A stretch of DNA of 64,000 nt from positions 1-64,000 of IMG/VR virus record IMGVR_UViG_3300044639_001309; one strand, 5' to 3'. The position numbers were made by a program, and so were the translations under genes. Each line of letters starts with the position of its first letter. Positions within the stretch are counted from its first letter, which is position 1. This document shows positions 1 through 64,000 of the stretch, one piece after another. The DNA comes from a virus. Below the pieces are notes generated by a model. It searched no databases and had not been told where the DNA came from. It saw nothing but the letters and a program-made list of their open reading frames with translations.

Positions 1-345
1 TGAATTTGTATAAAGCAATGTTCTAAATGATGCTGGATTGCCTGCTTCTAATCTAGCCCATGTGATATATGTATATCCTGTTGTTGGTAATGTAGGACCG
101 GTACCATTTACAACAACTCTACTATTACCTGTGGTACAATCAAAACACTTTACCCCGTTCAACATAGTGTATGTTGCGCCAGTCAATGTATTGGTGTATC
201 CATTTCCAGATAAATCTGTTACTGTTGTTCCACTACCGGGATAACTGCTAGCATTGTCAGCATCGATCCAGATGGCAAGATTCTGTGTGATGATACTAGC
301 ATCTACTACTCTTGTGCCGTTGAGGGTTACGCCTTGGATTATCAT
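1..345 (-). CDS. LamG-like tail/virion protein, N-terminal part (runs off the left edge)
   Basis: Reading leftward from ATG at 345, an open frame runs to the window edge without a stop. It starts MIIQGVTLNGTRVV and continues with LAIWIDADNASSYPGSG and a DLSGNGYTNTLTGA stretch, the pattern of concanavalin A-like (LamG) lectin/glucanase domains at the tips of phage tail proteins. It lies 10 bases after the LamG-like gene at 356-1096, so it is probably another component of the same surface structure. The C-terminal part is missing, so length and domain order cannot be judged. A role in adsorption to host surface glycans is inferred. Confidence 0.75.
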   Translation of the reverse strand, partial: MIIQGVTLNGTRVVDASIITQNLAIWIDADNASSYPGSGTTVTDLSGNGYTNTLTGATYTMLNGVKCFDCTTGNSRVVVNGTGPTLPTTGYTYITWARLEAGNPASFRTLLYTNS

Positions 346-355
346 TTATTATTCT

Positions 356-1096
356 TTAAAAAGGTTTCAATGCATTTTGCGTTACTGTGTTGTTGTTTGT
401 AACAGTCTGAACACTTGAAGTGTCAGTGGTCACAGCCGCACCCAACATCAAATACTGGGTATTGGCCGGACTAGTTAATGGTGCCGAAGGTGCTGTCACA
501 GTGGCACTGGTGCTGTCATAAACTGCTGTGCCCACAGTGGCTCTTAGATTGGTGATAAAGCCAGGCCAATAGCCCCCGTAGAATTTGCCTATCCAGTTAC
601 ACACGCCTGTGTAATCAAGATTATTGACCTGTGTGCCACCGCTCACACTGGTTCCGCCTGCGGCACCTGTAGCACGACTGCAGGTCACATAAGAATTGGT
701 GTTGACAAAGGTGCCCACCCACATGGTTTCTACCTGTGTGCTGGCATTGCGGTTCAATATGATGTATTGCCACTTGTTGATTTGTAGGGTGTTGCTGGGA
801 AAAGTATAAGTCCTGGCACCACCACCACCATATTTGTCCAAGGTAAATGACTGTGCATCAGTGTTGAACAAACTTAGCGCACCAGATTGATCTGTGGCAA
901 CAAACGCCCTTTGACTGGTATAGTCGGCATTGTTGTAGAACCAACCTTCTATGGTATAAGCACCGGTGCCCAGAGCAAAGCCTGGCGTCATACTGAGATA
1001 TTGACTGCTTCCGTTGAACTGCAGGCTACCGGCCAAGGCGGTATAACTCACAGCACTGGGTACATTAGCCATCATGGCCATCATTGCACCGCTCAT
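356..1096 (-). CDS. LamG/concanavalin A-like domain virion protein
   Basis: A 246-residue protein starting MSGAMMAMMANVPSAV; the ATG overlaps the stop of the upstream gene (TAATG at 1094-1098), which decides the start over an in-frame codon 30 bases upstream. Residues about 20-210 form a jelly-roll LamG pattern: SLQFNGSSQYLSM, YTIEGWFY, then a late FITNLRATVGTAVY segment, as in phage proteins with lectin-like carbohydrate-binding domains. The gene sits in a run of tail-fibre-like genes (1-4754). Likely a receptor-binding or decorative virion protein; exact position on the particle is unknown. Confidence 0.75.
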   Translation of the reverse strand: MSGAMMAMMANVPSAVSYTALAGSLQFNGSSQYLSMTPGFALGTGAYTIEGWFYNNADYTSQRAFVATDQSGALSLFNTDAQSFTLDKYGGGGARTYTFPSNTLQINKWQYIILNRNASTQVETMWVGTFVNTNSYVTCSRATGAAGGTSVSGGTQVNNLDYTGVCNWIGKFYGGYWPGFITNLRATVGTAVYDSTSATVTAPSAPLTSPANTQYLMLGAAVTTDTSSVQTVTNNNTVTQNALKPF

Positions 1097-1605
1097 TATG
1101 CCACCCCCGTACCGTTGATAAACCAAGTGTCAGTATCAACTTTTATCAGAGTGGCCATACCAAATGTGGATACGGTTCTATTGCTAGAGGTGGCATTGCC
1201 AGCTAGATATAGTGTAACGCCAGGCCCTTGTGACACGGTGATGTTGCCTGTGCCTTGATTGACCACAGTGATGGCGGCACCAATCTGTTGTATTTGGCCA
1301 GAATTGGGAGGTATAACCAGGCTGTAGTTTGTGCTTTGTGTTGAGTAATAATGTTTGCCAGCATCGGTTGTGGTAATGGTTGTGTTGCCTGTAAATGCCA
1401 CCTGCGGTATGTCTCGGTAACCCAACGCAAAACCGTTGACATTGCCAGTCACGTTGCCACTGGTAACCAAGTTGCCACCTGTGACGTTGCCTGTGGCTGT
1501 CAGCGTGTTTGTTTTGATATCGTCCAGTGCTACATCACCAATGGAGCCTTCCAAAGGATTGCGTATTGTTCTTGCTATACCATCTGTGCCTTTTAAAAAT
1601 CCCAT
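1096..1605 (-). CDS. Phage tail fibre-like structural protein
   Basis: 169 residues starting MGFLKGTDGIARTIRNPLEG. Residues about 28-60 carry TGNVTGGN and SGNVTGN repeats like those in the large downstream fibre protein, and the C-terminal half (VVNQGTGNITVSQGPGVTLYL, then DTDTWFINGTGVA) resembles the C-terminal beta-rich segment of tail fibre and virion proteins in aquatic T4-like phages. An AAAGGAAC ribosome-binding site precedes the ATG and the stop overlaps the next start. No catalytic motif is visible; I infer a structural role. Confidence 0.6.
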   Translation of the reverse strand: MGFLKGTDGIARTIRNPLEGSIGDVALDDIKTNTLTATGNVTGGNLVTSGNVTGNVNGFALGYRDIPQVAFTGNTTITTTDAGKHYYSTQSTNYSLVIPPNSGQIQQIGAAITVVNQGTGNITVSQGPGVTLYLAGNATSSNRTVSTFGMATLIKVDTDTWFINGTGVA

Positions 1606-1655
1606 AATTGTTCCTTTGTTTTTTGTGTTAGTTTGATATGATCATGGTTGATCCA

Positions 1656-4600
1656 TTAACTGATTTGGATCCAACCGTAATTCACAGTGACATTACCGCC
1701 GCTGGTGTTGTCGATACCAAAAGAGAACACATTGGTATTGGCCACAGCAGGGGAAGCATTGCTGATAGCACCGGCTGTGCCTATGATTTGAGCAGGGATG
1801 CTAGTAAACGCCAATATGTTGCCACCGCCTGTATAGTTCCAGGCATACTGATATCCTATTGCTGGCACGTTGGTGTTGGACACACTGACCGTGGCATTGT
1901 AGACTATGATACCGTTGGGTATGTTGCAGTTGACCCATAGTTGATATGTGTTGTTGATCGGCACAGTGAAACTCTGGGTGCTGTTGCCCACAGGCACCGT
2001 CCAGGAACCCTCAACCCTTGTGACCACAGGCACCGGGGTGTTGTTGGCATAGTTCACAGCAAAAGTATTGCCAGGTAGAGTCAAGTTTCCGGTGTTGTCA
2101 AACACAGTGGAATAACTGCCGGCAACTAGGGTAACATTTGCCTGCGTACCGACCACATTGCTGGTAATTGAAATGTTACCAATCAAGTTACCGGCTGTGA
2201 TGTTTCCTGTGGTTGTGATAGTATTGCTACCATATGCAGCCAAGAATGTGGCCACATTGGCATTGCCATAACTTGAGGCTATGCCAGTTAACTGGCTACC
2301 ATTACCAATAAAAAAGTTACCAGACACGTTGCCAGTGGCACTGACAATGCCTGCAGTTAAGATGTTGCCACCTGTGATGTTGCCAGAACCTCCTACTGTA
2401 CCAGTGCCAAATGCTACATTGCCATTGAAATTTGCACCATTGATATTTCCGCCAGTTATAGTGCCTGATCCAGCTGATATGTTACCAGCAGTGACATTGC
2501 CCACAGCACTGACGTTGCCAGGAGCAGTTAAATTACCAGTGTTGCCAAAGGTCCAGGTCTTAGAATCATTTAGAGAATTTGCAACTATTTGTGCATCACC
2601 AATGCCGGCAGCAAGTTGAACATTTCCAGCCGGAGCATAAAATGCCGAAACATTGGCATCACTGCTGATAGAAAGATAATCAAAATTTATTCGACCAGCG
2701 GTTGGTAATGTTAGGGTGCCATCTGCATTCCAATACCACGATTTGGTTACTTGAGTACCACTACCATCGCGTTTGGCAATATCCAAGGTAGCATTGTTTT
2801 GTGATACATAGAAGTTTGAGTTAATGGCCATATTTGGGGCCACGATTACATTAGCGTTTTGCCACATCAACTGTGAATATTGATCACTCTGCATAGTGAT
2901 ACTTTCACTAACTGGTGCTAGTATTACGCTATTAGGGAATTGTGTAGTACCACCTGTGCCAAAGGTCCACTGTGCTGTGTTGCCTGCGTTGTCGTTGGTA
3001 TTGATAACAACATTACCTGTATTTGCTAACTTGACATAGAAGTTATCACTACCTAAGAACAACTCGGTTGTATACAAGTTTCCACTTGTCATGTGTATAT
3101 GGTCACCGTCATTCGCTGTTGGATAAATCAATAACTGTTGATTGGTAGTAGTTCCACCTGTTGGTTTTAAAGCAATGGCACTACCACTAAGTGATTGGTC
3201 CGGAATGTTGGTTTCATAAACAATACTGCCTAATGGCAAGGTCAAGTTACCAGTGGGATCAAATGTCCATTGTGCTGAGTTGCCCACATCGTCATTGCTG
3301 TTGATCACTATATTACCGGTGTTGGCCAGTTTGACGTACAGGTTATCGTCACCTAAGAACAACTCTGTGTTGTATAAGTTGCCCGTGGTCAAGTGCAAGT
3401 GATTTGCATCATTGACTGTGGGATAAATCAACAACTCTTGATCAGCATTGGTTCCACCTGTTGGTTTTAAAGCAATGGCACTACCACTAAGTCCCTGATC
3501 CGGAATGTTGGTTTCATAAACAACACTATTCAATGGCAAGGTCAAGTTGCCAGCGGTGTCAAATGTCCAGGTTTTGGTTCCAGCAACATTACCGGCCTGT
3601 ATGGCCACGTTGCCGCCCTGTAAAACAGCAACATTGGCTTCTTCATCTGTGCCCAAAATTACATTTCCACTACCACCACCGGCTGCCACATGTATATCCG
3701 CGGCCCCGGTCAAGTAAATATTTAAATATTCGCTACTGCTACCATTTGGTTGTAGATTTAAGTTACCTGTGCCAATGATGTTGACATCATCAAAGGTCAC
3801 ATTGCCTGTGTCGGCAGTTGAAATTCCAGTGAGTTGACTGCCGTTGCCTTTGACGTAAGAACCAGAAATGTTGGCGGTGGTTGTGATGTTGCCTGTTCCA
3901 CTGATGACATTGGTACCTAAATTGCTCAACAAAGTTGTGACATTACTATTGCCATATGTTGCCGGAAATCCATTTGCTAGGCTGATGTTACCTAAAATAA
4001 ATCCACCTGAAATGTTGCCAGTGCTTGTGATGTTACCTGTTCCGCTGATAGTATTACTACCTAAATTGCCCAACAATGTGGTGACATTACTATTGCCATA
4101 TGAACTTACAATGCCAGTTAGTTGTCTACCATTGCCAAGAATATTTCCACCTGAAATGTTACCAGTGCTTGTGATGTTACCTGTGCCGCTGATAGTATTA
4201 CTGCCCAAATTGCCCAGCAATGCAGTAACATTGGCATTGCCGTAGCTGGATACCAGTGGTGATCCATTGGCATAGAAATAGTCATCTGTGTAAATTGCCC
4301 CGGCTCGTAGTACATTGTCAATGGCATCAACCATTATGGTGCTGTCATCTGCAAACACACTACCTTTTAAATCCCCAACAAAAACGTTGCTGGTGTAACT
4401 GATATTTCCTGCTGACAAGTTTCCTGTAATTGTCACGTTGCCGTCAATGTTTAGGCCAGTAAAATAACCCAACCGATATCGTAGATTTGCGGTACCAATA
4501 TCATACACCTGCGATATATTTGGGCGCACATGATTTCTAGTAGAAATAACACCAGTTCCGTTGGTGGCCAGCGTTAGATTACCATTGGTATTGGTAACCT

Positions 4601-4754
4601 GTATGGTGTTGTTGAGTATGGTAATATTTGAGCCAACAGGACCGGCGGCCCAGATTTGGTCAAAATTATTGTCGGTTTTTATGAATGCTACACGTAACGG
4701 ATCACCTGTGCCGTCATTGGGTGCGGCTCCGTAATTGATAATTTCTTGGGACAT
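1656..4754 (-). CDS. Large repetitive tail fibre-like protein (1032 aa)
   Basis: Begins MSQEIINYGAAPNDGTGDPLR followed by AFIKTDNNFDQIW, an N-terminal module common in T4-like cyanophage and aquatic phage tail-fibre-like proteins. Most of the protein is repeats: three imperfect units of about 50 residues built on SYGNxNVTTLLGNLGSNTISG, GNITSTGNISGG and NGxQLTGI (residues about 165-320), then two near-identical blocks of about 110 residues with SVVYETNIPDQ-type openings and LTLPLGSIVYE (about 390-610). No enzyme motif is seen. The C-terminus (last 150 residues) is non-repetitive and may be the receptor-proximal tip. Expression is probably late, from the TAAATA motif in the leader at 4780. Confidence 0.75.
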   Translation of the reverse strand: MSQEIINYGAAPNDGTGDPLRVAFIKTDNNFDQIWAAGPVGSNITILNNTIQVTNTNGNLTLATNGTGVISTRNHVRPNISQVYDIGTANLRYRLGYFTGLNIDGNVTITGNLSAGNISYTSNVFVGDLKGSVFADDSTIMVDAIDNVLRAGAIYTDDYFYANGSPLVSSYGNANVTALLGNLGSNTISGTGNITSTGNISGGNILGNGRQLTGIVSSYGNSNVTTLLGNLGSNTISGTGNITSTGNISGGFILGNISLANGFPATYGNSNVTTLLSNLGTNVISGTGNITTTANISGSYVKGNGSQLTGISTADTGNVTFDDVNIIGTGNLNLQPNGSSSEYLNIYLTGAADIHVAAGGGSGNVILGTDEEANVAVLQGGNVAIQAGNVAGTKTWTFDTAGNLTLPLNSVVYETNIPDQGLSGSAIALKPTGGTNADQELLIYPTVNDANHLHLTTGNLYNTELFLGDDNLYVKLANTGNIVINSNDDVGNSAQWTFDPTGNLTLPLGSIVYETNIPDQSLSGSAIALKPTGGTTTNQQLLIYPTANDGDHIHMTSGNLYTTELFLGSDNFYVKLANTGNVVINTNDNAGNTAQWTFGTGGTTQFPNSVILAPVSESITMQSDQYSQLMWQNANVIVAPNMAINSNFYVSQNNATLDIAKRDGSGTQVTKSWYWNADGTLTLPTAGRINFDYLSISSDANVSAFYAPAGNVQLAAGIGDAQIVANSLNDSKTWTFGNTGNLTAPGNVSAVGNVTAGNISAGSGTITGGNINGANFNGNVAFGTGTVGGSGNITGGNILTAGIVSATGNVSGNFFIGNGSQLTGIASSYGNANVATFLAAYGSNTITTTGNITAGNLIGNISITSNVVGTQANVTLVAGSYSTVFDNTGNLTLPGNTFAVNYANNTPVPVVTRVEGSWTVPVGNSTQSFTVPINNTYQLWVNCNIPNGIIVYNATVSVSNTNVPAIGYQYAWNYTGGGNILAFTSIPAQIIGTAGAISNASPAVANTNVFSFGIDNTSGGNVTVNYGWIQIS

Positions 4755-4770
4755 GCGCCTAGATCCTTTT

Positions 4771-4794
4771 GGTTTGCAGTATTTACCGCAAACC
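4771..4794 (-). promoter_or_regulatory. Leader hairpin enclosing a TAAATA late-promoter-like motif
   Basis: Perfect 7-bp arms GGTTTGC (4771-4777) and GCAAACC (4788-4794) enclose a loop holding GGTAAATACT, whose TAAATA (4780-4785, complement strand) matches the core of T4-type late promoters. It sits between the ErpA-like gene and the tail gene, followed by the AAAAGGATCT ribosome-binding site. Late-promoter function is inferred from position and motif. Confidence 0.5.
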
Positions 4795-4814
4795 TGCGCA
4801 TGTTAGATTTGCAG

Positions 4815-5135
4815 TTAAACGCTAAAGCTTGATCCGCATCCGCAGGTGGTGGCAGCCTGCGGGTTGTTGATTACAAAACTACTGCCCCATTCGTTTTCAT
4901 CAAAGCGAATTTCACATTCTTGCATGTAGGTCATTGACATAGAATCAACCACAATAGTTAAATCGTCAAACTTAAAATCAAAATCGTCTTCATTTTGTTC
5001 TTCATCAAAGGTAAATCCGTATTGGAAACCCGAACATCCGCCACCTTGCACAAACACACGGAATTTGAGATTGGGGTTGTTTTCTTCAAGTTTTAACTCT
5101 CTAAGCCGAGTAACTGCTGATTCTGATATGTTCAT
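4815..5135 (-). CDS. erpA: A-type iron-sulfur carrier protein (HesB/IscA/ErpA family)
   Basis: 106 residues with the three cysteines of the family: Cys34 in GGGCSGF and Cys98/Cys100 in the C-terminal TTCGCGSSF. Length and the YGFTFD and VVDSMSMTYM segments match ErpA/IscA proteins, which bind a [2Fe-2S] or [4Fe-4S] cluster and pass it to client enzymes. In a phage it could mature Fe-S proteins during infection; the radical SAM protein at 32138-33445 is a possible client (inference). Only about five bases would separate the predicted transcription start from the ATG, so translation may start with almost no leader. IscA and SufA cannot be excluded by reading alone. Confidence 0.88.
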   Translation of the reverse strand: MNISESAVTRLRELKLEENNPNLKFRVFVQGGGCSGFQYGFTFDEEQNEDDFDFKFDDLTIVVDSMSMTYMQECEIRFDENEWGSSFVINNPQAATTCGCGSSFSV

Positions 5136-5146
5136 AATGTATGTAT

Positions 5147-5175
5147 ATTATAGTTGTACATGGTGATGTTTTTCA
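5147..5175 (-). promoter_or_regulatory. Possible sigma70-type promoter for the ErpA-like gene
   Basis: TATAAT at 5147-5152 (complement) with a weak -35 (TGAAAA, 5170-5175) at 17 bp. Predicted +1 is about 5140, giving a leader of about 5 bases before ATG at 5135. Confidence 0.45.
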
Positions 5176-5177
5176 CA

Positions 5178-6263
5178 CTATCCCCTGCCAGGAAAATAAT
5201 CCTGCATCACACCCTCACGGTGTAAATCGTTGGTAATACAATGTAATCCACCATCCCAAAAATACCTATGCCGGAAATTACATATATGAGGAGTAACCCC
5301 ATGCCTGCTAAACGCATCAAATACTGTTTTGTTGTATCCGTTTACAATGACATTTTGTTTGTCAACAACAATCATATTTACATCAAACACTGATTCTTCT
5401 ACGTATCCCACCCAATGATTCATCCAGCTTTCTACGTAATCAGTAAAATCTTGATTTAACTCTTGCCCTGGAACCCACCATTTGCCTTGATTTTTTTGTT
5501 TTAAAGTTAGAAACGGTTGCACTTTTTCCCAGGACTCGCCCGGCAAGTAAACTATTTCCCAATCAGGAAAGTTTTCTGTGTAATTATAGGGTTGCATTAT
5601 ACTTAATATCAGCCCAGGAACCACAGGACAAAAACATCCGTCTGTGTGTCCGCTGGTGTCCATCATTTTAACACGATAGTTTGGTAATTTACTCTGCAAG
5701 TTCTTTTGTAAATTACTCAGTGCATATTTGCCCGGTTCTTCTTGATACGTTCCCACAATTAAATCTTTACCAATGCGAGTGGTCATTGCGGCGTTCATTT
5801 TGACAGACATGCCCATGTACTCAAATCCGGTATCAATTGGAAATTCAATTTGATTGCCTTGTTTTTCTATCAATGACAATATTGAGGAGTTTGTTTTTTT
5901 ATTTCCTAAAAAATAAAACGTTTCTCCTAGCATTATTGAATTATCTCTAGGTTGCATTTCCCAGGGTCCTGGTACAGGCTGATTATTTTTAATACTGTAC
6001 TGGGCACGATCCACCATGGCATCAATGTCAGGTCTGACAGTTTCTACACCAAAGCTGTTTAATAACTTGATTAGATTTTGGTAATCTTGTTCTGTTTCGT
6101 TGGCAATTTGATAAAATACTTCACGAACTTTTTTGTTTGTGATATAATCGTACAGTTCAGGAGGATAGCTAATGCCCACCGACATTACCTTTAATGGATC
6201 CCAATGCTGATAAACTGAATACACTTTTATTCCATTTCTGGATATTATAGACGTTGGTTGCAA
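5178..6263 (-). CDS. Glycine amidinotransferase-like enzyme, paralogue 1
   Basis: 361 residues. The C-terminus has the family nucleophile context, DGGLHCITNDLHRE, with Cys342 preceded by His341; GHTDG and the FDVNMIVVD segment match the rest of the AGAT-type pentein fold. These enzymes move an amidino group from arginine to an amine by a Cys-amidino intermediate. The N-terminal module (VYSVYQHWDPLKVMSVG, then YPPELYDYI) is shared with paralogue 2 at 47346-48485; paralogue 3 at 51541-52458 is more divergent. The start overlaps the SOD gene end by 19 bases, so they are co-transcribed. The acceptor amine cannot be told from sequence. Confidence 0.85.
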   Translation of the reverse strand: MQPTSIISRNGIKVYSVYQHWDPLKVMSVGISYPPELYDYITNKKVREVFYQIANETEQDYQNLIKLLNSFGVETVRPDIDAMVDRAQYSIKNNQPVPGPWEMQPRDNSIMLGETFYFLGNKKTNSSILSLIEKQGNQIEFPIDTGFEYMGMSVKMNAAMTTRIGKDLIVGTYQEEPGKYALSNLQKNLQSKLPNYRVKMMDTSGHTDGCFCPVVPGLILSIMQPYNYTENFPDWEIVYLPGESWEKVQPFLTLKQKNQGKWWVPGQELNQDFTDYVESWMNHWVGYVEESVFDVNMIVVDKQNVIVNGYNKTVFDAFSRHGVTPHICNFRHRYFWDGGLHCITNDLHREGVMQDYFPGRG

Positions 6264-6793
6264 ACGTCCCAGTCAATGATCTTCCAAATATTGTCTAGAT
6301 AGCGTTCTTTGTCTGCTTGGTAATCCAGTGCCCAGGCATGTTCCCACCAATCAATAAGTACGCATATATCTGTGCGAACAGCATGGTTGGCAATGGTCTT
6401 GATGTCACCACCGGTGCTCAAGTATACCCAACCTGATCCTTGAATTTTCATTGCAGTTTCTTTGAAAGCGTCTTTGAAATCTTCGTAGGTTTTAAACTTT
6501 TCTTCTATCAGCGCAAGTACTGCACCTTTTGGTCTATTGGCGCCTTTGGGAGCCCTAAGCTGAGGGAAAAACTTGTTGTGTAAAAAACTGCCAGCACGAT
6601 TAAAATCCGCATTGCCTTCTCCTGCGTTGTACCGCTTGGCGTAGCCTCGGGCCAAGTGTTCAAAATGATAGTCTATGGTTTCTTCACTCATGACAGGTTC
6701 AAGGTCTTTCTTGCCATAAGGTAGCGGGGTGGTTTCCAGCTTGGCAGGACGGGTACTTGCTTCTACTAGATTGATGTGGTCACGTAATTCCAT
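6245..6793 (-). CDS. sodB: Iron/manganese superoxide dismutase
   Basis: 182 residues with all four expected metal ligands: His43 (IDYHFEHLARGY), His72 (SFLHNKFF), Asp148 and His152 (DWWEHAWALDYQ). The usual DVWEHAYY signature is altered to DWWEHAW, but the ligands are intact. The family converts superoxide to peroxide and oxygen. Length is slightly under the usual 190-200 residues. No Shine-Dalgarno is visible; a TAAATA motif ends 5 bases before the ATG, suggesting very short or leaderless late mRNA, or coupling to IF-1 just upstream. Fe versus Mn cannot be decided. Confidence 0.88.
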   Translation of the reverse strand: MELRDHINLVEASTRPAKLETTPLPYGKKDLEPVMSEETIDYHFEHLARGYAKRYNAGEGNADFNRAGSFLHNKFFPQLRAPKGANRPKGAVLALIEEKFKTYEDFKDAFKETAMKIQGSGWVYLSTGGDIKTIANHAVRTDICVLIDWWEHAWALDYQADKERYLDNIWKIIDWDVCNQRL

Positions 6794-6798
6794 ACATG

Positions 6799-6804
6799 TA
6801 TTTA
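6799..6804 (-). promoter_or_regulatory. TAAATA late-promoter-like motif at the SOD start
   Basis: TAAATA on the complement, 5 bases before the SOD ATG. It overlaps the IF-1 stop codon, so chance is possible, but the spacing matches that seen at 38268. Confidence 0.35.
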
Positions 6805-7020
6805 CCGGCGTCGAGTGATACGGCCACGTGTGAGATCGTATGGACTAAACTCTACTTCTACTGTGTCGCCTAGTAAAATCTTAATGTTATGTTGTCGCAT
6901 TTTTCCGGAAATTACGCCTGTTACAGGCTCTTCCATGTGTGCAAGTTTTACTCTAAACATTGCATTGGGCAACACGTCGATCACTTGCCCGTCTATTCTG
7001 AAACCTTCTTCTTTAGCCAC
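6802..7020 (-). CDS. infA: Translation initiation factor IF-1
   Basis: 72 residues, the exact bacterial IF-1 length, starting with GTG. OB-fold signature residues are all present: [44 protein letters not shown] and the basic RRR tail. IF-1 binds the 30S A-site with IF-2 and IF-3 and shapes start-site selection. A phage copy is unusual and fits with the phage bS21 at 58244-58444. A GGAA ribosome-binding site lies about 12 bases before the GTG, rather far. The family call is near certain; whether it replaces or modifies host IF-1 function is unknown. Confidence 0.95.
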
Positions 7021-7058
7021 GTTTTAAATTATTTCCTTTTTAGTAAACAATTACTTAG

Positions 7059-7904
7059 TCAAATTTCCACCAGCTTTGGTTTCCATTGATCAGCACGTTC
7101 TTCGTAGTTGATGTATCCACGTGGGTTGCACACAATACGAGTTGATCCAATCATATAGTCAAAATCTTCATGGGTGTGCCCGTGTGTCCACAGTTTAATC
7201 TGCGGGTGATCCAGGATAAACTCATCTAGACTACTGCTATAGCCACCGTTCATCAACTGTTCATTGGCCCATCTTGGATGAGTACTCATACGACTGGGTG
7301 CCATGTGTCCCACAACCACAAACTTTCTATCATGTTGTTCTGCTACAACTGATCTAATGTAGCTCACACTCTTTTTGTGTGCCTGTGCCACATGTGCTGG
7401 ACGCAGGGTAGTAAAACCAAGATCACTGTTGCGGATGATTCGGAAGTCGTTCATCATGTCCGCAATGGCATGCAAGGTCAGTGGATCACCTCGGTTCATG
7501 TCAGTCCACAATGTGCTTCCAACAAAGGTGACATCATTGATGGTTTTAGAGTCGTTTTCCATGAAGTATACGTTGGGGAACTTGACACATTCTTCTCTTA
7601 GGTATTCGATGCCAATAGGCCACTTGCCATGATAGAATTCATGATTGCCAGCCACATAGATCACATGCGGAAATTGAAAGCTACAGCGACTCAAGAACTC
7701 ACGAAAGCGCACAGCATTTTTCTGTCGAGAGCCCAGAGTTTCCAACATTGCCCCGGTGAGTAATTGGTTGCTTTCAGGATGGTCGTGCAAGTCTTGTGCC
7801 AGCATGATGTCGCCACCAAGAATCAACACATCAGCATTGTCCTCGTTCTTGATCATGCAATCTCCAAACTCAAGATGGATATCGCTAGTTACATAAATTT
7901 TCAT
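7059..7904 (-). CDS. Calcineurin-like metallophosphoesterase 1
   Basis: 281 residues with the ordered two-metal motifs: SDIHLE (Asp8, His10), GGDIM (Asp32), GNHEFYH (Asn87, His88), GHMAPS and HGHTHEDFD near residue 235. The family hydrolyses phosphomono- or diesters, including nucleotides and nucleic acids. It overlaps the upstream small gene by ATGA (7901-7904). A second, divergent copy lies at 55874-56662. Substrate is not determinable; it could trim RNA or DNA ends or signalling nucleotides. Confidence 0.85.
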   Translation of the reverse strand: MKIYVTSDIHLEFGDCMIKNEDNADVLILGGDIMLAQDLHDHPESNQLLTGAMLETLGSRQKNAVRFREFLSRCSFQFPHVIYVAGNHEFYHGKWPIGIEYLREECVKFPNVYFMENDSKTINDVTFVGSTLWTDMNRGDPLTLHAIADMMNDFRIIRNSDLGFTTLRPAHVAQAHKKSVSYIRSVVAEQHDRKFVVVGHMAPSRMSTHPRWANEQLMNGGYSSSLDEFILDHPQIKLWTHGHTHEDFDYMIGSTRIVCNPRGYINYEERADQWKPKLVEI

Positions 7905-8140
7905 TTGAATACTTTTAAGTCAGTTGGCTTGACAATTATAACATTATGTACTGTATCTTTATACTTGATTGGTAGGTCTAAGTGTACACTAACTCTAGGA
8001 CCCTCAACCAGGTTAATCACAGTATCATTGCCAACAGTACCAACAAAGGGAATTTTATTCCATTTGCCTACAACGCGATCGCCAATAAACCAAGTTGGCT
8101 TATAAGCATTGCGTTCAAAATAGTCAGTGAGATTGCCCAT
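7901..8140 (-). CDS. Small conserved-type phage protein, unknown function
   Basis: 79 residues beginning MGNLTDYFERNAYKPTW. The body (FIGDRVVGKWNKIPFVGTVGND, VSVHLDLPIKYKD, IIVKPTDLKVFK) alternates beta-strand-like segments and looks like a small SH3-like or beta-barrel protein. It shares ATGA with the phosphoesterase downstream and overlaps the small membrane gene upstream, so it belongs to that operon. No function can be assigned. Confidence 0.7.
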   Translation of the reverse strand: MGNLTDYFERNAYKPTWFIGDRVVGKWNKIPFVGTVGNDTVINLVEGPRVSVHLDLPIKYKDTVHNVIIVKPTDLKVFK

Positions 8141-8273
8141 TGTCTCGCCATTGTTGTTTAGCTAGTTTAAATTCTTCAATTATTTTTAGAATTAATTTAT
8201 AAAGTGTTGGACCAAACAAGCCAAGAATAAACCCTGCTAAGAAAAAATTCATTGCGTCAACAAATGCTGTCAT
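8124..8273 (-). CDS. Small single-pass membrane protein (49 aa)
   Basis: ATG at 8271-8273 opens a 49-residue frame: MTAFVDAMNFFLAGFILGLF forms a hydrophobic helix (about 8-28), followed by a charged tail (IIEEFKLAKQQWRDNG). It overlaps both neighbours by about 16 bases, typical of compact phage operons. The topology suggests an inner-membrane protein with a cytoplasmic C-terminus. No homologue is recognised. Confidence 0.65.
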   Translation of the reverse strand: MTAFVDAMNFFLAGFILGLFGPTLYKLILKIIEEFKLAKQQWRDNGQSH

Positions 8274-8529
8274 AATCAAAGTCCTTGCTGTGGTGTTTTT
8301 TTAGTTCAAAATCCATGTGTAATTTGTCAATTGATTTTTCCAATGTACATTTTACAATACTCAGATCGTAGGAGGTGTATGCACAATGTGTTGGAGTTTG
8401 ATCAATCAATTCAATGCATTCTCTAACTGTGAGTTCAATTAGTTTTTCTACATCCATGATGCTCATCCAACGTCCACTGACATCTGTTCCTACTTTTTTA
8501 ATTAACTTTTCTACAATTTCTTTGTTCAT
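8257..8529 (-). CDS. Small phage protein with VREC motif
   Basis: 90 residues, charged and mostly helical. The segment VEKLIELTVRECIELIDQT matches a recurring small T4-like phage family with a (I/T)VREC motif; another member is at 61508-61723. The function of the family is unknown. It directly follows the gene at 8530-8922 with no gap. Confidence 0.65.
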   Translation of the reverse strand: MNKEIVEKLIKKVGTDVSGRWMSIMDVEKLIELTVRECIELIDQTPTHCAYTSYDLSIVKCTLEKSIDKLHMDFELKKHHSKDFDYDSIC

Positions 8530-8922
8530 TTATCGTCTCATTGTTGAAATTTCAATGGCTTCCTCATCACTAAAGATAGGGACAGCATTGCTCTTGTGCA
8601 TGGTACCAATACCTTTGACCTTTGTCCCTGTGTACTGTGGAGTTTGTTTGATAGTTACAGCACCAGTGACCCATGTGTCAAGACTGGGAATTTTAGGAGT
8701 TTCTCTACCCGCAGGTGTGCTCAATTTATATGTCAATGGCTCGGCTGTCATAGCACGGCGACGTCGACGTTCTTCTTGTTCAATGCCCTGTGTCTTTAGT
8801 AGTTCTTTCCAGGACTCTTCGAGTTCGCGAGCACGTTGTGCTTCTGCGGCATTACGGAATTTGATTTTGCCACGCTTCTTGCCGTTAAGGCTCAAGCTAG
8901 GGTGATGTAAGTGCATGCTCAT
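8530..8922 (-). CDS. Conserved T4-like phage hypothetical protein
   Basis: 130 residues from ATG at 8922, whose ATGA overlaps the stop of the upstream gene; this is preferred to a longer frame. A basic N-terminal half (LSLNGKKRGKIKFRNAAEAQ, then EERRRRRAM) is followed by a strongly conserved tail recognisable from many phages: LSTPAGRETPKIPSLDT, VTGAVTIKQTPQYTGTK, GIGTMHKSNAVPIF. I know the family only as conserved and uncharacterised. The basic arginine cluster suggests nucleic-acid contact, which is inference. Confidence 0.75.
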   Translation of the reverse strand: MSMHLHHPSLSLNGKKRGKIKFRNAAEAQRARELEESWKELLKTQGIEQEERRRRRAMTAEPLTYKLSTPAGRETPKIPSLDTWVTGAVTIKQTPQYTGTKVKGIGTMHKSNAVPIFSDEEAIEISTMRR

Positions 8923-9182
8923 TTTGTTATTCCCAATACAAATGCTGTGGCCAGGGCGCCGGAAGAAAAACGATAGCCTTCTTTGCAGGGCCAGTAGTGT
9001 CGGCCTGCTTCGTAGCCGTGTTGGATCATCCATTTTATCCAGCGTTCGTGCCGAGCTGTAAACTCTTTCCGAGCCCACCTCCAGTCGCCTGCATCGAGGC
9101 CACCTTCTAGTATGACCATAACGTCCTGCATAAACGGGCGAGTTTCAACAACAATATCGCAGTGATTGTGTACAAGTTTCAT
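8919..9182 (-). CDS. Leaderless early gene, unknown function (87 aa)
   Basis: The start ATG at 9182 falls exactly at the predicted +1 of the promoter at 9189-9217 (six bases after TATAAT), so the mRNA should be leaderless; the codon seven residues upstream lies inside the promoter and is rejected. The protein MKLVHNHCDIVVETRPFMQD, then WARKEFTARHERWIKWMIQHG and WPCKEGYRFSSGAL, is compact with no recognised domain. Early expression is inferred from the host-like promoter. Confidence 0.7.
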   Translation of the reverse strand: MKLVHNHCDIVVETRPFMQDVMVILEGGLDAGDWRWARKEFTARHERWIKWMIQHGYEAGRHYWPCKEGYRFSSGALATAFVLGITK

Positions 9183-9188
9183 GCTATT

Positions 9189-9217
9189 ATTATAGCATAA
9201 CAAGATTTAGTGGTCAA
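9189..9217 (-). promoter_or_regulatory. Sigma70-type promoter, leaderless start
   Basis: TTGACC (9212-9217), 17-bp spacer, TATAAT (9189-9194) on the complement; six bases then ATG at 9182. The -35 overlaps the 3' end of nadE. Confidence 0.85.
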
Positions 9218-10001
9218 CTGGTATTTTACAAACCGGAATTGGTTCCATTTTGTGCAAGTTTCGGGCACGTATAGCACGGTATGCTTTGAGCCTTTTCTTT
9301 TCTTGTGCATTATCAACACCCGAATTGGTTTCTGCTTGGTGCATGGCCTGTTCTAATTCTGGATAAGTCATACCCAATTGATCTTCGTCGGTACGACCAT
9401 CTGTCCATAGGCCATCTGTAGGAGCCGCATCAATGATTTCTTGTGGCAAGCCAAATTCACGACCCATGTCCCACACAGCAGTTTTCATGCAGTCACCAAT
9501 AGGACTGATATCTACGCCGCCATCACCGTATTTGGTAAAGAAGCCCACACCAAAGTCTTCTACCCGATTGCCTGTGCCCACAACAATACCACCATGGCTT
9601 TGTGCAATTTGGTACAAGGTCATCATTCTCAATCTAGCACGTGAGTTGGCAAAAGCTAGATAAACTCGTTGTTCATCTGCATTTTCCCTACAGTAAGGTA
9701 TGAGATTTTTTTCAAATGAATCAAAAACTTTGGTCAAGTCCATGCTCATGTGTGTGACGTTTTCTTGATAGCGATCCAACAACCAAGAAGCCTGCATTGA
9801 ACTGCGATTATCTAGTTTCTTGTTTTGCCTAATAGGCATTTGCACCACAATGGTTTTTAGTCCAGTGTTGGCACAAAGTGCGCTGACAACTGAGCTGTCA
9901 ATCCCACCCGAAATGCCAACAACCAGGGTATCAACTTTGGCACTACGGGCGTAGTCTTTGATCCACTTGGTAATGTGTTTAATGCGTTGCTTGGGTGTCA
10001 T
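9207..10001 (-). CDS. nadE: NAD synthetase, ammonia-dependent type
   Basis: 264 residues from ATG at 10001, which makes an ATGA overlap with the upstream gene. P-loop PPi-synthase motif SGGIDSS at 31-37; GTGNRVEDFGVGFFTKYGDGG and DISPIGD match NadE nucleotide and NaAD binding, and the C-terminal RAIRARNLHKMEP is typical. No glutaminase (nitrilase) domain, so free ammonia is the expected donor. It makes NAD from nicotinate adenine dinucleotide and ATP, and may replenish NAD or resist NAD-depleting defences (inference). Confidence 0.92.
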   Translation of the reverse strand: MTPKQRIKHITKWIKDYARSAKVDTLVVGISGGIDSSVVSALCANTGLKTIVVQMPIRQNKKLDNRSSMQASWLLDRYQENVTHMSMDLTKVFDSFEKNLIPYCRENADEQRVYLAFANSRARLRMMTLYQIAQSHGGIVVGTGNRVEDFGVGFFTKYGDGGVDISPIGDCMKTAVWDMGREFGLPQEIIDAAPTDGLWTDGRTDEDQLGMTYPELEQAMHQAETNSGVDNAQEKKRLKAYRAIRARNLHKMEPIPVCKIPVDH

Positions 10002-10549
10002 TTGATCTCCGGTGGTGGCATGCTTTTGAGTGTATTCCACATTTTGGTTTTTTCTTTAAACTCAGCTTCGAGTTTTCTATACTGGTCGCCTACTTCACGT
10101 AGTTGGTCCCATTCAGCTTCTAATTCAGGATTGGGTTGTAATAAATTAAGACGATCCTGAATTACTTTTAGTGTGTCACTGAGACTGACTCCGTTGATTT
10201 TGATATCAGCGTTTTCACCTTTGACATCAATTACGCCACTGCCTTGATTAGAGTTAACATGCACACCGGATGAGGCTGCACCTGTGTTGCTCCAATTAAA
10301 TCCTGGCCCTGAAACTCCGGTTGTTATTGGTCCAATTGTGTACACCGGGCTTCCACCTGATATTGTCATTGACCCGTATCCTGACCCTAGTGTAATTGTA
10401 TCCACAGTATTAGAGGACGCCATGGTATCTTGATCAAGCCATGAACTGTCATCAGTTGAGTCTGTTAAATCCAAACTTAATGTATCGGTTGTGGAGGACA
10501 TACTATTAAACAAATCTAATTGTTCTGTATAATCTTTTTTAATTCCCAT
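9998..10549 (-). CDS. Conserved phage protein with helical C-terminal domain
   Basis: 183 residues starting MGIKKDYTEQLDLFNSMSS; ATG at 10549 has an AAAGGA site six bases upstream and is preferred to a codon 24 bases earlier. The N-terminal 110 residues are Ser/Thr/Gly-rich and low complexity; the C-terminus (DIKINGVSLSDTLKVIQDRL, NPELEAEWDQLREVGDQY, FKEKTKMWNTLK) is a conserved helical module frequent in phages. No function is known to me. It may be a scaffold or adaptor, given a flexible N-terminus plus coiled C-terminus. Confidence 0.7.
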   Translation of the reverse strand: MGIKKDYTEQLDLFNSMSSTTDTLSLDLTDSTDDSSWLDQDTMASSNTVDTITLGSGYGSMTISGGSPVYTIGPITTGVSGPGFNWSNTGAASSGVHVNSNQGSGVIDVKGENADIKINGVSLSDTLKVIQDRLNLLQPNPELEAEWDQLREVGDQYRKLEAEFKEKTKMWNTLKSMPPPEIK

Positions 10550-10689
10550 GATCCATCCTTTAAGTCTGTCCAATTAAGGACATCACCTTCTTGCCAACCG
10601 GCAGCTTCTAATAAATCCTCTGGGAACTTAAGAATAGCATCACCGGTTTCTGGGTCTTCTTCAACTGTAAGAGTCCAGGACTGAGTCAT
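10516..10689 (-). CDS. AbrB/MazE-like small protein (57 aa)
   Basis: ATG at 10689, only one base after the neighbouring gene. The sequence MTQSWTLTVEEDPETGDAIL, FPEDLLEAAGWQEGDVLNW, DGSWELKK matches the swapped-hairpin AbrB/SpoVT-like small proteins common in T4-like phages: a beta strand, an ExxxTGD turn, then LP-DLL-GW-EGD. These bind DNA as dimers in bacteria; in phages their role is unknown. It overlaps the next gene by 34 bases. Confidence 0.72.
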   Translation of the reverse strand: MTQSWTLTVEEDPETGDAILKFPEDLLEAAGWQEGDVLNWTDLKDGSWELKKIIQNN

Positions 10690-10690
10690 T

Positions 10691-10876
10691 TTATTTTGTT
10701 GCCAAAGCTTCTTTTTCTGCTGTGATTTCTTTACGGCGCTCTTTGATGCCTTTGCTCATTTCTTGCAAGGCCTTGCGAGCACGGGCGGCTGCCGCTTTAA
10801 CACCCTTTTGGGTAAACTTCTCATTTTCTGCCAGGTAGCTTTCGTAAGCGGCTACGATTTGTTCGTGTTGTGTCAT
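10691..10876 (-). CDS. Histone H1-like (Hc1-type) small basic phage protein
   Basis: 61 residues, mostly helical: MTQHEQIVAAYESYLAENEK, then KGVKAAAARARKALQEM and IKERRKEITAEKEA. It closely fits small Hc1-like basic proteins of T4-like and cyanophages (KAA-RARKAL-E---KERRKEI). AAGGAG precedes the start. A DNA-binding or nucleoid role is suggested by composition but not shown. Driven by the promoter at 10903-10931. Confidence 0.75.
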   Translation of the reverse strand: MTQHEQIVAAYESYLAENEKFTQKGVKAAAARARKALQEMSKGIKERRKEITAEKEALATK

Positions 10877-10902
10877 TGTAATCTCCTTAAGTTGACTCTA
10901 GT

Positions 10903-10931
10903 ATTTTATGATTAAATGCCACCAATGTCAA
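10903..10931 (-). promoter_or_regulatory. Sigma70-type promoter for the Hc1-like gene
   Basis: TTGACA (10926-10931), 17-bp spacer, TAAAAT (10903-10908) on the complement. The -35 lies inside an inverted repeat (ACCAATG / CATTGGT-type arms), a possible operator. Confidence 0.65.
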
Positions 10932-10946
10932 TGGTTTTTGGCACTC

Positions 10947-11183
10947 TTAGTCTATGTGTCTTTTGTTCCAGCAATCCCAGATTGTGATATTGTCCCAACC
11001 ATGTGACCAATTCAAATGGAATACAGATAGGCCTCGTTGTTCAAATATCTTCATGCGATTATTTTCTATGGATACCTGAACATTTGAATCTTTGGCCCAT
11101 TGTTTGAGCAGTTGCTCTGCATTCTTATCTCGCAGAATAACTATGTACAGAGCTTCTTGAGCTCTGAAATTGCTTATACTCAT
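10947..11183 (-). CDS. Small hypothetical phage protein (78 aa)
   Basis: Begins MSISNFRAQEALYIVILRDK; a hydrophobic strand is followed by EQLLKQWAKDSNVQVSIENN and a C-terminal HGWDNITIWDCWNKRH. It follows the neighbouring gene with one base between, so the two are an operon. Unrecognised family; the alpha/beta pattern suggests a small globular protein. Confidence 0.6.
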   Translation of the reverse strand: MSISNFRAQEALYIVILRDKNAEQLLKQWAKDSNVQVSIENNRMKIFEQRGLSVFHLNWSHGWDNITIWDCWNKRHID

Positions 11184-11184
11184 T

Positions 11185-11439
11185 TTAATGTATGGTTGTA
11201 CCGATTGGTATTGTTATATCGTTTAACAGAGATTGCTCAGTTTCGTGAATCAAATCTTCAAACTCATGGTTAAGCTCTATGTAGTCTTCATCGTACTTGC
11301 TAGCAGACTTAGAATCCATTCCTAAAAGACGCATTATGTGTCCCATGCGTATTTTTTTATAACCATATGAGTGCATTACTTTGCATAAATCAAGGAGTAG
11401 TAATTTTATTGTGTCCTCTGAGACTTTGTCATCTAACAT
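11185..11439 (-). CDS. Conserved small T4-like phage protein
   Basis: 84 residues: IKLLLLDLCKVMHSYGYKKI and IRMGHIMRLLGMDSKSASKY, followed by an acidic helix (DEDYIELNHEFEDLIHETEQ). A similar DLCK-M-YGY... MRL-G pattern occurs in other phage hypotheticals. Helical and probably cytoplasmic. Function unknown. Confidence 0.65.
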   Translation of the reverse strand: MLDDKVSEDTIKLLLLDLCKVMHSYGYKKIRMGHIMRLLGMDSKSASKYDEDYIELNHEFEDLIHETEQSLLNDITIPIGTTIH

Positions 11440-11514
11440 ATTTTTAATTATGACTGATACAAAGATATGGTGTTTTTGGCACTCTAATAATTTATGGTTT
11501 TAGATTAAGAGGCC

Positions 11515-11541
11515 ATAAAAAAGCGGCCTCTTGGGCCGCTT
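11515..11541 (-). terminator. Intrinsic terminator after the gene at 11561
   Basis: Stem AAGCGGCC / GGGCCGCTT (11521-11541) with a TCTT-type loop followed on the complement by six T (11515-11520). A strong GC-rich rho-independent terminator for leftward transcription. Confidence 0.88.
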
Positions 11542-11560
11542 GTTAATATAAGCATTGCGC

Positions 11561-11920
11561 TTATACTTGGGCTTCAGGAGCCTTTACTTCTGTTTTTGCA
11601 ACAGGAGCCTTGGTTGCCACAGTCTTTGCAGACTTTGCAGTTACCTTGATCTCGCCTTTCTTGGCAAGCTTGGTCTTCTCAGACAGCTTGTTGGCTACGG
11701 CATAGCTGGCATCACCAGTGTAGCCTTGTGTGTCTTGCAAGAACTGCAGGGCCTGCAGTTTTGTCATGGGCGATGGGAGTTCAACCAAATTAATGGCTGT
11801 GCATCCTGCCTTGTTGAGGATCTTGATGCGAGCGACGAGGTCGTTAGCAAAGCGAGCCTTTGTGGTACCGTCTGCGTTAGTTGCGGTACCTGCTACTGTA
11901 AAGAGTTTAGATTCTGACAT
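11561..11920 (-). CDS. Conserved phage protein with Lys/Ala-rich tail
   Basis: 119 residues from ATG at 11920 with GAAAGG upstream; an in-frame TTG 15 bases earlier overlaps this site and is rejected. N-terminal domain MSESKLFTVAGTATNADGTT, ARFANDLVARIKILNKAG, then a basic, low-complexity tail (residues 80-119: KLAKKGEIKVTAKSAK, VATKAPVAKTEVKAPE) reminiscent of histone-like tails. It has its own promoter at 11986-12014 and a strong terminator, so it is a monocistronic unit and may be expressed highly. Confidence 0.7.
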   Translation of the reverse strand: MSESKLFTVAGTATNADGTTKARFANDLVARIKILNKAGCTAINLVELPSPMTKLQALQFLQDTQGYTGDASYAVANKLSEKTKLAKKGEIKVTAKSAKTVATKAPVAKTEVKAPEAQV

Positions 11921-11949
11921 AATGTTGCCTTTCAAAGTTGCCTATTAAG

Positions 11950-12099
11950 TTAAAGTTTGTATGCTGTTTTTATCAGCATATCATTAGTATAGCAAAAAAG
12001 GGTTTTTGTGTCAACCTTTCCTGCTATATTTGAGCAAGCAAATGTGTTGTTTTTTTGCAACATATTTACCCGCTCAAAACTGGTTAATTTTTTGTCCAT
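11950..12099 (-). CDS. Leaderless small early protein (49 aa)
   Basis: ATG at 12099 lies exactly at the predicted +1 of the promoter at 12106-12134. The 49-residue product MDKKLTSFERVNMLQKNNTF, then ACSNIAGKVDTKTLFCYTND, has no recognised domain. The longer in-frame reading starts inside or upstream of the promoter and is unlikely. A second promoter and an internal leaderless ATG (11979) lie in its 3' half. Confidence 0.5.
   Translation of the reverse strand: MDKKLTSFERVNMLQKNNTFACSNIAGKVDTKTLFCYTNDMLIKTAYKL
11986..12014 (-). promoter_or_regulatory. Sigma70-type promoter for the gene at 11561
   Basis: TTGACA (12009-12014), 17 bp, TATACT (11986-11991). Predicted +1 falls on an ATG (11979) opening a nine-codon minigene, MLIKTAYKL, before the real gene. 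Confidence 0.8.
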
Positions 12100-12105
12100 G
12101 TATGT

Positions 12106-12134
12106 ATTATAGCACGAATCAATTAATTGGTCAA
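12106..12134 (-). promoter_or_regulatory. Sigma70-type promoter, leaderless start
   Basis: TTGACC (12129-12134), 17 bp, TATAAT (12106-12111), then six bases to ATG at 12099. Confidence 0.85.
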
Positions 12135-12139
12135 CCATT

Positions 12140-12559
12140 TTATTGGTAGTCTTTGTCCAATTTAACATTGGTCAGACCTGCAATGGTTTGGAAACGATTC
12201 CAGGCATCCTGGGCCGCAGGGTTGCGTTTGAGTTCACTGCTGGGCAGTACTGCCTCAAGCCAAATCTCAGAGCGGCGAGCTGGATGAGCACCAAACTTGC
12301 GTGGTTGGTGCAGTTTACCTGATTCCCAAAGTTCAATGCTGACACTACGAAACTTAGCTTCATCTTCGTCTGTATAGTGGCCCCATTCGGGATTACTCCA
12401 ACCGCTACTCTGATGATATCCTTGCCAGATACCAGCCCATTGTTCATCATCGTGAGGATCAAAATCCGTGCGACTGATGATAATCAAAACGTCGTTGATG
12501 TCTACTCGACCGTCCACAATATCTCGGACACAACGGCTGTAACTAAGTCCAATTTTCAT
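12140..12559 (-). CDS. Conserved T4-like phage hypothetical protein (139 aa)
   Basis: The start MKIGLSYSRCVRDIVDGRVD and the following VLIIISRTDFDPHDDEQW are a recognisable conserved phage signature. The C-terminal half (PARRSEIWLEAVLPSSELK, AWNRFQTIAGL) is helical. Cys10 and Asp/His-rich FDPHDD could bind a metal but this is speculation. It shares an operon with 12566-14317. Confidence 0.68.
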   Translation of the reverse strand: MKIGLSYSRCVRDIVDGRVDINDVLIIISRTDFDPHDDEQWAGIWQGYHQSSGWSNPEWGHYTDEDEAKFRSVSIELWESGKLHQPRKFGAHPARRSEIWLEAVLPSSELKRNPAAQDAWNRFQTIAGLTNVKLDKDYQ

Positions 12560-12565
12560 ACAATG

Positions 12566-12988
12566 TTACCATGAAGAATTATAAAATACTTTCAATCCCA
12601 TGAACAACTCAGCTCGAGCGTTCCGTATAAATTCAAGATCTTGATCTTGATAGTGGTCATCTGCATCATCACCAAAAAAGAATCCAGATGTACCTGGTAA
12701 TGTACCTGCAATGACATCAAGCTCAAGTCGTTCTAAATCATCATAAGTTAACTCAAGTTCAATACCATTAAAGGTGTTGCCATCCTGATTGCCACCGTTG
12801 CGTTGATTCCACAGTTGTTCCATCCAACCATGCAGGTTAGGGTGCTTGCGCCAGTAAGCAAGTTCACGTGGTTTAGATACTACCTTGTTGACAAAATCCC
12901 TAGAATCTTGGTCAAATTCGGCACCCTCGTAAAACTCACTTTGTTGTCCAGCTCTGGCAGCCACGTATGCATACATATCAAGTCCCAT
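12566..12988 (-). CDS. Conserved phage protein of the MGLDMYAY type
   Basis: 140 residues starting MGLDMYAYVAARAG, an opening typical of a widespread phage hypothetical family. It contains ELAYWRKHPNLHGWMEQLW and an acidic GFFFGDDADDHYQDQD. Family members are sometimes labelled phosphoglycerate kinase in databases without good reason; I see no kinase motif. Function unknown. Confidence 0.68.
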   Translation of the reverse strand: MGLDMYAYVAARAGQQSEFYEGAEFDQDSRDFVNKVVSKPRELAYWRKHPNLHGWMEQLWNQRNGGNQDGNTFNGIELELTYDDLERLELDVIAGTLPGTSGFFFGDDADDHYQDQDLEFIRNARAELFMGLKVFYNSSW

Positions 12989-12999
12989 GCTGGCGCTCC

Positions 13000-13341
13000 T
13001 TATCTAATTGCAATTGCATGTTCGTCACGTCGATTGCTGTAATAACGATGACCGATCCTGCGAATAGTATCTGCGGCTGTCTGCGGATCAGCATCAAACA
13101 TATCCTGAATGTCATCTTTGGTAATGCCTTCTTGAGCATTAAAAATATAAATTTCGTAGTGTCGTTGACTATTATAACGTGCTCTGAGTTCAAGGTGCAT
13201 CAAATTGGGAATCCTCACAGTATCGGGTTCACCTTTTAGTGCGGCCCAAACTTTGGCGCCCTGAGTTTCGGTAATGTCAATCAAGGTCTCAAGACCGTAG
13301 CAGTCCCACATGGCCAAAAATTGATGGTCTTTGGGATTCAT
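13000..13341 (-). CDS. Hypothetical phage protein (113 aa)
   Basis: MNPKDHQFLAMWDCYGLETL, then EYIF-type strands (LELRARYNSQRHYEIYIFNA) and a helical tail (DIQDMFDADPQTAADTIRRI, GHRYYSNRRD). ATGA-type overlap with the gene at 13338. A small alpha/beta protein without a recognised motif. Confidence 0.65.
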   Translation of the reverse strand: MNPKDHQFLAMWDCYGLETLIDITETQGAKVWAALKGEPDTVRIPNLMHLELRARYNSQRHYEIYIFNAQEGITKDDIQDMFDADPQTAADTIRRIGHRYYSNRRDEHAIAIR

Positions 13342-13586
13342 AGTTGAAACTTTTTCAAATAGTCTTTGGCCAAGGACAAGTCTTCTTTGTTAATAGCATT
13401 AATGGTTTCGTCAACTAGTTCTAGCAAAATCAATCGCATGAGTGTTTCGCTCATTTCTCGTTCTTGAAGATCTAAAGTTGCCTGCCAAGCTTCTATGTCT
13501 TCATAGTGTTCAAGACTCCACATTATGTCCAGCATTTCAACCTGACGACCAGTGAGATTACTAATATTAATATCTTTATCAAACAT
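13338..13586 (-). CDS. Small helical phage protein (82 aa)
   Basis: MFDKDINISNLTGRQVEMLD, IMWSLEHYEDIEAWQATLDL and a C-terminal DETINAINKEDLSLAKDYLK. Almost entirely helical and acidic; overlaps both neighbours (TAATG upstream, ATGA downstream). No function recognised. Confidence 0.65.
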   Translation of the reverse strand: MFDKDINISNLTGRQVEMLDIMWSLEHYEDIEAWQATLDLQEREMSETLMRLILLELVDETINAINKEDLSLAKDYLKKFQL

Positions 13587-14317
13587 TATAACACCTTAAC
13601 ACGATTGAGTTGGGTTTTGTTGTCACGATGAGCTTTTACAGTACCAATCAATTTGATTTGGATACCTGAATTCAGCTGAGATTTGTAGCTGAAAAACAAG
13701 GCTCGATTATCTTGGGTAATTGCAGTGACCCAAAAAATGTTGTATGTGTTGCTCCAGTTGGCACTCACAACTTCTGCATCTAATGCTACTTTGTCGCTGA
13801 CATTGCCAACATAGCCGCCGCTGGCATTGCGTACACGGTCCTGGATTGACTGGCGCACCAATGCACGTTGATGGCTCTGTGGCAAACATGCAACCACAGC
13901 CAATTCCAGTCGATGTTGTACAGTATCAAATTCATCTTCAACAGCCACAACCCGGCTGACACTTGCATCAAATGCACTGAGCTGGCCTTTGAGCGCACGG
14001 AAGGTAAGATCATTTTGCAAGAATCTACGGCACTCGCGACCAATCAAACGATCCTCGTCGGTGATGGTACCGGGCACAGCCAGGAAGTCCATCATGATGT
14101 CACGATTGCGCTTCTGGAGAGTCTCATAGGAACCATCTTCAGTTATATTGGTCTTATCTTCTTTGAGATATTCTCCGTTAACACGTTGTGCCGCTACAGC
14201 CGCACCCCAAACATCATCAACAGAATACTTAAATGAATTCACTGTAGCTTTGGTGCGACGAACACCATAACGAGGATTGTAACCATTTGCTGGGTGAAAA
14301 TAAGTCTTGGGATTCAC
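13586..14317 (-). CDS. Phage protein, ITDEDR-domain family member 1
   Basis: 243 residues. The N-terminus (NPKTYFHPANGYNPRYGV) is followed at about residues 90-130 by GTITDEDRLIGRECRRFLQN and LTFRALKGQLSAFD, which matches GTRW..VTDEDRTTASKIREYY..ITWSQLKYG in the protein at 23333-24064 and, more weakly, part of 23088-23336. The rest includes strands typical of an OB-like C-terminus (IFWVTAITQDNRALFFSYKS, IQIKLIGTVKAH). The family recurs in T4-like phages; I know no function. Confidence 0.68.
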   Translation of the reverse strand: MNPKTYFHPANGYNPRYGVRRTKATVNSFKYSVDDVWGAAVAAQRVNGEYLKEDKTNITEDGSYETLQKRNRDIMMDFLAVPGTITDEDRLIGRECRRFLQNDLTFRALKGQLSAFDASVSRVVAVEDEFDTVQHRLELAVVACLPQSHQRALVRQSIQDRVRNASGGYVGNVSDKVALDAEVVSANWSNTYNIFWVTAITQDNRALFFSYKSQLNSGIQIKLIGTVKAHRDNKTQLNRVKVL

Positions 14318-14329
14318 GGTGTCTCCTGT

Positions 14330-14737
14330 TTACTTAACTAATACGTAGGGCTTGCTCCACTCACCAATATTCAGGTGAATGTAAAAAGCGGTGTCAAAAT
14401 AATCTGTCATTGCATCACTGCGGTCGTACCACTGACGCTCGGGTGCAGTCTTGATGATACGCAAGAACTGATCAATTGCATCCTTGGCTTCGCCAGTAAA
14501 ATGATCTTGGAACCAGTAGGGGTTAATCTGCATGTAACCTTCTGCAAGACGACTGTCAACATGACGGTGATCTATGGTCTGATTGTGATTTTCAAAGAAA
14601 TCAATAGGACCAGATTTAACAGTGACTTCAACGCTGAGTGAACCACTGCCTTTACGGGCACTGAATTTAAACTTGGGGAATTGTGCTTTGAGTGCGTCGC
14701 GAATTGACTTGACTTCTTGTGCTCCGATATATGCCAT
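14330..14737 (-). CDS. LPD29-like phage protein (135 aa)
   Basis: MAYIGAQEVKSIRDALKAQF, PKFKFSARKGSGSLSVEVTV and SGPIDFFENH match the large polyvalent-associated domain 29 type (xxAxEVKxIRxxLKxxFPxxKFSV). In mobile elements this small domain accompanies polyvalent proteins; stand-alone copies occur in phages. Function unknown. It has its own promoter with a leader of about 25 bases containing AGGAG. Confidence 0.65.
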   Translation of the reverse strand: MAYIGAQEVKSIRDALKAQFPKFKFSARKGSGSLSVEVTVKSGPIDFFENHNQTIDHRHVDSRLAEGYMQINPYWFQDHFTGEAKDAIDQFLRIIKTAPERQWYDRSDAMTDYFDTAFYIHLNIGEWSKPYVLVK

Positions 14738-14769
14738 TTTCTGCTCCTGTTTTGTTAGTGTATGTGTAT

Positions 14770-14798
14770 ATTATAGCAAATTGGGAATTATTGGTCAA
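14770..14798 (-). promoter_or_regulatory. Sigma70-type promoter for the LPD29-like gene
   Basis: TTGACC (14793-14798), 17 bp, TATAAT (14770-14775). Preceded at 14802-14827 by a stem-loop, forming a stem-loop/promoter cassette. Confidence 0.87.
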
Positions 14799-14801
14799 CC
14801 A

Positions 14802-14827
14802 AAATCAATTGGCCATCAAATTGATTT
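14802..14827 (-). repeat. Stem-loop upstream of promoter
   Basis: Perfect 9-bp arms AAATCAATT / AATTGATTT (14802-14810, 14819-14827), 8-base loop, at the 3' end of the preceding gene. No T-run, so processing or insulation is more likely than strong termination. Confidence 0.6.
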
Positions 14828-15056
14828 GGACCTGGTGACCTTCGTGTGTAATCACGGTGCCCACTGGACGGCTTTCGCCCAGAACTGGACTACGACGACG
14901 AATTTCTGCCAGATACTCCACAGCATATCGCAGAGCCGCACCATGCGATACTGTGGCTGTTTTTGTAAAAACATCATTGATGGTTGCATACATACCAAAT
15001 CCGTCAATGATAAAACGAATTCGGGTGCTGTTGCTAAAACCAGATACGTGACGCAT
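14805..15056 (-). CDS. Small conserved phage protein (83 aa)
   Basis: MRHVSGFSNSTRIRFIIDGF, then GAALRYAVEYLAEIRRRSPV and ITHEGHQVQINLMAN. Strand-helix-strand pattern with a central helix; the stop codon lies inside the stem-loop at 14802-14827. Co-transcribed with 15069-15332. No function recognised. Confidence 0.65.
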   Translation of the reverse strand: MRHVSGFSNSTRIRFIIDGFGMYATINDVFTKTATVSHGAALRYAVEYLAEIRRRSPVLGESRPVGTVITHEGHQVQINLMAN

Positions 15057-15068
15057 TTTGATTTCCTT

Positions 15069-15332
15069 TTAGCGGCTGAGATTCATAACACGGGCATCAA
15101 ATTCCATGAAGCTGACTTCAAATGGAACAAACACTTCTTTGCCAACACGGCCAGCATCTTCAGCATCTGACCAGCTGTCTTTGGTCACTACAATCACAAA
15201 ACAATCGTAGCCACGGTTGTCAATTTTTTGAACAACACCTTCAACAAAACAATCTTCGCGGCCTATCAACGGCTTGAAATCATATGCACGGATGGTGTCA
15301 CCGACTTGAGCAATCTTTGCAAATTTTAACAT
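15069..15332 (-). CDS. Conserved T4-like phage protein (87 aa)
   Basis: ATG at 15332 follows AAAAAGGAGC at good distance; an upstream in-frame codon lies in the leader and is rejected. MLKFAKIAQVGDTIRAYDFK, IGREDCFVEGVVQKI and WSDAEDAGRVGKEVFVPF match a conserved phage family with a predicted small beta-barrel. Function unknown; expression is from the promoter at 15362-15390. Confidence 0.72.
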   Translation of the reverse strand: MLKFAKIAQVGDTIRAYDFKPLIGREDCFVEGVVQKIDNRGYDCFVIVVTKDSWSDAEDAGRVGKEVFVPFEVSFMEFDARVMNLSR

Positions 15333-15361
15333 ACCAGCTCCTTTTTGTTTACTATACAAGT

Positions 15362-15390
15362 ATTATAGCAAAATGGGCAATTCTGGTCAA
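15362..15390 (-). promoter_or_regulatory. Sigma70-type promoter (cassette copy)
   Basis: TTGACC (15385-15390), 17 bp, TATAAT (15362-15367). The 20 bases around the -10 and start (15351-15370) are identical to 29794-29813. Confidence 0.88.
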
Positions 15391-15394
15391 CCAG

Positions 15395-15643
15395 CTATTT
15401 CTGCGACTTTTTTAAGCAGAAAAACGTGGCATCTACTGTGTTGCGAAAATACAACAGAACTTTTAACTCTGATTTTCTGCCTTTTCTGCGCCATTCTTCG
15501 TTGAGAAATTGCACACGATAAAACCAACGTCGACCTGCTTGGGTACCCGGGAGGCCAAACATCTCGGTGGCTGTTGCCACAGCACCAACCTTCCACTCAT
15601 CGGTCCAACTAATTTTACCGCCATCAACTCGTGTGGTTTTCAT
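15395..15643 (-). CDS. Small phage protein (82 aa)
   Basis: MKTTRVDGGKISWTDEWKVG, AGRRWFYRVQFLNEEWRRKG and LLYFRNTVDATFFCLKKS. Beta-rich with aromatic residues. Its last codons form a stem-loop (15398-15422, arms TTTCTGC / GCAGAAA) immediately upstream of the next promoter. TAATG-type overlap with the upstream gene. Unrecognised. Confidence 0.6.
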   Translation of the reverse strand: MKTTRVDGGKISWTDEWKVGAVATATEMFGLPGTQAGRRWFYRVQFLNEEWRRKGRKSELKVLLYFRNTVDATFFCLKKSQK

Positions 15644-15939
15644 TAGTCACCCGAATCAATTTGATAACGATCGCCACAGTGGACACAATCATAATTGGTC
15701 AAACATCGCCCGGCATTACTGCTTTGATAATGGTGAGTGCATGGATCACCTTGTGCGTTCAATCGGACTTTGCCACGTGGGGTGCCGTACATGTACTGGC
15801 CGCCACAATTGGAACAACCTAGGGTGTCTGTGTCTTTGTCGTAGCCTGAATAGACATGTTTGTATTTTTGTTGTTCAGGGCTTGGCGTCACACGACCAGA
15901 GCCGTTGCACACAGGACAAGTTCCGTATTCTACTGTCAT
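15643..15939 (-). CDS. Zinc-ribbon phage protein (98 aa)
   Basis: Three Cys pairs: CPVCNGSGR near residue 8, CSNCGGQY near 42 and a C-terminal CVHCGDRY, resembling DnaJ-type CxxCxGxG and other zinc ribbons. A His pair (CTHHYQ) may also take part. Such small zinc proteins are frequent in T4-like phages and may bind nucleic acid or chaperone clients. Function unassigned. Confidence 0.7.
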   Translation of the reverse strand: MTVEYGTCPVCNGSGRVTPSPEQQKYKHVYSGYDKDTDTLGCSNCGGQYMYGTPRGKVRLNAQGDPCTHHYQSSNAGRCLTNYDCVHCGDRYQIDSGD

Positions 15940-15948
15940 TTTATTTCC

Positions 15949-16257
15949 TTACGCAACCAACCACATCAATTCTTCTTTGACTTCAATGCTTTCGCTACCG
16001 TCGTACTCGTGGATTCTAAATTCAGCACCCACATCAAGCCAGGCAATTTCTAGATCTCTCATGCCACCGTCGTAGATGTCAGGATACTTGAGGCTAACGT
16101 AAACTGCTAATTCATCCCATTGTTCTTTTTCTACAAAATCAACAATCACAGGATTGAACACCAGCTCGGGCAACTCTTGATTCCAAGTTGACCAACCAGC
16201 ACCAAAGCCGGGCGAGTACAATACTGCTACTTTACCGTCTCTGATTAATTTTTTCAT
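15949..16257 (-). CDS. Conserved phage protein (102 aa)
   Basis: MKKLIRDGKVAVLYSPGFGA, GWSTWNQELPELVFNP, YPDIYDGGMRDLEIAWLD and EYDGSESIEVKEELMW are a family signature I recognise from several phages but without known function. ATGA overlap with the gene at 16254. Confidence 0.7.
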   Translation of the reverse strand: MKKLIRDGKVAVLYSPGFGAGWSTWNQELPELVFNPVIVDFVEKEQWDELAVYVSLKYPDIYDGGMRDLEIAWLDVGAEFRIHEYDGSESIEVKEELMWLVA

Positions 16258-16454
16258 TTTTCAATTCCCAAATGTTGTTTTATCTGCATCATTGCATCGT
16301 CGTATCCATTCAGATACAAGTTGGACATACAGTCTTGAGCAATGGCTTCTGTAAATTTGCGCAGAATGGAGTAGGTGTCCTCCATCTGATCCAAGGGATC
16401 TCTGTCCAGGATTTCCGCAAATTTAATAATAAGGTTATCTACGTTTTGATGCAT
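16254..16454 (-). CDS. Small helical phage protein (66 aa)
   Basis: Start chosen at ATG 16454 (MHQNVDNLIIKFAEILDRDP), because a longer in-frame reading would cover the separate gene at 16459-16602. It continues EDTYSILRKFTEAIAQDCMS. Helical, acidic, unknown function. Confidence 0.6.
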   Translation of the reverse strand: MHQNVDNLIIKFAEILDRDPLDQMEDTYSILRKFTEAIAQDCMSNLYLNGYDDAMMQIKQHLGIEK

Positions 16455-16458
16455 TGTA

Positions 16459-16602
16459 TTAAACTCCGGTATGGAAAGGGTTGCGTCTACGCAAATGAGC
16501 CAGTGCCGATTCTTTGCTGTCGAACCTACCACTGATAGGTGTTTGGTGGGCTCCACGCACAATGTACCAGCCACCCAACAAACCATTATATACGACTTTC
16601 AT
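16459..16602 (-). CDS. Tiny conserved phage protein (47 aa)
   Basis: ATG at 16602 (TAATG overlap with the upstream stop). MKVVYNGLLGGWYIVRGAHQ then PISGRFDSKESALAHLRRRN is the GGWYIVRG...GRFDSK-A pattern of a recurrent tiny phage protein, with a beta-hairpin followed by a short helix. Function unknown. Confidence 0.68.
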   Translation of the reverse strand: MKVVYNGLLGGWYIVRGAHQTPISGRFDSKESALAHLRRRNPFHTGV

Positions 16603-16862
16603 TATACTGTCTCCGCTGTTTTAGGATAACGATCGTAAGCCTCACTGGCTCCGTCACATGAGAATTTGCTAGAGCCAAACTGGTTGATCACATGCACAAG
16701 AATGTCATCATAAGCGGCCCACTCAATACACTCTTTGCGAGCTGTTTGATAGTTATTTGTTGTCAACAAAATTTGACGTCCAAATACATCTGTGATAGCA
16801 TCTTCCTTAGATGATACCTTAGTTACCACTCGATATTTGTAAGGCATGTTACCGTATCGCAT
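16602..16862 (-). CDS. Small phage protein (86 aa)
   Basis: ATG at 16862 has GGAGC seven bases upstream and begins just after the previous stop; a longer frame running into that gene is rejected. MRYGNMPYKYRVVTKVSSKE, DVFGRQILLTTNNYQTARKE, HVINQFGSSKFSCDG. Alpha/beta, no recognised motif. Confidence 0.6.
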   Translation of the reverse strand: MRYGNMPYKYRVVTKVSSKEDAITDVFGRQILLTTNNYQTARKECIEWAAYDDILVHVINQFGSSKFSCDGASEAYDRYPKTAETV

Positions 16863-16863
16863 A

Positions 16864-17142
16864 TCAATTGCTCCAGTAGGCTTCGCTGTCAACTCGGCAA
16901 GCCCAAGGTGTGTCAGCGTCAATTTTCACTGGCTTGCCTGTCATCAAATTACGAACAGTGATCTTGGGTGCCGTGTAAGTGTCACGGCTCACAATGTTCA
17001 GTTGGCTTTCGTTCCAACCTGCTTTGTTGCAGAGACGGGTACGAGTTGCTTTGGCGGCACCAAATGTTTTGTAGGCACGAGTCTTGTTGGGACCGTCGGT
17101 AACGATTAAACCAGTACCTTTTGAGACAATTACGTATGACAT
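16864..17142 (-). CDS. Small conserved phage protein (92 aa)
   Basis: MSYVIVSKGTGLIVTDGPNK, YKTFGAAKATRTRLCNKAGW and a C-terminal DADTPWACRVDSEAYWSN. The pattern of two strands, a helix (AAKATRTRL) and further strands suggests a compact fold. First gene behind the promoter at 17174-17202, with AAAGGAG upstream. Confidence 0.65.
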   Translation of the reverse strand: MSYVIVSKGTGLIVTDGPNKTRAYKTFGAAKATRTRLCNKAGWNESQLNIVSRDTYTAPKITVRNLMTGKPVKIDADTPWACRVDSEAYWSN

Positions 17143-17173
17143 ATCTAACTCCTTTGTTTCTTACTATACTTCT

Positions 17174-17202
17174 ATTATAGCAAAATGGGTAATTCTGGTC
17201 AA
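17174..17202 (-). promoter_or_regulatory. Sigma70-type promoter (cassette copy)
   Basis: TTGACC (17197-17202), 17 bp, TATAAT (17174-17179). Confidence 0.88.
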
Positions 17203-17211
17203 CTGTTTTGT

Positions 17212-17269
17212 GTGTTGTGAAAAAACAACACTTTCTGTCTATTTTTTAAGCAGATTGAGTGTTGTTTTT
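17212..17269 (-). terminator. Terminator-like stem-loop with alternative pairing
   Basis: A 12-bp stem AAAAACAACACT / AGTGTTGTTTTT (17258-17269 with 17221-17232) follows the zincin gene and ends in T on the complement. The same segment can pair instead with 17212-17218, giving a second, exclusive hairpin. AT-rich, so strength is uncertain. Confidence 0.6.
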
Positions 17270-17277
17270 ACGCAACA
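17258..17277 (-). repeat. 20-bp repeat at gene 3' ends, copy 1
   Basis: AGTGTTGTTTTTACGCAACA here is identical to 17773-17792. Both copies lie at the 3' end of a leftward gene and just upstream of a stem-loop/promoter cassette. Confidence 0.75.
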
Positions 17278-17279
17278 GA

Positions 17280-17681
17280 TCAGAGTTCAATGGCTCTGCG
17301 GAACAAGATTTCTTGTTTGGAAAATGCCTGTATTTCCCAAGGCTGTTCCAGATACGGGACTTTGCGTCCGTAGTACTTGCCTTTCCACAGCTTGCCACGT
17401 GGTGTCAACTGCAAGGTGCCTTTGGCAAACTGTGCCACATGAGTGAGCTCGTGCGCCAGGGTGGCACCCATGGCCTGAAGATCCTTAACGGGTTTGAGCA
17501 CAATCAAATAGGTGTCCAAACCTTTGAGAGGAACTGTGGTGCCCAGGTCTTCAAGGTCAGGATCTAATATGATGTGCAGGAGTTTTTTATGTTTTACGAG
17601 CTTCAATTGCTCTATCATAGAAGGTAGAAGTGCTTCTACGTATTTTTTGGCTTTGGGATTGCCTTCAACATAAAATTCCAT
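17280..17681 (-). CDS. Small zincin-type metallopeptidase-like protein
   Basis: 133 residues from ATG at 17681 with AAGGAGC upstream. HELTHVAQ (zinc ligands His77, His81; Glu78 as general base) and a downstream EQPWEIQAF that may supply the third ligand fit a gluzincin/SprT-like domain. The first 70 residues are a strand-rich lead-in. In T4-like phages such minimal zincins are common but uncharacterised; proteolysis is inferred. Monocistronic between two promoter cassettes. Confidence 0.75.
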   Translation of the reverse strand: MEFYVEGNPKAKKYVEALLPSMIEQLKLVKHKKLLHIILDPDLEDLGTTVPLKGLDTYLIVLKPVKDLQAMGATLAHELTHVAQFAKGTLQLTPRGKLWKGKYYGRKVPYLEQPWEIQAFSKQEILFRRAIEL

Positions 17682-17708
17682 GCGTTGCTCCTTGTTGCTA
17701 TAACTTCT

Positions 17709-17737
17709 ATTATAACAAAACAGGGAATTCTGGTCAA
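17709..17737 (-). promoter_or_regulatory. Sigma70-type promoter for the zincin gene
   Basis: TTGACC (17732-17737), 17 bp, TATAAT (17709-17714). Confidence 0.87.
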
Positions 17738-17747
17738 CCACAGATTT

Positions 17748-17766
17748 CTGCTTAATTTTTAAGCAG
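17748..17766. repeat. Stem-loop upstream of promoter
   Basis: Perfect CTGCTTAA / TTAAGCAG arms with a TTT loop, between the end of the gene at 17783 and the zincin promoter. Variants of TTTTTAAGCAG recur at 15409-15419 and 17243-17253. Confidence 0.65.
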
Positions 17767-17772
17767 TTTTAT

Positions 17773-17792
17773 AGTGTTGTTTTTACGCAACA
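17773..17792 (-). repeat. 20-bp repeat at gene 3' ends, copy 2
   Basis: Identical to 17258-17277; here it includes the stop codon of the gene at 17783. Confidence 0.75.
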
Positions 17793-18484
17793 AAATCTAT
17801 ATAACCAGATTCAGCAGTCCAGTCCATGGTTGACAATTTCTTTGCAATAGCAGTCAGTGTTTCTTCTTTGGAAAACTCTGCGTTCTTTTTAATCCAACGT
17901 CGATGATTTTCTGCCAACACATCAATGTTGGTCGTCCAGCCTTGTTGCTGTAGGTTATTGACAAAATTTTCTTTAAACAACAAGTTAAAATTAATGTTTT
18001 TACCGTAGGTATTTGCAACACGATCGTACATGGTCTGCATCCATAATCTTTTTGATTGTTCAAACCAATACGAAGCGGCTTTTTCAAACTTTCCATTGAG
18101 GCAAAGAGTTTTAGCTATCTCAAACCAAGATTCGCCAGGTGCAACTTTGATAGCAAGTTTTTGCAGTTTCATTTGTCTTAGAACTATCTGCTCTTGTACC
18201 TGTGGGTCAGTGACTACAATATTAATCAATGACCAGTTGCTGTTGATAATTGGTTCAAATAAATGTGTGCTAACAAAACCATTTGGGGGTACAGGTAATT
18301 GCTGAACAGCATCCAACACTGACATTTCGTTGTCTTGTATTTTTCTTTCAAACTTTTTTAAAGAATGATCAGTAGGAACGCTGATACCGGATATTTTGGT
18401 TAGCTTTATTCCATTGCAACTGGTCACAAACAAATCACCAGCTGAGCCGCCATTGTAGGAAACAAAAGTATAATCAGTATTCAT
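17783..18484 (-). CDS. Unknown protein with glycine-rich N-terminal loop (possible P-loop fold)
   Basis: 233 residues. MNTDYTFVSYNGGSAGDLFV opens with a strand and a GGSAG turn like the N-terminal loop of phage-encoded sulfotransferase-like or P-loop proteins; 25814-26542 has a similar opening (IIFPRGGCGNHLRWLL). Middle: TDPQVQEQIVLRQMKLQKLA; C-terminus: LLFKENFVNNLQQQGW. No complete Walker A motif (GxxxxGK[ST]) is seen, so nucleotide binding is unproven. Last gene of a five-gene overlapping operon (17783-21673). Confidence 0.55.
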   Translation of the reverse strand: MNTDYTFVSYNGGSAGDLFVTSCNGIKLTKISGISVPTDHSLKKFERKIQDNEMSVLDAVQQLPVPPNGFVSTHLFEPIINSNWSLINIVVTDPQVQEQIVLRQMKLQKLAIKVAPGESWFEIAKTLCLNGKFEKAASYWFEQSKRLWMQTMYDRVANTYGKNINFNLLFKENFVNNLQQQGWTTNIDVLAENHRRWIKKNAEFSKEETLTAIAKKLSTMDWTAESGYIDFVA

Positions 18485-19505
18485 TTTTATGTTTGCAGAT
18501 ATGAGAAAGCCAATCAGGATTCCAGCGATCGATTAAATCTTTCTGTAACTGTCCCGTGGCTAGTTGTTTAACCAGATCTTCTGTGTCTAAACTGATCACA
18601 GTCAAAAACAATTCAGGGTCTCTGTAGGGATCTAGTATTTGAAAATCACCAAACCATTGCTGGAACGTTGGTTGAGAATGCAATTTAACAATTGCTGATC
18701 TCAATGAATTAACATTGTCAAATGTATGTTCTGGCAGATAGATTGCAGTATCGTAACAGTCAAATATTTGATTGACCAACTTTGAAGATTGTGCGTACAG
18801 TTCACCGTGATGCAAGAGTGCCAGATCGCCGTAGTATCCTGTGATTAAATTATTTGTATTGTAAAATGCCGGCTTGACATTGTCTAACTGACTATACGGA
18901 TAATCTATTGTTTCTTGAGTGTCACTGTAGACTACGTCAAATGGAAGTTTGTTAAAATAAAACCTTGTGTGATTGGCTACAACTCCAGTAAACTCAACCT
19001 GATGATGCAATGCCAAAAACGCAAGGGTACTGGAGTCAAGTCCGCCCGAGAATGCAATCTGTGTTTTATCACTGATGTTTGCGCAAGTTTGTAAATTAGA
19101 CAATAACCTTAGCTCAATGTCAACAAGTACCTGTTCCCAAGTTTTAATTTCAGGAACAATAGCAGATTTGATTTTTTTATACTGTAACCAATTGATTCCT
19201 AGCTCGTCGTGACAATTAAATTTAACCGTCAACGGAGATATTGCTGTGTCTATGTACTTGTTAATATTGGTAAGAATAATGCCTTTGCCAAACCCAAGAT
19301 TAAAGTCTTTATAAAAACTAAACTCAACTGTGACTTCTTCGTCACCAAACTCAAACTCAACAAAGTTTCCTCCGTGCTCGCCTAAACGATAACCAAAAAA
19401 TTTATCTTGATTAATATCATAGTAGGCATTAACCCAAAGATGAGGGGCCAGTTGATGACGATATGGGAACTCTGTGAGCTCTTGTTCAGCGATGCAAAAG
19501 TACAT
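18474..19505 (-). CDS. Asparagine synthetase-like ATP-pyrophosphatase
   Basis: 343 residues. The PP-loop motif FSGGLDSSTLAFLAL (SGGLDSS at 153-159) and the later TGYYGDLALLHHGELY match AsnB, beta-lactam synthetase and lasso-peptide cyclase synthetase domains, which adenylate a carboxylate and attach an amine. The first 110 residues look like a degraded Ntn-type domain (GYRLGEHGGN, NLGFGKGIILTN) without the Cys2 nucleophile of glutaminases. So amide bond formation with free ammonia or an amine is the likely chemistry; the substrate is unknown. It overlaps both neighbours, implying joint function. Confidence 0.8.
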   Translation of the reverse strand: MYFCIAEQELTEFPYRHQLAPHLWVNAYYDINQDKFFGYRLGEHGGNFVEFEFGDEEVTVEFSFYKDFNLGFGKGIILTNINKYIDTAISPLTVKFNCHDELGINWLQYKKIKSAIVPEIKTWEQVLVDIELRLLSNLQTCANISDKTQIAFSGGLDSSTLAFLALHHQVEFTGVVANHTRFYFNKLPFDVVYSDTQETIDYPYSQLDNVKPAFYNTNNLITGYYGDLALLHHGELYAQSSKLVNQIFDCYDTAIYLPEHTFDNVNSLRSAIVKLHSQPTFQQWFGDFQILDPYRDPELFLTVISLDTEDLVKQLATGQLQKDLIDRWNPDWLSHICKHKNEY

Positions 19506-20068
19506 TAAGGTTGTTGAATAAGATAGTTATAATACTCGTAGTGCTTGTCTAACGTCCAGGCGGCTAGATCAACGTCAGTGCCATCGTGAGTTCGAAATCT
19601 TGCATTAAAAATATCAGTATAACGTTGCCACGGATTCCAAACACTCGGAGTATGACTGCCCCAACCTGATTCTTTAAGCAAATGATGTTTTTCTCTACTG
19701 AGTTTTACAGTTGGGCAATTAAGAGCTTGATCAATAGTAATTAGTCCTACAATCATTAAGTCTCGAATTCTTGCGGCAGGAATCAAGTGTTCAAAGTCTG
19801 TTTCAACATCGGCGCCAATTTCGTGATAATGAGCACCCATGCCGTCACGTTGTTTAATGCAATACTCGTGATATCTTCTTAGTAAATTGTCCATGTCATC
19901 TCTGACCAGTCGTAGAGTCTGTTGGTCATTTGTGCTGTTACGATAGATGTCTAGCACAGAAACCAGTCGGTCATGACAGTAACGATAAGTGGCTCTGTAT
20001 GCTTCTTGGTTGCGAGGTGTTTTTGAATAAACTGGCGCAACAAAGTTTTCAAGTAGTTGTTGATTCAT
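19505..20068 (-). CDS. Unrecognised protein in the ATP-PPase/SGNH operon (187 aa)
   Basis: MNQQLLENFVAPVYSKTPRN, many Arg/His/Tyr residues (YRATYRYCHDRLVSVLDIYR), AHYHEIGADVETDFEHLIP and a conserved-looking block AARIRDLMIVGLITIDQALN, CPTVKLSREKHHLLKESGWG. The overlap with both neighbours ties it to the ATP-PPase and SGNH hydrolase. A His/Asp/Glu-rich motif (HYHE..D.E.DFEH) could bind metal. I do not recognise the family. Confidence 0.6.
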   Translation of the reverse strand: MNQQLLENFVAPVYSKTPRNQEAYRATYRYCHDRLVSVLDIYRNSTNDQQTLRLVRDDMDNLLRRYHEYCIKQRDGMGAHYHEIGADVETDFEHLIPAARIRDLMIVGLITIDQALNCPTVKLSREKHHLLKESGWGSHTPSVWNPWQRYTDIFNARFRTHDGTDVDLAAWTLDKHYEYYNYLIQQP

Positions 20069-20636
20069 CTATTAATCCTATCAATCGTTTGGCCCATTGT
20101 GCATGACAGCTGGCGCTGTGATGCATTCCATCATTTCCTTTATTATCTACTATCCAAGATAGCCCTGGCAGTTTTTCATCAACATGCAAAACAATACCTT
20201 GACTGTTTAATACTGCATGGTATTGTTGATTGATGTTTTCAATCATGATGTTAACAATAGGCACCTTGGCAAGATTGCATAATAAATTACAAGTGATGAT
20301 TGTTTGTAGCCAAGGATTATAAAAGTTTTCTTCACCCAATACTAATAGCTGTTTAAAAACGGCGCTGTCACTCTGAATGTTTTCGTTTGTAGCATAGCCA
20401 TTGACCCAGGTGATACGTCTAAAAACATTAGGCCATTGGCATATTACAAAATCAGGTAAATTTATTTTTAGTTCATGAACTAAATGTTTTTCTACATGAA
20501 AACAATTGCCACCTGGTGTTCCTAAATTTTTTACAGAACGTTGATAATGTTTGCTTAGTAAGCTTACATAGCATTCATCGGGATTTACACCCACACCTGC
20601 TGTGTGGCTACATCCAATGGCAAGTGCATGGTTCAT
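20049..20636 (-). CDS. SGNH/GDSL hydrolase-like protein
   Basis: 195 residues. Block I is GCSHTAGVGV (Ser10 as nucleophile) and block V is DGMHHSASCHAQW (Asp169, His172 or His173 as catalytic pair); NLGTPGGNCF supplies the block II glycine. SGNH enzymes act as esterases, lipases or carbohydrate O-acetyl transferases/esterases. In this operon it could hydrolyse or transfer an acyl group on a surface glycan or small molecule (inference). Sequence identity to any characterised member cannot be judged here. Confidence 0.72.
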   Translation of the reverse strand: MNHALAIGCSHTAGVGVNPDECYVSLLSKHYQRSVKNLGTPGGNCFHVEKHLVHELKINLPDFVICQWPNVFRRITWVNGYATNENIQSDSAVFKQLLVLGEENFYNPWLQTIITCNLLCNLAKVPIVNIMIENINQQYHAVLNSQGIVLHVDEKLPGLSWIVDNKGNDGMHHSASCHAQWAKRLIGLIDESTTT

Positions 20637-21673
20637 TGCATTAGTCCCGGAGCAACAACGCCTTCTTCGATGCCCATTTTAGAACCGTCACCGTGGAATG
20701 GTAATTCCAGTTTGCCGCCACCTACAACATGTACTTCTCGCAAGAAGTTACTCATTGCAGTCGGAGCAGTCCAGGTGGCACCGTCGCCTTTGTAAAAGGC
20801 CCATTGTTGACGCCCTTTGGCATGTACCACGCTGGAGTCATTCCATACATTGGCGATGCTGGCGCACAATTTACGCATCCAACCGTCGGGCAAGGTTAGC
20901 CCTGCACTACCAGCCAGGCGGAATAACTCGTACAATCCAATAAAGCAACCTTGATCGATTTCTTCTTGCTCGGGCCAGGTGTGCTGAATTGCATCCAATA
21001 TATTAAACAATACTCGTCCTGTTGGGTCGGCGTCAATTACTTTTTGCGCATACTTGAAGTGGCTAAAGAAATAATCACTGTCGCCACGCAAGGCCACACT
21101 TTTGCGAGTATTCTTATCTTCAAGGTCGATGCCCAGGGCATCAAATTGATCTTGCATTTTACGAGCACGAACAGTTTTTGTCTCTCTGCTACCGTTCTTG
21201 TAACGAACTAGTGCATTGCGATGAAGGTCGCCGGGATTAAGACGTTTAACGCCTGTGTCGTTGAGCATTTCAAATGCATAACTAGGAAAGTTAGGGTCGT
21301 CTGTTTCTACCACAGCACAAGGTACCTCGGTATAGCCCAAGATGGCCGCGGCCAGGGTACGGTGCTGTCCATCGTATGTTTCCACCCTGTCACGACCTAG
21401 CACACGACATGCGCTCACTGGGGAGCAGATGCGAGGATCCCACTTTTTCATGATACTAAGAATGTGTTTGTGAATTACATCTCGTTGGACTTCGTAGTCA
21501 ATCCACAAAATATCAATTTTTTCTTGATTGCTTGTTGGGAAATACACAGCCAAAGATTGAACACGATTGCGCATTGCATCAATCTGTCCTTTGGTAATGT
21601 TTAGTTCTTTGATGATGGTGGCTTCAACTTCTGAAGCCACATCGGTGAGTTTACGTGTGAGGCGTTTGGCCAT
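20633..21673 (-). CDS. ParB/DGQHR-domain phage protein
   Basis: 346 residues. A ParB-like fold motif DGQHRTLAAAILG (DGQHR 101-105) is preceded by Arg/Asp-rich ACRVLGRDRVETY and followed by a helical domain (KTVRARKMQDQFDALGIDLE) and a C-terminal GGKLELPFHGDGSKMG. DGQHR proteins include DndB-like and ParB-type nucleotide-binding or nuclease proteins; T4-like phages often carry one of unknown function. First gene of the overlapping operon; promoter at 21753-21781. Confidence 0.75.
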   Translation of the reverse strand: MAKRLTRKLTDVASEVEATIIKELNITKGQIDAMRNRVQSLAVYFPTSNQEKIDILWIDYEVQRDVIHKHILSIMKKWDPRICSPVSACRVLGRDRVETYDGQHRTLAAAILGYTEVPCAVVETDDPNFPSYAFEMLNDTGVKRLNPGDLHRNALVRYKNGSRETKTVRARKMQDQFDALGIDLEDKNTRKSVALRGDSDYFFSHFKYAQKVIDADPTGRVLFNILDAIQHTWPEQEEIDQGCFIGLYELFRLAGSAGLTLPDGWMRKLCASIANVWNDSSVVHAKGRQQWAFYKGDGATWTAPTAMSNFLREVHVVGGGKLELPFHGDGSKMGIEEGVVAPGLMQ

Positions 21674-21752
21674 AGTATCTTTCTTTCGGTGTTAATGAAA
21701 GTATCATCGTTACAAGCACCATGCTCGATCTGTTTGATACCGTTCAAGTGTT

Positions 21753-21781
21753 AGTATAACAAACTGTTAGATATTTGTCAA
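21753..21781 (-). promoter_or_regulatory. Sigma70-type promoter of the five-gene operon
   Basis: TTGACA (21776-21781), 17 bp, TATACT (21753-21758). Leader of about 75 bases before the DGQHR gene. Confidence 0.8.
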
Positions 21782-21792
21782 CCTAGTACTTT

Positions 21793-22098
21793 TTACTTAA
21801 AAAAGATCAAGACCATCAGGCTACTTTGGATAATAAACCCAAGTGCAATGGTCACAATATTAAGGAAGTTACGTTGTACCACTGCCTGTGCAAACATAGC
21901 AGTGAGTCCTGCCCAGGTCAATAGGACCATGTCTACACTGGGCATTCGATCACTGAGTCCAGTTAAAACTGCAATCAGTGTTGGTAATGTGGCTGAGTGT
22001 AATAGCACAACTGCCAACCAACTTAGTGTGGCTGCCGAGATTGGAGCAATCCATTCTTGTAACCATGCAACAGTTTTTTCAATATCAAAGTTTTTCAT
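21793..22098 (-). CDS. Holin-like small membrane protein
   Basis: 101 residues with three predicted membrane helices: about 14-34 (PISAATLSWLAVVLLHSATL), 48-72 (DMVLLTWAGLTAMFAQAVVQ) and 78-99 (NIVTIALGFIIQSSLMVLIF). It lies seven bases after the SleB-type endolysin gene, the usual arrangement of a holin next to its endolysin. No family signature is recognised, so holin is from topology and position only. Confidence 0.55.
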   Translation of the reverse strand: MKNFDIEKTVAWLQEWIAPISAATLSWLAVVLLHSATLPTLIAVLTGLSDRMPSVDMVLLTWAGLTAMFAQAVVQRNFLNIVTIALGFIIQSSLMVLIFFK

Positions 22099-22105
22099 TT
22101 AGATC

Positions 22106-22666
22106 TCACTTGTAAAAAATATGTCGGCCAATCTTGGCCACTTGTTTCTTGTTCCACTGCGGATTCACATAGTCTGCATGATAGTAAAGTGCATCTTTAA
22201 GTTCAGGCAGTCGGAATCCATCAACCATGACCATCTTGGCGGCTTCAGCACTCTCGTCCCATAGCTTTTTGTGAACAGGTTTGGTTTTGAAATTCTGTTC
22301 ACAGTACCATGAGAATTGGCAAAGCACCCGTTCATAAATCACGTTCTTTTGGTGAACCACTTGACACGGATCATTGGGAAATTTTCCGCTTTCCACACGA
22401 TTCATGACCACCTGTGCTACTGCCAGCTTTCCTTCTGCTGGTTCGCCTGCGGCTTCCCAGTAGACATTTTGAGTCATACATTGTAACTTGCGCTCTTTCT
22501 CTTTGAGAGCTGTTTTGTAGGCTCCGATCGAACCTACATTTTCAAAATCAACAGTGGCCAAGCTATCAAGTTTGTTTTGGACCACTGTATTAACTACTGC
22601 TATGCCGAACAAGGCAATTATCAAAAATATTGACAAATTAACTGTCATTTTGATATATTTTGTCAT
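22106..22666 (-). CDS. SleB-family cell wall hydrolase (endolysin)
   Basis: 186 residues. A signal-anchor helix spans 8-29 (VNLSIFLIIALFGIAVVNTV), so export by the Sec system as a SAR-like endolysin is plausible. The hydrolase_2/SleB domain follows: TQNVYWEAAGEPAEGKLAVA (probable catalytic Glu71), VVMNRVESGKFPNDPCQVVH, CQFSWYC and ALYYHADYVNPQW. Such enzymes cut the glycan strands of peptidoglycan as lytic transglycosylases or muramidases. Preceded by AAAGGAG; transcribed from 22790-22818. Confidence 0.85.
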   Translation of the reverse strand: MTKYIKMTVNLSIFLIIALFGIAVVNTVVQNKLDSLATVDFENVGSIGAYKTALKEKERKLQCMTQNVYWEAAGEPAEGKLAVAQVVMNRVESGKFPNDPCQVVHQKNVIYERVLCQFSWYCEQNFKTKPVHKKLWDESAEAAKMVMVDGFRLPELKDALYYHADYVNPQWNKKQVAKIGRHIFYK

Positions 22667-22789
22667 TGGTTTCTCCTTTGGTTATAGTGCGCAGTTGCCT
22701 GTGCACCAAGAGCCTGAAAATATACAAAAGCTCTTGATTTTCCATACTCTAAATTTCCGAGGACGTAAGTTTATATATGGGATCTATGT

Positions 22790-22818
22790 ATTATATAAAC
22801 TATACTTTATCTTGTCAA
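22790..22818 (-). promoter_or_regulatory. Sigma70-type promoter for the lysis pair
   Basis: TTGACA (22813-22818), 17 bp, TATAAT (22790-22795). Leader of about 115 bases before the endolysin ATG; lysis genes behind an early-type promoter is unexpected and may mean antitermination or dual control. Confidence 0.75.
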
Positions 22819-22830
22819 CTAATTTGATAA

Positions 22831-23088
22831 CTATGCCCATTTTAACAGAAACGCACAGCAATCTCTGTCAGAATCAAAATAAAATCGATAACGTCCCGGG
22901 CGCTGATCCGAGCTTACCTCTACCAATTGCCAGCGCCACTCATCAATTAACTCTGATTTGGACCAAGAAATTATATCATCAATTGCGCCGTGTGGTTTGG
23001 AAATTTCCTTGACATAAGGAAAGGTGTCGCCGGCCCTGCTGACATAGGATTCGTATTCCGGAACAGGGGTAAGTTGTATTGTGCCCAT
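22831..23088 (-). CDS. Hypothetical protein (85 aa)
   Basis: MGTIQLTPVPEYESYVSRAG, KEISKPHGAIDDIISWSKSE, WRWQLVEVSSDQRPGRYRFY and FDSDRDCCAFLLKW. The final F-SD-DC-AF--KW resembles the end of many T4-like phage small proteins with a ferredoxin-like fold. Start overlaps the upstream stop (TAATG). Confidence 0.62.
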   Translation of the reverse strand: MGTIQLTPVPEYESYVSRAGDTFPYVKEISKPHGAIDDIISWSKSELIDEWRWQLVEVSSDQRPGRYRFYFDSDRDCCAFLLKWA

Positions 23089-23336
23089 TAGACCTTTATA
23101 TAGTTCTTGTGAATATATCGGTCTGCACTTTCTGCGGAGGGTTTGTAAAACAATACATGATCTGTTATGTTAAAATGATTGCAGAACGACTGCCCTAATC
23201 TTGTTCCATATTTCAAAGACTCAAATGTATATTCTTTTTTAAATTGCTCGTATTGTTGTAATTCTAGAAACGTTTCTCGAATCACTGGATTGATGTCTTT
23301 GATCAGTGGTTGAAACCACGGTTGTTTAACAGTCAA
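23088..23336 (-). CDS. Short paralogue of the ITDEDR-domain family
   Basis: 82 residues. INPVIRETFLELQQYEQFKK, FESLKYGTRLGQSFCNHFNI and the NITDHVLFYK that follows align by eye with IREYYRGRITWSQLKYGGTL..FRSKLG..LNITKNELGLIYRLP in the neighbour at 23333. It looks like a duplicated, shortened domain without the TDEDR loop. ATGA overlap with that neighbour. Confidence 0.6.
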   Translation of the reverse strand: MTVKQPWFQPLIKDINPVIRETFLELQQYEQFKKEYTFESLKYGTRLGQSFCNHFNITDHVLFYKPSAESADRYIHKNYIKV

Positions 23337-24064
23337 AAGATCACCTCAGCGTTACCAAGTTGGTAGTAGGCACGTGCTCGATGGTATCCACGATGTTGCT
23401 TGGGAAACAAATAAGATCGTAGACGTATATTATCTTGCGCCAACACACCAGTAAGCATGGACAACAATGGATTCTGATGATCTACTGATATCAAGCAAGG
23501 AGATCTACAAAGGTCTGACATGAGCCAAAAATCCACTGACTCCCTGGATCGACGACTCTTGAAGATACGCTCAATCAATCGATAGGTTCCATCTATCTTG
23601 TCAAGATTTATTCCAATAATTTTATTCTTGGTTACATCATCAGAAGTTTGTTCTATTACACGATCCATGGCACAATCCTCGGCATAAAAATAAGGAAGCC
23701 GGTAAATCAGGCCAAGTTCGTTTTTAGTAATATTTAAATCACCGCAGACTAATTTTCCAAGTTTGGAACGAAAATCGCTTAGAGTCCCGCCATACTTGAG
23801 TTGGCTCCAAGTGATACGACCTCTGTAGTATTCTCTAATTTTACTGGCTGTGGTACGGTCCTCGTCAGTGACAGTTACAGCATCAAGATCAAGCCAGCGT
23901 GTGCCTGGGTGACTCAACCAATGTCGATAGCTGGCACAAGATAGTGCAATTGGGTCGTCTTTAAAAGATACACAGGGCAGGATTGGATTAAGCAGAGATT
24001 CAAGTGTGGTTAACGCATTATTTTCAGAGAGATTCATAGTATTTTCCAATATCAAATCAGTCAT
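23333..24064 (-). CDS. Phage protein, ITDEDR-domain family member 2
   Basis: 243 residues if the start is ATG 24064 (MTDLILENTMNLSENNAL): the earlier ATG at 24076 sits only two bases from the promoter -10 and would not be transcribed. ATG at 24037 is also possible. Residues about 60-110: WLDLDAVTVTDEDRTTASKI, REYYRGRITWSQLKYGGTLS; then LIERIFKSRRSRESVDFWLM. Related to 13586-14317. A near-leaderless early mRNA is predicted. Confidence 0.62.
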   Translation of the reverse strand: MTDLILENTMNLSENNALTTLESLLNPILPCVSFKDDPIALSCASYRHWLSHPGTRWLDLDAVTVTDEDRTTASKIREYYRGRITWSQLKYGGTLSDFRSKLGKLVCGDLNITKNELGLIYRLPYFYAEDCAMDRVIEQTSDDVTKNKIIGINLDKIDGTYRLIERIFKSRRSRESVDFWLMSDLCRSPCLISVDHQNPLLSMLTGVLAQDNIRLRSYLFPKQHRGYHRARAYYQLGNAEVIF

Positions 24065-24078
24065 AGTTGCAGTCATTC

Positions 24079-24107
24079 ATTATAGCACAAGTTGTATTAT
24101 TTGTCAA
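24079..24107 (-). promoter_or_regulatory. Sigma70-type promoter, near-leaderless
   Basis: TTGACA (24102-24107), 17 bp, TATAAT (24079-24084). Predicted +1 about 24072; first usable ATG at 24064. Confidence 0.82.
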
Positions 24108-24567
24108 TTTCCATCCAGGTATGGTCACCCATGTATTTTACTTGAGTTATATACTCATAATCAACTGGTGCACCGGTATTCCAATCATTAGGGCCGTGAT
24201 GTGTTAGCAACATCTTTTCTTTTCGTTTATCCCAGGCCAACCAATAACATTGTCCCATTACAACTTGAAATTGATATTCGGCCGCATGCACAGCATCTGT
24301 AACATCTAGTCTACGTTTGATATCCTGTGCTTGTTTTTCCAATACTGCAACCAGTTCCATAATACGATCATATTCTTGCTGGGCATAGATCCTGGCATGA
24401 TTGATCATTATATCTTTTTGTTTGGTAACTGGTACCAGATCAAATTTAGGTCCACCAGATTCAGTTGCGTAAGGAGTTACGTTCCTATTAAAGAAATGAA
24501 TCAGTGTGTTGCCTGTGGCAACATCAAAACTGGTTCGACCTTTGGCAGAGTTTGGCTGGTCTCCCAT
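24097..24567 (-). CDS. DUF2452-like phage protein (156 aa)
   Basis: Start ATG 24567 overlaps the upstream stop (TAATG). GDQPNSAKGRTSFDVATGNT, TESGGPKFDLVPVTKQKDIM and the long helix YDRIMELVAVLEKQAQDIKR followed by QVVMGQCYWLAWDKRKEKML match the DUF2452 pattern (P-A-GGPK..., helix, F-P--G--Y-LY). Function unknown. Ends within the promoter of the next gene. Confidence 0.65.
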   Translation of the reverse strand: MGDQPNSAKGRTSFDVATGNTLIHFFNRNVTPYATESGGPKFDLVPVTKQKDIMINHARIYAQQEYDRIMELVAVLEKQAQDIKRRLDVTDAVHAAEYQFQVVMGQCYWLAWDKRKEKMLLTHHGPNDWNTGAPVDYEYITQVKYMGDHTWMEIDK

Positions 24568-25307
24568 TAATCCCACAGACCCTGGTAGTACTTGCCAAAC
24601 AAACGGAAACCGTTTTGAATACGTGCTTCTACTATCTTCATGGCTTCATAGTCACATTGGTAGGTGTTATTGGGACCATCTTTCATTTGAAAGTACCGGT
24701 GTTCACCTTTGGGCACTTCGTTTCCGTCCTTGTCTACAGGAACACTAATCCAATCAATTTCACCTGAACGAAAAGCATCTTGCCATGAGTCGTCTATCTT
24801 GCACTCAAATGCAAAGATCATTTCATCCATGACCCAATCCCAACGCCGGAAGTGATTATCATCTATGTCCCACTCATTTTCTTTAGGCGGTGCGGTGGTG
24901 CTACGTAGGTGTTCAGGCACATCCTCATCTTCCACTAGCGGGCTACCATGTTTGGTTGCTTTGAGCTGTTTAAGCATGGGCAACACAATGTGAGCCAATG
25001 TGTGATCCATGCTCCAGGTATCGTAGCGATCAATCTTAACGTATTCAATCTTTGGATGCACACGATCTAACACCCACTGGATTGCTCTGCTGACAGGTTC
25101 CAATCGGTCACTCCACTTCTCGCACCACTCAGGACGTTCTACATAGGAACTCTTACCACCGGCCTTGACTGCCTCAAGGTCATCTTGTAGAGTCTGCAAA
25201 AGTTTCCAGCGAGCACACTTGGACCAGTCAGTCCAGAAGAATGCATAATCCAACATGGTGTAAGGTGAGATCCAGTGATCTCGATATCCGCTGAGATAAA
25301 CTTTCAT
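24567..25307 (-). CDS. Conserved phage protein (246 aa)
   Basis: ATG at 25307 overlaps the preceding small gene by ATGA; GGAAAG lies upstream. MKVYLSGYRDHWISPYTMLD with WTDWSKCARWKL, then EYVKIDRYDTWSMDHTLAHI and RRWDWVMDEMIFAFECKIDD, is a signature seen in T4-like phages, rich in Trp/His/Asp. Function unknown; the DHTLAH motif hints at metal binding (inference). Confidence 0.7.
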   Translation of the reverse strand: MKVYLSGYRDHWISPYTMLDYAFFWTDWSKCARWKLLQTLQDDLEAVKAGGKSSYVERPEWCEKWSDRLEPVSRAIQWVLDRVHPKIEYVKIDRYDTWSMDHTLAHIVLPMLKQLKATKHGSPLVEDEDVPEHLRSTTAPPKENEWDIDDNHFRRWDWVMDEMIFAFECKIDDSWQDAFRSGEIDWISVPVDKDGNEVPKGEHRYFQMKDGPNNTYQCDYEAMKIVEARIQNGFRLFGKYYQGLWD

Positions 25308-25474
25308 TTCATTTCTTTCCACTTTAACATTGCTACCATTTCCTTTTTTGTATCTTTAAATTTAATAGCCCAGGAATTGTTGTACCAAGCCCAACAATAA
25401 TCTTGACCAGTTTCAAACCCAATACTAGATAACCAATTGGAAATTTCCAGTAGTTTCCAGGAATCGAACACCAT
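25304..25474 (-). CDS. Small phage protein (56 aa)
   Basis: ATG at 25474 (or the adjacent ATG at 25477). MVFDSWKLLEISNWLSSIGF, ETGQDYCWAWYNNSWAIKFK, then a Lys/Met-rich end. Ends by ATGA overlap with 24567-25307. Alpha/beta micro-protein of unknown function. Confidence 0.6.
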   Translation of the reverse strand: MVFDSWKLLEISNWLSSIGFETGQDYCWAWYNNSWAIKFKDTKKEMVAMLKWKEMK

Positions 25475-25485
25475 CATTTGTCAGA

Positions 25486-25809
25486 TCAACCAGTAGACTT
25501 AAATCGCTGAATAACAGCGTCATCACCGTCAGTGATCTTAATTTGTAATTGTTTATTTGACAGTTTGTCCTGCATCTCTTTAACTGATCGTCCTTGCACT
25601 ACAAATTCATTGTTGTCTGTATTCCAAACGTAAAACATGCCACCAACTTCTTCTATTCGTGCTCTAATAACTAACTCTGACGCTTCACGAGTTTCTTGAC
25701 TGTTTGCATTAATTAGCATGTCTGCAAGTCGGCCCAACACAATATATCCCAGCCACATGCAAACAATAATTCCAAATAATGTGCCTAATAAAAAATCGTT
25801 CAATTCCAT
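25486..25809 (-). CDS. Membrane-anchored small protein (107 aa)
   Basis: ATG 25809 starts five bases after the upstream stop. Residues 5-27 (DFLLGTLFGIIVCMWLGYIV) form a membrane helix, followed by a helix (SQETREASELVIRARIEEVG) and a small strand domain GGMFYVWNTDNNEFVVQGRS, VKEMQDKLSNKQLQIKI. The tail presumably faces the cytoplasm. Unknown function. Confidence 0.62.
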   Translation of the reverse strand: MELNDFLLGTLFGIIVCMWLGYIVLGRLADMLINANSQETREASELVIRARIEEVGGMFYVWNTDNNEFVVQGRSVKEMQDKLSNKQLQIKITDGDDAVIQRFKSTG

Positions 25810-25813
25810 TATT

Positions 25814-26542
25814 TTATCCCATACGCTTTCTACAATCCCAATACAACTTGTGAATCTCTGCGGCAGACTCGTAGTGTTCTTCAAATTCAAAGTACTCAGT
25901 ACATTTTGTGTATAGATCTTTATTTAAATCAATATTATGCAAAGACTCTGCGTTCACAACACAATATTCGTCAGGTACAGGACGAACATGTTTTACTAAA
26001 TTATGAACTTCTACTGCTTCTGCGATTACTGTTGTGGGTGCTGTTTCATAAAATTCTTTAGCAGAGTCATACCAGGGCCAGTTTTCTTCTTTGATTCCTT
26101 GATAGAATTCTCTCCAGTCGTTGCCTTGAATGCTGGATTTAAAGGCATTGAAATCATCTATGTATTGTTGCACTGGTCTACCACCCAGTGTTGGATGAAC
26201 ATTCAAGTAGTGTGCTAAACAACTTTTTTCATTGTCAAAATCCAATATCAATAGCTTATCATAATCATAGGTCGGCCAATCATGTGTGTGTAATATCTGC
26301 ATAAAAGAATCTAATTTTTCTCTATGTAAAAATTCTTTTTTCAACCAATTTTTTTGATTACGGCCGGAGTTATAAACTTTTCTGCGAATAAATTCAATTT
26401 TGGCACTGACAGTATTGTCAATATCAATATTAAAAATATCAGCGTAGTTACATTTGTCATCAAGAGACAGCAACCATCTCAAATGATTGCCACAACCGCC
26501 CCTGGGGAAAATTATACCTTTACGCAAGTTTTTATTTGGCAC
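25814..26542 (-). CDS. Unknown protein with glycine-rich N-terminal loop, relative of 17783-18484
   Basis: 242 residues from GTG 26542. MPNKNLRKGIIFPRGGCGNH followed by LRWLLSLDD matches the Gly-loop opening of phage sulfotransferase-like proteins; YDYDKLLILDFDNEKSC may be a second core strand. Later EFYQGIKEENWPWYDSAKEF and LYTKCTEYFEFEEHYESAAE are helical. No complete Walker A. Overlaps the cupin gene by 11 bases; function unknown. Confidence 0.55.
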   Translation of the reverse strand: MPNKNLRKGIIFPRGGCGNHLRWLLSLDDKCNYADIFNIDIDNTVSAKIEFIRRKVYNSGRNQKNWLKKEFLHREKLDSFMQILHTHDWPTYDYDKLLILDFDNEKSCLAHYLNVHPTLGGRPVQQYIDDFNAFKSSIQGNDWREFYQGIKEENWPWYDSAKEFYETAPTTVIAEAVEVHNLVKHVRPVPDEYCVVNAESLHNIDLNKDLYTKCTEYFEFEEHYESAAEIHKLYWDCRKRMG

Positions 26543-26981
26543 GATTGTTAAGATATTGTTCGTGTTGTATCCATTTGTTGTTGACTAAAAATCCCCATTC
26601 ACGTTTTTGAGGACCAGGCATGAACATGGTCCAACATTCTACTGTGGGATCTAGTTCAATCCTGTGATAACTAGTAGCACTACAAATCCTAAAATGACCA
26701 GGAGCTCGCCACTTTGCAATCTCGCCAATTTTTTCGCCGTTTGAATTAAACTGAGGAATCCATTCATAGTATCCACCTTTCAAAATTACAGTAGCATAAG
26801 GCCATGGATGATCATGTACATCATCGGGATCGCTTTTGAGAAACTTATGTACAAAAATGTTAAACGGAAACCATGTACGATCTTTAAGGAACACATAGTA
26901 GCGTTCTAGATATGGTTCATTTGATTGTCGATCCAGAATCAACCGATATCGGCCTAGTCGATGCATGAGTTTTTTAATCAT
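26532..26981 (-). CDS. Cupin-fold protein, leaderless early gene (149 aa)
   Basis: ATG 26981 is exactly six bases after TATAAT, so the transcript should begin at the A of the start codon. Cupin motifs: VHDHPWPYATVILKGGYYEW (His56, His58) and HFRICSATSYHRIELDP, then CWTMFMPGP. The double His and later His fit a metal-binding beta-barrel, perhaps dioxygenase or isomerase-like; no specific substrate can be read. T4-like phages carry related cupins. Confidence 0.75.
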   Translation of the reverse strand: MIKKLMHRLGRYRLILDRQSNEPYLERYYVFLKDRTWFPFNIFVHKFLKSDPDDVHDHPWPYATVILKGGYYEWIPQFNSNGEKIGEIAKWRAPGHFRICSATSYHRIELDPTVECWTMFMPGPQKREWGFLVNNKWIQHEQYLNNRAK

Positions 26982-26987
26982 ATATAA

Positions 26988-27016
26988 ATTATACACTAAA
27001 ATGATTTGTTAGTCAA
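26988..27016 (-). promoter_or_regulatory. Sigma70-type promoter, leaderless start
   Basis: TTGACT (27011-27016), 17 bp, TATAAT (26988-26993), six bases to ATG 26981. Confidence 0.83.
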
Positions 27017-27030
27017 GTGTAGTACAAGGT

Positions 27031-27036
27031 TAAATA
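27031..27036 (+). promoter_or_regulatory. TAAATA late-promoter-like motif
   Basis: GGTTAAATATC on the plus strand, TAAATA ending seven bases before ATG 27044; no Shine-Dalgarno between them. Confidence 0.5.
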
Positions 27037-27043
27037 TCGCACA

Positions 27044-27703
27044 ATGGAATTTTCTGCTACTAATTGGTTAACTTGGCAACGTGCTTCTAATGCTGTTAAT
27101 TTTTTGGATCCACCATTTAGATTAGGTGACTATTACCCAGATTGGTTCAAAAATCTCAAAGCTGACGTTAGACATTACTTACCCCAAGGTCATATGCAAA
27201 ATCACACAGCTCGAGTATGTTTAGGCTTGCGTGGTATTAATAGTGTGGGATGGACCATTATTGATCCAAAGTACCCATATGTTGGAGGTCACGTGGTATT
27301 TCATCCTGAGCAGTTGCATGGTACCAAGTGGTGCGAAAAAAATTCTTCTGGAGAATATGTTTGGAAAATAGTCCTTATGGCATTGCCCTGGCGGGCAAAG
27401 ATGGCTCCAGGATGGAGATTGATTGTTGGAGATTACCCACTGGCATTCAGTGAGGATTGGCATACATTTTCAGGTTGTGTGGATGCAAACTACAAGATCA
27501 ATAATGATGGACAACTGGGATCCTTTTACAAATATGATGAGCCCATTGACCCCAACTTCAACTATTACAATATTGAAACAGTAATGGCTGTCAAACGAGA
27601 CCTGATTGCTACTACACCGGGAGCTGTGACTTTTTCAATCATTCCATATTATGATCCAGATTATCAAGCCCCGGAGTTTAAAGGTTTTCCAAGTTTTGAT
27701 TAA
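27044..27703 (+). CDS. Phage hypothetical protein (219 aa)
   Basis: Rightward gene in a leftward region. MEFSATNWLTWQRASNAVNF, LDPPFRLGDYYPDWFKNLKA, then TARVCLGLRGINSVGWTIID and the tail LPWRAKMAPGWRLIVGDYPL, FSIIPYYDPDYQAPEFKGFP. A PP-F--GDYYPDWFK opening occurs in several cyanophage and aquatic phage proteins of unknown function. Late and near-leaderless expression is suggested by the TAAATA motif; a terminator follows at 27714. Confidence 0.7.
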   Translation: MEFSATNWLTWQRASNAVNFLDPPFRLGDYYPDWFKNLKADVRHYLPQGHMQNHTARVCLGLRGINSVGWTIIDPKYPYVGGHVVFHPEQLHGTKWCEKNSSGEYVWKIVLMALPWRAKMAPGWRLIVGDYPLAFSEDWHTFSGCVDANYKINNDGQLGSFYKYDEPIDPNFNYYNIETVMAVKRDLIATTPGAVTFSIIPYYDPDYQAPEFKGFPSFD

Positions 27704-27713
27704 TTGGTCAAGC

Positions 27714-27738
27714 AAAAGCCCTACTTGGTAGGGCTTTT
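27714..27738. terminator. Bidirectional terminator between convergent genes
   Basis: AAAAGCCCTA / TAGGGCTTTT stem with a CTTGG loop; runs of A and T on both sides serve both the plus gene at 27044 and the minus gene at 27789. Confidence 0.88.
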
Positions 27739-27788
27739 GGCAAATGTGTCCAGTTTGGGCTGGACAGCGAATTTGGGTCTAAATTAGA

Positions 27789-28058
27789 TTAGACCAGACC
27801 CAGGGCCAAAGCCTTGTAACCAGCGGCTACAATCTTGCGACTTGGTTTGCCAAGTGCGTACTCAGTTACGCGAATGCCATTGCCAGCTGTGCGGCTATTG
27901 GCATAAACAGCAAAGCCGTTTTGGCGGATGCGGCTTACTTCAGCACCCAAGTTACCAACGCCAAAGCGTTTCTTGGCTTCAGCTGGGCTGAGTGTTTCAC
28001 CGCTTTGTAAGGCACGGAAGACCTTGTAAGTTTTGGTAGTTTCGTTAAAATGTTTCAC
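27789..28058 (-). CDS. Winged helix-like phage protein (89 aa)
   Basis: GTG 28058 is chosen because AAAGG lies eight bases upstream; another in-frame GTG nine bases earlier touches that site. MKHFNETTKTYKVFRALQSG, LSPAEAKKRFGVGNLGAEVS and RIRQNGFAVYANSRTAGNG form helix-turn-helix and wing. A well-spread phage family of predicted DNA-binding proteins. The mRNA has a 5'-terminal hairpin (28087-28108). Possible transcription regulator (inference). Confidence 0.75.
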   Translation of the reverse strand: MKHFNETTKTYKVFRALQSGETLSPAEAKKRFGVGNLGAEVSRIRQNGFAVYANSRTAGNGIRVTEYALGKPSRKIVAAGYKALALGLV

Positions 28059-28086
28059 AGTTTTCACCTTTCAGATTTAAAATAAA

Positions 28087-28108
28087 ATGATGTTTTGTTT
28101 TACATCAT
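28087..28108 (-). promoter_or_regulatory. 5'-terminal mRNA hairpin of the winged-helix gene
   Basis: Perfect arms ATGATGT / ACATCAT (28087-28093, 28102-28108). The predicted +1 of the promoter at 28114-28142 falls at its edge, so the mRNA would begin with this stem, followed by TTTTATTTT: either a 5' stabiliser or an attenuator. Confidence 0.6.
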
Positions 28109-28113
28109 GTGTT

Positions 28114-28142
28114 ATTATATTACGTTTAGTGTAGATATGCAA
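28114..28142 (-). promoter_or_regulatory. Sigma70-type promoter for the winged-helix gene
   Basis: TTGCAT (28137-28142), 17 bp, TATAAT (28114-28119). Confidence 0.75.
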
Positions 28143-28178
28143 TAGTGTTTGGCAAACTAAGTTAAAACAGTTTGCCAA

Positions 28179-28535
28179 TTAATCTGCATTGATATTCATT
28201 TTGATATGTTTACAGTCGCCTCGAAATCTAAAACCACTACAAGTGCAAGAATAGGTTCCGTTGAGTTCGGACACTTTGTATTCATCTCCGCGACTGCCCG
28301 TTACTATCCACACACGACCTTCAGGTTGTTCCTCTTTGGCCTGGAATTTCCATGAATTTGGCACTTCAACAAATTTACGACCACGTACATTAAATCCAAT
28401 GGGCTTTTTAAATTTGAACGGAGAGTTGGTGCCATGCCGTACATAAGCATACATTTTGCTTTTGGAATCATTTAGAAAGTAAACATGATTTGGGAACTCG
28501 TCGGCCCATTCAGTCACTTCGAGATATGCCTTCAT
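28179..28535 (-). CDS. SWIM-type zinc finger protein (118 aa)
   Basis: C-terminal CTCSGFRFRGDCKHIK gives the SWIM pattern CxC...CxH (Cys97, Cys99, Cys108, His110), a zinc finger that binds DNA or protein. The rest is strand-rich: PNHVYFLNDSKSKMYAYVRH, FNVRGRKFVEVPNSWKF, VWIVTGSRGDEYKVSELNG. Small SWIM proteins are common in T4-like phages. ATGA overlap with 28532-28714. Confidence 0.82.
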   Translation of the reverse strand: MKAYLEVTEWADEFPNHVYFLNDSKSKMYAYVRHGTNSPFKFKKPIGFNVRGRKFVEVPNSWKFQAKEEQPEGRVWIVTGSRGDEYKVSELNGTYSCTCSGFRFRGDCKHIKMNINAD

Positions 28536-28714
28536 TTGTTCACCGTCACACTAGATTTGAATACGCCACCTATCACTACTATAGCCAACCAAGTCTCAAA
28601 CGAGTAAGGAATAGCCAACGCAGGAAACAATGTGTTCAATGACCAAATGGTTACAATAGGGCCAATGACGACCAAAAATACAATGAATAGAATTGCGAGA
28701 AAAAGCTTTGACAT
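28532..28714 (-). CDS. Small two-helix membrane protein (60 aa)
   Basis: ATG 28714 has AAAAGGAT upstream. MSKLFLAILFIVFLVVIGPI and a second helix (YSFETWLAIVVIGGVF) flank IWSLNTLFPALAIPYSF, a sequence recurring in small phage membrane proteins. Inner-membrane location; function unknown. Confidence 0.72.
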   Translation of the reverse strand: MSKLFLAILFIVFLVVIGPIVTIWSLNTLFPALAIPYSFETWLAIVVIGGVFKSSVTVNK

Positions 28715-28718
28715 AAAA

Positions 28719-28877
28719 TTATCCTTTTGTCTGATGTCGATACTCACGTTTGAGCCAATATTTGTATTTTTGAAAATATTCTTTCATGGTCAAACGTGGC
28801 TGTCCCCAACCGTCGTGTTCGTCGCAGTTGTCTCTCCAGAGATCATTGAGCCATTGACGAAACGGTTTAGCAGTCAT
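28719..28877 (-). CDS. Small basic phage protein (52 aa)
   Basis: ATG 28877 overlaps the upstream stop (ATGA). MTAKPFRQWLNDLWRDNCDE, WGQPRLTMKEYFQKYKYWLK, REYRHQTKG matches a recurring phage micro-protein with a KEYF-KYK-WLKREY signature. Helical. Function unknown. Confidence 0.7.
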   Translation of the reverse strand: MTAKPFRQWLNDLWRDNCDEHDGWGQPRLTMKEYFQKYKYWLKREYRHQTKG

Positions 28878-29167
28878 ACCACCTCTAACATGTTAGCAGG
28901 AACTTTCCACAACCCAGTGGTCAATCGACCATTATTAGATTCGCGAATTGTAATGTATTTGATAGCAATCTTTTCCACAGTACCAACAACAGTTACTCCA
29001 CGTTTGGCACTGGTAAACTTTACAGTACTACCAATGGTCACACTTCGTTTCTTTTGTTGGGTAAGTTGGGTTCGGGCAAATCTAATTGCATCACCAATGC
29101 TAACCAGCTCATCATTGGTAAATGATCCGGCAATGATTGCACTATTAATTTCTTGGATGGTAGTCAT
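28874..29167 (-). CDS. Conserved phage protein with SH3-like segment (97 aa)
   Basis: ATG 29167 (MTTIQEINSAIIAGSFTNDE); an upstream in-frame start would overlap the previous gene more. IGDAIRFARTQLTQQKKRSV, TIGSTVKFTSAKRGVTVVGT, KIAIKYITI and the final WKVPANMLEVV are a well-conserved T4-like phage signature: a helix followed by a KOW/SH3-like barrel. Function unknown. Confidence 0.72.
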   Translation of the reverse strand: MTTIQEINSAIIAGSFTNDELVSIGDAIRFARTQLTQQKKRSVTIGSTVKFTSAKRGVTVVGTVEKIAIKYITIRESNNGRLTTGLWKVPANMLEVV

Positions 29168-29177
29168 GGTTGTTTCC

Positions 29178-29384
29178 TTAACATTCAATATCAATATTAC
29201 GACCTTTGTCTAAATCTAAACGAAGGTTTCTACTTACTCGCTCTGCAATGATTTGGTCAAGTCGTCGTTGTTCAATTTTTTTACTGTAATCTTGTTCCCG
29301 TTGCTTTTCCAAACGAGCCTGATCCAACCGATACTGTTCGGTATTGTACTTTATAGCACTTTGTTCCGCTCTTGAGATATTCAT
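29178..29384 (-). CDS. Small coiled-coil protein (68 aa)
   Basis: MNISRAEQSAIKYNTEQYRL, DQARLEKQREQDYSKKIEQR, RLDQIIAERVSRNLRLDLDK: almost continuous charged helix with heptad character. Between two conserved phage genes and in frame with good spacing; function unknown. Confidence 0.58.
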   Translation of the reverse strand: MNISRAEQSAIKYNTEQYRLDQARLEKQREQDYSKKIEQRRLDQIIAERVSRNLRLDLDKGRNIDIEC

Positions 29385-29396
29385 GCTGACAACACC

Positions 29397-29774
29397 TTAA
29401 GCCACTTTGCGAAAGTATTGGTAGGGCAAACCCAGATCGTAGCACAGGTATTCCCAGTCGCCATTGGCGTTAGAGGCATCCATGATCCAACGAAGTGCTG
29501 TCTCACGGTTGCCAGCACCCATACAGATGGTATTGACCACATGACGCTCAAACTTGTCGATAGCCTCAGCTTCAGCGGCCTTGCGAGCAGTTTCTTCACG
29601 CTCAATGGCTTGACCCAGGACCACAAACTCAGATGTAAAATCGTCAAGAGTCCAAGCGGATGTATCAATACCACGGGGACGAAAGCCGTAGGCATCCTTG
29701 TACATGTCCCAAAATGTGCATTGGGCTTGTTCCAAATCCGACATCTCGTCCCACGATTTAAGTTCTGTAGTCAT
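29397..29774 (-). CDS. Conserved phage protein, YKDxYGFRPR type (125 aa)
   Basis: MTTELKSWDEMSDLEQAQCT, FWDMYKDAYGFRPRGIDTSA and WTLDDFTSEFVVLGQAIERE are a typical signature of a phage hypothetical family; the C-terminus GDWEYLCYDLGLPYQYF is also conserved. Acidic and helical. AAAAGGAGCC precedes the ATG; promoter at 29805-29833. Confidence 0.75.
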   Translation of the reverse strand: MTTELKSWDEMSDLEQAQCTFWDMYKDAYGFRPRGIDTSAWTLDDFTSEFVVLGQAIEREETARKAAEAEAIDKFERHVVNTICMGAGNRETALRWIMDASNANGDWEYLCYDLGLPYQYFRKVA

Positions 29775-29804
29775 TTGTGGCTCCTTTTTAATTACTATAC
29801 AAGT

Positions 29805-29833
29805 ATTATAGCAAATTGGGATTATTTGGTCAA
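29805..29833 (-). promoter_or_regulatory. Sigma70-type promoter (cassette copy)
   Basis: TTGACC (29828-29833), 17 bp, TATAAT (29805-29810). Bases 29794-29813 are identical to 15351-15370. Confidence 0.88.
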
Positions 29834-29923
29834 CCGTTTTATCAATAACTGATTCAGGGTTGGTTTGAGTCCCAACTTCTTACGTAAAAGTTCACCCAGG
29901 GTTTTCTTTTTTTGTTTTGGCAT
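29822..29923 (-). CDS. Tiny basic protein inside a promoter cassette (33 aa)
   Basis: ATG 29923 preceded by AAGGAACC. MPKQKKKTLGELLRKKLGLK followed by PTLNQLLIKRLTK: strongly basic and helical. Its 3' end overlaps the next promoter's -35, and its own promoter lies at 29954-29982. Could be a peptide inhibitor of a host enzyme; function not inferable. Confidence 0.5.
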   Translation of the reverse strand: MPKQKKKTLGELLRKKLGLKPTLNQLLIKRLTK

Positions 29924-29953
29924 CTTTGGTTCCTTTTTTGTTTTCATACTCGT

Positions 29954-29982
29954 ATTATAGCAAATTGGCAATTATTGGTCAA
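29954..29982 (-). promoter_or_regulatory. Sigma70-type promoter for the 33-aa gene
   Basis: TTGACC (29977-29982), 17 bp, TATAAT (29954-29959). Confidence 0.87.
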
Positions 29983-30212
29983 CTGTATGCTTTTACCAGC
30001 CCAGAAAAACCAATTGCTACACTTACAAGATTTACAAACATCTGTGGTTTATTTACAACACGCACAGTCCATGCTAGAAACAGTATGGTTCCTATAAAAA
30101 ATGTAAGGATATTGTAGGGATAAGCCTCGGGTCCGACGGCGTTTAAACTGTGCCCTGCTACTATAAACACGGCACCTGCCCATTGTAGTATTTCGTTAGT
30201 ATCTAATTTCAT
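29979..30212 (-). CDS. Leaderless early membrane protein (77 aa)
   Basis: ATG 30212 is exactly six bases after TATAAT, so it is the predicted first transcribed codon. MKLDTNEILQWAGAVFIVAG is followed by helices at about 7-25, 32-52 (YPYNILTFFIGTILFLAWTV) and 58-75 (MFVNLVSVAIGFSGLVKA). A small three-helix inner-membrane protein; function unknown, possibly superinfection or transport related (inference). Confidence 0.68.
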   Translation of the reverse strand: MKLDTNEILQWAGAVFIVAGHSLNAVGPEAYPYNILTFFIGTILFLAWTVRVVNKPQMFVNLVSVAIGFSGLVKAYS

Positions 30213-30218
30213 GTTATT

Positions 30219-30247
30219 ATTATAGCAAAATGGTAATTATTGGTCAA
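30219..30247 (-). promoter_or_regulatory. Sigma70-type promoter, leaderless start
   Basis: TTGACC (30242-30247), 17 bp, TATAAT (30219-30224), six bases to ATG 30212. Confidence 0.88.
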
Positions 30248-30253
30248 CCAAAA

Positions 30254-30275
30254 TTTGTTGTAAAAAAACAACAAA
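30254..30275. repeat. Stem-loop between divergent transcription units
   Basis: TTTGTTGT / ACAACAAA arms with a six-A loop, upstream of both the leftward promoter at 30219 and the rightward gene at 30382. It looks like an insulator or cassette boundary. Confidence 0.6.
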
Positions 30276-30381
30276 ATTTAATGAAAATTTACCCATTTTG
30301 TGTCAACGATCTTGTGAGCACAGGCGTTATTATATTATACAGAGATAATTCTGTATATTTTAACTTTAAAGGAAACTTACC

Positions 30382-30594
30382 ATGAAATTAGTCGCAACAT
30401 TAATCGCTTCAGCATTTGCTGTTACCGCTTTCGCCGCAGAACCTGCCAAGAAAGAAGAAAAGAAAGCTGATGCCAAGCCTGCTGTTACTGCCCCGGCAGC
30501 CAAGCCTGCTGTTACTGCAACACCAGCAACGCCTGCCAAAAGTGAGCCTGCGAAGAAAGACGCACCTAAAGCAGACGCAAAAGCCGCAAAATAA
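30382..30594 (+). CDS. Secreted Ala/Lys/Pro-rich protein (70 aa)
   Basis: AAAGGAAAC precedes ATG 30382. A clear signal peptide (MKLVATLIASAFAVTAFA, cut after AFA) is followed by a low-complexity tail of EPAKKEEKKADAKPAVTAP repeats. Exported to the periplasm as a disordered basic polymer. The frame closes at a TAA (30592-30594) that coincides with the start of a coding-like +1 frame (30595-30775). Confidence 0.7.
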   Translation: MKLVATLIASAFAVTAFAAEPAKKEEKKADAKPAVTAPAAKPAVTATPATPAKSEPAKKDAPKADAKAAK

Positions 30595-30775
30595 TCTAGA
30601 CGATAGTGACTTTGTCGTCGTTGATGATGAAGTTACATTTGGACGTAATCGGAGGAGTTTGGAGTTTGGACAATTAGTACACGACAATGAACTATCTGAT
30701 TACGTAAAATTTAGATTATGGTTGGCTAGGAATCTAGCCCTTATGAAGTATAAACAACTGCATGAGCAAACATAA
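30595..30775 (+). CDS. Coding-like downstream frame without a normal start (possible +1 frameshift product)
   Basis: In the +1 frame after the stop of the secreted-tail gene, about 60 codons stay open: DDSDFVVVDDEVTFGRNRRS, LEFGQLVHDNELSDYVKFRL, WLARNLALMKYKQLHEQT. SDYV-FRLWLAR-LAL-KY is a pattern I know from small T4-like phage proteins. There is no ATG or GTG before the conserved part (one TTG at 30658 without a spaced ribosome-binding site). It is followed immediately by the terminator at 30774. Either a +1 shift at AAA TAA, a rare start, or a sequence error. Confidence 0.5.
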
Positions 30776-30797
30776 AAGCCACCCTAGGGTGGCTTTT
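30774..30797. terminator. Bidirectional terminator
   Basis: Perfect 24-base palindrome AAAAGCCACC-CTAGGGTGGCTTTT, with A and T flanks serving convergent genes 30382-30775 (plus) and 30819-31049 (minus). Confidence 0.9.
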
Positions 30798-30818
30798 CAG
30801 TGATATTGAAGTCTATTT

Positions 30819-31049
30819 TTACTTCTTGTTAAATGCCCAATATATCACACCAATTGATACCAAGCCAACTAGTCCTTGACTGCCCAAGGCAGAGACCAGT
30901 TTAACAATGCTACCAACAACGTCGATACCCAAGAAGGGCACGGCGGCTCCAAATAAAATTTGAAGTACAACGCCAACGGCGATTAACTTAATACCAAGGT
31001 CAACAATTTGGCCTAAAAAGGCACTGACCATTCCATACGCTTTGTCCAT
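30819..31049 (-). CDS. Small membrane protein (76 aa)
   Basis: Hydrophobic helices at about 8-34 (FLGQIVDLGIKLIAVGVVLQ) and 52-73 (ALGSQGLVGLVSIGVIYWAF) separated by GAAVPFLGIDVVGSIVKLVS. AAGGAG upstream. A member of small aquatic-phage membrane proteins; unknown role. A TTAAATAA motif in its leader suggests late expression. Confidence 0.65.
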   Translation of the reverse strand: MDKAYGMVSAFLGQIVDLGIKLIAVGVVLQILFGAAVPFLGIDVVGSIVKLVSALGSQGLVGLVSIGVIYWAFNKK

Positions 31050-31220
31050 AATATAGACTCCTTAAAAAAGCAGATTGTATAACCTGCAGAATTATTTAAA
31101 GATATATCCAGTATCAGGGCTAGTTGAGTCCGATTCTTGGGTATTTTAGTCATTAACTTGGTGCTTAATGATTGATTTTTAATTACTCAGTAGAAACCAT
31201 TAGAGATATTGCAACGCAAC

Positions 31221-31227
31221 ATAAATA
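31221..31227 (+). promoter_or_regulatory. ATAAATA late-promoter-like motif for the micro-gene operon
   Basis: ATAAATACTCC on the plus strand, 45 bases before ATG 31272, followed by an AAAAGGAA ribosome-binding site. Confidence 0.55.
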
Positions 31228-31271
31228 CTCCGTAGAAACCACAAGTCTCTATATCAAAAGGAAAACACACA

Positions 31272-31448
31272 ATGAAAACTTTATCTGACTTTATGTTAGG
31301 AATTATAGAACGCCTGGCCGAAATGTTTCCAGGTAGCAGTTATCAAAGCCGTTTAGATGCTTATCTAAACACCAAAGGCATTACCGATGCCGCACAGTTG
31401 GAAAATTATATCCGACATTTTAATTCTCAAAAGGAAAATTATCTATGA
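31272..31448 (+). CDS. DUF3563-like micro-protein (58 aa)
   Basis: MKTLSDFMLGIIERLAEMFP, GSSYQSRLDAYLNTKGITDA and AQLENYIRHFN match the DUF3563 outline (short hydrophobic helix, then YL---D-ADLE--IR). Such proteins occur in bacteria and phages with no known role. First of four rightward genes overlapping by ATGA or a few bases. Confidence 0.65.
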   Translation: MKTLSDFMLGIIERLAEMFPGSSYQSRLDAYLNTKGITDAAQLENYIRHFNSQKENYL

Positions 31449-31546
31449 AAATTATTACAACAATTTACGAATGTTTAATTGCTTGGGCAGAAATAATCCA
31501 TGCATATCGTCAAAGCCCTGCAAGCAAATACAACTATTGGAAATAA
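31445..31546 (+). CDS. Micro-protein (33 aa) in overlapping operon
   Basis: ATGA overlap with the gene before. MKIITTIYECLIAWAEIIHA then YRQSPASKYNYWK. Hydrophobic helix with a basic end; resembles small phage peptides of the MKII-TI-E-L--WAE type. Unknown. Confidence 0.55.
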   Translation: MKIITTIYECLIAWAEIIHAYRQSPASKYNYWK

Positions 31547-31548
31547 TT

Positions 31549-31626
31549 ATGGAATTGGCAGCAATTCAAATCATATTATTTGGAGTAATAATTCTTGTAT
31601 ACCTGGCAGAGGAGTCTGATAAATGA
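31549..31626 (+). CDS. Micro-protein with one membrane helix (25 aa)
   Basis: Starts two bases after the previous stop: MELAAIQIILFGVIILVYLA followed by EESDK. A single hydrophobic helix with an acidic end. At 25 residues the call rests on position inside the compact operon and good start spacing. Confidence 0.45.
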   Translation: MELAAIQIILFGVIILVYLAEESDK

Positions 31627-31721
31627 CATTTATAGAAACTCTTGTGATGTTGTTGCGTTGGAAACAACAAGGATGGGAAGTACATCCTGTTATCGGTGAT
31701 GACTTTGCTGGCTGGTTTTAA
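31623..31721 (+). CDS. Micro-protein (32 aa) ending the operon
   Basis: ATGA overlap with the 25-aa gene. MTFIETLVMLLRWKQQGWEV, HPVIGDDFAGWF. Amphipathic helix and aromatic end. Unknown function. Confidence 0.5.
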   Translation: MTFIETLVMLLRWKQQGWEVHPVIGDDFAGWF

Positions 31722-31722
31722 G

Positions 31723-32163
31723 TTACAACAACCAACCTAGATCTAGACGCTGATGTATCCACGGATAAATTGGCGTTTCAAAATCTATATACCAAATGCC
31801 ATTCCAACCCAGGTAATTGGCATGTACAATCTTATCCTTGTTTCCTAGCCAATCGTCGGGATATGTTGGCTGATACTTTGAGTAAACTTTGAAATCTGAT
31901 TTGATATTTTGAAATCTAATAGAATCAATAATCACTGCCATGTCAGATTTCGGGGGCTGTATTTCCTTGTAATTTTTATTAAAGAACTCAATACTTAATC
32001 TGTGCTGTCCAGGATACACTGACTGTACAATTAAAAAATCCTGTCTACTTGAATCTGTAACTGTCCATAACACATGGTCATCGAGTTTGATAGTATATTC
32101 AGGAACAGTTGTTACCATTCTTGTACTGACTGAAAGATTAATTTTGATATCGTTTTTTTGCAT
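31723..32163 (-). CDS. Predicted beta-sandwich (CBM-like) protein
   Basis: About 146 residues from ATG 32163 (MQKNDIKINLSVSTR); ATG 32175, inside the end of the radical SAM gene, is also possible. YTIKLDDHVLWTVTDSSRQD, YPGQHRLSIEFFNKNY and KSDMAVIIDSIRF form a strand succession like small carbohydrate-binding or virion-sandwich proteins in aquatic phages. It overlaps the radical SAM gene, so it may be its substrate or carrier (inference). Confidence 0.55.
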   Translation of the reverse strand: MQKNDIKINLSVSTRMVTTVPEYTIKLDDHVLWTVTDSSRQDFLIVQSVYPGQHRLSIEFFNKNYKEIQPPKSDMAVIIDSIRFQNIKSDFKVYSKYQPTYPDDWLGNKDKIVHANYLGWNGIWYIDFETPIYPWIHQRLDLGWLL

Positions 32164-33445
32164 AACCGTACTCATCTAAAAATTCTGCTAGTTCTGGCAC
32201 AAACTCACGCAAGTCATGTTCTCGTAATTGATCAAATTTAGCACAATAGTCAGTTAGTTCTTGTCTAACAGTTTCTATGTTGACTCCAGTCTGGTCCAAC
32301 AATCCTATAATCATTTGTGCATGATGAGATATTGATTCTACCACTCTTGATTGATTTCTAACGTTAATATTGTGCAGTACATCTTTATCTTTGAGAATAA
32401 ATCTTGCAAGTCTTGATTTAATTACTTCCTTGGCCGAGTTAGGAAGGTAACAGGGTCTAAAAAACTCTGGACGATGTAGGACATTACTGTCAATAATGAT
32501 AGAGTGTTCTAGACAAAAATCCAAAAGTTTATCGTAGTGCATCAGACTTAACAGTTGCGGAACTGTGCGTAATACTGTGCTAAATTTTTCATTTGAGTGG
32601 GCTAGATATTGTCGAATGTTGTCGACAATCTTGCTAGTTTTTCCTGGGTATCGAATATAATCATTACTAATGTCTAGATTCTCAATGCTGATTTCAATCT
32701 GCACAGACTTAAATTTTTCTAATTGTGTCATCAACTCTGGATCGTAGATAGTTCCATTGGTCACAAAAGTAAGATGGAAATCTGTGTGATTGTTGTTGCA
32801 CAAGAATGTTATCAAATCTCTAAATCGTTTATGGTACAACGGTTCTCCGCCCATGACATGCAGACAAACAATATCATTGTTGTTTAACAAGTGATCACAG
32901 AATTTTCCCCAAGTGGGTGTATCAGTCCAGTCGTGTTTGATCGGAATACTAGAATCTCTTAGGCCAATTTTATTTAAATCGGCAGCCAATAGTGTGCTGT
33001 TAAACCCATCACACATCACACAGGCCATGTTGCAAATATTACTAAAGCTAATATGATAAAATCTTGGACTAGATTTATCAGCATTGATAATTTTCCAAAC
33101 AGGACTTTCTTCTGCGCTTTGTTGAAAATCCTGTCCCGGAAATATAGCAGCCTGCAGATTTCTGCGACTACGAAATGTTACTTCACTGTGTTGATCTTCT
33201 TTATAGCAACGATGACATCGGGCAACAGGGTTTCCATTGAGTATATTTTTTCTTGCAGATTGTGCTGAATTTGAATTTGAAAAATACTCATCCACAGTCA
33301 TTGAATTGATATGCTCACTGTTTGGTAAGTCAGCACGATCAGCAAAATGACAAAAGTTCATTGTGCCGTCTGAATTGATCCTGACTTCAGTCCAGGGACT
33401 AATACAAAAAGTTTGTTGGTTGATATTCAATTTATTTTGTTCCAT
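32138..33445 (-). CDS. Radical SAM protein with N-terminal cysteine cluster
   Basis: 435 residues. The SAM cluster CNMACVMC (Cys138, Cys142, Cys145) sits in ISFSNICNMACVMCDGFNST; GGEP follows at 199-202. The N-terminus has CISPW (Cys14), FCHFAD (Cys32) and CHRC (Cys77, Cys80), a twitch/SPASM-like auxiliary Fe-S site. Such enzymes modify peptides or small molecules by 5'-deoxyadenosyl radical chemistry; cyanophages carry relatives called twitch-domain radical SAM proteins. The adjacent sandwich protein and the ErpA-like carrier may be partners. Confidence 0.85.
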   Translation of the reverse strand: MEQNKLNINQQTFCISPWTEVRINSDGTMNFCHFADRADLPNSEHINSMTVDEYFSNSNSAQSARKNILNGNPVARCHRCYKEDQHSEVTFRSRRNLQAAIFPGQDFQQSAEESPVWKIINADKSSPRFYHISFSNICNMACVMCDGFNSTLLAADLNKIGLRDSSIPIKHDWTDTPTWGKFCDHLLNNNDIVCLHVMGGEPLYHKRFRDLITFLCNNNHTDFHLTFVTNGTIYDPELMTQLEKFKSVQIEISIENLDISNDYIRYPGKTSKIVDNIRQYLAHSNEKFSTVLRTVPQLLSLMHYDKLLDFCLEHSIIIDSNVLHRPEFFRPCYLPNSAKEVIKSRLARFILKDKDVLHNINVRNQSRVVESISHHAQMIIGLLDQTGVNIETVRQELTDYCAKFDQLREHDLREFVPELAEFLDEYGYAKKRYQN

Positions 33446-33463
33446 TGTTGTTACTTATCGTGG

Positions 33464-33469
33464 TAAATA
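33464..33469 (+). promoter_or_regulatory. TAAATA late-promoter-like motif
   Basis: GTGGTAAATATAGG: TAAATA ending four bases before ATG 33474. Confidence 0.45.
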
Positions 33470-33473
33470 TAGG

Positions 33474-35051
33474 ATGCGAGACTTAATTAATATTCTAGAT
33501 AACCTTGTTTTTGAAGCACGTGGCCTTAGTGCCAGAAATCCCGGCGATGCGTTTGTACGTACCGGATCCACTGATGATCAGGACAAAATTGTTTTTCAAG
33601 GCATGCAATTTTATCCAGATCCAGGAAAATATCCCAGCTACGAAGATATGATTGCGGCGTTTGATCAAGTACAACGATCAATCAAGCACCCAATTGAAAA
33701 AATTAATCAACCAACTGCACGTACACTAGCATTTGCTATTGCACAATTTGATACTGCTGTTGGTCGTAGATATCTAGCCAAGTTTGCTTCGGACATTAAA
33801 CCAGTGCGTACCCAAAATACTTTTTTTCAAACAGTAGACATCCCTGGGGGATTTAACCAAGTCAGCGCAAGAGGCAGTAAAGAAAAAGTTGGATACAAGC
33901 CCAGTGATGTGTTAACTAACTTCAAGAGTCAAACCCCATCTAGTATATTAGAACAAATAAAAACCAAATTTGGTGCAGACAGCACCGAGTATCAAGCGGC
34001 AGCAATTTTTAACAAGTCCACACAGTTTCCAGTTGTGGTTCCTGCTGGTAACATGGACTTTGGGGCTTTTCGTGATTACTTCTGCGAAATGCTACAGCCT
34101 ATTGCTTTAATAAACAACATGCCAGTCAAGGGCAATGCTGGCAAGGCCGCAGAATTGTTCCTTGGGGGCGACTACAGCGATTGTGTTGTGTCATTCAATG
34201 AGGGTGTGGGCGGAGAACTCTATGACAGTTTATTAATAGCGCCAAATGGTAAACAGATTAAACTATCCAGTAAAGGTGCCAAAGGTGCAATGGCATCTAG
34301 TGTTAATTTACTCAAGAGTGTGCGTGAACTTGAAGCGGCAGGGATGACACAGTTTACTGAGCAGTATGCAGATGTAATTGATATCTTGGAAACCATCAAC
34401 AAAGGCAATCACGACTCAGGACCATTAAACCTTGCAACACAACTTGGCATAATCGACAAAACTGAAGCACAACAGGTCATGACTTTAAAACAGTATGCTG
34501 GTGTAAAGGGCTTTGATATTGACAACACTGACTTAACTGATAATCTAAAAGCAATTTACAAAGAACGCAAAGCCGATGATCCATCTAAAATTGTACCATT
34601 GAATCATTTGGTGTCTAGCATTGCCTACAAAGTCTGTAACGAAATTAATTTAAAAACAAATTTTAGTGAAGCAGGTGCAGATATTCTCAATAACTCTGCG
34701 TTTGTTCAAATGTACACTGAAGCTAAAAAAGGCAAGGAAGAATTTATCATCACTGGGTTTACCACAGTATGGCCCAGCAAGTTGTTTACCGAAGTGACGT
34801 TAGAAGCACAAAAGAGTTATTCAAGTACTTCGAGCTCGGGCGGCAAGTTGGTATTTAATATCAACAAAGAACCTAGAGTAGAGCCCAACGTAGAAAAGTC
34901 AGCTACCACTAACACACCCGGAGCAAACAACGCTGGAGAATTGGTAGACTACATTCCACCACGCAGTGATATCAAAGCGGCCGGGGATGTTGGTGCTCCA
35001 AAGAATCCCGATCAAGCATTGGGTCGCAAGCGCCGTCCTGGTGGTCGTTAA
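33474..35051 (+). CDS. Large conserved phage protein, possible PD-(D/E)XK-like domain
   Basis: 525 residues from ATG 33474 (MRDLINILDNLVFEARGLSA); longer in-frame readings run through the late-promoter motif. N-terminal helices, then a central SFNEGVGGELYDSLLIAPNG followed by KQIKLSSKGAKGAMAS. An Asp followed by a strand and LSSKG is reminiscent of restriction-fold motif II/III (D...xSxKG) found in a phage family; catalysis is not shown. The C-terminus ends in a basic tail (GRKRRPGGR). Overlaps the ClpP-like gene tail-to-tail by four bases. Confidence 0.6.
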   Translation: MRDLINILDNLVFEARGLSARNPGDAFVRTGSTDDQDKIVFQGMQFYPDPGKYPSYEDMIAAFDQVQRSIKHPIEKINQPTARTLAFAIAQFDTAVGRRYLAKFASDIKPVRTQNTFFQTVDIPGGFNQVSARGSKEKVGYKPSDVLTNFKSQTPSSILEQIKTKFGADSTEYQAAAIFNKSTQFPVVVPAGNMDFGAFRDYFCEMLQPIALINNMPVKGNAGKAAELFLGGDYSDCVVSFNEGVGGELYDSLLIAPNGKQIKLSSKGAKGAMASSVNLLKSVRELEAAGMTQFTEQYADVIDILETINKGNHDSGPLNLATQLGIIDKTEAQQVMTLKQYAGVKGFDIDNTDLTDNLKAIYKERKADDPSKIVPLNHLVSSIAYKVCNEINLKTNFSEAGADILNNSAFVQMYTEAKKGKEEFIITGFTTVWPSKLFTEVTLEAQKSYSSTSSSGGKLVFNINKEPRVEPNVEKSATTNTPGANNAGELVDYIPPRSDIKAAGDVGAPKNPDQALGRKRRPGGR

Positions 35052-35623
35052 CGAGCAAGTCGGCTAATGGAATTGCAGATTCCAAAGTCCAGTGCTTCCT
35101 CGGCACTGAGCCAGACATCATGTGGTGGCAACAAGCATTGTTTTAGTTTATCTTCATCAAGTCCAGTGGCCTGTTTATAGTGATTAAGCATTCGTTTCTG
35201 GCAGAGTTCAAACTCTTTGACTGTGGCAAACAGTTCGTGTGCTTTGCCATCTGATCCCCAACTAAATTGATGACTCAAAATACTGGTATTTGGGGTTAAC
35301 AATCTTCGGCCTGGAGTTCCTGCTAGAAATATCAACAAACCCGAAGAAGAAATCTGACCTAGCCCAACAGTCTTGATTGGTATGTTGCTACTCTGCATTA
35401 CGTCGATCAATGCAAAGGCAGGCTCCAAATCTCCACCTTCACTGCAAATCATTAGCAGTAGTTCTTTTTTCTTTTTCTTAACAACATAGTTGGCATGAAG
35501 AATCCATTCAATTACCGGCTTAACACTTTCGGTATCTACTGGACCCATAAAGGCATACATACCAGCTTCAAGCAAGCTTTGTCCAGGGCTAATGTAATCT
35601 TCGTCATCTTTAATTTGTGTCAT
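35048..35623 (-). CDS. ClpP-like serine protease
   Basis: 191 residues, typical ClpP length. The catalytic triad can be placed: Ser93 in GQISSSGLLIF (bacterial GQAASMGA), His118 in SILSHQFSW, Asp169 in PPHDVWLSAEEALDFG. ICSEGGDLEPAFALIDVMQS matches the Gly-rich strand of ClpP. Works with ClpX or as a prohead-type or host-targeting protease. The phage ClpX (58467-59663) and ClpS (56659-56961) are in the same window; cooperation is inference. The hydrophobic ClpX-docking residues could not be judged. Confidence 0.82.
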   Translation of the reverse strand: MTQIKDDEDYISPGQSLLEAGMYAFMGPVDTESVKPVIEWILHANYVVKKKKKELLLMICSEGGDLEPAFALIDVMQSSNIPIKTVGLGQISSSGLLIFLAGTPGRRLLTPNTSILSHQFSWGSDGKAHELFATVKEFELCQKRMLNHYKQATGLDEDKLKQCLLPPHDVWLSAEEALDFGICNSISRLAR

Positions 35624-35635
35624 GTAATCTCGCTC

Positions 35636-35686
35636 AAAAGAAAAGGGTCAACTAAAAGTGTATTATAGCACACTTTTAGCTAACCC
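35636..35686 (-). terminator. Intrinsic terminator with a long stem
   Basis: In leftward RNA, GGGUUAGCUAAAAGUG pairs with CACUUUUAGUUGACCC (16 bp counting two G-U) and is followed by UUUUCUUUU. Ends the lipoprotein transcript before the ClpP-like gene; a TATAAT lies in its loop (35662-35667). Confidence 0.75.
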
Positions 35687-35703
35687 TAGTACTTATGGTG
35701 AAC

Positions 35704-36291
35704 TTACTGGGGCTTTTGAGTTTCTGTACGTTCCATCTCTTTAAAGCTTTCACGACTACGGGTTTCGGCTAATCTGCGCTGGTTACGAGCATCAGTCACT
35801 TTCTGGATTCCGTTTGCCTCCCCAATTGGTAGTGCAATTAAAACATAGGCTCTGAAACGCCCATTTTCTGGAATAACTTTGATGCCTTCTGCGGCAACTT
35901 CCACACCCGAAATATCAACACCTGGGCAATATGTTTTAATTGCCAGTTCGCTGAACTCAGTGCTGGCATTTTCACTGTCTGTTCGGTAAATCTTGCTTTG
36001 CTGATTTACACGGCCGCCTGCACTCATACAAATTTTACCAAATGCAACGGTTTTAGCTTTGCTAACTGCCATGCTGTAATCTGGGCTCACAGCCGTACCA
36101 TTTTGATAAACAGCAGATTTAGAAACTGGTAGGTCAGTCATCCATTTGGGTGCTCGGTCAATGGCCTGTTCGGCCGCTTTTTCTCTGCGCTGTTCATCAT
36201 GGTAAACCCTGCGTTCGTAGGGGTCTTTGGGAGACGAACTACATGCCGCCAAAATAACCACAATGGGTGCCAATAAAATAAGTTTTTTCAT
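35704..36291 (-). CDS. LPP20-like lipoprotein
   Basis: 195 residues. Lipoprotein signal peptide MKKLILLAPIVVILAAC (lipobox LAAC, lipidated Cys17), then an LPP20-like domain: APKWMTDLPVSKSAVYQNGT, SPDYSMAVSKAKTVAFGKIC and FRAYVLIALPIGEANG. The LPP20 family occurs in bacterial outer-membrane lipoproteins of unclear function; a phage copy may alter the host envelope or be an exclusion factor (inference). First of a lipoprotein cluster ending at 37785. Confidence 0.78.
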   Translation of the reverse strand: MKKLILLAPIVVILAACSSSPKDPYERRVYHDEQRREKAAEQAIDRAPKWMTDLPVSKSAVYQNGTAVSPDYSMAVSKAKTVAFGKICMSAGGRVNQQSKIYRTDSENASTEFSELAIKTYCPGVDISGVEVAAEGIKVIPENGRFRAYVLIALPIGEANGIQKVTDARNQRRLAETRSRESFKEMERTETQKPQ

Positions 36292-36300
36292 AATTTTTCC

Positions 36301-36423
36301 TTAACGAGTTTTAATCCATTCGCCGGCTTTTTTAAGATCTTCGCCGGCACCACCTACTGCTCCGCCCATGGTTCCACAGGCTGTGAGCATCGAGACAAGT
36401 AATATAGCAACTGCTTTTTTCAT
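36301..36423 (-). CDS. Entericidin-like micro-lipoprotein (40 aa)
   Basis: MKKAVAILLVSMLTAC (lipobox LTAC, Cys16) then GTMGGAVGGAGEDLKKAGEW, IKTR. Length and a GEDLKKAGE amphipathic tail match the entericidin A/B family of small bacterial outer-membrane lipoproteins. In bacteria EcnB is a bacteriolytic entericidin and EcnA its antidote. Its N-terminal coding sequence is shared with the next gene by tandem duplication. Confidence 0.7.
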   Translation of the reverse strand: MKKAVAILLVSMLTACGTMGGAVGGAGEDLKKAGEWIKTR

Positions 36424-36471
36424 TTTGCCATCTCCTGACTTTGAGTTTTAACTGTATCCACCCCTTTGTCT
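36394..36471. repeat. 78-bp direct repeat, copy 1
   Basis: Identical over 78 bases to 36531-36608, with period 137. It spans the start of the entericidin-like gene and the end of the next gene, so duplication makes a chimeric gene. Confidence 0.93.
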
Positions 36472-36560
36472 GACATGCGAGCAATACTGCTGTTAGTAGC
36501 AAGTATCTGACCAAAAACTGCAAGCATTAGGACAAGTAATATAGCAACTGCTTTTTTCAT
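36420..36560 (-). CDS. Chimeric small membrane protein (46 aa)
   Basis: N-terminus MKKAVAILLV, identical to the entericidin-like gene, joined to a C-terminus ARMSDKGVDTVKTQSQEMAK nearly identical to the 42-aa gene upstream. The join explains the 78-bp repeat. It has a single hydrophobic helix but no lipobox cysteine. Overlaps the entericidin-like gene by four bases. Confidence 0.65.
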   Translation of the reverse strand: MKKAVAILLVLMLAVFGQILATNSSIARMSDKGVDTVKTQSQEMAK

Positions 36561-36608
36561 TTTGCCATCTCCTGACTTTGAGTTTTAACTGTATCCACCC
36601 CTTTGTCT
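36531..36608. repeat. 78-bp direct repeat, copy 2
   Basis: Identical to 36394-36471; covers the start of the chimeric gene and the end of the 42-aa gene. Confidence 0.93.
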
Positions 36609-36685
36609 AGCATACGAGCAATACCGCTGAATCCAACCGTAGCAAGTATTAGACCAAAAATGGTACCAATAACAAACATCTTCAT
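36557..36685 (-). CDS. Small membrane protein (42 aa), parent of the chimera
   Basis: MKMFVIGTIFGLILATVGFS then GIARMLDKGVDTVKTQSQEM. A single N-terminal helix with a charged tail. Preceded by GGAGG and the promoter at 36718-36746; ATGA overlap with the chimeric gene. Unknown function. Confidence 0.62.
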   Translation of the reverse strand: MKMFVIGTIFGLILATVGFSGIARMLDKGVDTVKTQSQEMAK

Positions 36686-36717
36686 TGTAGCCTCCTGGCA
36701 TTAGTTAACATAGCACA

Positions 36718-36746
36718 ATTGTACATAAAACGCAATATCCAGTCAA
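36718..36746 (-). promoter_or_regulatory. Sigma70-type promoter for the micro-lipoprotein cluster
   Basis: TTGACT (36741-36746), 17 bp, TACAAT (36718-36723); leader about 25 bases with GGAGG. Confidence 0.75.
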
Positions 36747-36747
36747 G

Positions 36748-37305
36748 TCAAAATTTGTCCGTAACTACCCATTTTCCTTCTCGGATTTGGCAGATAACAC
36801 CTTGGTATGTTCGAATATCACGAGCAACAAAATTAGATTCAACAAACCATTTACATTCGGTTCCATTATGATAAAAACGTTTTGGGTATTCTGGATGGGG
36901 CCTAAATTGACCAACATCACCAACTGTACCAACTTGTGTGCTAGACAGAACGGACAATTTTGGTTGGTCCTTGCAGACCAGAACTTTTTCATTGGTGGTT
37001 TGGTTTTTGCCCACACGTTCTCTAACCGAATCATCGGCTCTAGAAACTGCAATGGCACAGGCTTCATTTTCAGGTCTGTCACCGGACCAATTGTACTCAC
37101 CAAATGCAGTATGCCAATTTACCCCCACTCTGGCTCTGAAGTCAACTATGCATTTTTTACCAGAAGCAGTGGCAACTACATCTCTCCTGATCTGACTGCG
37201 TTCTGCAATAACCGCTGACGTTTTGGTCACTGTACGATCTTGTAGCACACATTCTTGAGCACTAACAGCCGCTGGTATCAGTAAAAGTATTAATGTTTTT
37301 TTCAT
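36748..37305 (-). CDS. Exported protein, unknown (185 aa)
   Basis: ATG 37305 overlaps the upstream lipoprotein stop by ATGA. Sec signal peptide MKKTLILLLIPAAVSA cut before QEC; then ECVLQDRTVTKTSAVIAERS and IRRDVVATASGKKCIVDFRA, with eight or so cysteines (ECVLQ, KKCIVDF, NEACAIA, VCKDQ, ECKWF, VICQI) suited to disulfides in the periplasm. Unrecognised. Part of the envelope cluster. Confidence 0.68.
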   Translation of the reverse strand: MKKTLILLLIPAAVSAQECVLQDRTVTKTSAVIAERSQIRRDVVATASGKKCIVDFRARVGVNWHTAFGEYNWSGDRPENEACAIAVSRADDSVRERVGKNQTTNEKVLVCKDQPKLSVLSSTQVGTVGDVGQFRPHPEYPKRFYHNGTECKWFVESNFVARDIRTYQGVICQIREGKWVVTDKF

Positions 37306-37643
37306 GAACAATCTCTAGACAAGTGCATTAGATGTTGATTAATCAACCAGTTTGTGCGCCCATTATGAATACTTCGACGCTGGTAGTGTTCTTCATTGTT
37401 TGTCCAACGGCTCCAGGGTTGTGTTAAATTTCCCACACCTGCCAGCATGCGTTCATCTCTTCCAGAACGCATGCTCTGCAAAAATTGCATTTGCTGTTCT
37501 TTAATGCGACAATTGATTTGAAAGCTTTCTAAATCAATGGCATGCATCGGCTGTTGTACAGCACAGCCACTAAACAGGCTGACAAATATAACGGATGCGC
37601 CAAATACGGCCACGGACTTGGCGTTGAAATTCTGCAGAATCAT
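37302..37643 (-). CDS. Lipoprotein (113 aa)
   Basis: Signal peptide with VFGASVIFVSLFSGC (lipobox LFSGC, Cys27), then AVQQPMHAIDLESFQINCRI and SMRSGRDERMLAGVGNLTQP. Overlaps the upstream lipoprotein gene by 74 bases in another frame, like nested lysis genes, but no coiled-coil spanin partner is obvious. Function unknown. Confidence 0.68.
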   Translation of the reverse strand: MILQNFNAKSVAVFGASVIFVSLFSGCAVQQPMHAIDLESFQINCRIKEQQMQFLQSMRSGRDERMLAGVGNLTQPWSRWTNNEEHYQRRSIHNGRTNWLINQHLMHLSRDCS

Positions 37644-37785
37644 TTTGGGTACTCTGAGTTTCTAACCATCTGATTATAGCATGTCGATTGGCACAATCAT
37701 CAGGAATGAGTGTGACGTCAACAGGCGGCCGGGTAGATGTACACCCTGTAATTAATAAAATGGATAAAAGAAAAATCCTGTTCAT
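37570..37785 (-). CDS. Leaderless early lipoprotein (71 aa)
   Basis: ATG 37785 is exactly six bases after TATAAT. MNRIFLLSILLITGC (lipobox LITGC, Cys15) then TSTRPPVDVTLIPDDCANRH and RIWRIRYICQPV. The IPD-CANR-AI---LE...RIW--RY-CQP pattern occurs in other phage lipoproteins. Early expression plus lipidation suggests an envelope or exclusion role (inference). Confidence 0.72.
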   Translation of the reverse strand: MNRIFLLSILLITGCTSTRPPVDVTLIPDDCANRHAIIRWLETQSTQNDSAEFQRQVRGRIWRIRYICQPV

Positions 37786-37791
37786 GTAGCT

Positions 37792-37820
37792 ATTATACAC
37801 AAACAGGATTTATTGGTCAA
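37792..37820 (-). promoter_or_regulatory. Sigma70-type promoter, leaderless start
   Basis: TTGACC (37815-37820), 17 bp, TATAAT (37792-37797), six bases to ATG 37785. Confidence 0.87.
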
Positions 37821-37837
37821 CTAGACCGGTAGCCAAA

Positions 37838-38113
37838 TTACTTCTTGGCTGTGTTATTTTGGTAAGCCTTCATGATACCTTCACCAAACTTGGTGTAGTC
37901 AAATTTCATTGCTTCCTGGCCAGCTTTTACCATTTCTTGTGATACTGTAGTAAAAGTATCCATTCCAACCTTGGCAGCTTTTTTGGTGTAGTCTGCTTGG
38001 GCGTCAATAAACTTGACCATTGAGTCTTTAACAGTTTCGTTTTGAACGAATGTATTAACAAAAGTTTTTTTACCGGTTTGAACGGTGTCGATTAGTGCGT
38101 CTGCTGTGAACAT
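37838..38113 (-). CDS. Phasin-like small protein (91 aa)
   Basis: MFTADALIDTVQTGKKTFVN, FIDAQADYTKKAAKVGMDTF, TVSQEMVKAGQEAMKFDYTK: amphipathic helices as in phasin-family proteins, which coat PHA granules. Phage homologues of this outline occur in T4-like aquatic phages with unknown role. AAGGAG upstream; promoter at 38180-38208. Confidence 0.62.
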   Translation of the reverse strand: MFTADALIDTVQTGKKTFVNTFVQNETVKDSMVKFIDAQADYTKKAAKVGMDTFTTVSQEMVKAGQEAMKFDYTKFGEGIMKAYQNNTAKK

Positions 38114-38179
38114 AGTGTTCTCCTTTAATTAAGCGAGTTTACAATTTAGGACCCGGCCTATCCAGCGTCCTTAGTGTAT

Positions 38180-38208
38180 ATTATATATGATAAATTGTTG
38201 CACCGCAA
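38180..38208 (-). promoter_or_regulatory. Probable sigma70-type promoter
   Basis: TTGCGG (38203-38208), 17 bp, TATAAT (38180-38185) on the complement; leader of about 60 bases. Confidence 0.55.
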
Positions 38209-38267
38209 CATTTTTACGTGCTATTTTGGTACTTTTGGATAAATTGATAGTGTCTGAGTTTAGTAGT

Positions 38268-38273
38268 TAAATA
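38268..38273 (+). promoter_or_regulatory. TAAATA late-promoter-like motif
   Basis: AGTTAAATATT: TAAATA ends five bases before ATG 38279; predicted leaderless late mRNA. Confidence 0.5.
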
Positions 38274-38278
38274 TTATT

Positions 38279-39349
38279 ATGTACAACATTTACGTAGACA
38301 CAGAACAAGCCCACTGGTGGCTCAGTCAAGCAACCACATTTTTAAAAATTGGAGACTATACTGTTACATCAGATTTAGAAGAATGGTCGGCTTCACCAGA
38401 CCGAATAGCCCTGGTTGAAATTTTAGAATTTTCCAATGAAGTTAAAGAAAAAGTCACCCACATTTGTAAAACCGGGCACATGGTGTTGATTTTCATGCCC
38501 AAACTGGTTGAATCCGATTGGTGCAAAGAATTTGATTCTTCTAATGTGTTCTTTTTTATAGGTGGTAGTTTAAATTTTGAATTAAACTACTCAGAAGTAA
38601 ATTTGTGCCCTTATTTCTTTTGGAGTACCAAAGATTTTTATGTTGGTAATCCAAATATACTGGAACAGTTGACATTTGAAAACAAAACACATTATTTTGA
38701 TGTGTTGTTGGGCCGACACAAGTTGCACAGAGACATGGTGTTTAAAAATATTGACCATGATAAAAATATTGTTACATATTTTCCAACAGATCAAGATCTT
38801 GACCTAAGAAATTACTCTGAATCTGAATTTGCATGGCCTTCTGAAATATTGCCCAAGCCCGAACAGGAAATTCCATTTACTGTGCAAGAAGTCCTGGTAA
38901 ACAATCAAATTGTTAGCTTGAGTCAAATTATACCAGTGGACATTTATAATAAAACACATTTTTCATTTGTGGCAGAAACTGTGCCTGCTAACGAATGGAC
39001 TTTTTTTACAGAAAAGATAGTTAAACCAATACTGGCACGTAGACTGTTTATTGTGGCGGCTGGCAAGCACTATCTGAAAAATCTAAGACGTCTTGGGTTT
39101 AAAACATTTAACAAAGTCATAGATGAAAGCTACGATGGCATAGACAACACAGAAACTCGCGTTAAAATGGCCTGTGACCAAGCAGAATACTTGACCGCTT
39201 TAGATCCAGCAGAAGTCACACATCAAATACAATCCATTGTTGAACATAATTACAATGTCATGATGGACACTGATTGGCAACAAACAATGCATAAAGACAT
39301 TGCAAGTGTTCTAATAAAATACCGTTATCTTAAAGATCATAGTAAATAA
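38279..39349 (+). CDS. Glycosyltransferase-like phage protein 1
   Basis: 356 residues. The C-terminal third (FTEKIVKPILARRLFIVAAG, LRRLGFKTFNKVIDESYDGI) is shared with 54209-55492 and resembles the nucleotide-sugar-binding half of GT-B fucosyltransferase-like enzymes (E-K----I-----P--G). The N-terminal part (MYNIYVDTEQAHWWLSQATT) is unrelated and unrecognised. A sugar-transfer role is inferred from the shared module only. Confidence 0.62.
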   Translation: MYNIYVDTEQAHWWLSQATTFLKIGDYTVTSDLEEWSASPDRIALVEILEFSNEVKEKVTHICKTGHMVLIFMPKLVESDWCKEFDSSNVFFFIGGSLNFELNYSEVNLCPYFFWSTKDFYVGNPNILEQLTFENKTHYFDVLLGRHKLHRDMVFKNIDHDKNIVTYFPTDQDLDLRNYSESEFAWPSEILPKPEQEIPFTVQEVLVNNQIVSLSQIIPVDIYNKTHFSFVAETVPANEWTFFTEKIVKPILARRLFIVAAGKHYLKNLRRLGFKTFNKVIDESYDGIDNTETRVKMACDQAEYLTALDPAEVTHQIQSIVEHNYNVMMDTDWQQTMHKDIASVLIKYRYLKDHSK

Positions 39350-39365
39350 CATATAGGAGAATCAA

Positions 39366-39674
39366 ATGATTACATTTATTAAAAAACTTTTTGGGCTAGA
39401 GAAACCCGCAGTTGCGGAAGCAAAGACAGAAGCACCGTATAAGGTTGAAGTTGCACCAATGGTTGATACAGCAGACATTGCTATTGCTCAACTTCCAACC
39501 CCGGTAGCTGAAATTGTGCCCGTGGGCTTTGCTGACATGCCAGTGACAGTTGCACCAACAGAAGTACCAGCTAAACCCAAAGCAACTGTTAAGAAACAAC
39601 AGCCTAAAAAGAAACCGGCTGCTGTCAAAGCACCTACAAAATCTCGAACACCCCGAAAACCCCCGGCAAAATAA
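39366..39674 (+). CDS. Small protein with histone-like Lys/Pro tail (102 aa)
   Basis: AGGAG precedes ATG 39366. Amphipathic N-terminus MITFIKKLFGLEKPAV, low-complexity middle, then a strongly basic tail (AKPKATVKKQQPKKKPAAVK, SRTPRKPPAK) like a histone H1 tail. DNA binding is plausible from charge. 16 bases after the glycosyltransferase-like gene, likely one transcript. Confidence 0.62.
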   Translation: MITFIKKLFGLEKPAVAEAKTEAPYKVEVAPMVDTADIAIAQLPTPVAEIVPVGFADMPVTVAPTEVPAKPKATVKKQQPKKKPAAVKAPTKSRTPRKPPAK

Positions 39675-39685
39675 AATTCTTTAGA

Positions 39686-40222
39686 TTATATCACAAGTGG
39701 TATAACAAGCCAAATGCCTTGGGTTAACAGCAATGTTCCAAAAATACTTACGCCGATACTGCCCCAAAACATACGTTTGTCCACAGCTAAAATACTAGCA
39801 GACAGTAGTACAATGGCCAACTGGAATGCCATTGCGGCAAACGTCAACCATGGGGTATGTTTCTTGGCTTCATCACGTTCGGCTTCAATCTGTAATGCTT
39901 TGGCCATCAACTCTTTCTTGCCCTCACCTTTGGCTGGGTCAGACTCGTAACGATCAATCTTGGCTTGTAGTTGTTCTTTGCGTTTTGGATCTGTGGTGGT
40001 TTCTAACTGTCCTTCGGCAATACTTTGTTTGATACTCTTGGCTTGATAAAAGTTCCAAGTATCATTTGCTTTGATGGTGTTACTTAATATCTTGCTACTA
40101 AATCCGCTAGACATATAGGTTGTAATTGCTAATAATAGTGCAATGACAGTAATGACCCATCCTGCTCTATCTTTAATTTGTGCTTCACGTTCAGAACGTG
40201 ACAATGTTTTTACTTCTGCCAT
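39686..40222 (-). CDS. DUF4337-like membrane protein (178 aa)
   Basis: Three hydrophobic helices: about 23-42 (VITVIALLLAITTYMS), 124-145 (PWLTFAAMAFQLAIVLLSAS) and 152-176 (GSIGVSIFGTLLLTQGIWLV), with NDTWNFYQAKSIKQSI in the periplasmic or cytoplasmic loop, a DUF4337 hallmark. Predicted inner-membrane protein of unknown function. A TAAATAAT motif 23 bases upstream suggests late expression. Confidence 0.72.
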   Translation of the reverse strand: MAEVKTLSRSEREAQIKDRAGWVITVIALLLAITTYMSSGFSSKILSNTIKANDTWNFYQAKSIKQSIAEGQLETTTDPKRKEQLQAKIDRYESDPAKGEGKKELMAKALQIEAERDEAKKHTPWLTFAAMAFQLAIVLLSASILAVDKRMFWGSIGVSIFGTLLLTQGIWLVIPLVI

Positions 40223-40244
40223 GTTAAGTCTTTCTTTAATATAT

Positions 40245-40250
40245 TATTTA
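40245..40250 (-). promoter_or_regulatory. ATAAATA-type late-promoter-like motif
   Basis: GATAAATAATAT on the complement, about 23 bases before ATG 40222. Confidence 0.5.
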
Positions 40251-40730
40251 TCTGGTGATCATAGCAAAAGTGAACAGCACAACAGGGATCGCTATTGCCA
40301 TGAAACTTGTACCTATAAGCAGTCTATCTATCATGTCGGACTGTGCTTGTATCCTGGCATTTTTTATGTCTGCCTGTAGTTTGGCACGTTCCTTGTACAT
40401 ACGCACACGCTCGGCCATCATTTCATCCCAGACATCTTTGTTGCCAGACCATATCAACATTTCTTTTAGTTCTTTTTCAGCATCACGCAGGGCTTTACTC
40501 TGCATGGCAATCTGTACAGACATTGCTCTAATCTGTCCGTCAGTGAGAATTTTTTTACTGGTTTGTGCCTCTATGCTGGCAGCGTGAATTGTGTCGCTGT
40601 TTTCAAAAAACTTAGCAAACTGACCGTATAGACTGTTGACATCTTTGCCTAGGGCAATGGCCTTTTTGATATAATTTACCGATTGTTGAGCGGCCGTGAA
40701 CGCAATGCCAATTGTGATAGGATCAATCAT
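40248..40730 (-). CDS. Conserved phage protein with C-terminal membrane helix (160 aa)
   Basis: MIDPITIGIAFTAAQQSVNY, IKKAIALGKDVNSLYGQFAK, a helical middle, then a C-terminal anchor (LLIGTSFMAIAIPVVLFTFA). It overlaps the 54-aa gene upstream by ATGA. Similar short proteins occur in cyanophages. Unknown function. Confidence 0.7.
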   Translation of the reverse strand: MIDPITIGIAFTAAQQSVNYIKKAIALGKDVNSLYGQFAKFFENSDTIHAASIEAQTSKKILTDGQIRAMSVQIAMQSKALRDAEKELKEMLIWSGNKDVWDEMMAERVRMYKERAKLQADIKNARIQAQSDMIDRLLIGTSFMAIAIPVVLFTFAMITR

Positions 40731-40891
40731 GTTTTCTTAGGATCCTTATCTTTAGGTTGCGGCGGGGGTTTAGACCATTCTAGGCATACCACTCTGCGAT
40801 TGTAGACATCGCCCGTCCATGTCCATTTCACACACCTTGGCTCTTGGGCTAGCATACCTGCTAACATTATTGAGCCTATGGCGTTGAACAT
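40727..40891 (-). CDS. Small phage protein (54 aa)
   Basis: MFNAIGSIMLAGMLAQEPRC, VKWTWTGDVYNRRVVCLEWS, KPPPQPKDKD. CVKWTWTGDVYNR-V-CLEW is a recurrent small T4-like phage signature, with two Cys that may pair; the N-terminus could be a signal. Function unknown. Confidence 0.66.
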   Translation of the reverse strand: MFNAIGSIMLAGMLAQEPRCVKWTWTGDVYNRRVVCLEWSKPPPQPKDKDPKKT

Positions 40892-40892
40892 G

Positions 40893-41513
40893 TTACTTGT
40901 TGGCCAATGGATTATCCATGGCTTTTTGTATTTTACTATCGACTTCTCTCTTTAGTGTTTCTACTTCGCGATTGATTTCTCTACGGGCCGCAGTAAATTC
41001 ACTGTTGATTTCTTTGCGTGTGTTTTCCATATCTCGGCGAATTGCAGCCGCTTCGGTCCTAGCACGTTCCAGGTCTTCACGCACAGCCTTGCGCATGTCA
41101 CGCATTTCTGACTCAGTTTCACGCTGTGCATTCTTAACGCTACGTTCTACTTGCTCGGTCACAGTTTCATTACGGCGAATATCATTCTTCAAATCAGTTT
41201 TGATATCACGTGTGTAGTCGCTGGTTTTGCTAGAGTTTTCTTCGATCACTGCCAGTCGCTTGTCAAATCCACTTAGGTCTGGAGCGGCATATTCAGCAAT
41301 CTTTTTCTTCATGCCCACGTAGTCTTTGTACACTTCAAATGATCCATACAGTCCACCTAGTATAGATGATACGATTGTGGCTGCAACCATTAGTTTGGCT
41401 GGGGTAAACTCGTAGCCGCCAATGCTTATAACAGTATCTTTTGATGCGTACTTTTTGGCGGCTGCTTCTAGTTCATCAACCTTTGCGTTTACGTTTTTTA
41501 TTTCTTCTGCCAT
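40893..41513 (-). CDS. Membrane-anchored coiled-coil protein (206 aa)
   Basis: A hydrophobic segment at about 38-60 (PAKLMVAATIVSSILGGLYG) precedes a long coiled coil (residues 75-200: KKIAEYAAPDLSGFDKRLAV, TEQVERSVKNAQRETESEMR, NREVETLKREVDSKIQKAMD). Probably membrane-attached with an extended helical domain. Known in similar phages only as hypothetical. Confidence 0.68.
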   Translation of the reverse strand: MAEEIKNVNAKVDELEAAAKKYASKDTVISIGGYEFTPAKLMVAATIVSSILGGLYGSFEVYKDYVGMKKKIAEYAAPDLSGFDKRLAVIEENSSKTSDYTRDIKTDLKNDIRRNETVTEQVERSVKNAQRETESEMRDMRKAVREDLERARTEAAAIRRDMENTRKEINSEFTAARREINREVETLKREVDSKIQKAMDNPLANK

Positions 41514-41523
41514 TTTTGTTTCC

Positions 41524-43890
41524 TTATTTGTATTGTAGGTTCACCAAGTCTTGGTGTAATCGATCACTAGACAATTGACGTAAGACTCTGGCATTGTCTA
41601 CATTAACTTGATTCCGGTAAATCTCTCGTGGTGCATAGAATGCCACATCAGGCATCATCATTGAGTATGCTTGATAACCAGCAGGTTGTGTCGCCATTCT
41701 AGTTATATCTACCCTGCCTGCTAGTTCATTTGGTTGAACATTTTTGTTTACTGCGTCTGTCTTTTGTTCTTGTGTAATTGCATTTGGCAACATCGGGCGC
41801 TGTTCTATAGCATCATTTAACGGTGAACGACCGCCTACTTTGATACCTTCAGTTTGGGGAGTTGATTCGGGTTCTATTTGTATATTTGATCGTCCAGTTG
41901 GTAACTGAAATCCAAAGTTGGTTAATGATGATTCAACTGCTGAAAATGCACTAGTAGAAGGTGCTGAAATAGAGCTGAATTGATATGTTGTAGTAAGTGC
42001 CGATAATCCTGTACCAGTACTTTGAACAGTTTCAGTTGTGGTTGCTTGCGTTGGCGGGCGTATTGCTTCTATACTTGTGGCAGTAGAAGCTTGACCTGTT
42101 GGTAATGAAAATGCACTGACTTGAGTTTGAGTTGCTGTTCTAGTTGTGGTACCCGATGATGCACCTGTTACTGTTGAACTACTAGCCATACTTTGTGCAA
42201 CTGCGGAACCAGCTACTGCTTCTGCTTGTTGCTGTGCAGATGTAGCAGATTGAGTAGCCTGTGCTTCGGCGGCCTGAACAACTGCTTTTGCTTCATTGCC
42301 TATTCTAGCTTGATTACTACTAATCATACTCATTACGGAACTTAATGATACCGGCGAAGATGATGTGCTTTTGTTATCACCGGCTGTTTTAACTTCACCT
42401 GCTCGGGGTTGACTACTGCCGCCACTTGGTGGAGGAGGTTGATTTGCAGGCGGTGGACCTGCTGGATTATTAGAAGCAGTTTGTGTTGTTCCTGGCGGTG
42501 GTGGACTACCCGGAGGAGGCTGACTTCCAGGTGGGGGCTCTGAACCTGGTGGTGGCTGACTTCCCGGCGGGGATCCGGCAGCTCCTTCAGTGCCCGGTGG
42601 AGGTGGAGGTCGCGTGGGGTCAGACTGTGTACCAGTTGTTGGGTCTATGAATGGTGCACCATCAGTGCCCATCATATTGTTTGAAGTTGTATTATTAGCC
42701 ATGGATTGTTTAGCCATAGCATAAGCATAGCCCTTACAATTAGTACTATATAAGGGATTAGCAACACAAGGATCAGCAGTATAAATCATTGTTGCCCATG
42801 CACCTTCCACAGAAGAACCGGTGCCTGATGCTGACCCTACAATTCTACCTGTACCCAACATGGATTGATTCATACTAACTGGCAACAAATATTTGTCACT
42901 AACCGATCCACTGGTGCCATCACCCGTAAAACTGTAAGTCTTTGATTGTATAGACTGGTTGCCACTGTTTGTAAGTGAGACTGTGGCATTAGCATACGCA
43001 GGTATGTTCATGGTCCAACTACACGACCCATCTTGATTCCAAGCAGTACATCCTGAAAAACCTTGCCCAACTCTCCAGTTGAACCCGTAGTTGAATCCAT
43101 GTATGGTTGCCCCAACTCCGGCATTCTGCAATGCGGTGTTGATTGCAAACGCTTGATTTAGACTTGATCCACCTTGAGTTGAATCTAACAAATTATTGGT
43201 ATTAAGAATACTGCTGAAGCCAGCACATGTTGAACTATAAGCAGGATTGGTAGCACACGGATCTACTTTGTATTTTAAACGAAAATCAACATTCATAACT
43301 TCTGGACCATAATTGCCTGCCCAGAAATTATTATCTCTGCCCACCATACCTACTTGTGCTGTGCTTAGTGTTGATGCAATGTAAGATGTAGCAAATGTCT
43401 CGTTGAAATTAAAAGTAGTCCAGTTGTATTTGTTATTAGTTGCCGCAGAGTAATCATAGTTTGCTATTAAGTTGCCACCTGAACCATACAACTTGACATA
43501 AGCGGCAAGATAATCCTGTCTAGCATCGTCCCATCCATTGCCGTTCTTGGCCATGAAGCTGTAGTTAAATCCAGAAAGTTGCACACCTGCTCCGCCCGCA
43601 GATAATGCTGTGTTTATGTTAATGACCTGATTCAGGTCTGCGGTGCCATAACTGAAATTGATGTAGCCGCCTGGTCTAATACTAGGGTTTGGTCCACAGT
43701 TGCCTGGTTCACCGGCATAAAAGCACAGTTGATTAACATACACGCCATTGTTCCAGGTACTGGTTGTACCCGTAGGTGAAGTACTGTAATTTATTAAATT
43801 ACCTGTAGTGGATATATCTTGACTGTTAGAATAACTTGCGGACAACAACGCCAAGGATAGCGCCAATGCCAACTTTCTTATAAGTGTCAT
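41524..43890 (-). CDS. Large secreted phage protein with PPG repeats (788 aa)
   Basis: Signal peptide (LIRKLALALSLALLSASYSNSQ). Residues 23-230 and 235-395 form two similar beta-rich modules (GGYINFSYGTADLNQVININ / SSLNQAFAINTALQNAG, each followed by GFNYSF, GFNYGF). A proline hinge of PPGSQPPPGSEPPPGSQPPP type lies around 425-475, then a Ser/Thr/Ala-rich part and a charged C-terminus (RREIYRNQVNVDNARV-like, near QLSSDRLHQDLVNLQYK). It overlaps the preceding gene by 65 bases. Exported; possibly surface or virion-exported protein. Confidence 0.68.
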   Translation of the reverse strand: MTLIRKLALALSLALLSASYSNSQDISTTGNLINYSTSPTGTTSTWNNGVYVNQLCFYAGEPGNCGPNPSIRPGGYINFSYGTADLNQVININTALSAGGAGVQLSGFNYSFMAKNGNGWDDARQDYLAAYVKLYGSGGNLIANYDYSAATNNKYNWTTFNFNETFATSYIASTLSTAQVGMVGRDNNFWAGNYGPEVMNVDFRLKYKVDPCATNPAYSSTCAGFSSILNTNNLLDSTQGGSSLNQAFAINTALQNAGVGATIHGFNYGFNWRVGQGFSGCTAWNQDGSCSWTMNIPAYANATVSLTNSGNQSIQSKTYSFTGDGTSGSVSDKYLLPVSMNQSMLGTGRIVGSASGTGSSVEGAWATMIYTADPCVANPLYSTNCKGYAYAMAKQSMANNTTSNNMMGTDGAPFIDPTTGTQSDPTRPPPPPGTEGAAGSPPGSQPPPGSEPPPGSQPPPGSPPPPGTTQTASNNPAGPPPANQPPPPSGGSSQPRAGEVKTAGDNKSTSSSPVSLSSVMSMISSNQARIGNEAKAVVQAAEAQATQSATSAQQQAEAVAGSAVAQSMASSSTVTGASSGTTTRTATQTQVSAFSLPTGQASTATSIEAIRPPTQATTTETVQSTGTGLSALTTTYQFSSISAPSTSAFSAVESSLTNFGFQLPTGRSNIQIEPESTPQTEGIKVGGRSPLNDAIEQRPMLPNAITQEQKTDAVNKNVQPNELAGRVDITRMATQPAGYQAYSMMMPDVAFYAPREIYRNQVNVDNARVLRQLSSDRLHQDLVNLQYK

Positions 43891-45049
43891 CTATTTTTAC
43901 CTCATCCAACTTTGGAATCTTGTCTGGATTTGCTTCCCACTGTGCTCGTGCTTGTTCACCAATCTTGCCTTCGTATGGGCAAGGGGTGCCTGCGGCCAAC
44001 ATAGCATCAAACACTCTACGGTCTTGGCACATGGTAGCAACCGCCGCAACCTTCATGCCCATGTCATACAAGGTTTTAGATAACTTCAATCGTTCGCAAT
44101 TCATATCTCTAACTGTGCCACCCGAACTTACACCAAATACCTGTGTCTGTACAGAGCCTGAACTACCTGTTGAACATAAATCAGCGTTGCCGCCACTCAG
44201 CATGGCAGGTGCTACCGCAGTAGGAGGAGGTTGAATCACTCGTTGCGTAATTTCAGTTTTATTAATATTAGTATTGGTTACCTCGCCTTGCTGAATATTT
44301 GTATTCACAGAACTGTTTTGATTAATATTATTATTGGTAGCTGTGATTGCGCTGGTTGAAGTACTGATATTACGATTGGTCATATCACCAGTGTTTACAT
44401 TATTGTTAGTAGAAGTGCTTGTACTAACGTTATTATTGTTGTTGGTGGCAGTACTTGTACTGTTATTAATGTTTCTATACGTCATATCACCGGTGTTGAC
44501 GTTGTTATTATTGTTAGTTGCTGTGCTAGTACTAGTTGAAGTATTAATATTTCTATAAGTCATATCACCAGTGTTGATATTGTTATTGGTATTAACATTA
44601 GTACTTGAACTGGTGCTTGCATTGTTGTTATTGTAAGTCATTGTACCGCTATTAACATTGTTGTTGTTATTGTTGTATGTCATTGTACCGGAGTTGACAT
44701 TATTGTTATTAATTGTGCTGGTACCTGAATTAATGTTGTTGTTGGTGTTGACACTGGTGCTAACGTTGTTATTGTTGTTGGTGTTAACACTGGTGCTGTT
44801 GACCGTGGCTGCGCTGGTGCTAGTGCTGTTGCTATTGGTATTGCTGTTTGATGTTACTGTGCTGGTACTGTTTGATGTACTGTTAGTATCAACTAGAGTC
44901 TTGGAGTCGTAGGTACCTTGATTAATAAGTGTACTTGTGCCGGTGGTTGTTCCACCAGCAGAACTGGATGTAGTAGTTGTTTGTGCCGTGGCAGTGGCAG
45001 TGACCACGAGCACCAGGCTAGCCAGGCCCAGGGCAATTTTTTTCATCAT
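43826..45049 (-). CDS. Secreted Asn/Thr/Ser-repeat protein (407 aa)
   Basis: ATG 45049 follows AAGGTGAG; a GTG six bases earlier is inside that site. Signal peptide MMKKIALGLASLVLVV...ATAQ. Residues about 60-270 are repeats of NNNNVNTGDMTYRNI / NSGTMTYNNNN type, likely a beta-solenoid. The C-terminus is a folded Cys domain (NADLCSTGSSG, RDMNCERLKL, VATMCQDRRV, AGTPCPYEGKIGEQARAQWE). Exported with its overlapping neighbour; fibre or matrix is possible (inference). Confidence 0.7.
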   Translation of the reverse strand: MMKKIALGLASLVLVVTATATAQTTTTSSSAGGTTTGTSTLINQGTYDSKTLVDTNSTSNSTSTVTSNSNTNSNSTSTSAATVNSTSVNTNNNNNVSTSVNTNNNINSGTSTINNNNVNSGTMTYNNNNNNVNSGTMTYNNNNASTSSSTNVNTNNNINTGDMTYRNINTSTSTSTATNNNNNVNTGDMTYRNINNSTSTATNNNNNVSTSTSTNNNVNTGDMTNRNISTSTSAITATNNNINQNSSVNTNIQQGEVTNTNINKTEITQRVIQPPPTAVAPAMLSGGNADLCSTGSSGSVQTQVFGVSSGGTVRDMNCERLKLSKTLYDMGMKVAAVATMCQDRRVFDAMLAAGTPCPYEGKIGEQARAQWEANPDKIPKLDEVKIDDTYKKVGIGAILGVVVRKLF

Positions 45050-45077
45050 ACTCACCTTATAGTTGTTATTGTCTCCG

Positions 45078-45083
45078 TATTTA
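45078..45083 (-). promoter_or_regulatory. ATAAATAC late-promoter-like motif
   Basis: On the complement, about 29 bases before ATG 45049, with AAGGTGAG between. Likely late promoter for the secreted pair. Confidence 0.55.
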
Positions 45084-45113
45084 TTTGTTATAAATCAACA
45101 GTTTAGTGGGTAT

Positions 45114-45134
45114 AAAAAAGCCCCTTTCGGGGCT
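45114..45134 (-). terminator. Intrinsic terminator after pstS
   Basis: AGCCCC GAAA GGGGCT stem (45119-45134) with a GAAA tetraloop and TTTTT on the complement. Confidence 0.92.
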
Positions 45135-45179
45135 CAGTGCCAGTTACGAGTTCTAGCCGTACTCTATTTTGTACGCGGT

Positions 45180-46181
45180 TTATTTAATCTGTGTCCACAC
45201 ACGCTCACGGATCTGCTTGGTTAAACTGTCTGGCAATGCCACATAGTCCAAATCAGCGGCATCTTTCTTACCATTCTTAAATGCCCAATCAAAGAACTTT
45301 AGTACTTCGTCACTGGTGGCTTTGCTCTTCGGTTCTTTGTACATGATGATGAAACTAGCTGAACTGACAGGCCAAGCATTGGGATTACGTTGATCCACAA
45401 TACTCAACCCCATACCAGGAACACTAAACCAATCAGCACCGTCTGCGGCTGCGGCAAATGTTAGGTCATCTGGACTAACATACCGGCCTGATTTGTTCTG
45501 TAGTTGTAGGAATGTCATGTTGTTTTTCTTAACATACGCATACTCTACATAGCCAATTGAACCTTTGATTCTGTTCACATTGGCAGCAACGCCTTCATTA
45601 CCTTTGCCACCAACTGCTGTAGCCGCCGGCCACTTGACTGCGGCACCACGACCCACACGCTGTAACCACTCAGGGCTAACTGTGGCAAGATAGTCTGTCC
45701 AGTTAAATGTTGTACCTGACCCATCAGCACGATGTACAATGGTGATAGGTTGATCGGGTAACTGTTTACCTGGATTCAATGCTGTTAATTTAGGATCATT
45801 CCACTTGGCAATGTTGCCCAAGAACACTTCTGCCATAACTGTACCAGTGATGCGTAGTTCACCTGGCTTGAATCCGTCTAAGTTTACAACAGGAACTGTT
45901 CCGCCAATGATAGCAGGAAACTGAACTTGTCCCATCTTGTCCAAGTTCTCACCGCTTACTGGGGCATCAGTTGCTCCAAAGTCCACGGTCTTGGCATTGA
46001 TCTGTCTGATGCCGCCCGAACTACCAATACTCTGATAGTTTAAACTAGTGCCTGTGGTTTTCTTATATCCTTCGGCCCACTTGGCATAGATTGGGAATGG
46101 AAATGTTGCGCCAGCACCTGTGATGTCTGCTTGTGCTGATAAAGTTACTGCGGCTAATAAAATTGCTAGTAGTTTGTTCAC
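45180..46181 (-). CDS. pstS: Phosphate-binding periplasmic protein PstS
   Basis: 333 residues. Signal peptide of 18 residues (NKLLAILLAAVTLSAQA), then the full PstS fold: TGAGATFPFPIYAKWAEGYK, SIGSSGGIRQINAKTVDFGA (phosphate-binding SGG), VHRADGSGTTFNWTDYL and GSIGYVEYAY. PstS delivers phosphate to the host PstCAB importer; aquatic T4-like phages carry it as an auxiliary metabolic gene. Preceded by a Pho-box-like direct repeat (46224-46241) and a TAAATA that could act as -10, followed by a strong terminator. Likely induced under phosphate limitation by the host PhoB. Confidence 0.95.
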   Translation of the reverse strand: MNKLLAILLAAVTLSAQADITGAGATFPFPIYAKWAEGYKKTTGTSLNYQSIGSSGGIRQINAKTVDFGATDAPVSGENLDKMGQVQFPAIIGGTVPVVNLDGFKPGELRITGTVMAEVFLGNIAKWNDPKLTALNPGKQLPDQPITIVHRADGSGTTFNWTDYLATVSPEWLQRVGRGAAVKWPAATAVGGKGNEGVAANVNRIKGSIGYVEYAYVKKNNMTFLQLQNKSGRYVSPDDLTFAAAADGADWFSVPGMGLSIVDQRNPNAWPVSSASFIIMYKEPKSKATSDEVLKFFDWAFKNGKKDAADLDYVALPDSLTKQIRERVWTQIK

Positions 46182-46206
46182 TGAGTTCTCCTTGTTGTGA
46201 CAAGAT

Positions 46207-46212
46207 TATTTA
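46207..46212 (-). promoter_or_regulatory. TAAATA element of the pstS promoter
   Basis: CTTAAATAATC on the complement, 11 bases after the Pho-box-like repeat and followed by AAGGAG. Could be the PhoB-dependent -10 or a phage late promoter, or both. Confidence 0.5.
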
Positions 46213-46223
46213 AGGAGAATAAT

Positions 46224-46241
46224 ATTACAATTTTGTTACAA
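46224..46241 (-). promoter_or_regulatory. Pho-box-like direct repeat upstream of pstS
   Basis: On the complement: TTGTAAC, four A, TTGTAAT: two 7-mers 11 bases apart, the geometry of PhoB sites (CTGTCAT-N4-CTGTCAT). A -10-like TAAATA follows after 11 bases as in pho promoters. Bases differ from E. coli consensus, so the assignment is by geometry and context. Confidence 0.6.
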
Positions 46242-46305
46242 AATCATACATGCCAGGCTCTATATTTAGGATCAAGCGGCCTTGAATAACTCGTTAGCAA
46301 GGTAA

Positions 46306-47007
46306 TTACCTTAAACGTGCTAGGCCTACCAGTCTAAACACGCTCAGCCACATCCATCCTGCATCAAACTCAAACCAGCGACGACTCAGTCTAGGGTTAG
46401 CAGGATCCAAATGATGGTTATTATGCAGGCATTCCCCACCAACAACAATATCCCAAGGAACAATGTTTCTACTGTGATCTTTAGTTTCGCCATTTCTATA
46501 TCCCCACCAGTGACCTAGACCATTGATGACTCCAGCGGCCCAGAATGGAATCCAAATCATTTGAATGCCCCAAACTAGTAAACCTGGCAGGCCAAATATC
46601 AACAAATCTATTAGTAGCATAAGCACAATACCAGCTCGGCTATGCTTGGTGTAGACATTTTGTTCCATCCAGTCATTAGGAGTACCTACTCCGTACTGAG
46701 CTACCATTTCAGCGTTTTTGCTGGCTGAGTGATAAAGTCCTGCACCCTTGAACAACACACGCCAAATTCCGTAAACATGTGGCGTGTGCGGGTCACCGGG
46801 CTGATCACTGAATCTGTGATGTTTGCGATGTATGGCTACCCATTGCTTGGTGACCATGCCAGTTGTGAGCCATAGCCATGCTCGCATGAAGTGTTCAAGT
46901 ATTGGATTGAATTCTATTCCCCGATGGGCTTGTCCGCGATGTAAAAATAAAGTGACACATACTATGGTAATATGTGTCACTATCAGTGTGTATATTAGTT
47001 CTATCAT
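46306..47007 (-). CDS. Acyl-lipid/acyl-CoA desaturase (membrane fatty acid desaturase)
   Basis: 233 residues from ATG 47007 (MIELIYTLIVTHITIV). Three His boxes: H23-R-G-Q-A-H28, HRKHH (His60, 63, 64) and HNNHH (195, 198, 199), plus GHWWGYR, as in delta-9 desaturases with a di-iron centre. Several membrane helices. It would introduce double bonds into host membrane lipids. Two terminator-like hairpins overlap the start region (46953-46984, 47026-47047). A longer GTG start at 47046 would lie in the upstream hairpin. Confidence 0.88.
   Translation of the reverse strand: MIELIYTLIVTHITIVCVTLFLHRGQAHRGIEFNPILEHFMRAWLWLTTGMVTKQWVAIHRKHHRFSDQPGDPHTPHVYGIWRVLFKGAGLYHSASKNAEMVAQYGVGTPNDWMEQNVYTKHSRAGIVLMLLIDLLIFGLPGLLVWGIQMIWIPFWAAGVINGLGHWWGYRNGETKDHSRNIVPWDIVVGGECLHNNHHLDPANPRLSRRWFEFDAGWMWLSVFRLVGLARLR
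46953..46984 (-). promoter_or_regulatory. Terminator-like hairpin inside the desaturase start
   Basis: GTGACACATA / TATGTGTCAC 10-bp stem in leftward RNA followed by TTTATTTTTA, at codons about 10-20 of the gene. It could act as an attenuator. Confidence 0.5.
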
Positions 47008-47025
47008 ATAGTATATAGCTAACAA

Positions 47026-47047
47026 AAATAGTGCCACATATAGCACT
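47026..47047 (-). promoter_or_regulatory. Terminator-like hairpin before the desaturase
   Basis: ATAGTGC / GCACTAT stem in leftward RNA followed by TTTTTG, between the small membrane gene and the desaturase ATG. Confidence 0.5.
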
Positions 47048-47061
47048 ATTACTGCAAGGGC

Positions 47062-47349
47062 TTAGGCAAGCATCCTGATCAAGCCAACACTATCAATTGT
47101 GGTTAGCAATAGGTAGTTAGCCAGCATGCCAAAAGATTTCCTAGTCCAACTAGCCCAAGCATACATGGCACAGCCAATGATCCAAATAGGATAAAGAGTA
47201 AGAAGCGGAGGAGTGGGGACTGTGAGTGCCATAGTAATACTGCAACCAATACTAATAGCCCAAGCAAGCAACTCAACAGCAAAGCGAATTCTATGGGACT
47301 TAAAGTCATCTTGTATCCAGTCAAACGTGGGTTTTAAAAGTTCATTCAT
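47062..47349 (-). CDS. Small membrane protein (95 aa)
   Basis: Helices at about 22-44 (FAVELLAWAISIGCSITMAL), 47-65 (PPLLTLYPIWIIGCAMYAWA) and 73-93 (MLANYLLLTTIDSVGLI). Similar short membrane proteins, sometimes likened to PnuC, occur in T4-like phages; no transport motif is seen here. Overlaps amidinotransferase 2 by ATGA. Confidence 0.62.
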   Translation of the reverse strand: MNELLKPTFDWIQDDFKSHRIRFAVELLAWAISIGCSITMALTVPTPPLLTLYPIWIIGCAMYAWASWTRKSFGMLANYLLLTTIDSVGLIRMLA

Positions 47350-48485
47350 TTTTTATTTGGAAAGAAGTCTTGCATTACCCCTTCTCTGTGTAGATCAAGT
47401 GTCACGCAATGGATGCCACCGTCCCAGAAGTATCTGTGTCTGAAATTGATAACATGTGGAGTGATTCCATACCTACTTAGTGCTTCAAACACTCGGTCAT
47501 TGTAGTTAAACACAATTACGTTCTTTGGGTCAATGATCAGCATGTTGACATCAAATACTGTTTCCTCAACATACCCAGTCCAATGACCAAGCCAAGTTTC
47601 TACAACATCAATTACATTCTGATCGTATTCGAATCCAGGTATCCACCATTTACCGTTGTTTTTGGCTTTTAAATCCTTGAATGGTTTAATGTGATCCCAA
47701 CTCTGTCCAGGGAGATAAACAACTTCCCAGCCTGGAAAAGTTTCTGCATAAGTTGGTACATCTTTTAAACTGATAATTAGTCCAGGAGTAACCGGACAGT
47801 AAACAGCATCGCCGTGACCACCAGTGTTGATAATATGTGTGCGATTATTTGGAAATTCTTGTGTTACTACTTGTTTGATTTTATTCTGGTCGTCAGTGTA
47901 CGACTCTGTGGCAAAGTATAAATCTTTGCCGATACGTGATGTCATCATCCCTTGCACACAGGGATGAGGACTAGTCTTTATTATATTGCCCTGTGATTGA
48001 ATACGATCAAATATTTTTTTATAAGGGTAGTGATGACGGAACACTTCTTCTTTACTTGCATCAAGCCAATTATGCACATCCAAGCATTCCTGCTGTACAT
48101 GACTTGGTAGATCAGTGATGTCTACAGAATTTCTTGGCCAACTTGGATCTTTAATTGTTTTGTAAAATTCTTCCCATTGGTTGGTTGGTCTATAAAACGT
48201 TTCTCCAATCATAACCATAATATCTCTAGGTTGAAGGGGAGGAGGTGTAAAAGGAGTTCTTGTTTGATTAAACCACTCTGCAGGAATTTCTGGTCTTAAT
48301 ACTTCAACACCAAAGGTTTCTAATACTGTTGCAATTTTTTGCAGGTCTTCTTCTGTTTCAATAGCAATACGCTCAAACAGTCTACGCACATGCGGAACTT
48401 TGATCCAGTTATAGAATTCAGGTGGATAGCTACGACCTACTACACAAACTTTTAACGGATCCCAGTGTTGGTACACACTATACAT
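47346..48485 (-). CDS. Glycine amidinotransferase-like enzyme, paralogue 2
   Basis: 379 residues; closest relative in the window is paralogue 1. Shared start (MYSVYQHWDPLKV, GRSYPPEFYNW), GGHGDAVYCPVTPGLII and the C-terminal DGGIHCVTLDLHREGVMQDF with Cys360 after His359. An insertion of about 45 residues around 110-155 distinguishes it. The paired His and Asp residues of the pentein fold are present. Overlaps UvsE and the small membrane gene. Same reaction class, possibly another acceptor amine. Confidence 0.85.
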   Translation of the reverse strand: MYSVYQHWDPLKVCVVGRSYPPEFYNWIKVPHVRRLFERIAIETEEDLQKIATVLETFGVEVLRPEIPAEWFNQTRTPFTPPPLQPRDIMVMIGETFYRPTNQWEEFYKTIKDPSWPRNSVDITDLPSHVQQECLDVHNWLDASKEEVFRHHYPYKKIFDRIQSQGNIIKTSPHPCVQGMMTSRIGKDLYFATESYTDDQNKIKQVVTQEFPNNRTHIINTGGHGDAVYCPVTPGLIISLKDVPTYAETFPGWEVVYLPGQSWDHIKPFKDLKAKNNGKWWIPGFEYDQNVIDVVETWLGHWTGYVEETVFDVNMLIIDPKNVIVFNYNDRVFEALSRYGITPHVINFRHRYFWDGGIHCVTLDLHREGVMQDFFPNKK

Positions 48486-49497
48486 TTACATGTCTTTCAT
48501 AAACTTGTTCACTAGCCAGGTTCTTGCCCTTGGCCTCGCATTGGATATCAAAGTTGTCAGCAAAGGTCAAGGCCCAGTCAGTCACAGCGTGATTCCAATA
48601 GAAGTCACTGTGTGCCCGGAGTTTCTGTTTTTTATAACCTCTAGCAAGAAGTTCAGCAAGATCGGGTCTAGTTCCTCGGTCATGGTCAACCAAAAGGTCC
48701 TCGCGACTAACACTATAATGAAGTGCAGGACGAGTGCCGCGCCAAGAGTCAATAACCCGCTTGACACGATCGTCCTGCGCGGAGATGTACTCTCCCGAGT
48801 TAATCCAGTGGTGGTGTAGGTCCAATACAAGAGCCACATGCTGAGCCACAGCCAAAGTAGTGTCAAGTCCATTTGTCATCTCATCATTCTCGATAGTAAT
48901 TAAGTTTCTTGCTTCTGGGCTGAGTCTACCTAGAGTACGCAAGAATTTTGCGGCACCACCTTTACCGCTCAAGTGTACGTTGATCTTAAAACCATTGTCG
49001 TGCCAGGTTTTGCCATAGCCCATCCAACGTGCCATATCAGCGTGATATTCAAATTCCAGGATTGAACGTTCTACAATCTCATCTGCTTCACTTGCTAGTA
49101 CGCAAAATTGTCCAGGATGAAAGCTCAAACGCACACCGTATTTACGTGCGGCTTCACCAATTGGGGCAAAGATCTTCTCACAATGATCCTGAATTTCCGG
49201 CCGTTGCCACCACGCAATCCATGAAGGTTCAGTGTAGCCCTGTAGCATTTCGCTACCAAGACGTACCATTCTGCGTTCTGCGGGCAAGGTGGCCACACGT
49301 TCGATCATCTTCACAGCCGCCGAGGCATTGTGATTCATGATATCCCATTGACGTTGCTCTGCTTCGTCCTTGTGTTCGCGGAGCCAGCGCATGGTAGTTG
49401 ATCTGCCGTTTAGGTCCCGGTCCTTTGCGTTGACTTTCATACCGCCACATTCTGTGGGGTCATTAAGCCATTTGCAACAAAATCCAATTCTTCCCAT
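48478..49497 (-). CDS. uvsE: UV damage endonuclease (UvsE/UVDE family)
   Basis: 339 residues from ATG 49497 (MGRIGFCCKWLND); an in-frame upstream codon lies over the promoter. GIGFCCKW-like start, ARKYGVRLSFHPGQFCVL, KINVHLSGKGGAAKF, LITIENDEMTNGLDTTLAVA and ALVLDLHHHWINSGEYI match UVDE, a TIM-barrel endonuclease that nicks 5' of UV photoproducts. Metal-binding His/Glu/Asp are present (HPGQF, ENDE, DLHHHW). T4-like phages often carry uvsE/denV-type repair. Confidence 0.9.
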   Translation of the reverse strand: MGRIGFCCKWLNDPTECGGMKVNAKDRDLNGRSTTMRWLREHKDEAEQRQWDIMNHNASAAVKMIERVATLPAERRMVRLGSEMLQGYTEPSWIAWWQRPEIQDHCEKIFAPIGEAARKYGVRLSFHPGQFCVLASEADEIVERSILEFEYHADMARWMGYGKTWHDNGFKINVHLSGKGGAAKFLRTLGRLSPEARNLITIENDEMTNGLDTTLAVAQHVALVLDLHHHWINSGEYISAQDDRVKRVIDSWRGTRPALHYSVSREDLLVDHDRGTRPDLAELLARGYKKQKLRAHSDFYWNHAVTDWALTFADNFDIQCEAKGKNLASEQVYERHVNV

Positions 49498-49505
49498 AGT
49501 GGCTC

Positions 49506-49697
49506 CTACCAATGATGAACAACGTTGATACAAATAAAGAAACAGGTGATTACATGTATTATAACCCAAAACGTTTTTAAAGTCAATGCAATTCTGGCTT
49601 CACGCAAAGAAAGAATAGGAATATCTGGTCGATCTTCATCTGTCTGCCCCATTAGATGTCCGGTGGCTCTGGCCCAGATACGTTCAAGTGAATTCAA
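49506..49697 (-). CDS. Small membrane protein with TTG start (63 aa)
   Basis: Start TTG 49697. MNSLERIWARATGHLMGQTD, RPDIPILSLREARIALTLKT, FWVIIHVITCFFICINVVHHW: a soluble N-terminus and one C-terminal helix (43-63). The RIWARATGH...RP-IP---REARI-L-LKTFWV-IH--TC signature is conserved in T4-like phages. The UvsE promoter overlaps its 3' part. Confidence 0.7.
   Translation of the reverse strand: MNSLERIWARATGHLMGQTDEDRPDIPILSLREARIALTLKTFWVIIHVITCFFICINVVHHW
49558..49586 (-). promoter_or_regulatory. Sigma70-type promoter for uvsE
   Basis: TTGACT (49581-49586), 17 bp, TATAAT (49558-49563); leader of about 54 bases to ATG 49497. Confidence 0.8.
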
Positions 49698-49719
49698 AAT
49701 AAAATCCCAGTGAGTTTGT

Positions 49720-50274
49720 TTACACTAGTAATTTTAACACATTTGGCATTATATCGCAAGTGAGATTGGATAATTTTTTAAAAGATTTGTCAACAGAATT
49801 TGGGTGATCAACCAAAACCCACTGTGTGTCTGGGTTAGCTGTAATAATACTTTGAATTAGAGCATAATAATTAAAGTCTTTATGTTCTTGAAATCGGTCC
49901 AGAGCTTTTTCTTTTTTGGATAAATCAAAACCAGCCAATAATACAATGTCCGAAATATTACTAACCAAGTGCAATGCTACGATATCGTCTGGACAGTCTA
50001 CTTCCTGTGTGAACTCGCCTTCGTAGAGTTTGACACCCATTGGTCTCCCTATAGACTGGTAATGATCTTTAGACACATAAAAATTACACACAGCTTGAAA
50101 CGCACGTTGAATTAATTCCTGCGCTTTGGACTTATTGTGACATATAACATTATCAGTAGAGCATCCACGCCAGGTCTTCCAGGAACCCCAGGTTGGGCCT
50201 ATGCTTTTAATAGAATCAAGGTTGACTGTTGGATCAATTTGATAGCCCTCGGCAAACACCCAATTTATTTTCAT
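49720..50274 (-). CDS. Unknown phage protein (184 aa)
   Basis: MKINWVFAEGYQIDPTVNLD, SIGPTWGSWKTWRGCSTDNV, ICHNKSKAQELIQRAF and DIVALHLVSNISDIVLLAGF. ATGA overlap with the virion-like gene upstream. A ST-NVICH-KSKA-EL motif occurs in T4-like aquatic phage proteins without known role; DIVALH..DIVLLAGFDL may be a Rossmann-type core. Confidence 0.6.
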   Translation of the reverse strand: MKINWVFAEGYQIDPTVNLDSIKSIGPTWGSWKTWRGCSTDNVICHNKSKAQELIQRAFQAVCNFYVSKDHYQSIGRPMGVKLYEGEFTQEVDCPDDIVALHLVSNISDIVLLAGFDLSKKEKALDRFQEHKDFNYYALIQSIITANPDTQWVLVDHPNSVDKSFKKLSNLTCDIMPNVLKLLV

Positions 50275-51548
50275 TCACCAGCCTTTAGTGATTGCCAGCG
50301 GAATGCACCGATACATACCCAAGCAAACGGTGTGTTGGGCTTTGGGTCGCTGTTAAACACAATGTCTCCGCGTGAGCCGCTGTATCCAGGAACTGCAGGT
50401 TCAAATGCAATACGATGTTTGTCAATTCTAATTTTTTTGACAGTGGTTAGGCCTTCGGGATCTATGTCAATACTGGACTGTCTATTAATACCAATTGACA
50501 ATCCTTGTTTTCGGCCTGTTCCGAAATACGCTTGATTTTTAGAAATCTTACCCGACAACAACGATACTTCTTCATCCCAGACACTCAGAGCCATCTCTGG
50601 TTGATCGGTATTGATACCCACACGCTTGTTGGCAACTGCAAGTGTGTCAAAAATTCTGGCCTTCCCCGAAACATCAAGTTCTCTTAGTGTTCCAACTTTT
50701 TGTAAATTTGATTCAATGATAGTTGGGTTGATACCATTGTGTGCAATAAGAGGTTTTCCATTTAGTGTAACTTCACTGAAGTCAATTCCTCCAGCCTTGG
50801 CAATATCCAATACTTGATTAACTAACTGATTTTTCCATTCGTCATTGGATAATTCTAGTGTGAGCGACGCAATTTTTGTAGCAAGTTCATTCCACGAATT
50901 GTTATCCGTATTGATTTGTCCTTTAACAACAAGATTTTGTACTGTTAATGTGTCATCAACAATGGCATTTTTAGAAATAAGATTATTTTCTACTATCACA
51001 GTATCGTCAGTGACAATTAATTCCAATTTGGTTGATTGATCAATAATGCCCGAAGTTTTAAAATTGGTAATTAGTCGATCTTGCCAACGAGTAATACCGT
51101 TATCAATTTCGTTGACTAACATTTTGTTTAGATCTATTCCGCTGATCTTTTGCAAAAGTTTTAGTGACATTTGCTTGTGAATAGTATTTTCAATTTTGTT
51201 TAACCAAGTAGAATCGACTACTAGATTGTCAATTGTGGACTCAACAAAAGTCTGCACAGAGTTATCAACTGCCATTGAGATTTTATTAGCATCTACATAT
51301 AAATCTAATCCAGGCACATGCCCTTGTTCAAATAATTTAGTAACACTATTTTGTACAGTGGATACCAAATCAGGAACTGTTGATATATTACTAAATTTTG
51401 CAGTAATCCTATCCTGTACATGTTTTGTAATTTGTCCTTCAATGGCACTAAGCCATTTGCCGTTATTCATAACGGCAGCAACTTGTTCAGCAACTGCTTT
51501 TGCTATCTGTTGTTCTACTAATTCTGTTACCGATTTGGTGTCAAGCAT
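50271..51548 (-). CDS. Virion-associated fibre-like protein (425 aa)
   Basis: Residues 1-200 are helical and amphipathic (LVEQQIAKAVAEQVAAVMNN, MLVNEIDNGITRWQDRLITN). From about 185 there are strand repeats (NLISKNAIVDDTLTVQNLVV) and a C-terminal domain RVGINTDQPEMALSVWDEEV, YFGTGRKQGLSIGINRQSSI, VFNSDPKPNTPFAWVCIGAF typical of tail-fibre or neck proteins (GINT--P--ALSV, P--WVC---WR). Structural role likely; overlaps amidinotransferase 3. Confidence 0.68.
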   Translation of the reverse strand: MLDTKSVTELVEQQIAKAVAEQVAAVMNNGKWLSAIEGQITKHVQDRITAKFSNISTVPDLVSTVQNSVTKLFEQGHVPGLDLYVDANKISMAVDNSVQTFVESTIDNLVVDSTWLNKIENTIHKQMSLKLLQKISGIDLNKMLVNEIDNGITRWQDRLITNFKTSGIIDQSTKLELIVTDDTVIVENNLISKNAIVDDTLTVQNLVVKGQINTDNNSWNELATKIASLTLELSNDEWKNQLVNQVLDIAKAGGIDFSEVTLNGKPLIAHNGINPTIIESNLQKVGTLRELDVSGKARIFDTLAVANKRVGINTDQPEMALSVWDEEVSLLSGKISKNQAYFGTGRKQGLSIGINRQSSIDIDPEGLTTVKKIRIDKHRIAFEPAVPGYSGSRGDIVFNSDPKPNTPFAWVCIGAFRWQSLKAGE

Positions 51549-52458
51549 GTTCTCTCCATAAATCTAATGTCACACAGTGAAAACCGCCGCCTAATGTTCT
51601 ACTATGTCGTAATTCTAACGGAACTACTGTAAAACTCTGTTGCTCTAGTATGCGTATCAACTCTGTTTGCTTTTGGTCAACAATCACTGTTGTTGGGTCA
51701 ACCACTAACATATTTAAGGCAATCCACTTACTTGCATACGGGTAATTATAGAAGTCTTGAGCAATAACTTCATCTATATAAATTTTATCCCATTTTTCAA
51801 AAATTTTAGGGCAATTTGCTGAATTAACCCTGCTACCATTTAGCAGTACAAGGCCTTCACGCAATGGTGTAATAGTGGAGTCAATATGCACACCACTATA
51901 AAAATTACAAATTTCAATTTCTACATCAGGAAACTGTTGCTGTAGCCAATCATATGCGGCACGATTGCCAGATGGCGACTCTAAAAATAGCATTTTATCG
52001 TTTAGGCGCAGTAGATTAGCCGCATCTAAAATCATATTTTCATTCCTGGGCATGTGTAGATAATTCGGTGCCAAATCAACAATGTCATGGTAGCATTGTA
52101 ACTCCATGTTCCGACACGGGTACATCATAGCAGGATCTATAATAGTATCTTTGTAAACTAGTAATCTGTCACGTGGGCAATAATTGTACATTCCGTCATG
52201 AGTTTGAAAGTTAAGTGGCTCCGGACGTACAACGTCCACACCCAAACTGATTAGGGTTGTTGCCAACTTATCTAAGTCTTCATTGGCTTCGTCAATAATT
52301 TGTTGGGGTACAGGACCACGTGGAACAGGAGTTTCCTTCCATGAGGTCTTTTCACTTTCCAATTTAAACACAGGATCATACACAGGCCAGTTTGCATCTG
52401 TGGCAGATCCAACTACGCAAGTTTTAAGTTTATCCCATTCGTTTTGGCTATAAATCAT
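51541..52458 (-). CDS. Amidinotransferase-like enzyme, paralogue 3 (short, divergent)
   Basis: 305 residues, about 60-75 shorter than the others. MIYSQNEWDKLKTCVVGSAT, NYCPRDRLLVYKDTIIDPAM, GVHIDSTITPLREGLVLLNG and the nucleophile motif GGGFHCVTLDLWREHA (Cys295) show the same pentein family; the C-terminal tail after the motif is shortened. Overlaps the 2OG oxygenase-like gene by ATGA, so the two may act together. Confidence 0.8.
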   Translation of the reverse strand: MIYSQNEWDKLKTCVVGSATDANWPVYDPVFKLESEKTSWKETPVPRGPVPQQIIDEANEDLDKLATTLISLGVDVVRPEPLNFQTHDGMYNYCPRDRLLVYKDTIIDPAMMYPCRNMELQCYHDIVDLAPNYLHMPRNENMILDAANLLRLNDKMLFLESPSGNRAAYDWLQQQFPDVEIEICNFYSGVHIDSTITPLREGLVLLNGSRVNSANCPKIFEKWDKIYIDEVIAQDFYNYPYASKWIALNMLVVDPTTVIVDQKQTELIRILEQQSFTVVPLELRHSRTLGGGFHCVTLDLWREHA

Positions 52459-52973
52459 ATATGTCCAGTAATTTGAAGTGTGTACCGTGGTTCAGGTCCA
52501 ATGTTGGCTGCCATGTGTGGAGTATTATATGTCCATTCAACCACGGTTCCGGCTTGCCAATTAACCACAGGGTTTCCTAACACTTCAAGGTAATGTCCAG
52601 ACTTCCAATCTTCTACTAGAACAATGGCTCGTCTTATGTTGTTCTCTTGGCCTTTTAATTTAAAAATATCAATATACCTAACGTAAAGATCACTGTGTGT
52701 GGGCATTACTGTTCCCGTAGGCATTCTGTAATAAGCGGTACCAATATCTTTCCATCCCTGAGATTCAAATAGATCAATGAACTTCTGATTCCAGGACGGC
52801 AATTGATGTCGCATGTCGCAGAGGTCGCCGGTGATTTTGCTTTGATATCCTTGCGTGATCCAAGAGTTAACACTCACCGGATCATTAAATGGTTCGTTGA
52901 TGTAGTCAAGGCGTTTGTACTCATCATCCCAAAATACATCAATGTTGTACTTACGACTGTCGTGTGTTGCCAT
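52455..52973 (-). CDS. 2-oxoglutarate/Fe(II) oxygenase-like protein
   Basis: 172 residues. TVMPTHSDLYVRY gives HxD (His93, Asp95); NTPHMAANIGPEPRYTLQI gives the distal His153 and Arg163, together the HxD...H...R pattern of 2OG dioxygenases of the aspartyl/asparaginyl hydroxylase or cupin type. QLPSWNQKFIDLFESQGWKD is helical. Substrate unknown; context suggests oxidising a metabolite or protein in the same pathway as amidinotransferase 3. Confidence 0.72.
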   Translation of the reverse strand: MATHDSRKYNIDVFWDDEYKRLDYINEPFNDPVSVNSWITQGYQSKITGDLCDMRHQLPSWNQKFIDLFESQGWKDIGTAYYRMPTGTVMPTHSDLYVRYIDIFKLKGQENNIRRAIVLVEDWKSGHYLEVLGNPVVNWQAGTVVEWTYNTPHMAANIGPEPRYTLQITGHI

Positions 52974-54189
52974 AGTGGATGATTTTGTAACCGGTCATAT
53001 TAGCCATTTTGCGCCATGGATCTACAATAATACTGCCGGCTTCAATGGGAGTATAGAATGTATCGTCTCGTACATCTCCGGTGTATCCATAGGTAATTTG
53101 TCGATTGTGTGCCATTAATAATACCACAGGGCCTTTGACATATGCAATCACATCATTGCTGTCATCTGCTAATGGATCTAGATATTTAACGGTACGGCCT
53201 GCTTCTTTGATGTAGTGCCCAATTAAAGTGCTGTAGCTACCAATGCAATAAGGAACATCAGGCTTGTATGCTTTGCCATGAATGACAATTGGTAAATTTT
53301 TCTTTTCAGCAATATCAACAAGAAATAGTGCTAGATTTTTTGCCTGGACTTCTCGCGCATGCATGATTGTATCAAACAAGTCATATCCAATGTTGTACTC
53401 TTCAGCCAGCCAGCGCAAGGCAATGTTGTCACGTGGGTGGCATGCTCCTGCATCACCCATACCAGCTGTCATGTACTTGGGCCCCATAATACGCATATTC
53501 GACTGTGCCAGTGCATCAGTTACTACGTCAACATTGATGTTACCAATCTTTAGTGCAAAGTCTTGAATCATGTTGACCAATCCTACCTTGGCGCTGATGA
53601 ATGTATTATAGAAGATTTTGATGGCTTCGCATTCGTCCCAGGTGCCAGTTACATAACGTGGATTGTTTTTCATCAATGGGCGATAGATATCTATTAGATC
53701 TCGCATTTCGCCGGCATCGCCTGTTTCTGTACCAATCATAACCATTTCAGGATTAGCCATATCCCATTTTACACTTCCCATGGCAATCAAATAAGGGTTG
53801 TATAAAAACTGGTGTTTGTTATCTAACAACGTGGCAAAATGTCTACGTGTGGTTCCTGGAAGTACTGTGGAAATTAACACCACTCGTTTTGGCGTAGTAG
53901 CAAATTTGTTTACTTTAACCAATGCATCTTTAACTGCATCATGCCCAAAGTCTTTTGGCTCCATATGACTAGATGGTACACTTCCGTCATATCCTTCAGT
54001 GTGCGGGGTTGGAACAGCAATGAAAATCCAGTCACTTTTGCTGACTACTTCTTCAATGTCACAAACTTTAACCAGCTCGCTTTCTCGTGGGTAAATATCA
54101 TAACCACGTACAGTATATTTTTCAGCAAAGACTTCTGCGCAATCCAAACCTAGTTTGCCTAGGCCAATAAACCCAATATTATTTGACAT
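52951..54189 (-). CDS. UDP-glucose/GDP-mannose-type nucleotide-sugar dehydrogenase
   Basis: 412 residues. NAD-binding GFIGLGKLGLDCAE (GxGxxG), IFIAVPTPHTEGYDGS, STVLPGTTRR, and the catalytic Cys250 in GDAGACHPRDNIALRW. Conserved Lys191 and Asn195 in EAIKIFYNTFISAKVGLVNM. Makes a UDP-uronic acid or related sugar from the NDP-hexose by two-step oxidation. Phage copies can supply sugar for surface glycans or virion decoration (inference). AGGAA upstream; start codon faces the plus-strand gene at 54209. Confidence 0.87.
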   Translation of the reverse strand: MSNNIGFIGLGKLGLDCAEVFAEKYTVRGYDIYPRESELVKVCDIEEVVSKSDWIFIAVPTPHTEGYDGSVPSSHMEPKDFGHDAVKDALVKVNKFATTPKRVVLISTVLPGTTRRHFATLLDNKHQFLYNPYLIAMGSVKWDMANPEMVMIGTETGDAGEMRDLIDIYRPLMKNNPRYVTGTWDECEAIKIFYNTFISAKVGLVNMIQDFALKIGNINVDVVTDALAQSNMRIMGPKYMTAGMGDAGACHPRDNIALRWLAEEYNIGYDLFDTIMHAREVQAKNLALFLVDIAEKKNLPIVIHGKAYKPDVPYCIGSYSTLIGHYIKEAGRTVKYLDPLADDSNDVIAYVKGPVVLLMAHNRQITYGYTGDVRDDTFYTPIEAGSIIVDPWRKMANMTGYKIIHYGNTRQS

Positions 54190-54208
54190 GTTAATTCCTA
54201 TTGATAAA

Positions 54209-55492
54209 ATGTATCACTACCTTGAAAGTTGTGTTGATTGTGATGTATTAATTTATCACTTTTATCCACACGGCAGTAAAGAAATCGACGACCTTTCACA
54301 GTTCTCCATTAGAGATCGCTCGTGGTTTGAGTGGAATACCAGTTTGCTTATGGTCATGCACGATCAGGAGCCTTTGAATTTTGACTATTACAATGAGGAT
54401 AATTTAACAAACAGTATGTTACCTTGGTTTAATAAACACGACAAGCTGACTGCAAAAACCATGGAATTGGTGCCCGAAACTAAAGATATTTTAAGTACTC
54501 AAAACTTAAACTTTGTCTGCTACGGTCGTTCAATCTATGATAAAACACTAATTTGTCACAGTGAGCAAAGATCAGAAAATTTAAAAAAGTACCAAGAAAA
54601 TAACATGGTAGGAGTTTATTGGTGGAGTCATGCAATTATTTCTAGAGACTGGTATCGTTATGCTGAACTTGATCCTTCTTTAGTTTACGCAAATACATTT
54701 AACAAAGACTTTAACATTTATAATCGAGCATGGTCTGGTTCTAGAGAATATCGTGTAAAATTTACAGACCTACTTGTTGAAAACAATTTGATTAATAGAT
54801 CAAATATTAAATTTTCTACTACCTGTGATCAACAACATTATCAACAATATCTTTACAAAAACCCAAAATTTATCCCCAACAATGATTTATCAATGTTGCC
54901 TGAGCCAACTGCGGCATCAACTTATAGTGCAGATTATTCTGCGAACGACTACAAAGAATGTTGGTTTGATGTTGTGCTTGAAACACTATTTGATGATCAA
55001 CGACTGCATATCACAGAAAAAACTCTAAGACCAATTGCCTGTGGCAAGCCGTTTATTTTAACAGCCACACACGGAAGCCTTGATTATCTTCGCAGTTATG
55101 GATTCAAAACGTTTGGAGATTACATCGACGAAAGTTATGATTCAATCTCAGACCCGTATCAACGATTAGAAGCAATAATTCAGTTAATGACAAAAATATC
55201 AATGCTATCATTAAGTGAAAAAGAAGAACTTAATAAAAAATTTCTTCCTATAATCAAATACAATCAGCAAAGATTCTTTAGTAAAGAATTCAGTGACCAG
55301 GTAATCAACGAATTTAAAACAAATTATAAATTGGCCAGAGACATTGCTAATCAGCATTGCACTGGGCAAACTTGGAAATTTATTAACCAACTTAACTGTA
55401 CCAATCCCGAAATAAAAGAAAATCTGTTTAGAGAGAATCCCAAAAAATCCAAGGCTGATATTATTAAGTTTTTTAAACTAATTAAAAGCTAA
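54209..55492 (+). CDS. Glycosyltransferase-like phage protein 2
   Basis: 427 residues from ATG 54209 (MYHYLESCVDCDVLIYHFYP). The C-terminal module ITEKTLRPIACGKPFILTAT, LDYLRSYGFKTFGDYIDESY, DSISDPYQRLEAI resembles the GT10-like/GT-B acceptor half (EK-LRP---GKPFI). The first 200 residues (LLMVMHDQEPLNFDYYNEDN, YWWSHAIISRDWYRYAELDP) differ from the paralogue. Divergently placed next to the nucleotide-sugar dehydrogenase, so it may use its product (inference). Confidence 0.65.
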   Translation: MYHYLESCVDCDVLIYHFYPHGSKEIDDLSQFSIRDRSWFEWNTSLLMVMHDQEPLNFDYYNEDNLTNSMLPWFNKHDKLTAKTMELVPETKDILSTQNLNFVCYGRSIYDKTLICHSEQRSENLKKYQENNMVGVYWWSHAIISRDWYRYAELDPSLVYANTFNKDFNIYNRAWSGSREYRVKFTDLLVENNLINRSNIKFSTTCDQQHYQQYLYKNPKFIPNNDLSMLPEPTAASTYSADYSANDYKECWFDVVLETLFDDQRLHITEKTLRPIACGKPFILTATHGSLDYLRSYGFKTFGDYIDESYDSISDPYQRLEAIIQLMTKISMLSLSEKEELNKKFLPIIKYNQQRFFSKEFSDQVINEFKTNYKLARDIANQHCTGQTWKFINQLNCTNPEIKENLFRENPKKSKADIIKFFKLIKS

Positions 55493-55847
55493 TCTTTTTT
55501 TCAATTACTCCAGCCCAGTGTTCTCCTGGATCTGCTTGTTTGTATTCTTTAATGCGTATAGCAATATCGTCATAAAAACTGTTGAGTTCGCCTCGCCATT
55601 TGCCCATCAAGTGTTCGAGTGCATCTTCGCAGTACTTCCAGTTTTTAAGGCGATAGTTTTTCATCATGTTATTGTGCAATTCTCTAAAACGATCCAACGA
55701 CACATACTCTTCAAGTCCAACTTTTTCTACTAGACAATATGCAGTTATCGGGGTAGTAGCCCCTGAAAACAACAATGTATCTAATTCAAGTACTGTGTAT
55801 TTCTGATCAATTTCTTTGATGTTTTCTTCACCTAAAATTATGTTCAT
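55482..55847 (-). CDS. Conserved T4-like phage protein (121 aa)
   Basis: MNIILGEENIKEIDQKYTVL, ELDTLLFSGATTPITAYCLV, KNWKYCEDALEHLMGKWRGE, LNSFYDDIAIRIKEYKQADP. The YTVLELDT...AYC-VE...ALEHLMGKW...FYDD pattern is a widespread phage family. Tail-to-tail overlap of 11 bases with the glycosyltransferase-like gene. Function unknown. Confidence 0.75.
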   Translation of the reverse strand: MNIILGEENIKEIDQKYTVLELDTLLFSGATTPITAYCLVEKVGLEEYVSLDRFRELHNNMMKNYRLKNWKYCEDALEHLMGKWRGELNSFYDDIAIRIKEYKQADPGEHWAGVIEKKISF

Positions 55848-55861
55848 GGTTAAAATCCTTT

Positions 55862-55867
55862 TAAATA
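55862..55867 (+). promoter_or_regulatory. TAAATA late-promoter-like motif
   Basis: TTTTAAATATG: TAAATA ends six bases before ATG 55874; predicted leaderless late mRNA. Confidence 0.5.
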
Positions 55868-55873
55868 TGTATC

Positions 55874-56662
55874 ATGCAATTTTCATTTGATCTTATTTCA
55901 GACCTTCATTTAGAAACGTGGCCCGACTTTGATTGGGAAGGCCAAGCCACCAGCCAGTTTTGTATTGTTGCTGGGGATGTTTCAAAAAATTATCAACTAC
56001 TTTCACAGTCCCTCAGTCATCTTAGTGGTTGTTACCAGGGTGTTTTTTATATCGACGGCAATGACGAGCATAAACAAAATCTAAATCAGATTGGGGGCAA
56101 TTACAAAGAAATTCAAGGTATCCTAGATGAGTTTCCAAATGTCATTTATCTTCAAGACAATGCTGTAGTAATTGATGGAGTGGCAATCATTGCAACCAAT
56201 GGTTGGTGGACCTGGGACTTTGACACCAGCATTGATCCGGTTGAAAGCAAACAAGCATTTAGAGACAAGTTCAACTGTGAGTCCTGGGTTCCTGAAGTCA
56301 TCGAAAGTATTGCATTTAATGATGTTGATTATCTATCTTCGTCTGTCAAGAGACTGCAAACTCATAGCGATGTTAAAAAAATTATTGTTGTTACACATAC
56401 AGTACCGTCTAAAGATTTGATTAGCCATGACATTGAATTAGTTGGAACACATAGATACAATACCATGGGCAATAGTTTTATTCAACAAATACTACACGAA
56501 GATTCGGAAAACAAGATTAGCCATTGGTGCTTTGGACATTATCATGGCAGCGTTGATCGTGTGATTGACGGAATACGATATGTTAACAACTGTAGAGGAA
56601 GAGGCGATACACAATGGAAAAAGTCAGTGTATCATCCTCTACGAATTGAAGTTAATTTTTAA
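55874..56662 (+). CDS. Calcineurin-like metallophosphoesterase 2 (altered GNHE motif)
   Basis: 262 residues. SDLHLET (Asp10, His12) and VAGDVS (Asp35) are standard, but the third motif is GNDEH instead of GNHE: the catalytic His is replaced by Asp, with a His two residues on. VTHTVPS and CFGHYHGSVDR supply the later metal ligands. Activity may be altered. The gene ends with four bases overlapping clpS. Substrate unknown. Confidence 0.8.
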   Translation: MQFSFDLISDLHLETWPDFDWEGQATSQFCIVAGDVSKNYQLLSQSLSHLSGCYQGVFYIDGNDEHKQNLNQIGGNYKEIQGILDEFPNVIYLQDNAVVIDGVAIIATNGWWTWDFDTSIDPVESKQAFRDKFNCESWVPEVIESIAFNDVDYLSSSVKRLQTHSDVKKIIVVTHTVPSKDLISHDIELVGTHRYNTMGNSFIQQILHEDSENKISHWCFGHYHGSVDRVIDGIRYVNNCRGRGDTQWKKSVYHPLRIEVNF

Positions 56663-56961
56663 GCAGTCTCGGGTTCTAATTTAATCTGCAAGGGATACCC
56701 TTCGGTTCTAGCACTAATAGTAATTTCAATTCCCTTTTGCTCAGCAATTTCATATGGCAAAACTGCAACACACGCAGATCCAGCGTCATGAATATCTGTT
56801 GTGATTTTTTCAGCGGTAACTGCGTTATATTCGAAATATTGAATTAAACTTTCAATCACAAATTCCATAGATGTTTGATTGTCGTTGATATAGATAACCT
56901 TAAACATTGGAGGCTCTGCCAGTTTTACGTTTGGTTTAATTCTATTTTTAATGTCGGCCAT
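56659..56961 (-). CDS. clpS: ClpS-like adaptor protein
   Basis: 100 residues with the ClpS core: PPMFKVIYINDNQTSMEFVI, ESLIQYFEYNAVTAEKITTD, IHDAGSACVAVLPYEIAEQK, TARTEGYPLQIKLEPET-type end. Ordinary ClpS binds N-degron substrates (Leu, Phe, Tyr, Trp N-termini) and hands them to ClpA. The ND and H residues of the N-degron pocket are present. With no ClpA in the window it may use host ClpA, or partner the phage ClpX (inference). AAAGGAAG precedes the ATG. Confidence 0.9.
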   Translation of the reverse strand: MADIKNRIKPNVKLAEPPMFKVIYINDNQTSMEFVIESLIQYFEYNAVTAEKITTDIHDAGSACVAVLPYEIAEQKGIEITISARTEGYPLQIKLEPETA

Positions 56962-56981
56962 TGTTATTATCTTCCTTTGCG

Positions 56982-57003
56982 GATACTGTAGGGCACCGTG
57001 CCC
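56982..57003. repeat. Perfect palindrome between hsp20 and clpS
   Basis: TGTAGGGCAC and its exact complement GTGCCCTACA, adjacent, with no loop to speak of; no T-run on either strand. It could be an RNA processing stem or an operator for a dimeric protein, upstream of clpS and downstream of hsp20. Confidence 0.75.
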
Positions 57004-57009
57004 TACAAG

Positions 57010-57015
57010 TATTTA
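57010..57015 (-). promoter_or_regulatory. TAAATA late-promoter-like motif for clpS
   Basis: GTTAAATACTTG on the complement; the palindrome then lies in the clpS leader. Confidence 0.45.
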
Positions 57016-57030
57016 ACATTAACTATTATA

Positions 57031-57465
57031 TTATGAAGCGTAGTTAATTGCAATAGTCTTTGGCTTGGCTGAGTCAGGAATTACACGCTCTAGCTTGACA
57101 GATAAGATTCCGTCCTTGGCCACAGCATCCTTAACTTCAACATAATCACCTAGACTAAATATGCGAATAAACTTACGAGCACTAATGCCTTGATGACGGA
57201 AGATATATCCTTCGGGCGTTGTTTCTGTTTTTTCGCCGGTGATAATTAGCTCACCGTCTTTAACAATAATTTCAAGATCGCCTTGATTAAATCCAGCCAC
57301 AGCAACCTGTACTTCGTAGGTGTTTTCACCTGTTTCTACAATGTTGTATGGAGGGTAATTAGTTGCGGCGTGATCGATTTGATTAACAATACGATCAAAT
57401 AGTCTATCAACGCCAATAGCGTTACGATAGAAGGGGGTAATATCAAAAGATGTGATTTTAGTCAT
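57031..57465 (-). CDS. hsp20: Small heat shock protein (Hsp20/alpha-crystallin)
   Basis: 144 residues. Alpha-crystallin domain at about 40-135: NTYEVQVAVAGFNQGDLEII, VKDGELIITGEKTETTPEGY, FRHQGISARKFIRIFSLGDY, AVAKDGILSVKLERVIPDSA. Holds unfolded proteins until refolded; T4-like cyanophages commonly carry one. The short C-terminus ends KPKTIAINYAS with no IxI-V motif beyond that. Behind a full TATAAATA late promoter and AAAGGAG. Confidence 0.92.
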   Translation of the reverse strand: MTKITSFDITPFYRNAIGVDRLFDRIVNQIDHAATNYPPYNIVETGENTYEVQVAVAGFNQGDLEIIVKDGELIITGEKTETTPEGYIFRHQGISARKFIRIFSLGDYVEVKDAVAKDGILSVKLERVIPDSAKPKTIAINYAS

Positions 57466-57500
57466 GTCATTTCTCCTTTATTAAGCAAGTTGACTATACG

Positions 57501-57526
57501 TTGTAGCCCGACCATCGGCGCTACAA
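57501..57526 (-). promoter_or_regulatory. Hairpin in the hsp20 leader
   Basis: TTGTAGC-CCGA / TCGG-GCTACAA arms (57501-57511 with 57515-57526, one bulge) between the late promoter and the AAAGGAG site. The ribosome-binding site is not paired here, so a classic RNA thermometer is not supported. Confidence 0.65.
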
Positions 57527-57530
57527 ACTA

Positions 57531-57538
57531 TATTTATA
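57531..57538 (-). promoter_or_regulatory. Full-match T4-type late promoter of hsp20
   Basis: TATAAATA on the complement, the exact T4 late consensus, about 70 bases before the hsp20 ATG. Confidence 0.78.
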
Positions 57539-57557
57539 CAGGAAATATCTAGATAAG

Positions 57558-58013
57558 TCAATGTTGTTCGGCTATGTTAGATGTACAGGTGCGCTTGTCT
57601 TTAAAAACAGAAAGAGTAAGACGAGCCACACAAGTCAATTTGCCAGCATCATTTTTTAAATCAATAGCCCACACCTGAATAGAATTGCCCAATTGAATTG
57701 GACGAGCTGTTGCAGTTACCCATCCTCTGTTTGCTGGAGCAATGTGGTTGGCATTAACATCTAGTCCTACACATCGAAAGCCAGGGTCAATTGCATGATA
57801 GGCAGCATAAGATGCCACAGTCTCTGCCAATACCACATTTATGCCGCCGTTTATAACACCCCACGGTTGCATAGTTCTATGATCAACAGGAATACGTGCA
57901 GTTACATAATTGTCACCAATTTCTGTAAATTCAATCCCCACATGTTCTCCACTATTTCCTTTACTCAACGCATTAAGTAAATCCAAAGATATGGGTTTTT
58001 TCCAAATGGTCAC
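57558..58013 (-). CDS. Hotdog-fold thioesterase (PaaI/YdiI-like)
   Basis: 151 residues, GTG start with GGAGAA six bases upstream. DHRTMQPWGVINGGINVVLA, ETVASYAAYHAIDPG, CVGLDVNANHIAPANRGWVT match YdiI-type acyl-CoA thioesterases (QP-G---GG---VLAE, VG-E-NANH). The usual HGG is NGG (Asn55 for His), while Glu64 is kept; the His is normally important, so activity may be altered. May hydrolyse an acyl-CoA (host CoA pool) during infection. Confidence 0.85.
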   Translation of the reverse strand: MTIWKKPISLDLLNALSKGNSGEHVGIEFTEIGDNYVTARIPVDHRTMQPWGVINGGINVVLAETVASYAAYHAIDPGFRCVGLDVNANHIAPANRGWVTATARPIQLGNSIQVWAIDLKNDAGKLTCVARLTLSVFKDKRTCTSNIAEQH

Positions 58014-58016
58014 TGA

Positions 58017-58244
58017 TTATTCTCCGGCATTGTTCTTGACGTTTTTGACTTGATATTCGCAGGCTGACCAGGTAATAAAAAATAACGTAAAATGCTCGGC
58101 TTGATTTAATCCGAGTCGATATTTTAAACCCTTGGCCACTTTAGTTGTATAAGGTATGTTGTGTTTTTTTGCCCAAAGAGCAACTGCATCTTCAAGGTCA
58201 TCAAAATTGTCCATTGCTTTTAAAATATCAAATTCAATGTACAT
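58017..58244 (-). CDS. Small hypothetical protein (75 aa)
   Basis: MYIEFDILKAMDNFDDLEDA, VALWAKKHNIPYTTKVAKGL, KYRLGLNQAEHFTLFFITWS. Alpha/beta, charged. TAATG overlap with the bS21 gene and close to the thioesterase, so it lies in the clpX-bS21-thioesterase operon. Unknown. Confidence 0.62.
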   Translation of the reverse strand: MYIEFDILKAMDNFDDLEDAVALWAKKHNIPYTTKVAKGLKYRLGLNQAEHFTLFFITWSACEYQVKNVKNNAGE

Positions 58245-58444
58245 TAATAAAGTTTTTTTGGAAGCTCTTGGGTTTGTAGATGTTTACGCCAACGTGCTTT
58301 AGCCTGACTTTTTTTAAGTTTTTTTTCTTCTGTTGGCTTTGTATAGTGTTCACGTTCGCGAAGTTCGAGTAATAGTCCCGAGTTGGCTATTTTTTTCTTG
58401 AACTTTCTTAGTGCTTTTTCGATGTTGCCGTCTGTGACAATCAT
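58244..58444 (-). CDS. rpsU: Ribosomal protein bS21
   Basis: 66 residues from ATG 58444 (MIVTDGNIEKALRKFKKKIA), chosen over an in-frame TTG four codons upstream. NIEKALRKFKKKI, GLLLELREREHYTKPTEEKK, KKSQAKARWRKHLQ match bS21, the last 30S protein to bind and the one nearest the anti-Shine-Dalgarno platform. Phage-borne bS21 occurs in some aquatic and large phages. Together with IF-1 it points to phage control of initiation (inference). A GATAAATA-like motif lies upstream. Confidence 0.93.
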   Translation of the reverse strand: MIVTDGNIEKALRKFKKKIANSGLLLELREREHYTKPTEEKKLKKSQAKARWRKHLQTQELPKKLY

Positions 58445-58466
58445 TGCTTTCCCCAAAATATCTCCC

Positions 58467-59663
58467 TTATATGTTATCAGGATTATTTATTAGGTCCGCA
58501 TTGATATTCACGCATTTAATTTCTCGTTTGACATAGTCTCTTAGTTTAAACATGTGTGGCATTAGTGCTCTTTCAACTTCTGATTGCAAAGCTCTTGCTC
58601 CAGTTCCTGAATTAATTGCACGTTTTACAATTGCGTCAATACTGCTAGATTCAAAATTTAATTCCACTTGATCTTGTTTAAAAATCCAACGATATTGATC
58701 CAGGATATTGTGTTTTACTTCGGTTAGCACACGAGTCATCGAGTGCTCATCTAATTCTTCCAAGGTAACCACACTAGGAAAACGTCCTACAAATTCAGGA
58801 ATCATTCCAAAACGCACTAGATCATCAGGAGTAACTTGAGTTAGGTCAGCATCTCTCTTAGAAATCATTTCTGTGTTAAATCCAATATTTGATCCGTTGA
58901 TACGATTTTTTAAAATGCTGTCAAGTCCAACAAATGCACCACCGGTAATAAACAAAATTTTACTAGTGTCGATTTCAATCATCTCGCCGCCAGGGTGTTT
59001 TCTACCACCGGAGTTTGGAATACGACATACAGTACCTTCAACTAACTTTAGCAATGCCTGTTGAACGCCCTCGCCCGACACATCCCGAGTGATACTGGTG
59101 CTTTCACTTTTACGTGCAATTTTGTCAATCTCATCTACAAATACAATTCCACGCTGTGCTTTTTCAACGTCATTGCCCGATGCCGCATATAACCGACTAA
59201 TCAACATTTCAACGTCGTCACCAACATAGCCTGCTTCAGTAATACTGGTAGCATCTGCAATAACAAAAGGAACATCTAAATATCTTGCCACTGTCTTGGC
59301 CAGAAGTGTTTTACCCGATCCAGTTGGGCCAAGCATGAGGATGTTGGCTTTGGATAGTTCAATTTCTGTTCCTATGTTTTGTAGTCGTTTGTAATGATTA
59401 ACAATTGCAACGCTAAGAACAACTTTTGCACGATCTTGACCAATGACGTATTGATCAAGAAATTCTTTGAGTTTCATGGGATCCATGCGTTCTACGTCAT
59501 TAACAATTTCTGCAGGTGGCTGGTCTTCTAACAAGTCCTGGCATAATGTGACACATTCGTTGCAGATTGCAACATCGTCACTGACAATTAGTTTTTTTAC
59601 TACGTCTTTTTCTTTGCCACAAAAGCTACAGGCGTGTTTGTGTTGTTGCAGTACAGCAGTCAT
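58467..59663 (-). CDS. clpX: ATP-dependent unfoldase ClpX
   Basis: 398 residues. Zinc-binding N-domain with Cys12, Cys15, Cys34, Cys37; Walker A GPTGSGKT (112-119); Walker B VDEID (177-180); pore loop GYVG (145-148) and RKHPGG (from 221); and the IGF loop (NIGFN, 260-262) that docks on ClpP. So the unfoldase and its ClpP contact are intact, near full length (E. coli ClpX 424). TAATG overlap with the membrane gene 59663. May redirect host ClpP or the phage ClpP-like protease to new substrates (inference). Confidence 0.95.
58484..58489 (-). promoter_or_regulatory. TAAATA late-promoter-like motif before bS21
   Basis: AATAAATAATC on the complement, inside the end of clpX, about 40 bases before the bS21 ATG with AAGGGAG between. 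Confidence 0.5.
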
Positions 59664-61171
59664 TAAATTGGTCCTTGTTTAAGTTTTTCTTCGATTTGGG
59701 AACGTTCACTGTCATTGAGCAGTTCAGGGTCGTACTCGCCTGAACTTATTTTACTAATTAAATAATCAATGTAAGAGTCATTATATACATATCTGTCGGT
59801 TAATTTTTTATCAACTTCAATCCATTTTTGTCCATTGTATTTAAATAACTTGGTTGGTTGGTATGCTGTGTTAAGATACATTTCTCCTTTTGCAGAAGAC
59901 TCGGGTAATTGGTCTCCATAAGGAATGTCTAAATCTTCATTGCCAATATCTAAGTAATCTTCCCATGGGTAATGATCGATAAAGCCTGCGTCAACTAATC
60001 GCCGTTGATTTTTTAAAGTTTCATTGGGGTTATCTGCTTTCCAACGACGTTTAGCTTCTTTGACTGCGTCTGAATCGTTTTCGACCTCTTCTTCGACCTC
60101 TTCTTCGACCTCTTCATTAACTGGGTCACAATCCGGGTTAGCACAAACTAATCCTATGCTGGGTACATCGACCAGTGGTGTACCACATTTTACACAAGGT
60201 ATAGGATCTGATTCAATTGATAGTGTTTCAACTGGATGGGTTTCTGGATTTGTAAACATCCAACCTGGAGGATGTAGGTTGTTCGGAAATAACTCGTCTT
60301 TGATTATCAAGTCACCAGTGGGCAAATCTTCGTTGGCTGATTCTTTGATTTGATCAATTTGATCGTTGGTTAACGGCCCATCGTCTTCTTCGTATGCTGG
60401 TGTTTTTTCTAAATCTTCTCTACGCCACTTTAAACTTTCAGTTGCGGCCAACAACATCATGATAGCCAAGGGATCAAACACAGCAACAATGATAATGATC
60501 ACCCAGGTCACTGCTTTTTCCAGCAAGTTGGCATCAGGGTTATCACCATAGATAAATGAAGCAATGTATTTTATTGGTCCTACTTCGGCTTCTACTTTTC
60601 TAACCTCGGCGGCAATCGGCGCTCGCTCTTCAGCAAATATGCTAATTCTTTTCTGTTCGGCTTCGATTTCAGCAAGGAGACGCCCACGTTCCTTTTGTTG
60701 CGTCCTACGGAGAGCCACGGCTTTATCTGCACCTGTTTCTGAAGTGCTTCGGCCCATGACCTGGTCCACTGCCTCATCCATTTGTTTAAGAGCTTTGCGG
60801 TTTGCATCTATGTTCTCTTTGGCTGTTTTAATTTTTTCATCGTAGACTGCAATCTTGGCCTGCACATCACCTGATACTAGGCTTTGATCACTGTGGGCTT
60901 TTGACAAGAAGCCAAAAATACCCATTGATGTTATTATCATCAATATACCAACTGCAGGCACTAGATACAATTTCATGGTTAACCGGCAACGGTGCCAGTA
61001 TTCGTGTAGCCAGACTGTTACAACTAGTTTAGCAACCTCAAGTATCGACCCCATAATCATGATAGGCACTACTGCCGCGGCAAATATAGCCGCAAGACCT
61101 GCAATTGAATAGAAAGCGGCAATGGCAGATAAAGACAGGGCTATTGCTAAAGTTAGTAGTGACAAAAACAT
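59663..61171 (-). CDS. Large membrane coiled-coil protein (502 aa)
   Basis: Membrane helices at about 5-40 ([20 protein letters not shown]), 70-88 ([20 protein letters not shown]) and 222-245 ([20 protein letters not shown]) flank a coiled coil (100-200). The C-terminal half has Cys pairs ([18 protein letters not shown]), a 12-bp tandem EVEEEVEE repeat, and a terminal lectin-like or SPOR-like segment ([34 protein letters not shown]). Similar proteins occur in Pelagibacter- and cyano-type phages. Function unknown; the spanning form suggests envelope or lysis timing. Confidence 0.7.
60081..60115. repeat. 12-bp tandem repeat in the membrane protein gene
   Basis: About three copies of TCGACCTCTTCT (encoding EVEE on the complement). 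Copy number may vary between strains. Confidence 0.85.
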
Positions 61172-61173
61172 AG

Positions 61174-61443
61174 TTAGTTATTTACCGGTTTTTTAATCTC
61201 TTGTTTGATCAACTCAACTCCTGTTTTGAGCGTAATCCACACGCCAAATTTAGAATCAGGCACTTCAAACCAAACATCAACTCGAGGGTTATCTGACCAT
61301 CTAATTTTATCAAGTTTACGCCGTACCTTTCCCTGGCAAGACCATTCTTTACCAAACAAGCGGCGACACTCAGCCATGACATTATACCATTGCTGAGAGT
61401 TTTTTATTGCAAAATAAAACTTGTGGGATTTTTTATTTTCCAT
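61174..61443 (-). CDS. Small basic phage protein (89 aa)
   Basis: MENKKSHKFYFAIKNSQQWY, NVMAECRRLFGKEWSCQGKV, RRKLDKIRWSDNPRVDVWFE, PDSKFGVWITLKTGVELIKQ. Strand-rich with several Trp; no motif recognised. Ends three bases before the membrane gene. Confidence 0.65.
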   Translation of the reverse strand: MENKKSHKFYFAIKNSQQWYNVMAECRRLFGKEWSCQGKVRRKLDKIRWSDNPRVDVWFEVPDSKFGVWITLKTGVELIKQEIKKPVNN

Positions 61444-61507
61444 CCATATCTTTATCTGCGACCTTCTTTAAGATAATAAAGTTTCTTCATAATGAAGAAT
61501 GGCTATA

Positions 61508-61723
61508 TTATTCTAATCCAAAATGTTTGAGTAAAGCTTTTTCCTTACCGGATACTGTGGCACATTCTCGAACAATGCCTTCAGCAAATAACTGTAATTC
61601 ATCCAGGCGCAAGGCACAGAATAAACTTGGGTTTGCTTTAAATGCATCAAGAAAGTCCTCTTCGTTGAGTTTTTCTTTAAAAGCATTATCAGCAATTTTA
61701 ATAAAATTTTCATGCATAGTCAT
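61508..61723 (-). CDS. Small phage protein with IVREC motif (71 aa)
   Basis: MTMHENFIKIADNAFKEKLN, EEDFLDAFKANPSLFCALRL and ELQLFAEGIVRECATVSGKE. Same IVREC family as 8257-8529. ATGA overlap with DNA ligase (61720-61723). Function unknown. Confidence 0.68.
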   Translation of the reverse strand: MTMHENFIKIADNAFKEKLNEEDFLDAFKANPSLFCALRLDELQLFAEGIVRECATVSGKEKALLKHFGLE

Positions 61724-63093
61724 AATTTTTCTCCTTGTTCAAATCCACGGAATCGCAAAAATCGAGGAAACCTCAAACTATACGATCCGTCTTGGTTTTG
61801 CGTAACTGCGTCAGCTTCAACTTCAACCACGCACCCCAAAAGTTTATCCCTAGCGGTCCAATACTCATCGCGATCGCTATCAGACAAACCACTGCCAACA
61901 TTAACCCTAATATTTCGGTCATTATCGACTCCTTCACAAATTATAGCACCCAACCGGCCAAGATTGCGACCGGTTCCTTCTTCGAAACCCACAATATCGA
62001 GATCAACAGTAATAGTAGGTTTCCATTTCATCCAAAAGTCTGAACGTTTGCACTCGTAAGGTGCATCCATGTTCTTGATCATGATGCCTTCATAACCTTC
62101 TTGTACTGAAGCTTCGGCAAACCTGCGCATGACATCATGTCCTTCTGCTGTGTCCAAGTCCACATCCATACCGGGCATGATTTGCACACACCCATTTTCT
62201 GGTAACATTGCTTGAGCACGTTTTAAGAGATCAATTCGCTTGTGCTGTTGCAAATTACAAAAGCCTTCACGGAACTCTGTCAACGGCAAGATGTCAAACA
62301 CATGATACACCATGTTGTCTGTTTTAGCATTGCTCTTGCGTTGTGCTTGCTTCATCAAGTCCTGGAAATTCTTGCCCACAATCTCGCCATCCAACACAAA
62401 CTGTCCACCAAAGGCAGAATCACGCTGGAATGCTTTGCGATGTTCTTCGATAAAGTCTGCAATCTGTGGGAAGTTCTCAAACTCTTTGCCATTACGGCTG
62501 TACAATGTACAAGCAGATCCATTCACAACTGCCAACACACGCACACCATCCAGCTTGACTTCCAGGCGTTTGATACCTTTTAACTTTTTGGGCTGGTCTG
62601 TAGAATCCTGGGCCAGTTGGCAACTGAAGATTGGTATCTTCCATTCAGTCTTGCCCAGTACTTTGTTTAGAGTTTTCTCTGAGATACCGCATCTCAAGTC
62701 CTTGATCAACACCCGTCGAGCCAAGTTATTCCACTCGTCTGAGTCAAACATTTGACTGCAAGTTTCGATTGCTTCTCTTGCACGATTACCGGTGACGCTT
62801 CTGGTACGTAGACTTTCTAACAAGGCCCAAAATGTAGTCCAGGGGTTAGGCATACCAGTCAGCCCGTTGGTCTCGGGTACCTGACGGATGTTAAAAGTGT
62901 AGAAAGGATTATAGGCCTGGTAGCAATTAAAGAGGAAACATTGTGCATCGGCACTACCAAGTCTTGCCGCCATTAGTGCTTTTTCAATAGTTTTTTCTTT
63001 GTGTATGCGACTGTCCGAACTTTCCAGATCACGTATCCAGCCTGCGGCCATTGTGTTGTCAAACCTTTCGTCGCTAAAATTAATATCTTGCAT
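61720..63093 (-). CDS. 30: T4-type ATP-dependent DNA ligase
   Basis: 457 residues. Adenylation site EVKLDGVR (Lys180), RNGKEFENFP (motif III), FVLDGEIV (motif IIIa), GYEGIMIKN (motif IV) and FWMKWKP (motif V), then the OB domain (DLDIVGFEEGTGRNLGRLGA). Length and motif order match the T4 gene 30 ligase, used for Okazaki fragment joining and repair. A TTAAATACT lies two bases upstream of ATG 63093 with AGGAAG before it. Strongest single link to T4-type phages in the window. Confidence 0.94.
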   Translation of the reverse strand: MQDINFSDERFDNTMAAGWIRDLESSDSRIHKEKTIEKALMAARLGSADAQCFLFNCYQAYNPFYTFNIRQVPETNGLTGMPNPWTTFWALLESLRTRSVTGNRAREAIETCSQMFDSDEWNNLARRVLIKDLRCGISEKTLNKVLGKTEWKIPIFSCQLAQDSTDQPKKLKGIKRLEVKLDGVRVLAVVNGSACTLYSRNGKEFENFPQIADFIEEHRKAFQRDSAFGGQFVLDGEIVGKNFQDLMKQAQRKSNAKTDNMVYHVFDILPLTEFREGFCNLQQHKRIDLLKRAQAMLPENGCVQIMPGMDVDLDTAEGHDVMRRFAEASVQEGYEGIMIKNMDAPYECKRSDFWMKWKPTITVDLDIVGFEEGTGRNLGRLGAIICEGVDNDRNIRVNVGSGLSDSDRDEYWTARDKLLGCVVEVEADAVTQNQDGSYSLRFPRFLRFRGFEQGEKL

Positions 63094-63098
63094 AGTAT

Positions 63099-63593
63099 TT
63101 AACTTCCTGTAGAAAGAATAAGTGTACGTGGATCATCTTTGGCAATTTTAAAACCTTCAATGAACATGTGATGTTCATCACCGCTGTCACGGATACAGGC
63201 ATTGGCCGCAACATACAATGCCGACCAAGTTAGTCCATTGATCTCAGAACTCACTGTGTCGTCGCCCCAATGGTCTTTGTATAACACACGATCCACACCT
63301 TCAAAGGGATGACGATCGCCAAGATTGTTTGCGTCGTAGACACTCCAGACAGCTGACAATCCTAGTTGATTTTGAACATCACTATAATGCTCTTGTTTAA
63401 GTTCAAACGACTTGCTGTCTTGTTCGTATGCACTGGTAAGACCTTTGCGAATGTCTGTTGCGGCACGGGCCAGCTTGATGTACAGTTCAGGTTTGAGTAC
63501 TTCTTCAAGCTGTGTTCTGACCTGATCCAACTCCCACAAGGCGTTATGTATAGTCTTGAATTCTTCAGCAGTGAGTGTAGGGCTACAGTTCAT
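63099..63593 (-). CDS. Phage hypothetical protein (164 aa)
   Basis: MNCSPTLTAEEFKTIHNALW, ELDQVRTQLEEVLKPELYIK, LARAATDIRKGLTSAYEQDS form a helical N-terminus; GLSAVWSVYDANNLGDRHPF, DDTVSSEINGLTWSALYVAA and DEHHMFIEGFKI a conserved-looking C-terminus. Similar domains appear near T4-like DNA ligases. Function unknown. Confidence 0.65.
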   Translation of the reverse strand: MNCSPTLTAEEFKTIHNALWELDQVRTQLEEVLKPELYIKLARAATDIRKGLTSAYEQDSKSFELKQEHYSDVQNQLGLSAVWSVYDANNLGDRHPFEGVDRVLYKDHWGDDTVSSEINGLTWSALYVAANACIRDSGDEHHMFIEGFKIAKDDPRTLILSTGS

Positions 63594-63599
63594 TATAAA

Positions 63600-63752
63600 T
63601 TATTCCTTAACAAACGACACACCTGATGCCATTATCATTAGACCAAATGATGCTGTCAATGCGGCATAAAATAAATCAAGATCTGTTTGACTGTGCTCAA
63701 TGCCACCAACTGCACCAAAGGCAATCAATAACCCAATCATAATTCTAATCAT
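63600..63752 (-). CDS. Small membrane protein (50 aa)
   Basis: TAATG overlap with the upstream gene. MIRIMIGLLIAFGAVGGIEH and a second helix (FYAALTASFGLMIMASGVSF) joined by SQTDLDL. Two-helix inner-membrane protein. Unknown role. Confidence 0.65.
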   Translation of the reverse strand: MIRIMIGLLIAFGAVGGIEHSQTDLDLFYAALTASFGLMIMASGVSFVKE

Positions 63753-64000
63753 TATGCTGTTTCCTTTACAGTTTCCAAGGCTTCTGATAACAACACCAGT
63801 TTCTTGTAAAACTTTGTATCACTCTCGTAAGTGTTACCCACATACCAGACCCCATCTTGCATAATGTAATACCATTCTGCACAGCATCCGTCGGCACGTT
63901 CAAAGAACTTGGCAAAGGTTAAATCCACTGCAAAGTCGAAGCCTTCTTCTCCGCGGTCACGACCGTAGAACGTGCATGAATCTCCGTGGTCCAACTTGTA
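63752..64000 (-). CDS. Phage protein, C-terminal part (runs off the right edge)
   Basis: 82 codons open to the edge: YKLDHGDSCTFYGRDRGEEG, FDFAVDLTFAKFFERADGCC, AEWYYIMQDGVWYVGNTYES. The N-terminus is outside. Contains paired cysteines (GCCAEW) and many aromatic residues; no family recognised. Confidence 0.65.
   Translation of the reverse strand, partial: YKLDHGDSCTFYGRDRGEEGFDFAVDLTFAKFFERADGCCAEWYYIMQDGVWYVGNTYESDTKFYKKLVLLSEALETVKETA

Follow-up and report, generated by a model that had tools for sequence, protein, structure and literature searches.

The window analysed here is a stretch of 64,000 nucleotides from a virus (record IMGVR_UViG_3300044639_001309, positions 1 to 64,000). Between positions 51541 and 54189 its minus strand carries three overlapping genes that are predicted to encode a nucleotide-sugar dehydrogenase of the UDP-glucose/GDP-mannose family (UGD, 52951..54189, 412 aa), a 2-oxoglutarate (2OG)/Fe(II) oxygenase (OG, 52455..52973, 172 aa) and a StrB1-like amidinotransferase (AT1, 51541..52458, 305 aa). 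The overlaps that an earlier note, made from the letters alone, had pointed out at these genes are borne out, OG sharing 4 nt with AT1 and 23 nt with UGD. A divergent gene on the plus strand that encodes a candidate GT-B-like glycosyltransferase (GT, 54188..55492, 434 aa) abuts this set. Its start codon is better placed at the ATG at 54188, as in a sister protein that is 95% identical, and the TTG at 54155 that had been taken as the start before is probably too far upstream.

Several further genes lie on the minus strand beyond AT1. AT1 overlaps by 8 nt a gene encoding a 425-aa protein (50271..51548), which makes this gene a possible member of the same operon. We read its product as a putative fibre-like protein from its sequence; searches of Pfam, PHROG and the curated families returned no family match for it. 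Roughly one in four related loci has the gene and most cassette loci are without it, and we therefore rejected its product as an obligatory target of the cassette. It is overlapped in turn by a gene for a 184-aa protein without family match, to which no function was assigned (49720..50274). Next come a gene for the UV-damage endonuclease UvdE (48478..49569; Pfam PF03851, 2.9e-31), which probably stands outside a guanidino-sugar pathway, and a second gene with the amidinotransferase fold, AT2 (47346..48485, 379 aa). AT2 appears to be a paralogue of AT1 (24% identity, E 4e-16) and matches AGAT in the PDB at 2.4e-18; it is without the first catalytic Asp and retains the His, Asp and Cys. Rfam and promoter scans of the region gave nothing informative, terminator-like sites were not more frequent in it than in shuffled sequences, and a nucleotide search of the region against isolated phages returned no matches.

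All four gene identities proposed in the earlier note gained support, from PDB entry 1bwd for AT1, motif and fold for OG, Pfam for UGD and a weak fold match for GT. The best PDB match of AT1 is StrB1 (1bwd), the inosamine-phosphate amidinotransferase of streptomycin biosynthesis, which it matches over its full length at 5.9e-62 with the single sequence and at 2.8e-86 with a profile. HsvA comes second at 4e-28, and AGAT, HsvA and SxtG are all much weaker matches than StrB1; the match to Pfam PF02274 stays below the cut-off. Residues D97, R116, D145, H191, D193, H294 and C295 are invariant among 18 phage sequences, and the catalytic Asp-His-Cys and the residues of the arginine site are all kept. 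Its closest relative and its catalytic residues thus mark AT1 as a predicted StrB1-type amidinotransferase. In a tree the phage AT1 proteins form a clade of their own apart from the actinobacterial enzymes. The Campylobacter-type amidinotransferase was rejected as nearest relative of AT1, since it falls in another clade on a long branch. Of the amidinotransferase families, AGAT and AmtA use amino acids, so an amino-acid acceptor would be possible for AT1 as well.

UGD exceeds the Pfam cut-offs for the NAD-binding and central domains (PF00984 and PF03721), and it matches PHROG 9148, UDP-glucose dehydrogenase, at 1.5e-85 and UDP-glucose dehydrogenases of the PDB at 1.5e-18. Its score against the curated family TIGR03026 is 132.8 bits against a threshold of 189.8. 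The catalytic motif GACxPRD is kept in 152 of 159 relatives. These matches place UGD in the UDP-glucose/GDP-mannose dehydrogenase family with a predicted NDP-sugar substrate; the particular nucleotide sugar is not fixed because the C-terminal UDP-binding domain PF03720 scores 19.2 bits against a cut-off of 30.

OG has a sub-threshold match in Pfam. Among 39 relatives H93-x-D95, H153 and R163 are invariant, as would fit an HxD...H iron site with an arginine for 2OG. Its AlphaFold model (pLDDT 94.5) gave 314 PDB matches at E <= 0.001 in a Foldseek search, the best of them to 2OG dioxygenases, prolyl-4-hydroxylase included (E 4.8e-7). Residues and model together point to a 2OG/Fe(II) oxygenase with a double-stranded beta-helix fold. 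GT had no match in the sequence-family searches, and mean column identity over 30 relatives is 42%. The top Foldseek matches of its AlphaFold model (pLDDT 91.7) are nearly all GT-B enzymes, but they are weak (best E 7e-3, TM about 0.33), so that the assignment of GT as a GT-B-like glycosyltransferase depends on a weak fold resemblance.

The earlier note had named gene-order conservation as a check of the cassette. The neighbours do stay together: the tandem UGD-OG-AT1 was found in 61 of the 66 distinct testable viral AT1 loci, the other five consisting of four with a break or an insert and one missing OG alone. The gene overlaps are conserved across loci, and median dN/dS values of 0.056 (UGD), 0.088 (OG) and 0.071 (AT1) show strong purifying selection on all three genes. 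The tandem order and the low dN/dS confirm that the grouping is real and not due to chance. Conserved order alone is nonetheless weak evidence for a functional module because the nearby genes MPE, g121 and UvdE are likewise syntenic in this lineage, and the argument for a module is therefore carried by independent recurrences of OG with an amidinotransferase (AT).

Such recurrences were found in several distant AT groups. In a second, abundant AT lineage, that of Synechococcus phage S-SCSM2R, OG is encoded no more than 6.5 kb from AT and on its strand in 47 of 58 distinct AT loci, and a shortened DegT-type aminotransferase that keeps the PLP lysine and the aspartate lies beside AT, in one operon, in 53 of the 58. 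Neighbours at these loci also include glycosyltransferases, a carbamoyltransferase, a sulfotransferase and sometimes UGD, which supports the sugar or glycan context proposed in the earlier note; UGD and AT are adjacent in two AT lineages. AT and OG are paired in the order AT-OG at loci L349-L351, and in genome G009 a second AT is also paired with OG. The pair even occurs on a Bdellovibrionota chromosome, where the sole OG-family gene of the 3.5 Mb genome abuts AT. We consider these independent occurrences, read from sequence, to argue more strongly for a module than the tandem order of UGD-OG-AT1. In the lineage of the window the DegT aminotransferase is encoded in the same genomes at another locus: DegT-family genes are present in all ten relatives of 300-364 kb, and the shortened form was confirmed in nine of them, in four cases beside an OG paralogue. 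A sister phage also encodes a GDP-mannose dehydratase, epimerases, a cytidylyltransferase and other glycosyltransferases.

The four genes had been treated as one set in the earlier note. The conserved grouping stands, but membership is looser than that. GT is a variable neighbour of UGD, absent or different beside it in many relatives, and we rejected it as a fixed component of the cassette; in several relatives no glycosyltransferase adjoins the cassette. UGD has been relocated elsewhere in the genome of one relative (G010) and was rejected as indispensable at the locus. The functional pair in the cassette is OG-AT, and UGD-OG-AT as a compact operon is specific to the freshwater jumbo lineage. 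A universal tie of OG to AT was also rejected, as several OG-family loci are without AT within 5 kb.

Our preferred reading, held with roughly even confidence, is that the cassette serves the phage as a tailoring module. It would make a sugar or sugar-like block that carries a guanidino group and is probably oxidised, and glycosyltransferases would attach this block to a glycan of the virion or of the infected cell's surface. UGD would oxidise C6 of an NDP-sugar to give a uronate, and OG would hydroxylate or oxidise a carbon of the ring or of a side chain. The amine for guanidination would be supplied by the DegT-type aminotransferase. S-SCSM2R-type phages have its gene in the operon, and in this lineage the gene elsewhere in the genome is the probable source. 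AT1 would then transfer the amidino group of arginine to that amine, and GT-type enzymes would join the product to the glycan. The classes of the enzymes, their intact catalytic residues, the conserved gene order, the repeated pairing of OG with AT and the aminotransferase genes of these genomes are read from sequence or structure; we infer the sugar acceptor, the order of the steps and the final target.

Four other explanations were weighed. In the first, which we regard as unlikely, AT1 makes guanidinoacetate, homoarginine or a polyamine derivative from arginine and so alters host metabolism, OG hydroxylates this free metabolite, and the sugar gene UGD is unconnected with the two. The AT relatives AGAT, CyrA and AmtA do use amino acids (PMC4887976), a creatine-pathway gene has been reported in marine phages (PMC11360552), and UGD sometimes lies elsewhere in the genome. 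Yet AT1 is far nearer to StrB1 than to AGAT, HsvA or SxtG, its recurring neighbours are glycosyltransferases and the DegT aminotransferase, and UGD adjoins AT in both of the lineages named above.

Hypermodification of DNA is rather improbable; UGD and GT would here make a sugar and attach it to a modified base, where guanidination and oxidation would tailor it against restriction. Two things would fit: 7-deazaguanine DNA is linked with Campylobacter phages that carry a related AT, and the sister genome has a gene recognisable by its sequence as QueE-like. The UGD of Bacillus phage SP-15 is thought to supply glucuronate on its DNA (PMC5977210), but cyanomyoviruses have been reported without sign of DNA glycosylation (PMC2984593). 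Neither a thymidylate-synthase-family gene (PF00303) nor a TGT/DpdA-family gene (PF01702) was found in any of 11 records, namely this virus record and the ten relatives of 300-364 kb, and we disfavour this explanation for that reason.

We likewise see little probability in separate auxiliary genes held together merely by the local synteny of one phage lineage: the equally syntenic flanks fit this, but the recurrence of OG with AT in distant groups and in a bacterium, the conserved overlaps and the low dN/dS speak against it. Tailoring of virion proteins, with OG hydroxylating and AT1 guanidinating side chains, for example of the adjacent fibre-like protein, is very improbable, for although AT1 overlaps the gene of that protein and prolyl-4-hydroxylases, which act on proteins, are among the nearest folds of OG, most cassette loci are without that gene and the known substrates of the AT family are small molecules.

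Extending the guanidino-sugar reading more tentatively, aquatic T4-like phages may share a mobile, modular, streptidine-like pathway, built from a dehydrogenase, a 2OG oxygenase, a shortened DegT aminotransferase, a StrB-type amidinotransferase and glycosyltransferases, that yields a guanidino-sugar glycan, a cationic decoration of the surface that is not known to have been described on a virus. Phage glycan islands are common in water and their products almost unknown. The module offers a defined chemical prediction, an arginine-derived guanidino group on an amino-sugar, and would turn 'LPS-like genes' into a testable structure. It could reveal a positively charged coat of virus or cell that affects adsorption, superinfection or grazing, and it is a possible source of compact, self-contained guanidinylation enzymes beyond the antibiotic producers.

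Among known systems, Bacillus phage SP-15 shares a phage-encoded UGD and glycosyltransferases with the present phages; it differs in having a hydroxymethyluridylate synthase, whereas the relatives tested here are without a thymidylate-synthase-family gene. In Campylobacter phages of the CP220 type an exchangeable gene cluster has been reported to include a putative glycine amidinotransferase (PMC2853527), and the amidinotransferase lies beside nucleotide-diphospho-sugar transferase-like genes. Their AT, however, shows 26% identity and sits in a different part of the tree, and radical SAM enzymes take the place of OG, no OG-family gene having been found in these phages.

Closer in setting are the glycan/LPS islands of the T4-like cyanophage type (P-SSM2, S-SCSM1, S-SCSM2R, Bellamy, HTVC008M), which also belong to aquatic T4-like phages, contain UGD, NadE, carbamoyltransferase, glycosyltransferases and 2OG oxygenases and have been proposed to alter the cell surface. 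They differ in that the published accounts we found are without an amidinotransferase-2OG module and in that the compact operon belongs to the freshwater jumbo lineage. The earlier note knew of no such set in T4-like phages; this has to be narrowed, as the isolate S-SCSM2R carries an annotated pair of 2OG oxygenase and inosamine amidinotransferase, but we found no paper that discusses this pair and, among open-access papers, no description of the module.

The nearest chemical parallel is the streptidine arm of streptomycin biosynthesis, in which StsC is a DegT-type aminotransferase. The phages depart from it by adding a 2OG oxygenase and a nucleotide-sugar dehydrogenase, by the shortened form of their aminotransferase, by the separate clade of AT1 and in that no dedicated kinase was identified in them. 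They resemble it in that StrB1 is the best PDB match of AT1, with identical catalytic residues, and in that a DegT-family aminotransferase accompanies a StrB-type AT, sharing its operon in S-SCSM2R-type phages and its genome here. By analogy, the combination of an aminotransferase with a StrB-type amidinotransferase would follow the logic of streptidine biosynthesis.

The record that contains the window is 120,346 bases long, and a sister record of 345 kb (G002) aligns to most of the window at ~91% nucleotide identity. G002 encodes a tail sheath, a DNA polymerase and a terminase large subunit, and the source of the window is therefore a large tailed myovirus-type phage, to which the term T4-like applies only in that broad sense. 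Three overlapping genes on the minus strand encode a nucleotide-sugar dehydrogenase (UGD, 52951-54189), a 2OG/Fe(II) oxygenase (OG, 52455-52973) and a StrB1-like amidinotransferase (AT1, 51541-52458). UGD and OG share 23 nt, OG and AT1 4 nt, and AT1 and a 425-aa gene (50271-51548, minus strand) 8 nt. A glycosyltransferase-like gene (GT) is divergent from UGD. The earlier note had called these four genes correctly and had placed the GT start ~33 bases too far upstream: GT most likely starts at ATG 54188, where, as in the sister phage, the GT and UGD starts have one CATG in common. Further auxiliary genes of the window encode a phosphate-binding (PstS-like) protein (45180-46181), a fatty-acid desaturase (46306-47046) and, as read from sequence, putative Hsp20-like (57031-57465) and ClpX-like (58467-59663) proteins.

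Database comparisons and conserved residues show the enzyme classes of the three overlapping genes. The best PDB match of AT1 was StrB1 (inosamine-phosphate amidinotransferase, 1bwd) at 5.9e-62 versus 4e-28 for the second-best match, and a profile of 18 phage sequences gave 2.8e-86 for StrB1 versus 1.1e-49. AT1 residues D97, R116, D145, H191, D193, H294 and C295 are invariant in these 18 sequences and line up with the catalytic and arginine-site residues of StrB1/AGAT. In OG, H93-x-D95, H153 and R163 are invariant and the structure model (pLDDT 94.5) matches the fold of 2OG dioxygenases. UGD exceeded the cut-off in two of three Pfam domains; the UDP-binding domain fell below it. A weak fold match suggests that GT may be GT-B-like.

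UGD-OG-AT1 was strictly tandem in 61 of the 66 distinct AT1 loci whose upstream sequence was long enough. Four others have a break or insert: L089 carries a glycosyltransferase-like ORF and L109 an endonuclease-like one, L096 has lost a stretch of sequence, and in L130 an intein splits UGD. OG alone was missing from the remaining locus. Median dN/dS was 0.056 for UGD, 0.088 for OG, 0.071 for AT1 and 0.207 for GT. Because synteny of the surrounding genes is conserved as well, the cassette order alone is no proof of a pathway. One relative, G010, keeps an OG-AT1-GT unit, and its UGD, ~200 kb distant, belongs to a QueE-NadE-UGD group whose putative QueE was recognized from its sequence. In L130 (IMGVR_UViG_3300037863_000258, 4955-7502), UGD is interrupted at the catalytic cysteine by an apparent split intein: an intein N-half closes the first ORF, the second ORF is endonuclease-like, and the third opens with the C-half and resumes at ...HN/CHPRDN. 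Phage UGD also lies repeatedly adjacent to or near a NAD synthase gene, sometimes with a carbamoyltransferase, in distinct aquatic phages (S-SCSM2R 197145-199148; Bellamy 178544-181295; HTVC008M 130412-132312; QueE-NadE-UGD loci such as L020-L079).

The pairing of OG with an amidinotransferase recurs independently of this cassette. In Synechococcus phage S-SCSM2R an overlapping OG-amidinotransferase pair shares its operon with a DegT-like gene, a radical SAM gene and several genes for glycosyltransferases; the UGD of this phage adjoins NadE amid other glycosyltransferases. From 330 viral relatives of this amidinotransferase the best 80 were retained, giving 58 distinct loci. Of these, 53 had a shortened DegT aminotransferase, 47 had OG no more than 6.5 kb away in the same orientation, and six had UGD; OG directly adjoined the amidinotransferase in 31 of the 58. 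The shortened DegT (PF01041, 5.5e-17) retains the PLP lysine and aspartate; its C-terminal domain and a stretch inside the protein are missing. Other repeated neighbours were carbamoyltransferase, radical SAM, sulfotransferase and glycosyltransferase genes. The two genes abut with the amidinotransferase first in L349-L351, and OG is divergent beside a second amidinotransferase in G009. OG comes first in one contig of a Bdellovibrionota genome of 3.5 Mb that has no further OG-family gene; none was found in the other 240 Bdellovibrionota genomes sampled. In the amidinotransferase tree, in which several long branches are of uncertain position, the freshwater AT1 clade (97/90 support) stands apart from the bacterial, S-SCSM2R-type and AT2 groups. 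Two contigs assigned to bacterial MAGs, L185 (Bacteroidetes, DLXM01000205.1) and L196 (Chloroflexi, PAAV01000010.1), are probably mis-binned phage sequence, since their gene content is phage-like.

Guanidination requires an amine. DegT-family genes are present in all ten relatives of 300-364 kb, nine of which have a confirmed gene of the shortened form; this form adjoins an OG-family paralogue in G001, G002, G008 and G009, and in G003 a gene of the AT2 type, the second amidinotransferase-fold paralogue of the window (47346-48485, minus strand). Five AT2-type genes accompany AT1 in the single phage G002 (80894, 82028, 204258, 205927 and 264471). AT2-type paralogues retain most other active-site residues, and their chemistry may differ from that of AT1 because the first catalytic Asp is missing. 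G002 also holds a cluster resembling natural-product genes (~256001-273888), with radical SAM/SPASM, carbamoyltransferase, AMP-ligase, tryptophan halogenase, amidinotransferase-fold, epimerase, two glycosyltransferase-like and two DegT aminotransferase genes.

The best-supported pathway is oxidation, amination, amidination and transfer: UGD and OG would oxidise, the DegT aminotransferase would aminate, AT1 would amidinate and GT would transfer the product to give a guanidino-sugar glycan. The analysis shows the enzyme classes and their recurrence; the substrate, step order and destination we infer. We favour a surface glycan, of either virion or host, over DNA because genes of PF00303 and PF01702 are absent from the window's record and from the ten relatives of 300-364 kb, and because T4-like cyanophages have been reported to carry LPS-type genes without evidence of DNA glycosylation (PMC2984593).

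The open-licence literature that we searched on amidinotransferases of phages (cyanophages included), virions and glycans gave no account of this module. At the core of streptidine synthesis in the streptomycin pathway stands a DegT aminotransferase paired with a StrB-type amidinotransferase. The role of StrB1 in that pathway has been described (PMC4887976), and in Campylobacter phages a putative amidinotransferase has been published within a radical-SAM cluster (PMC2853527).
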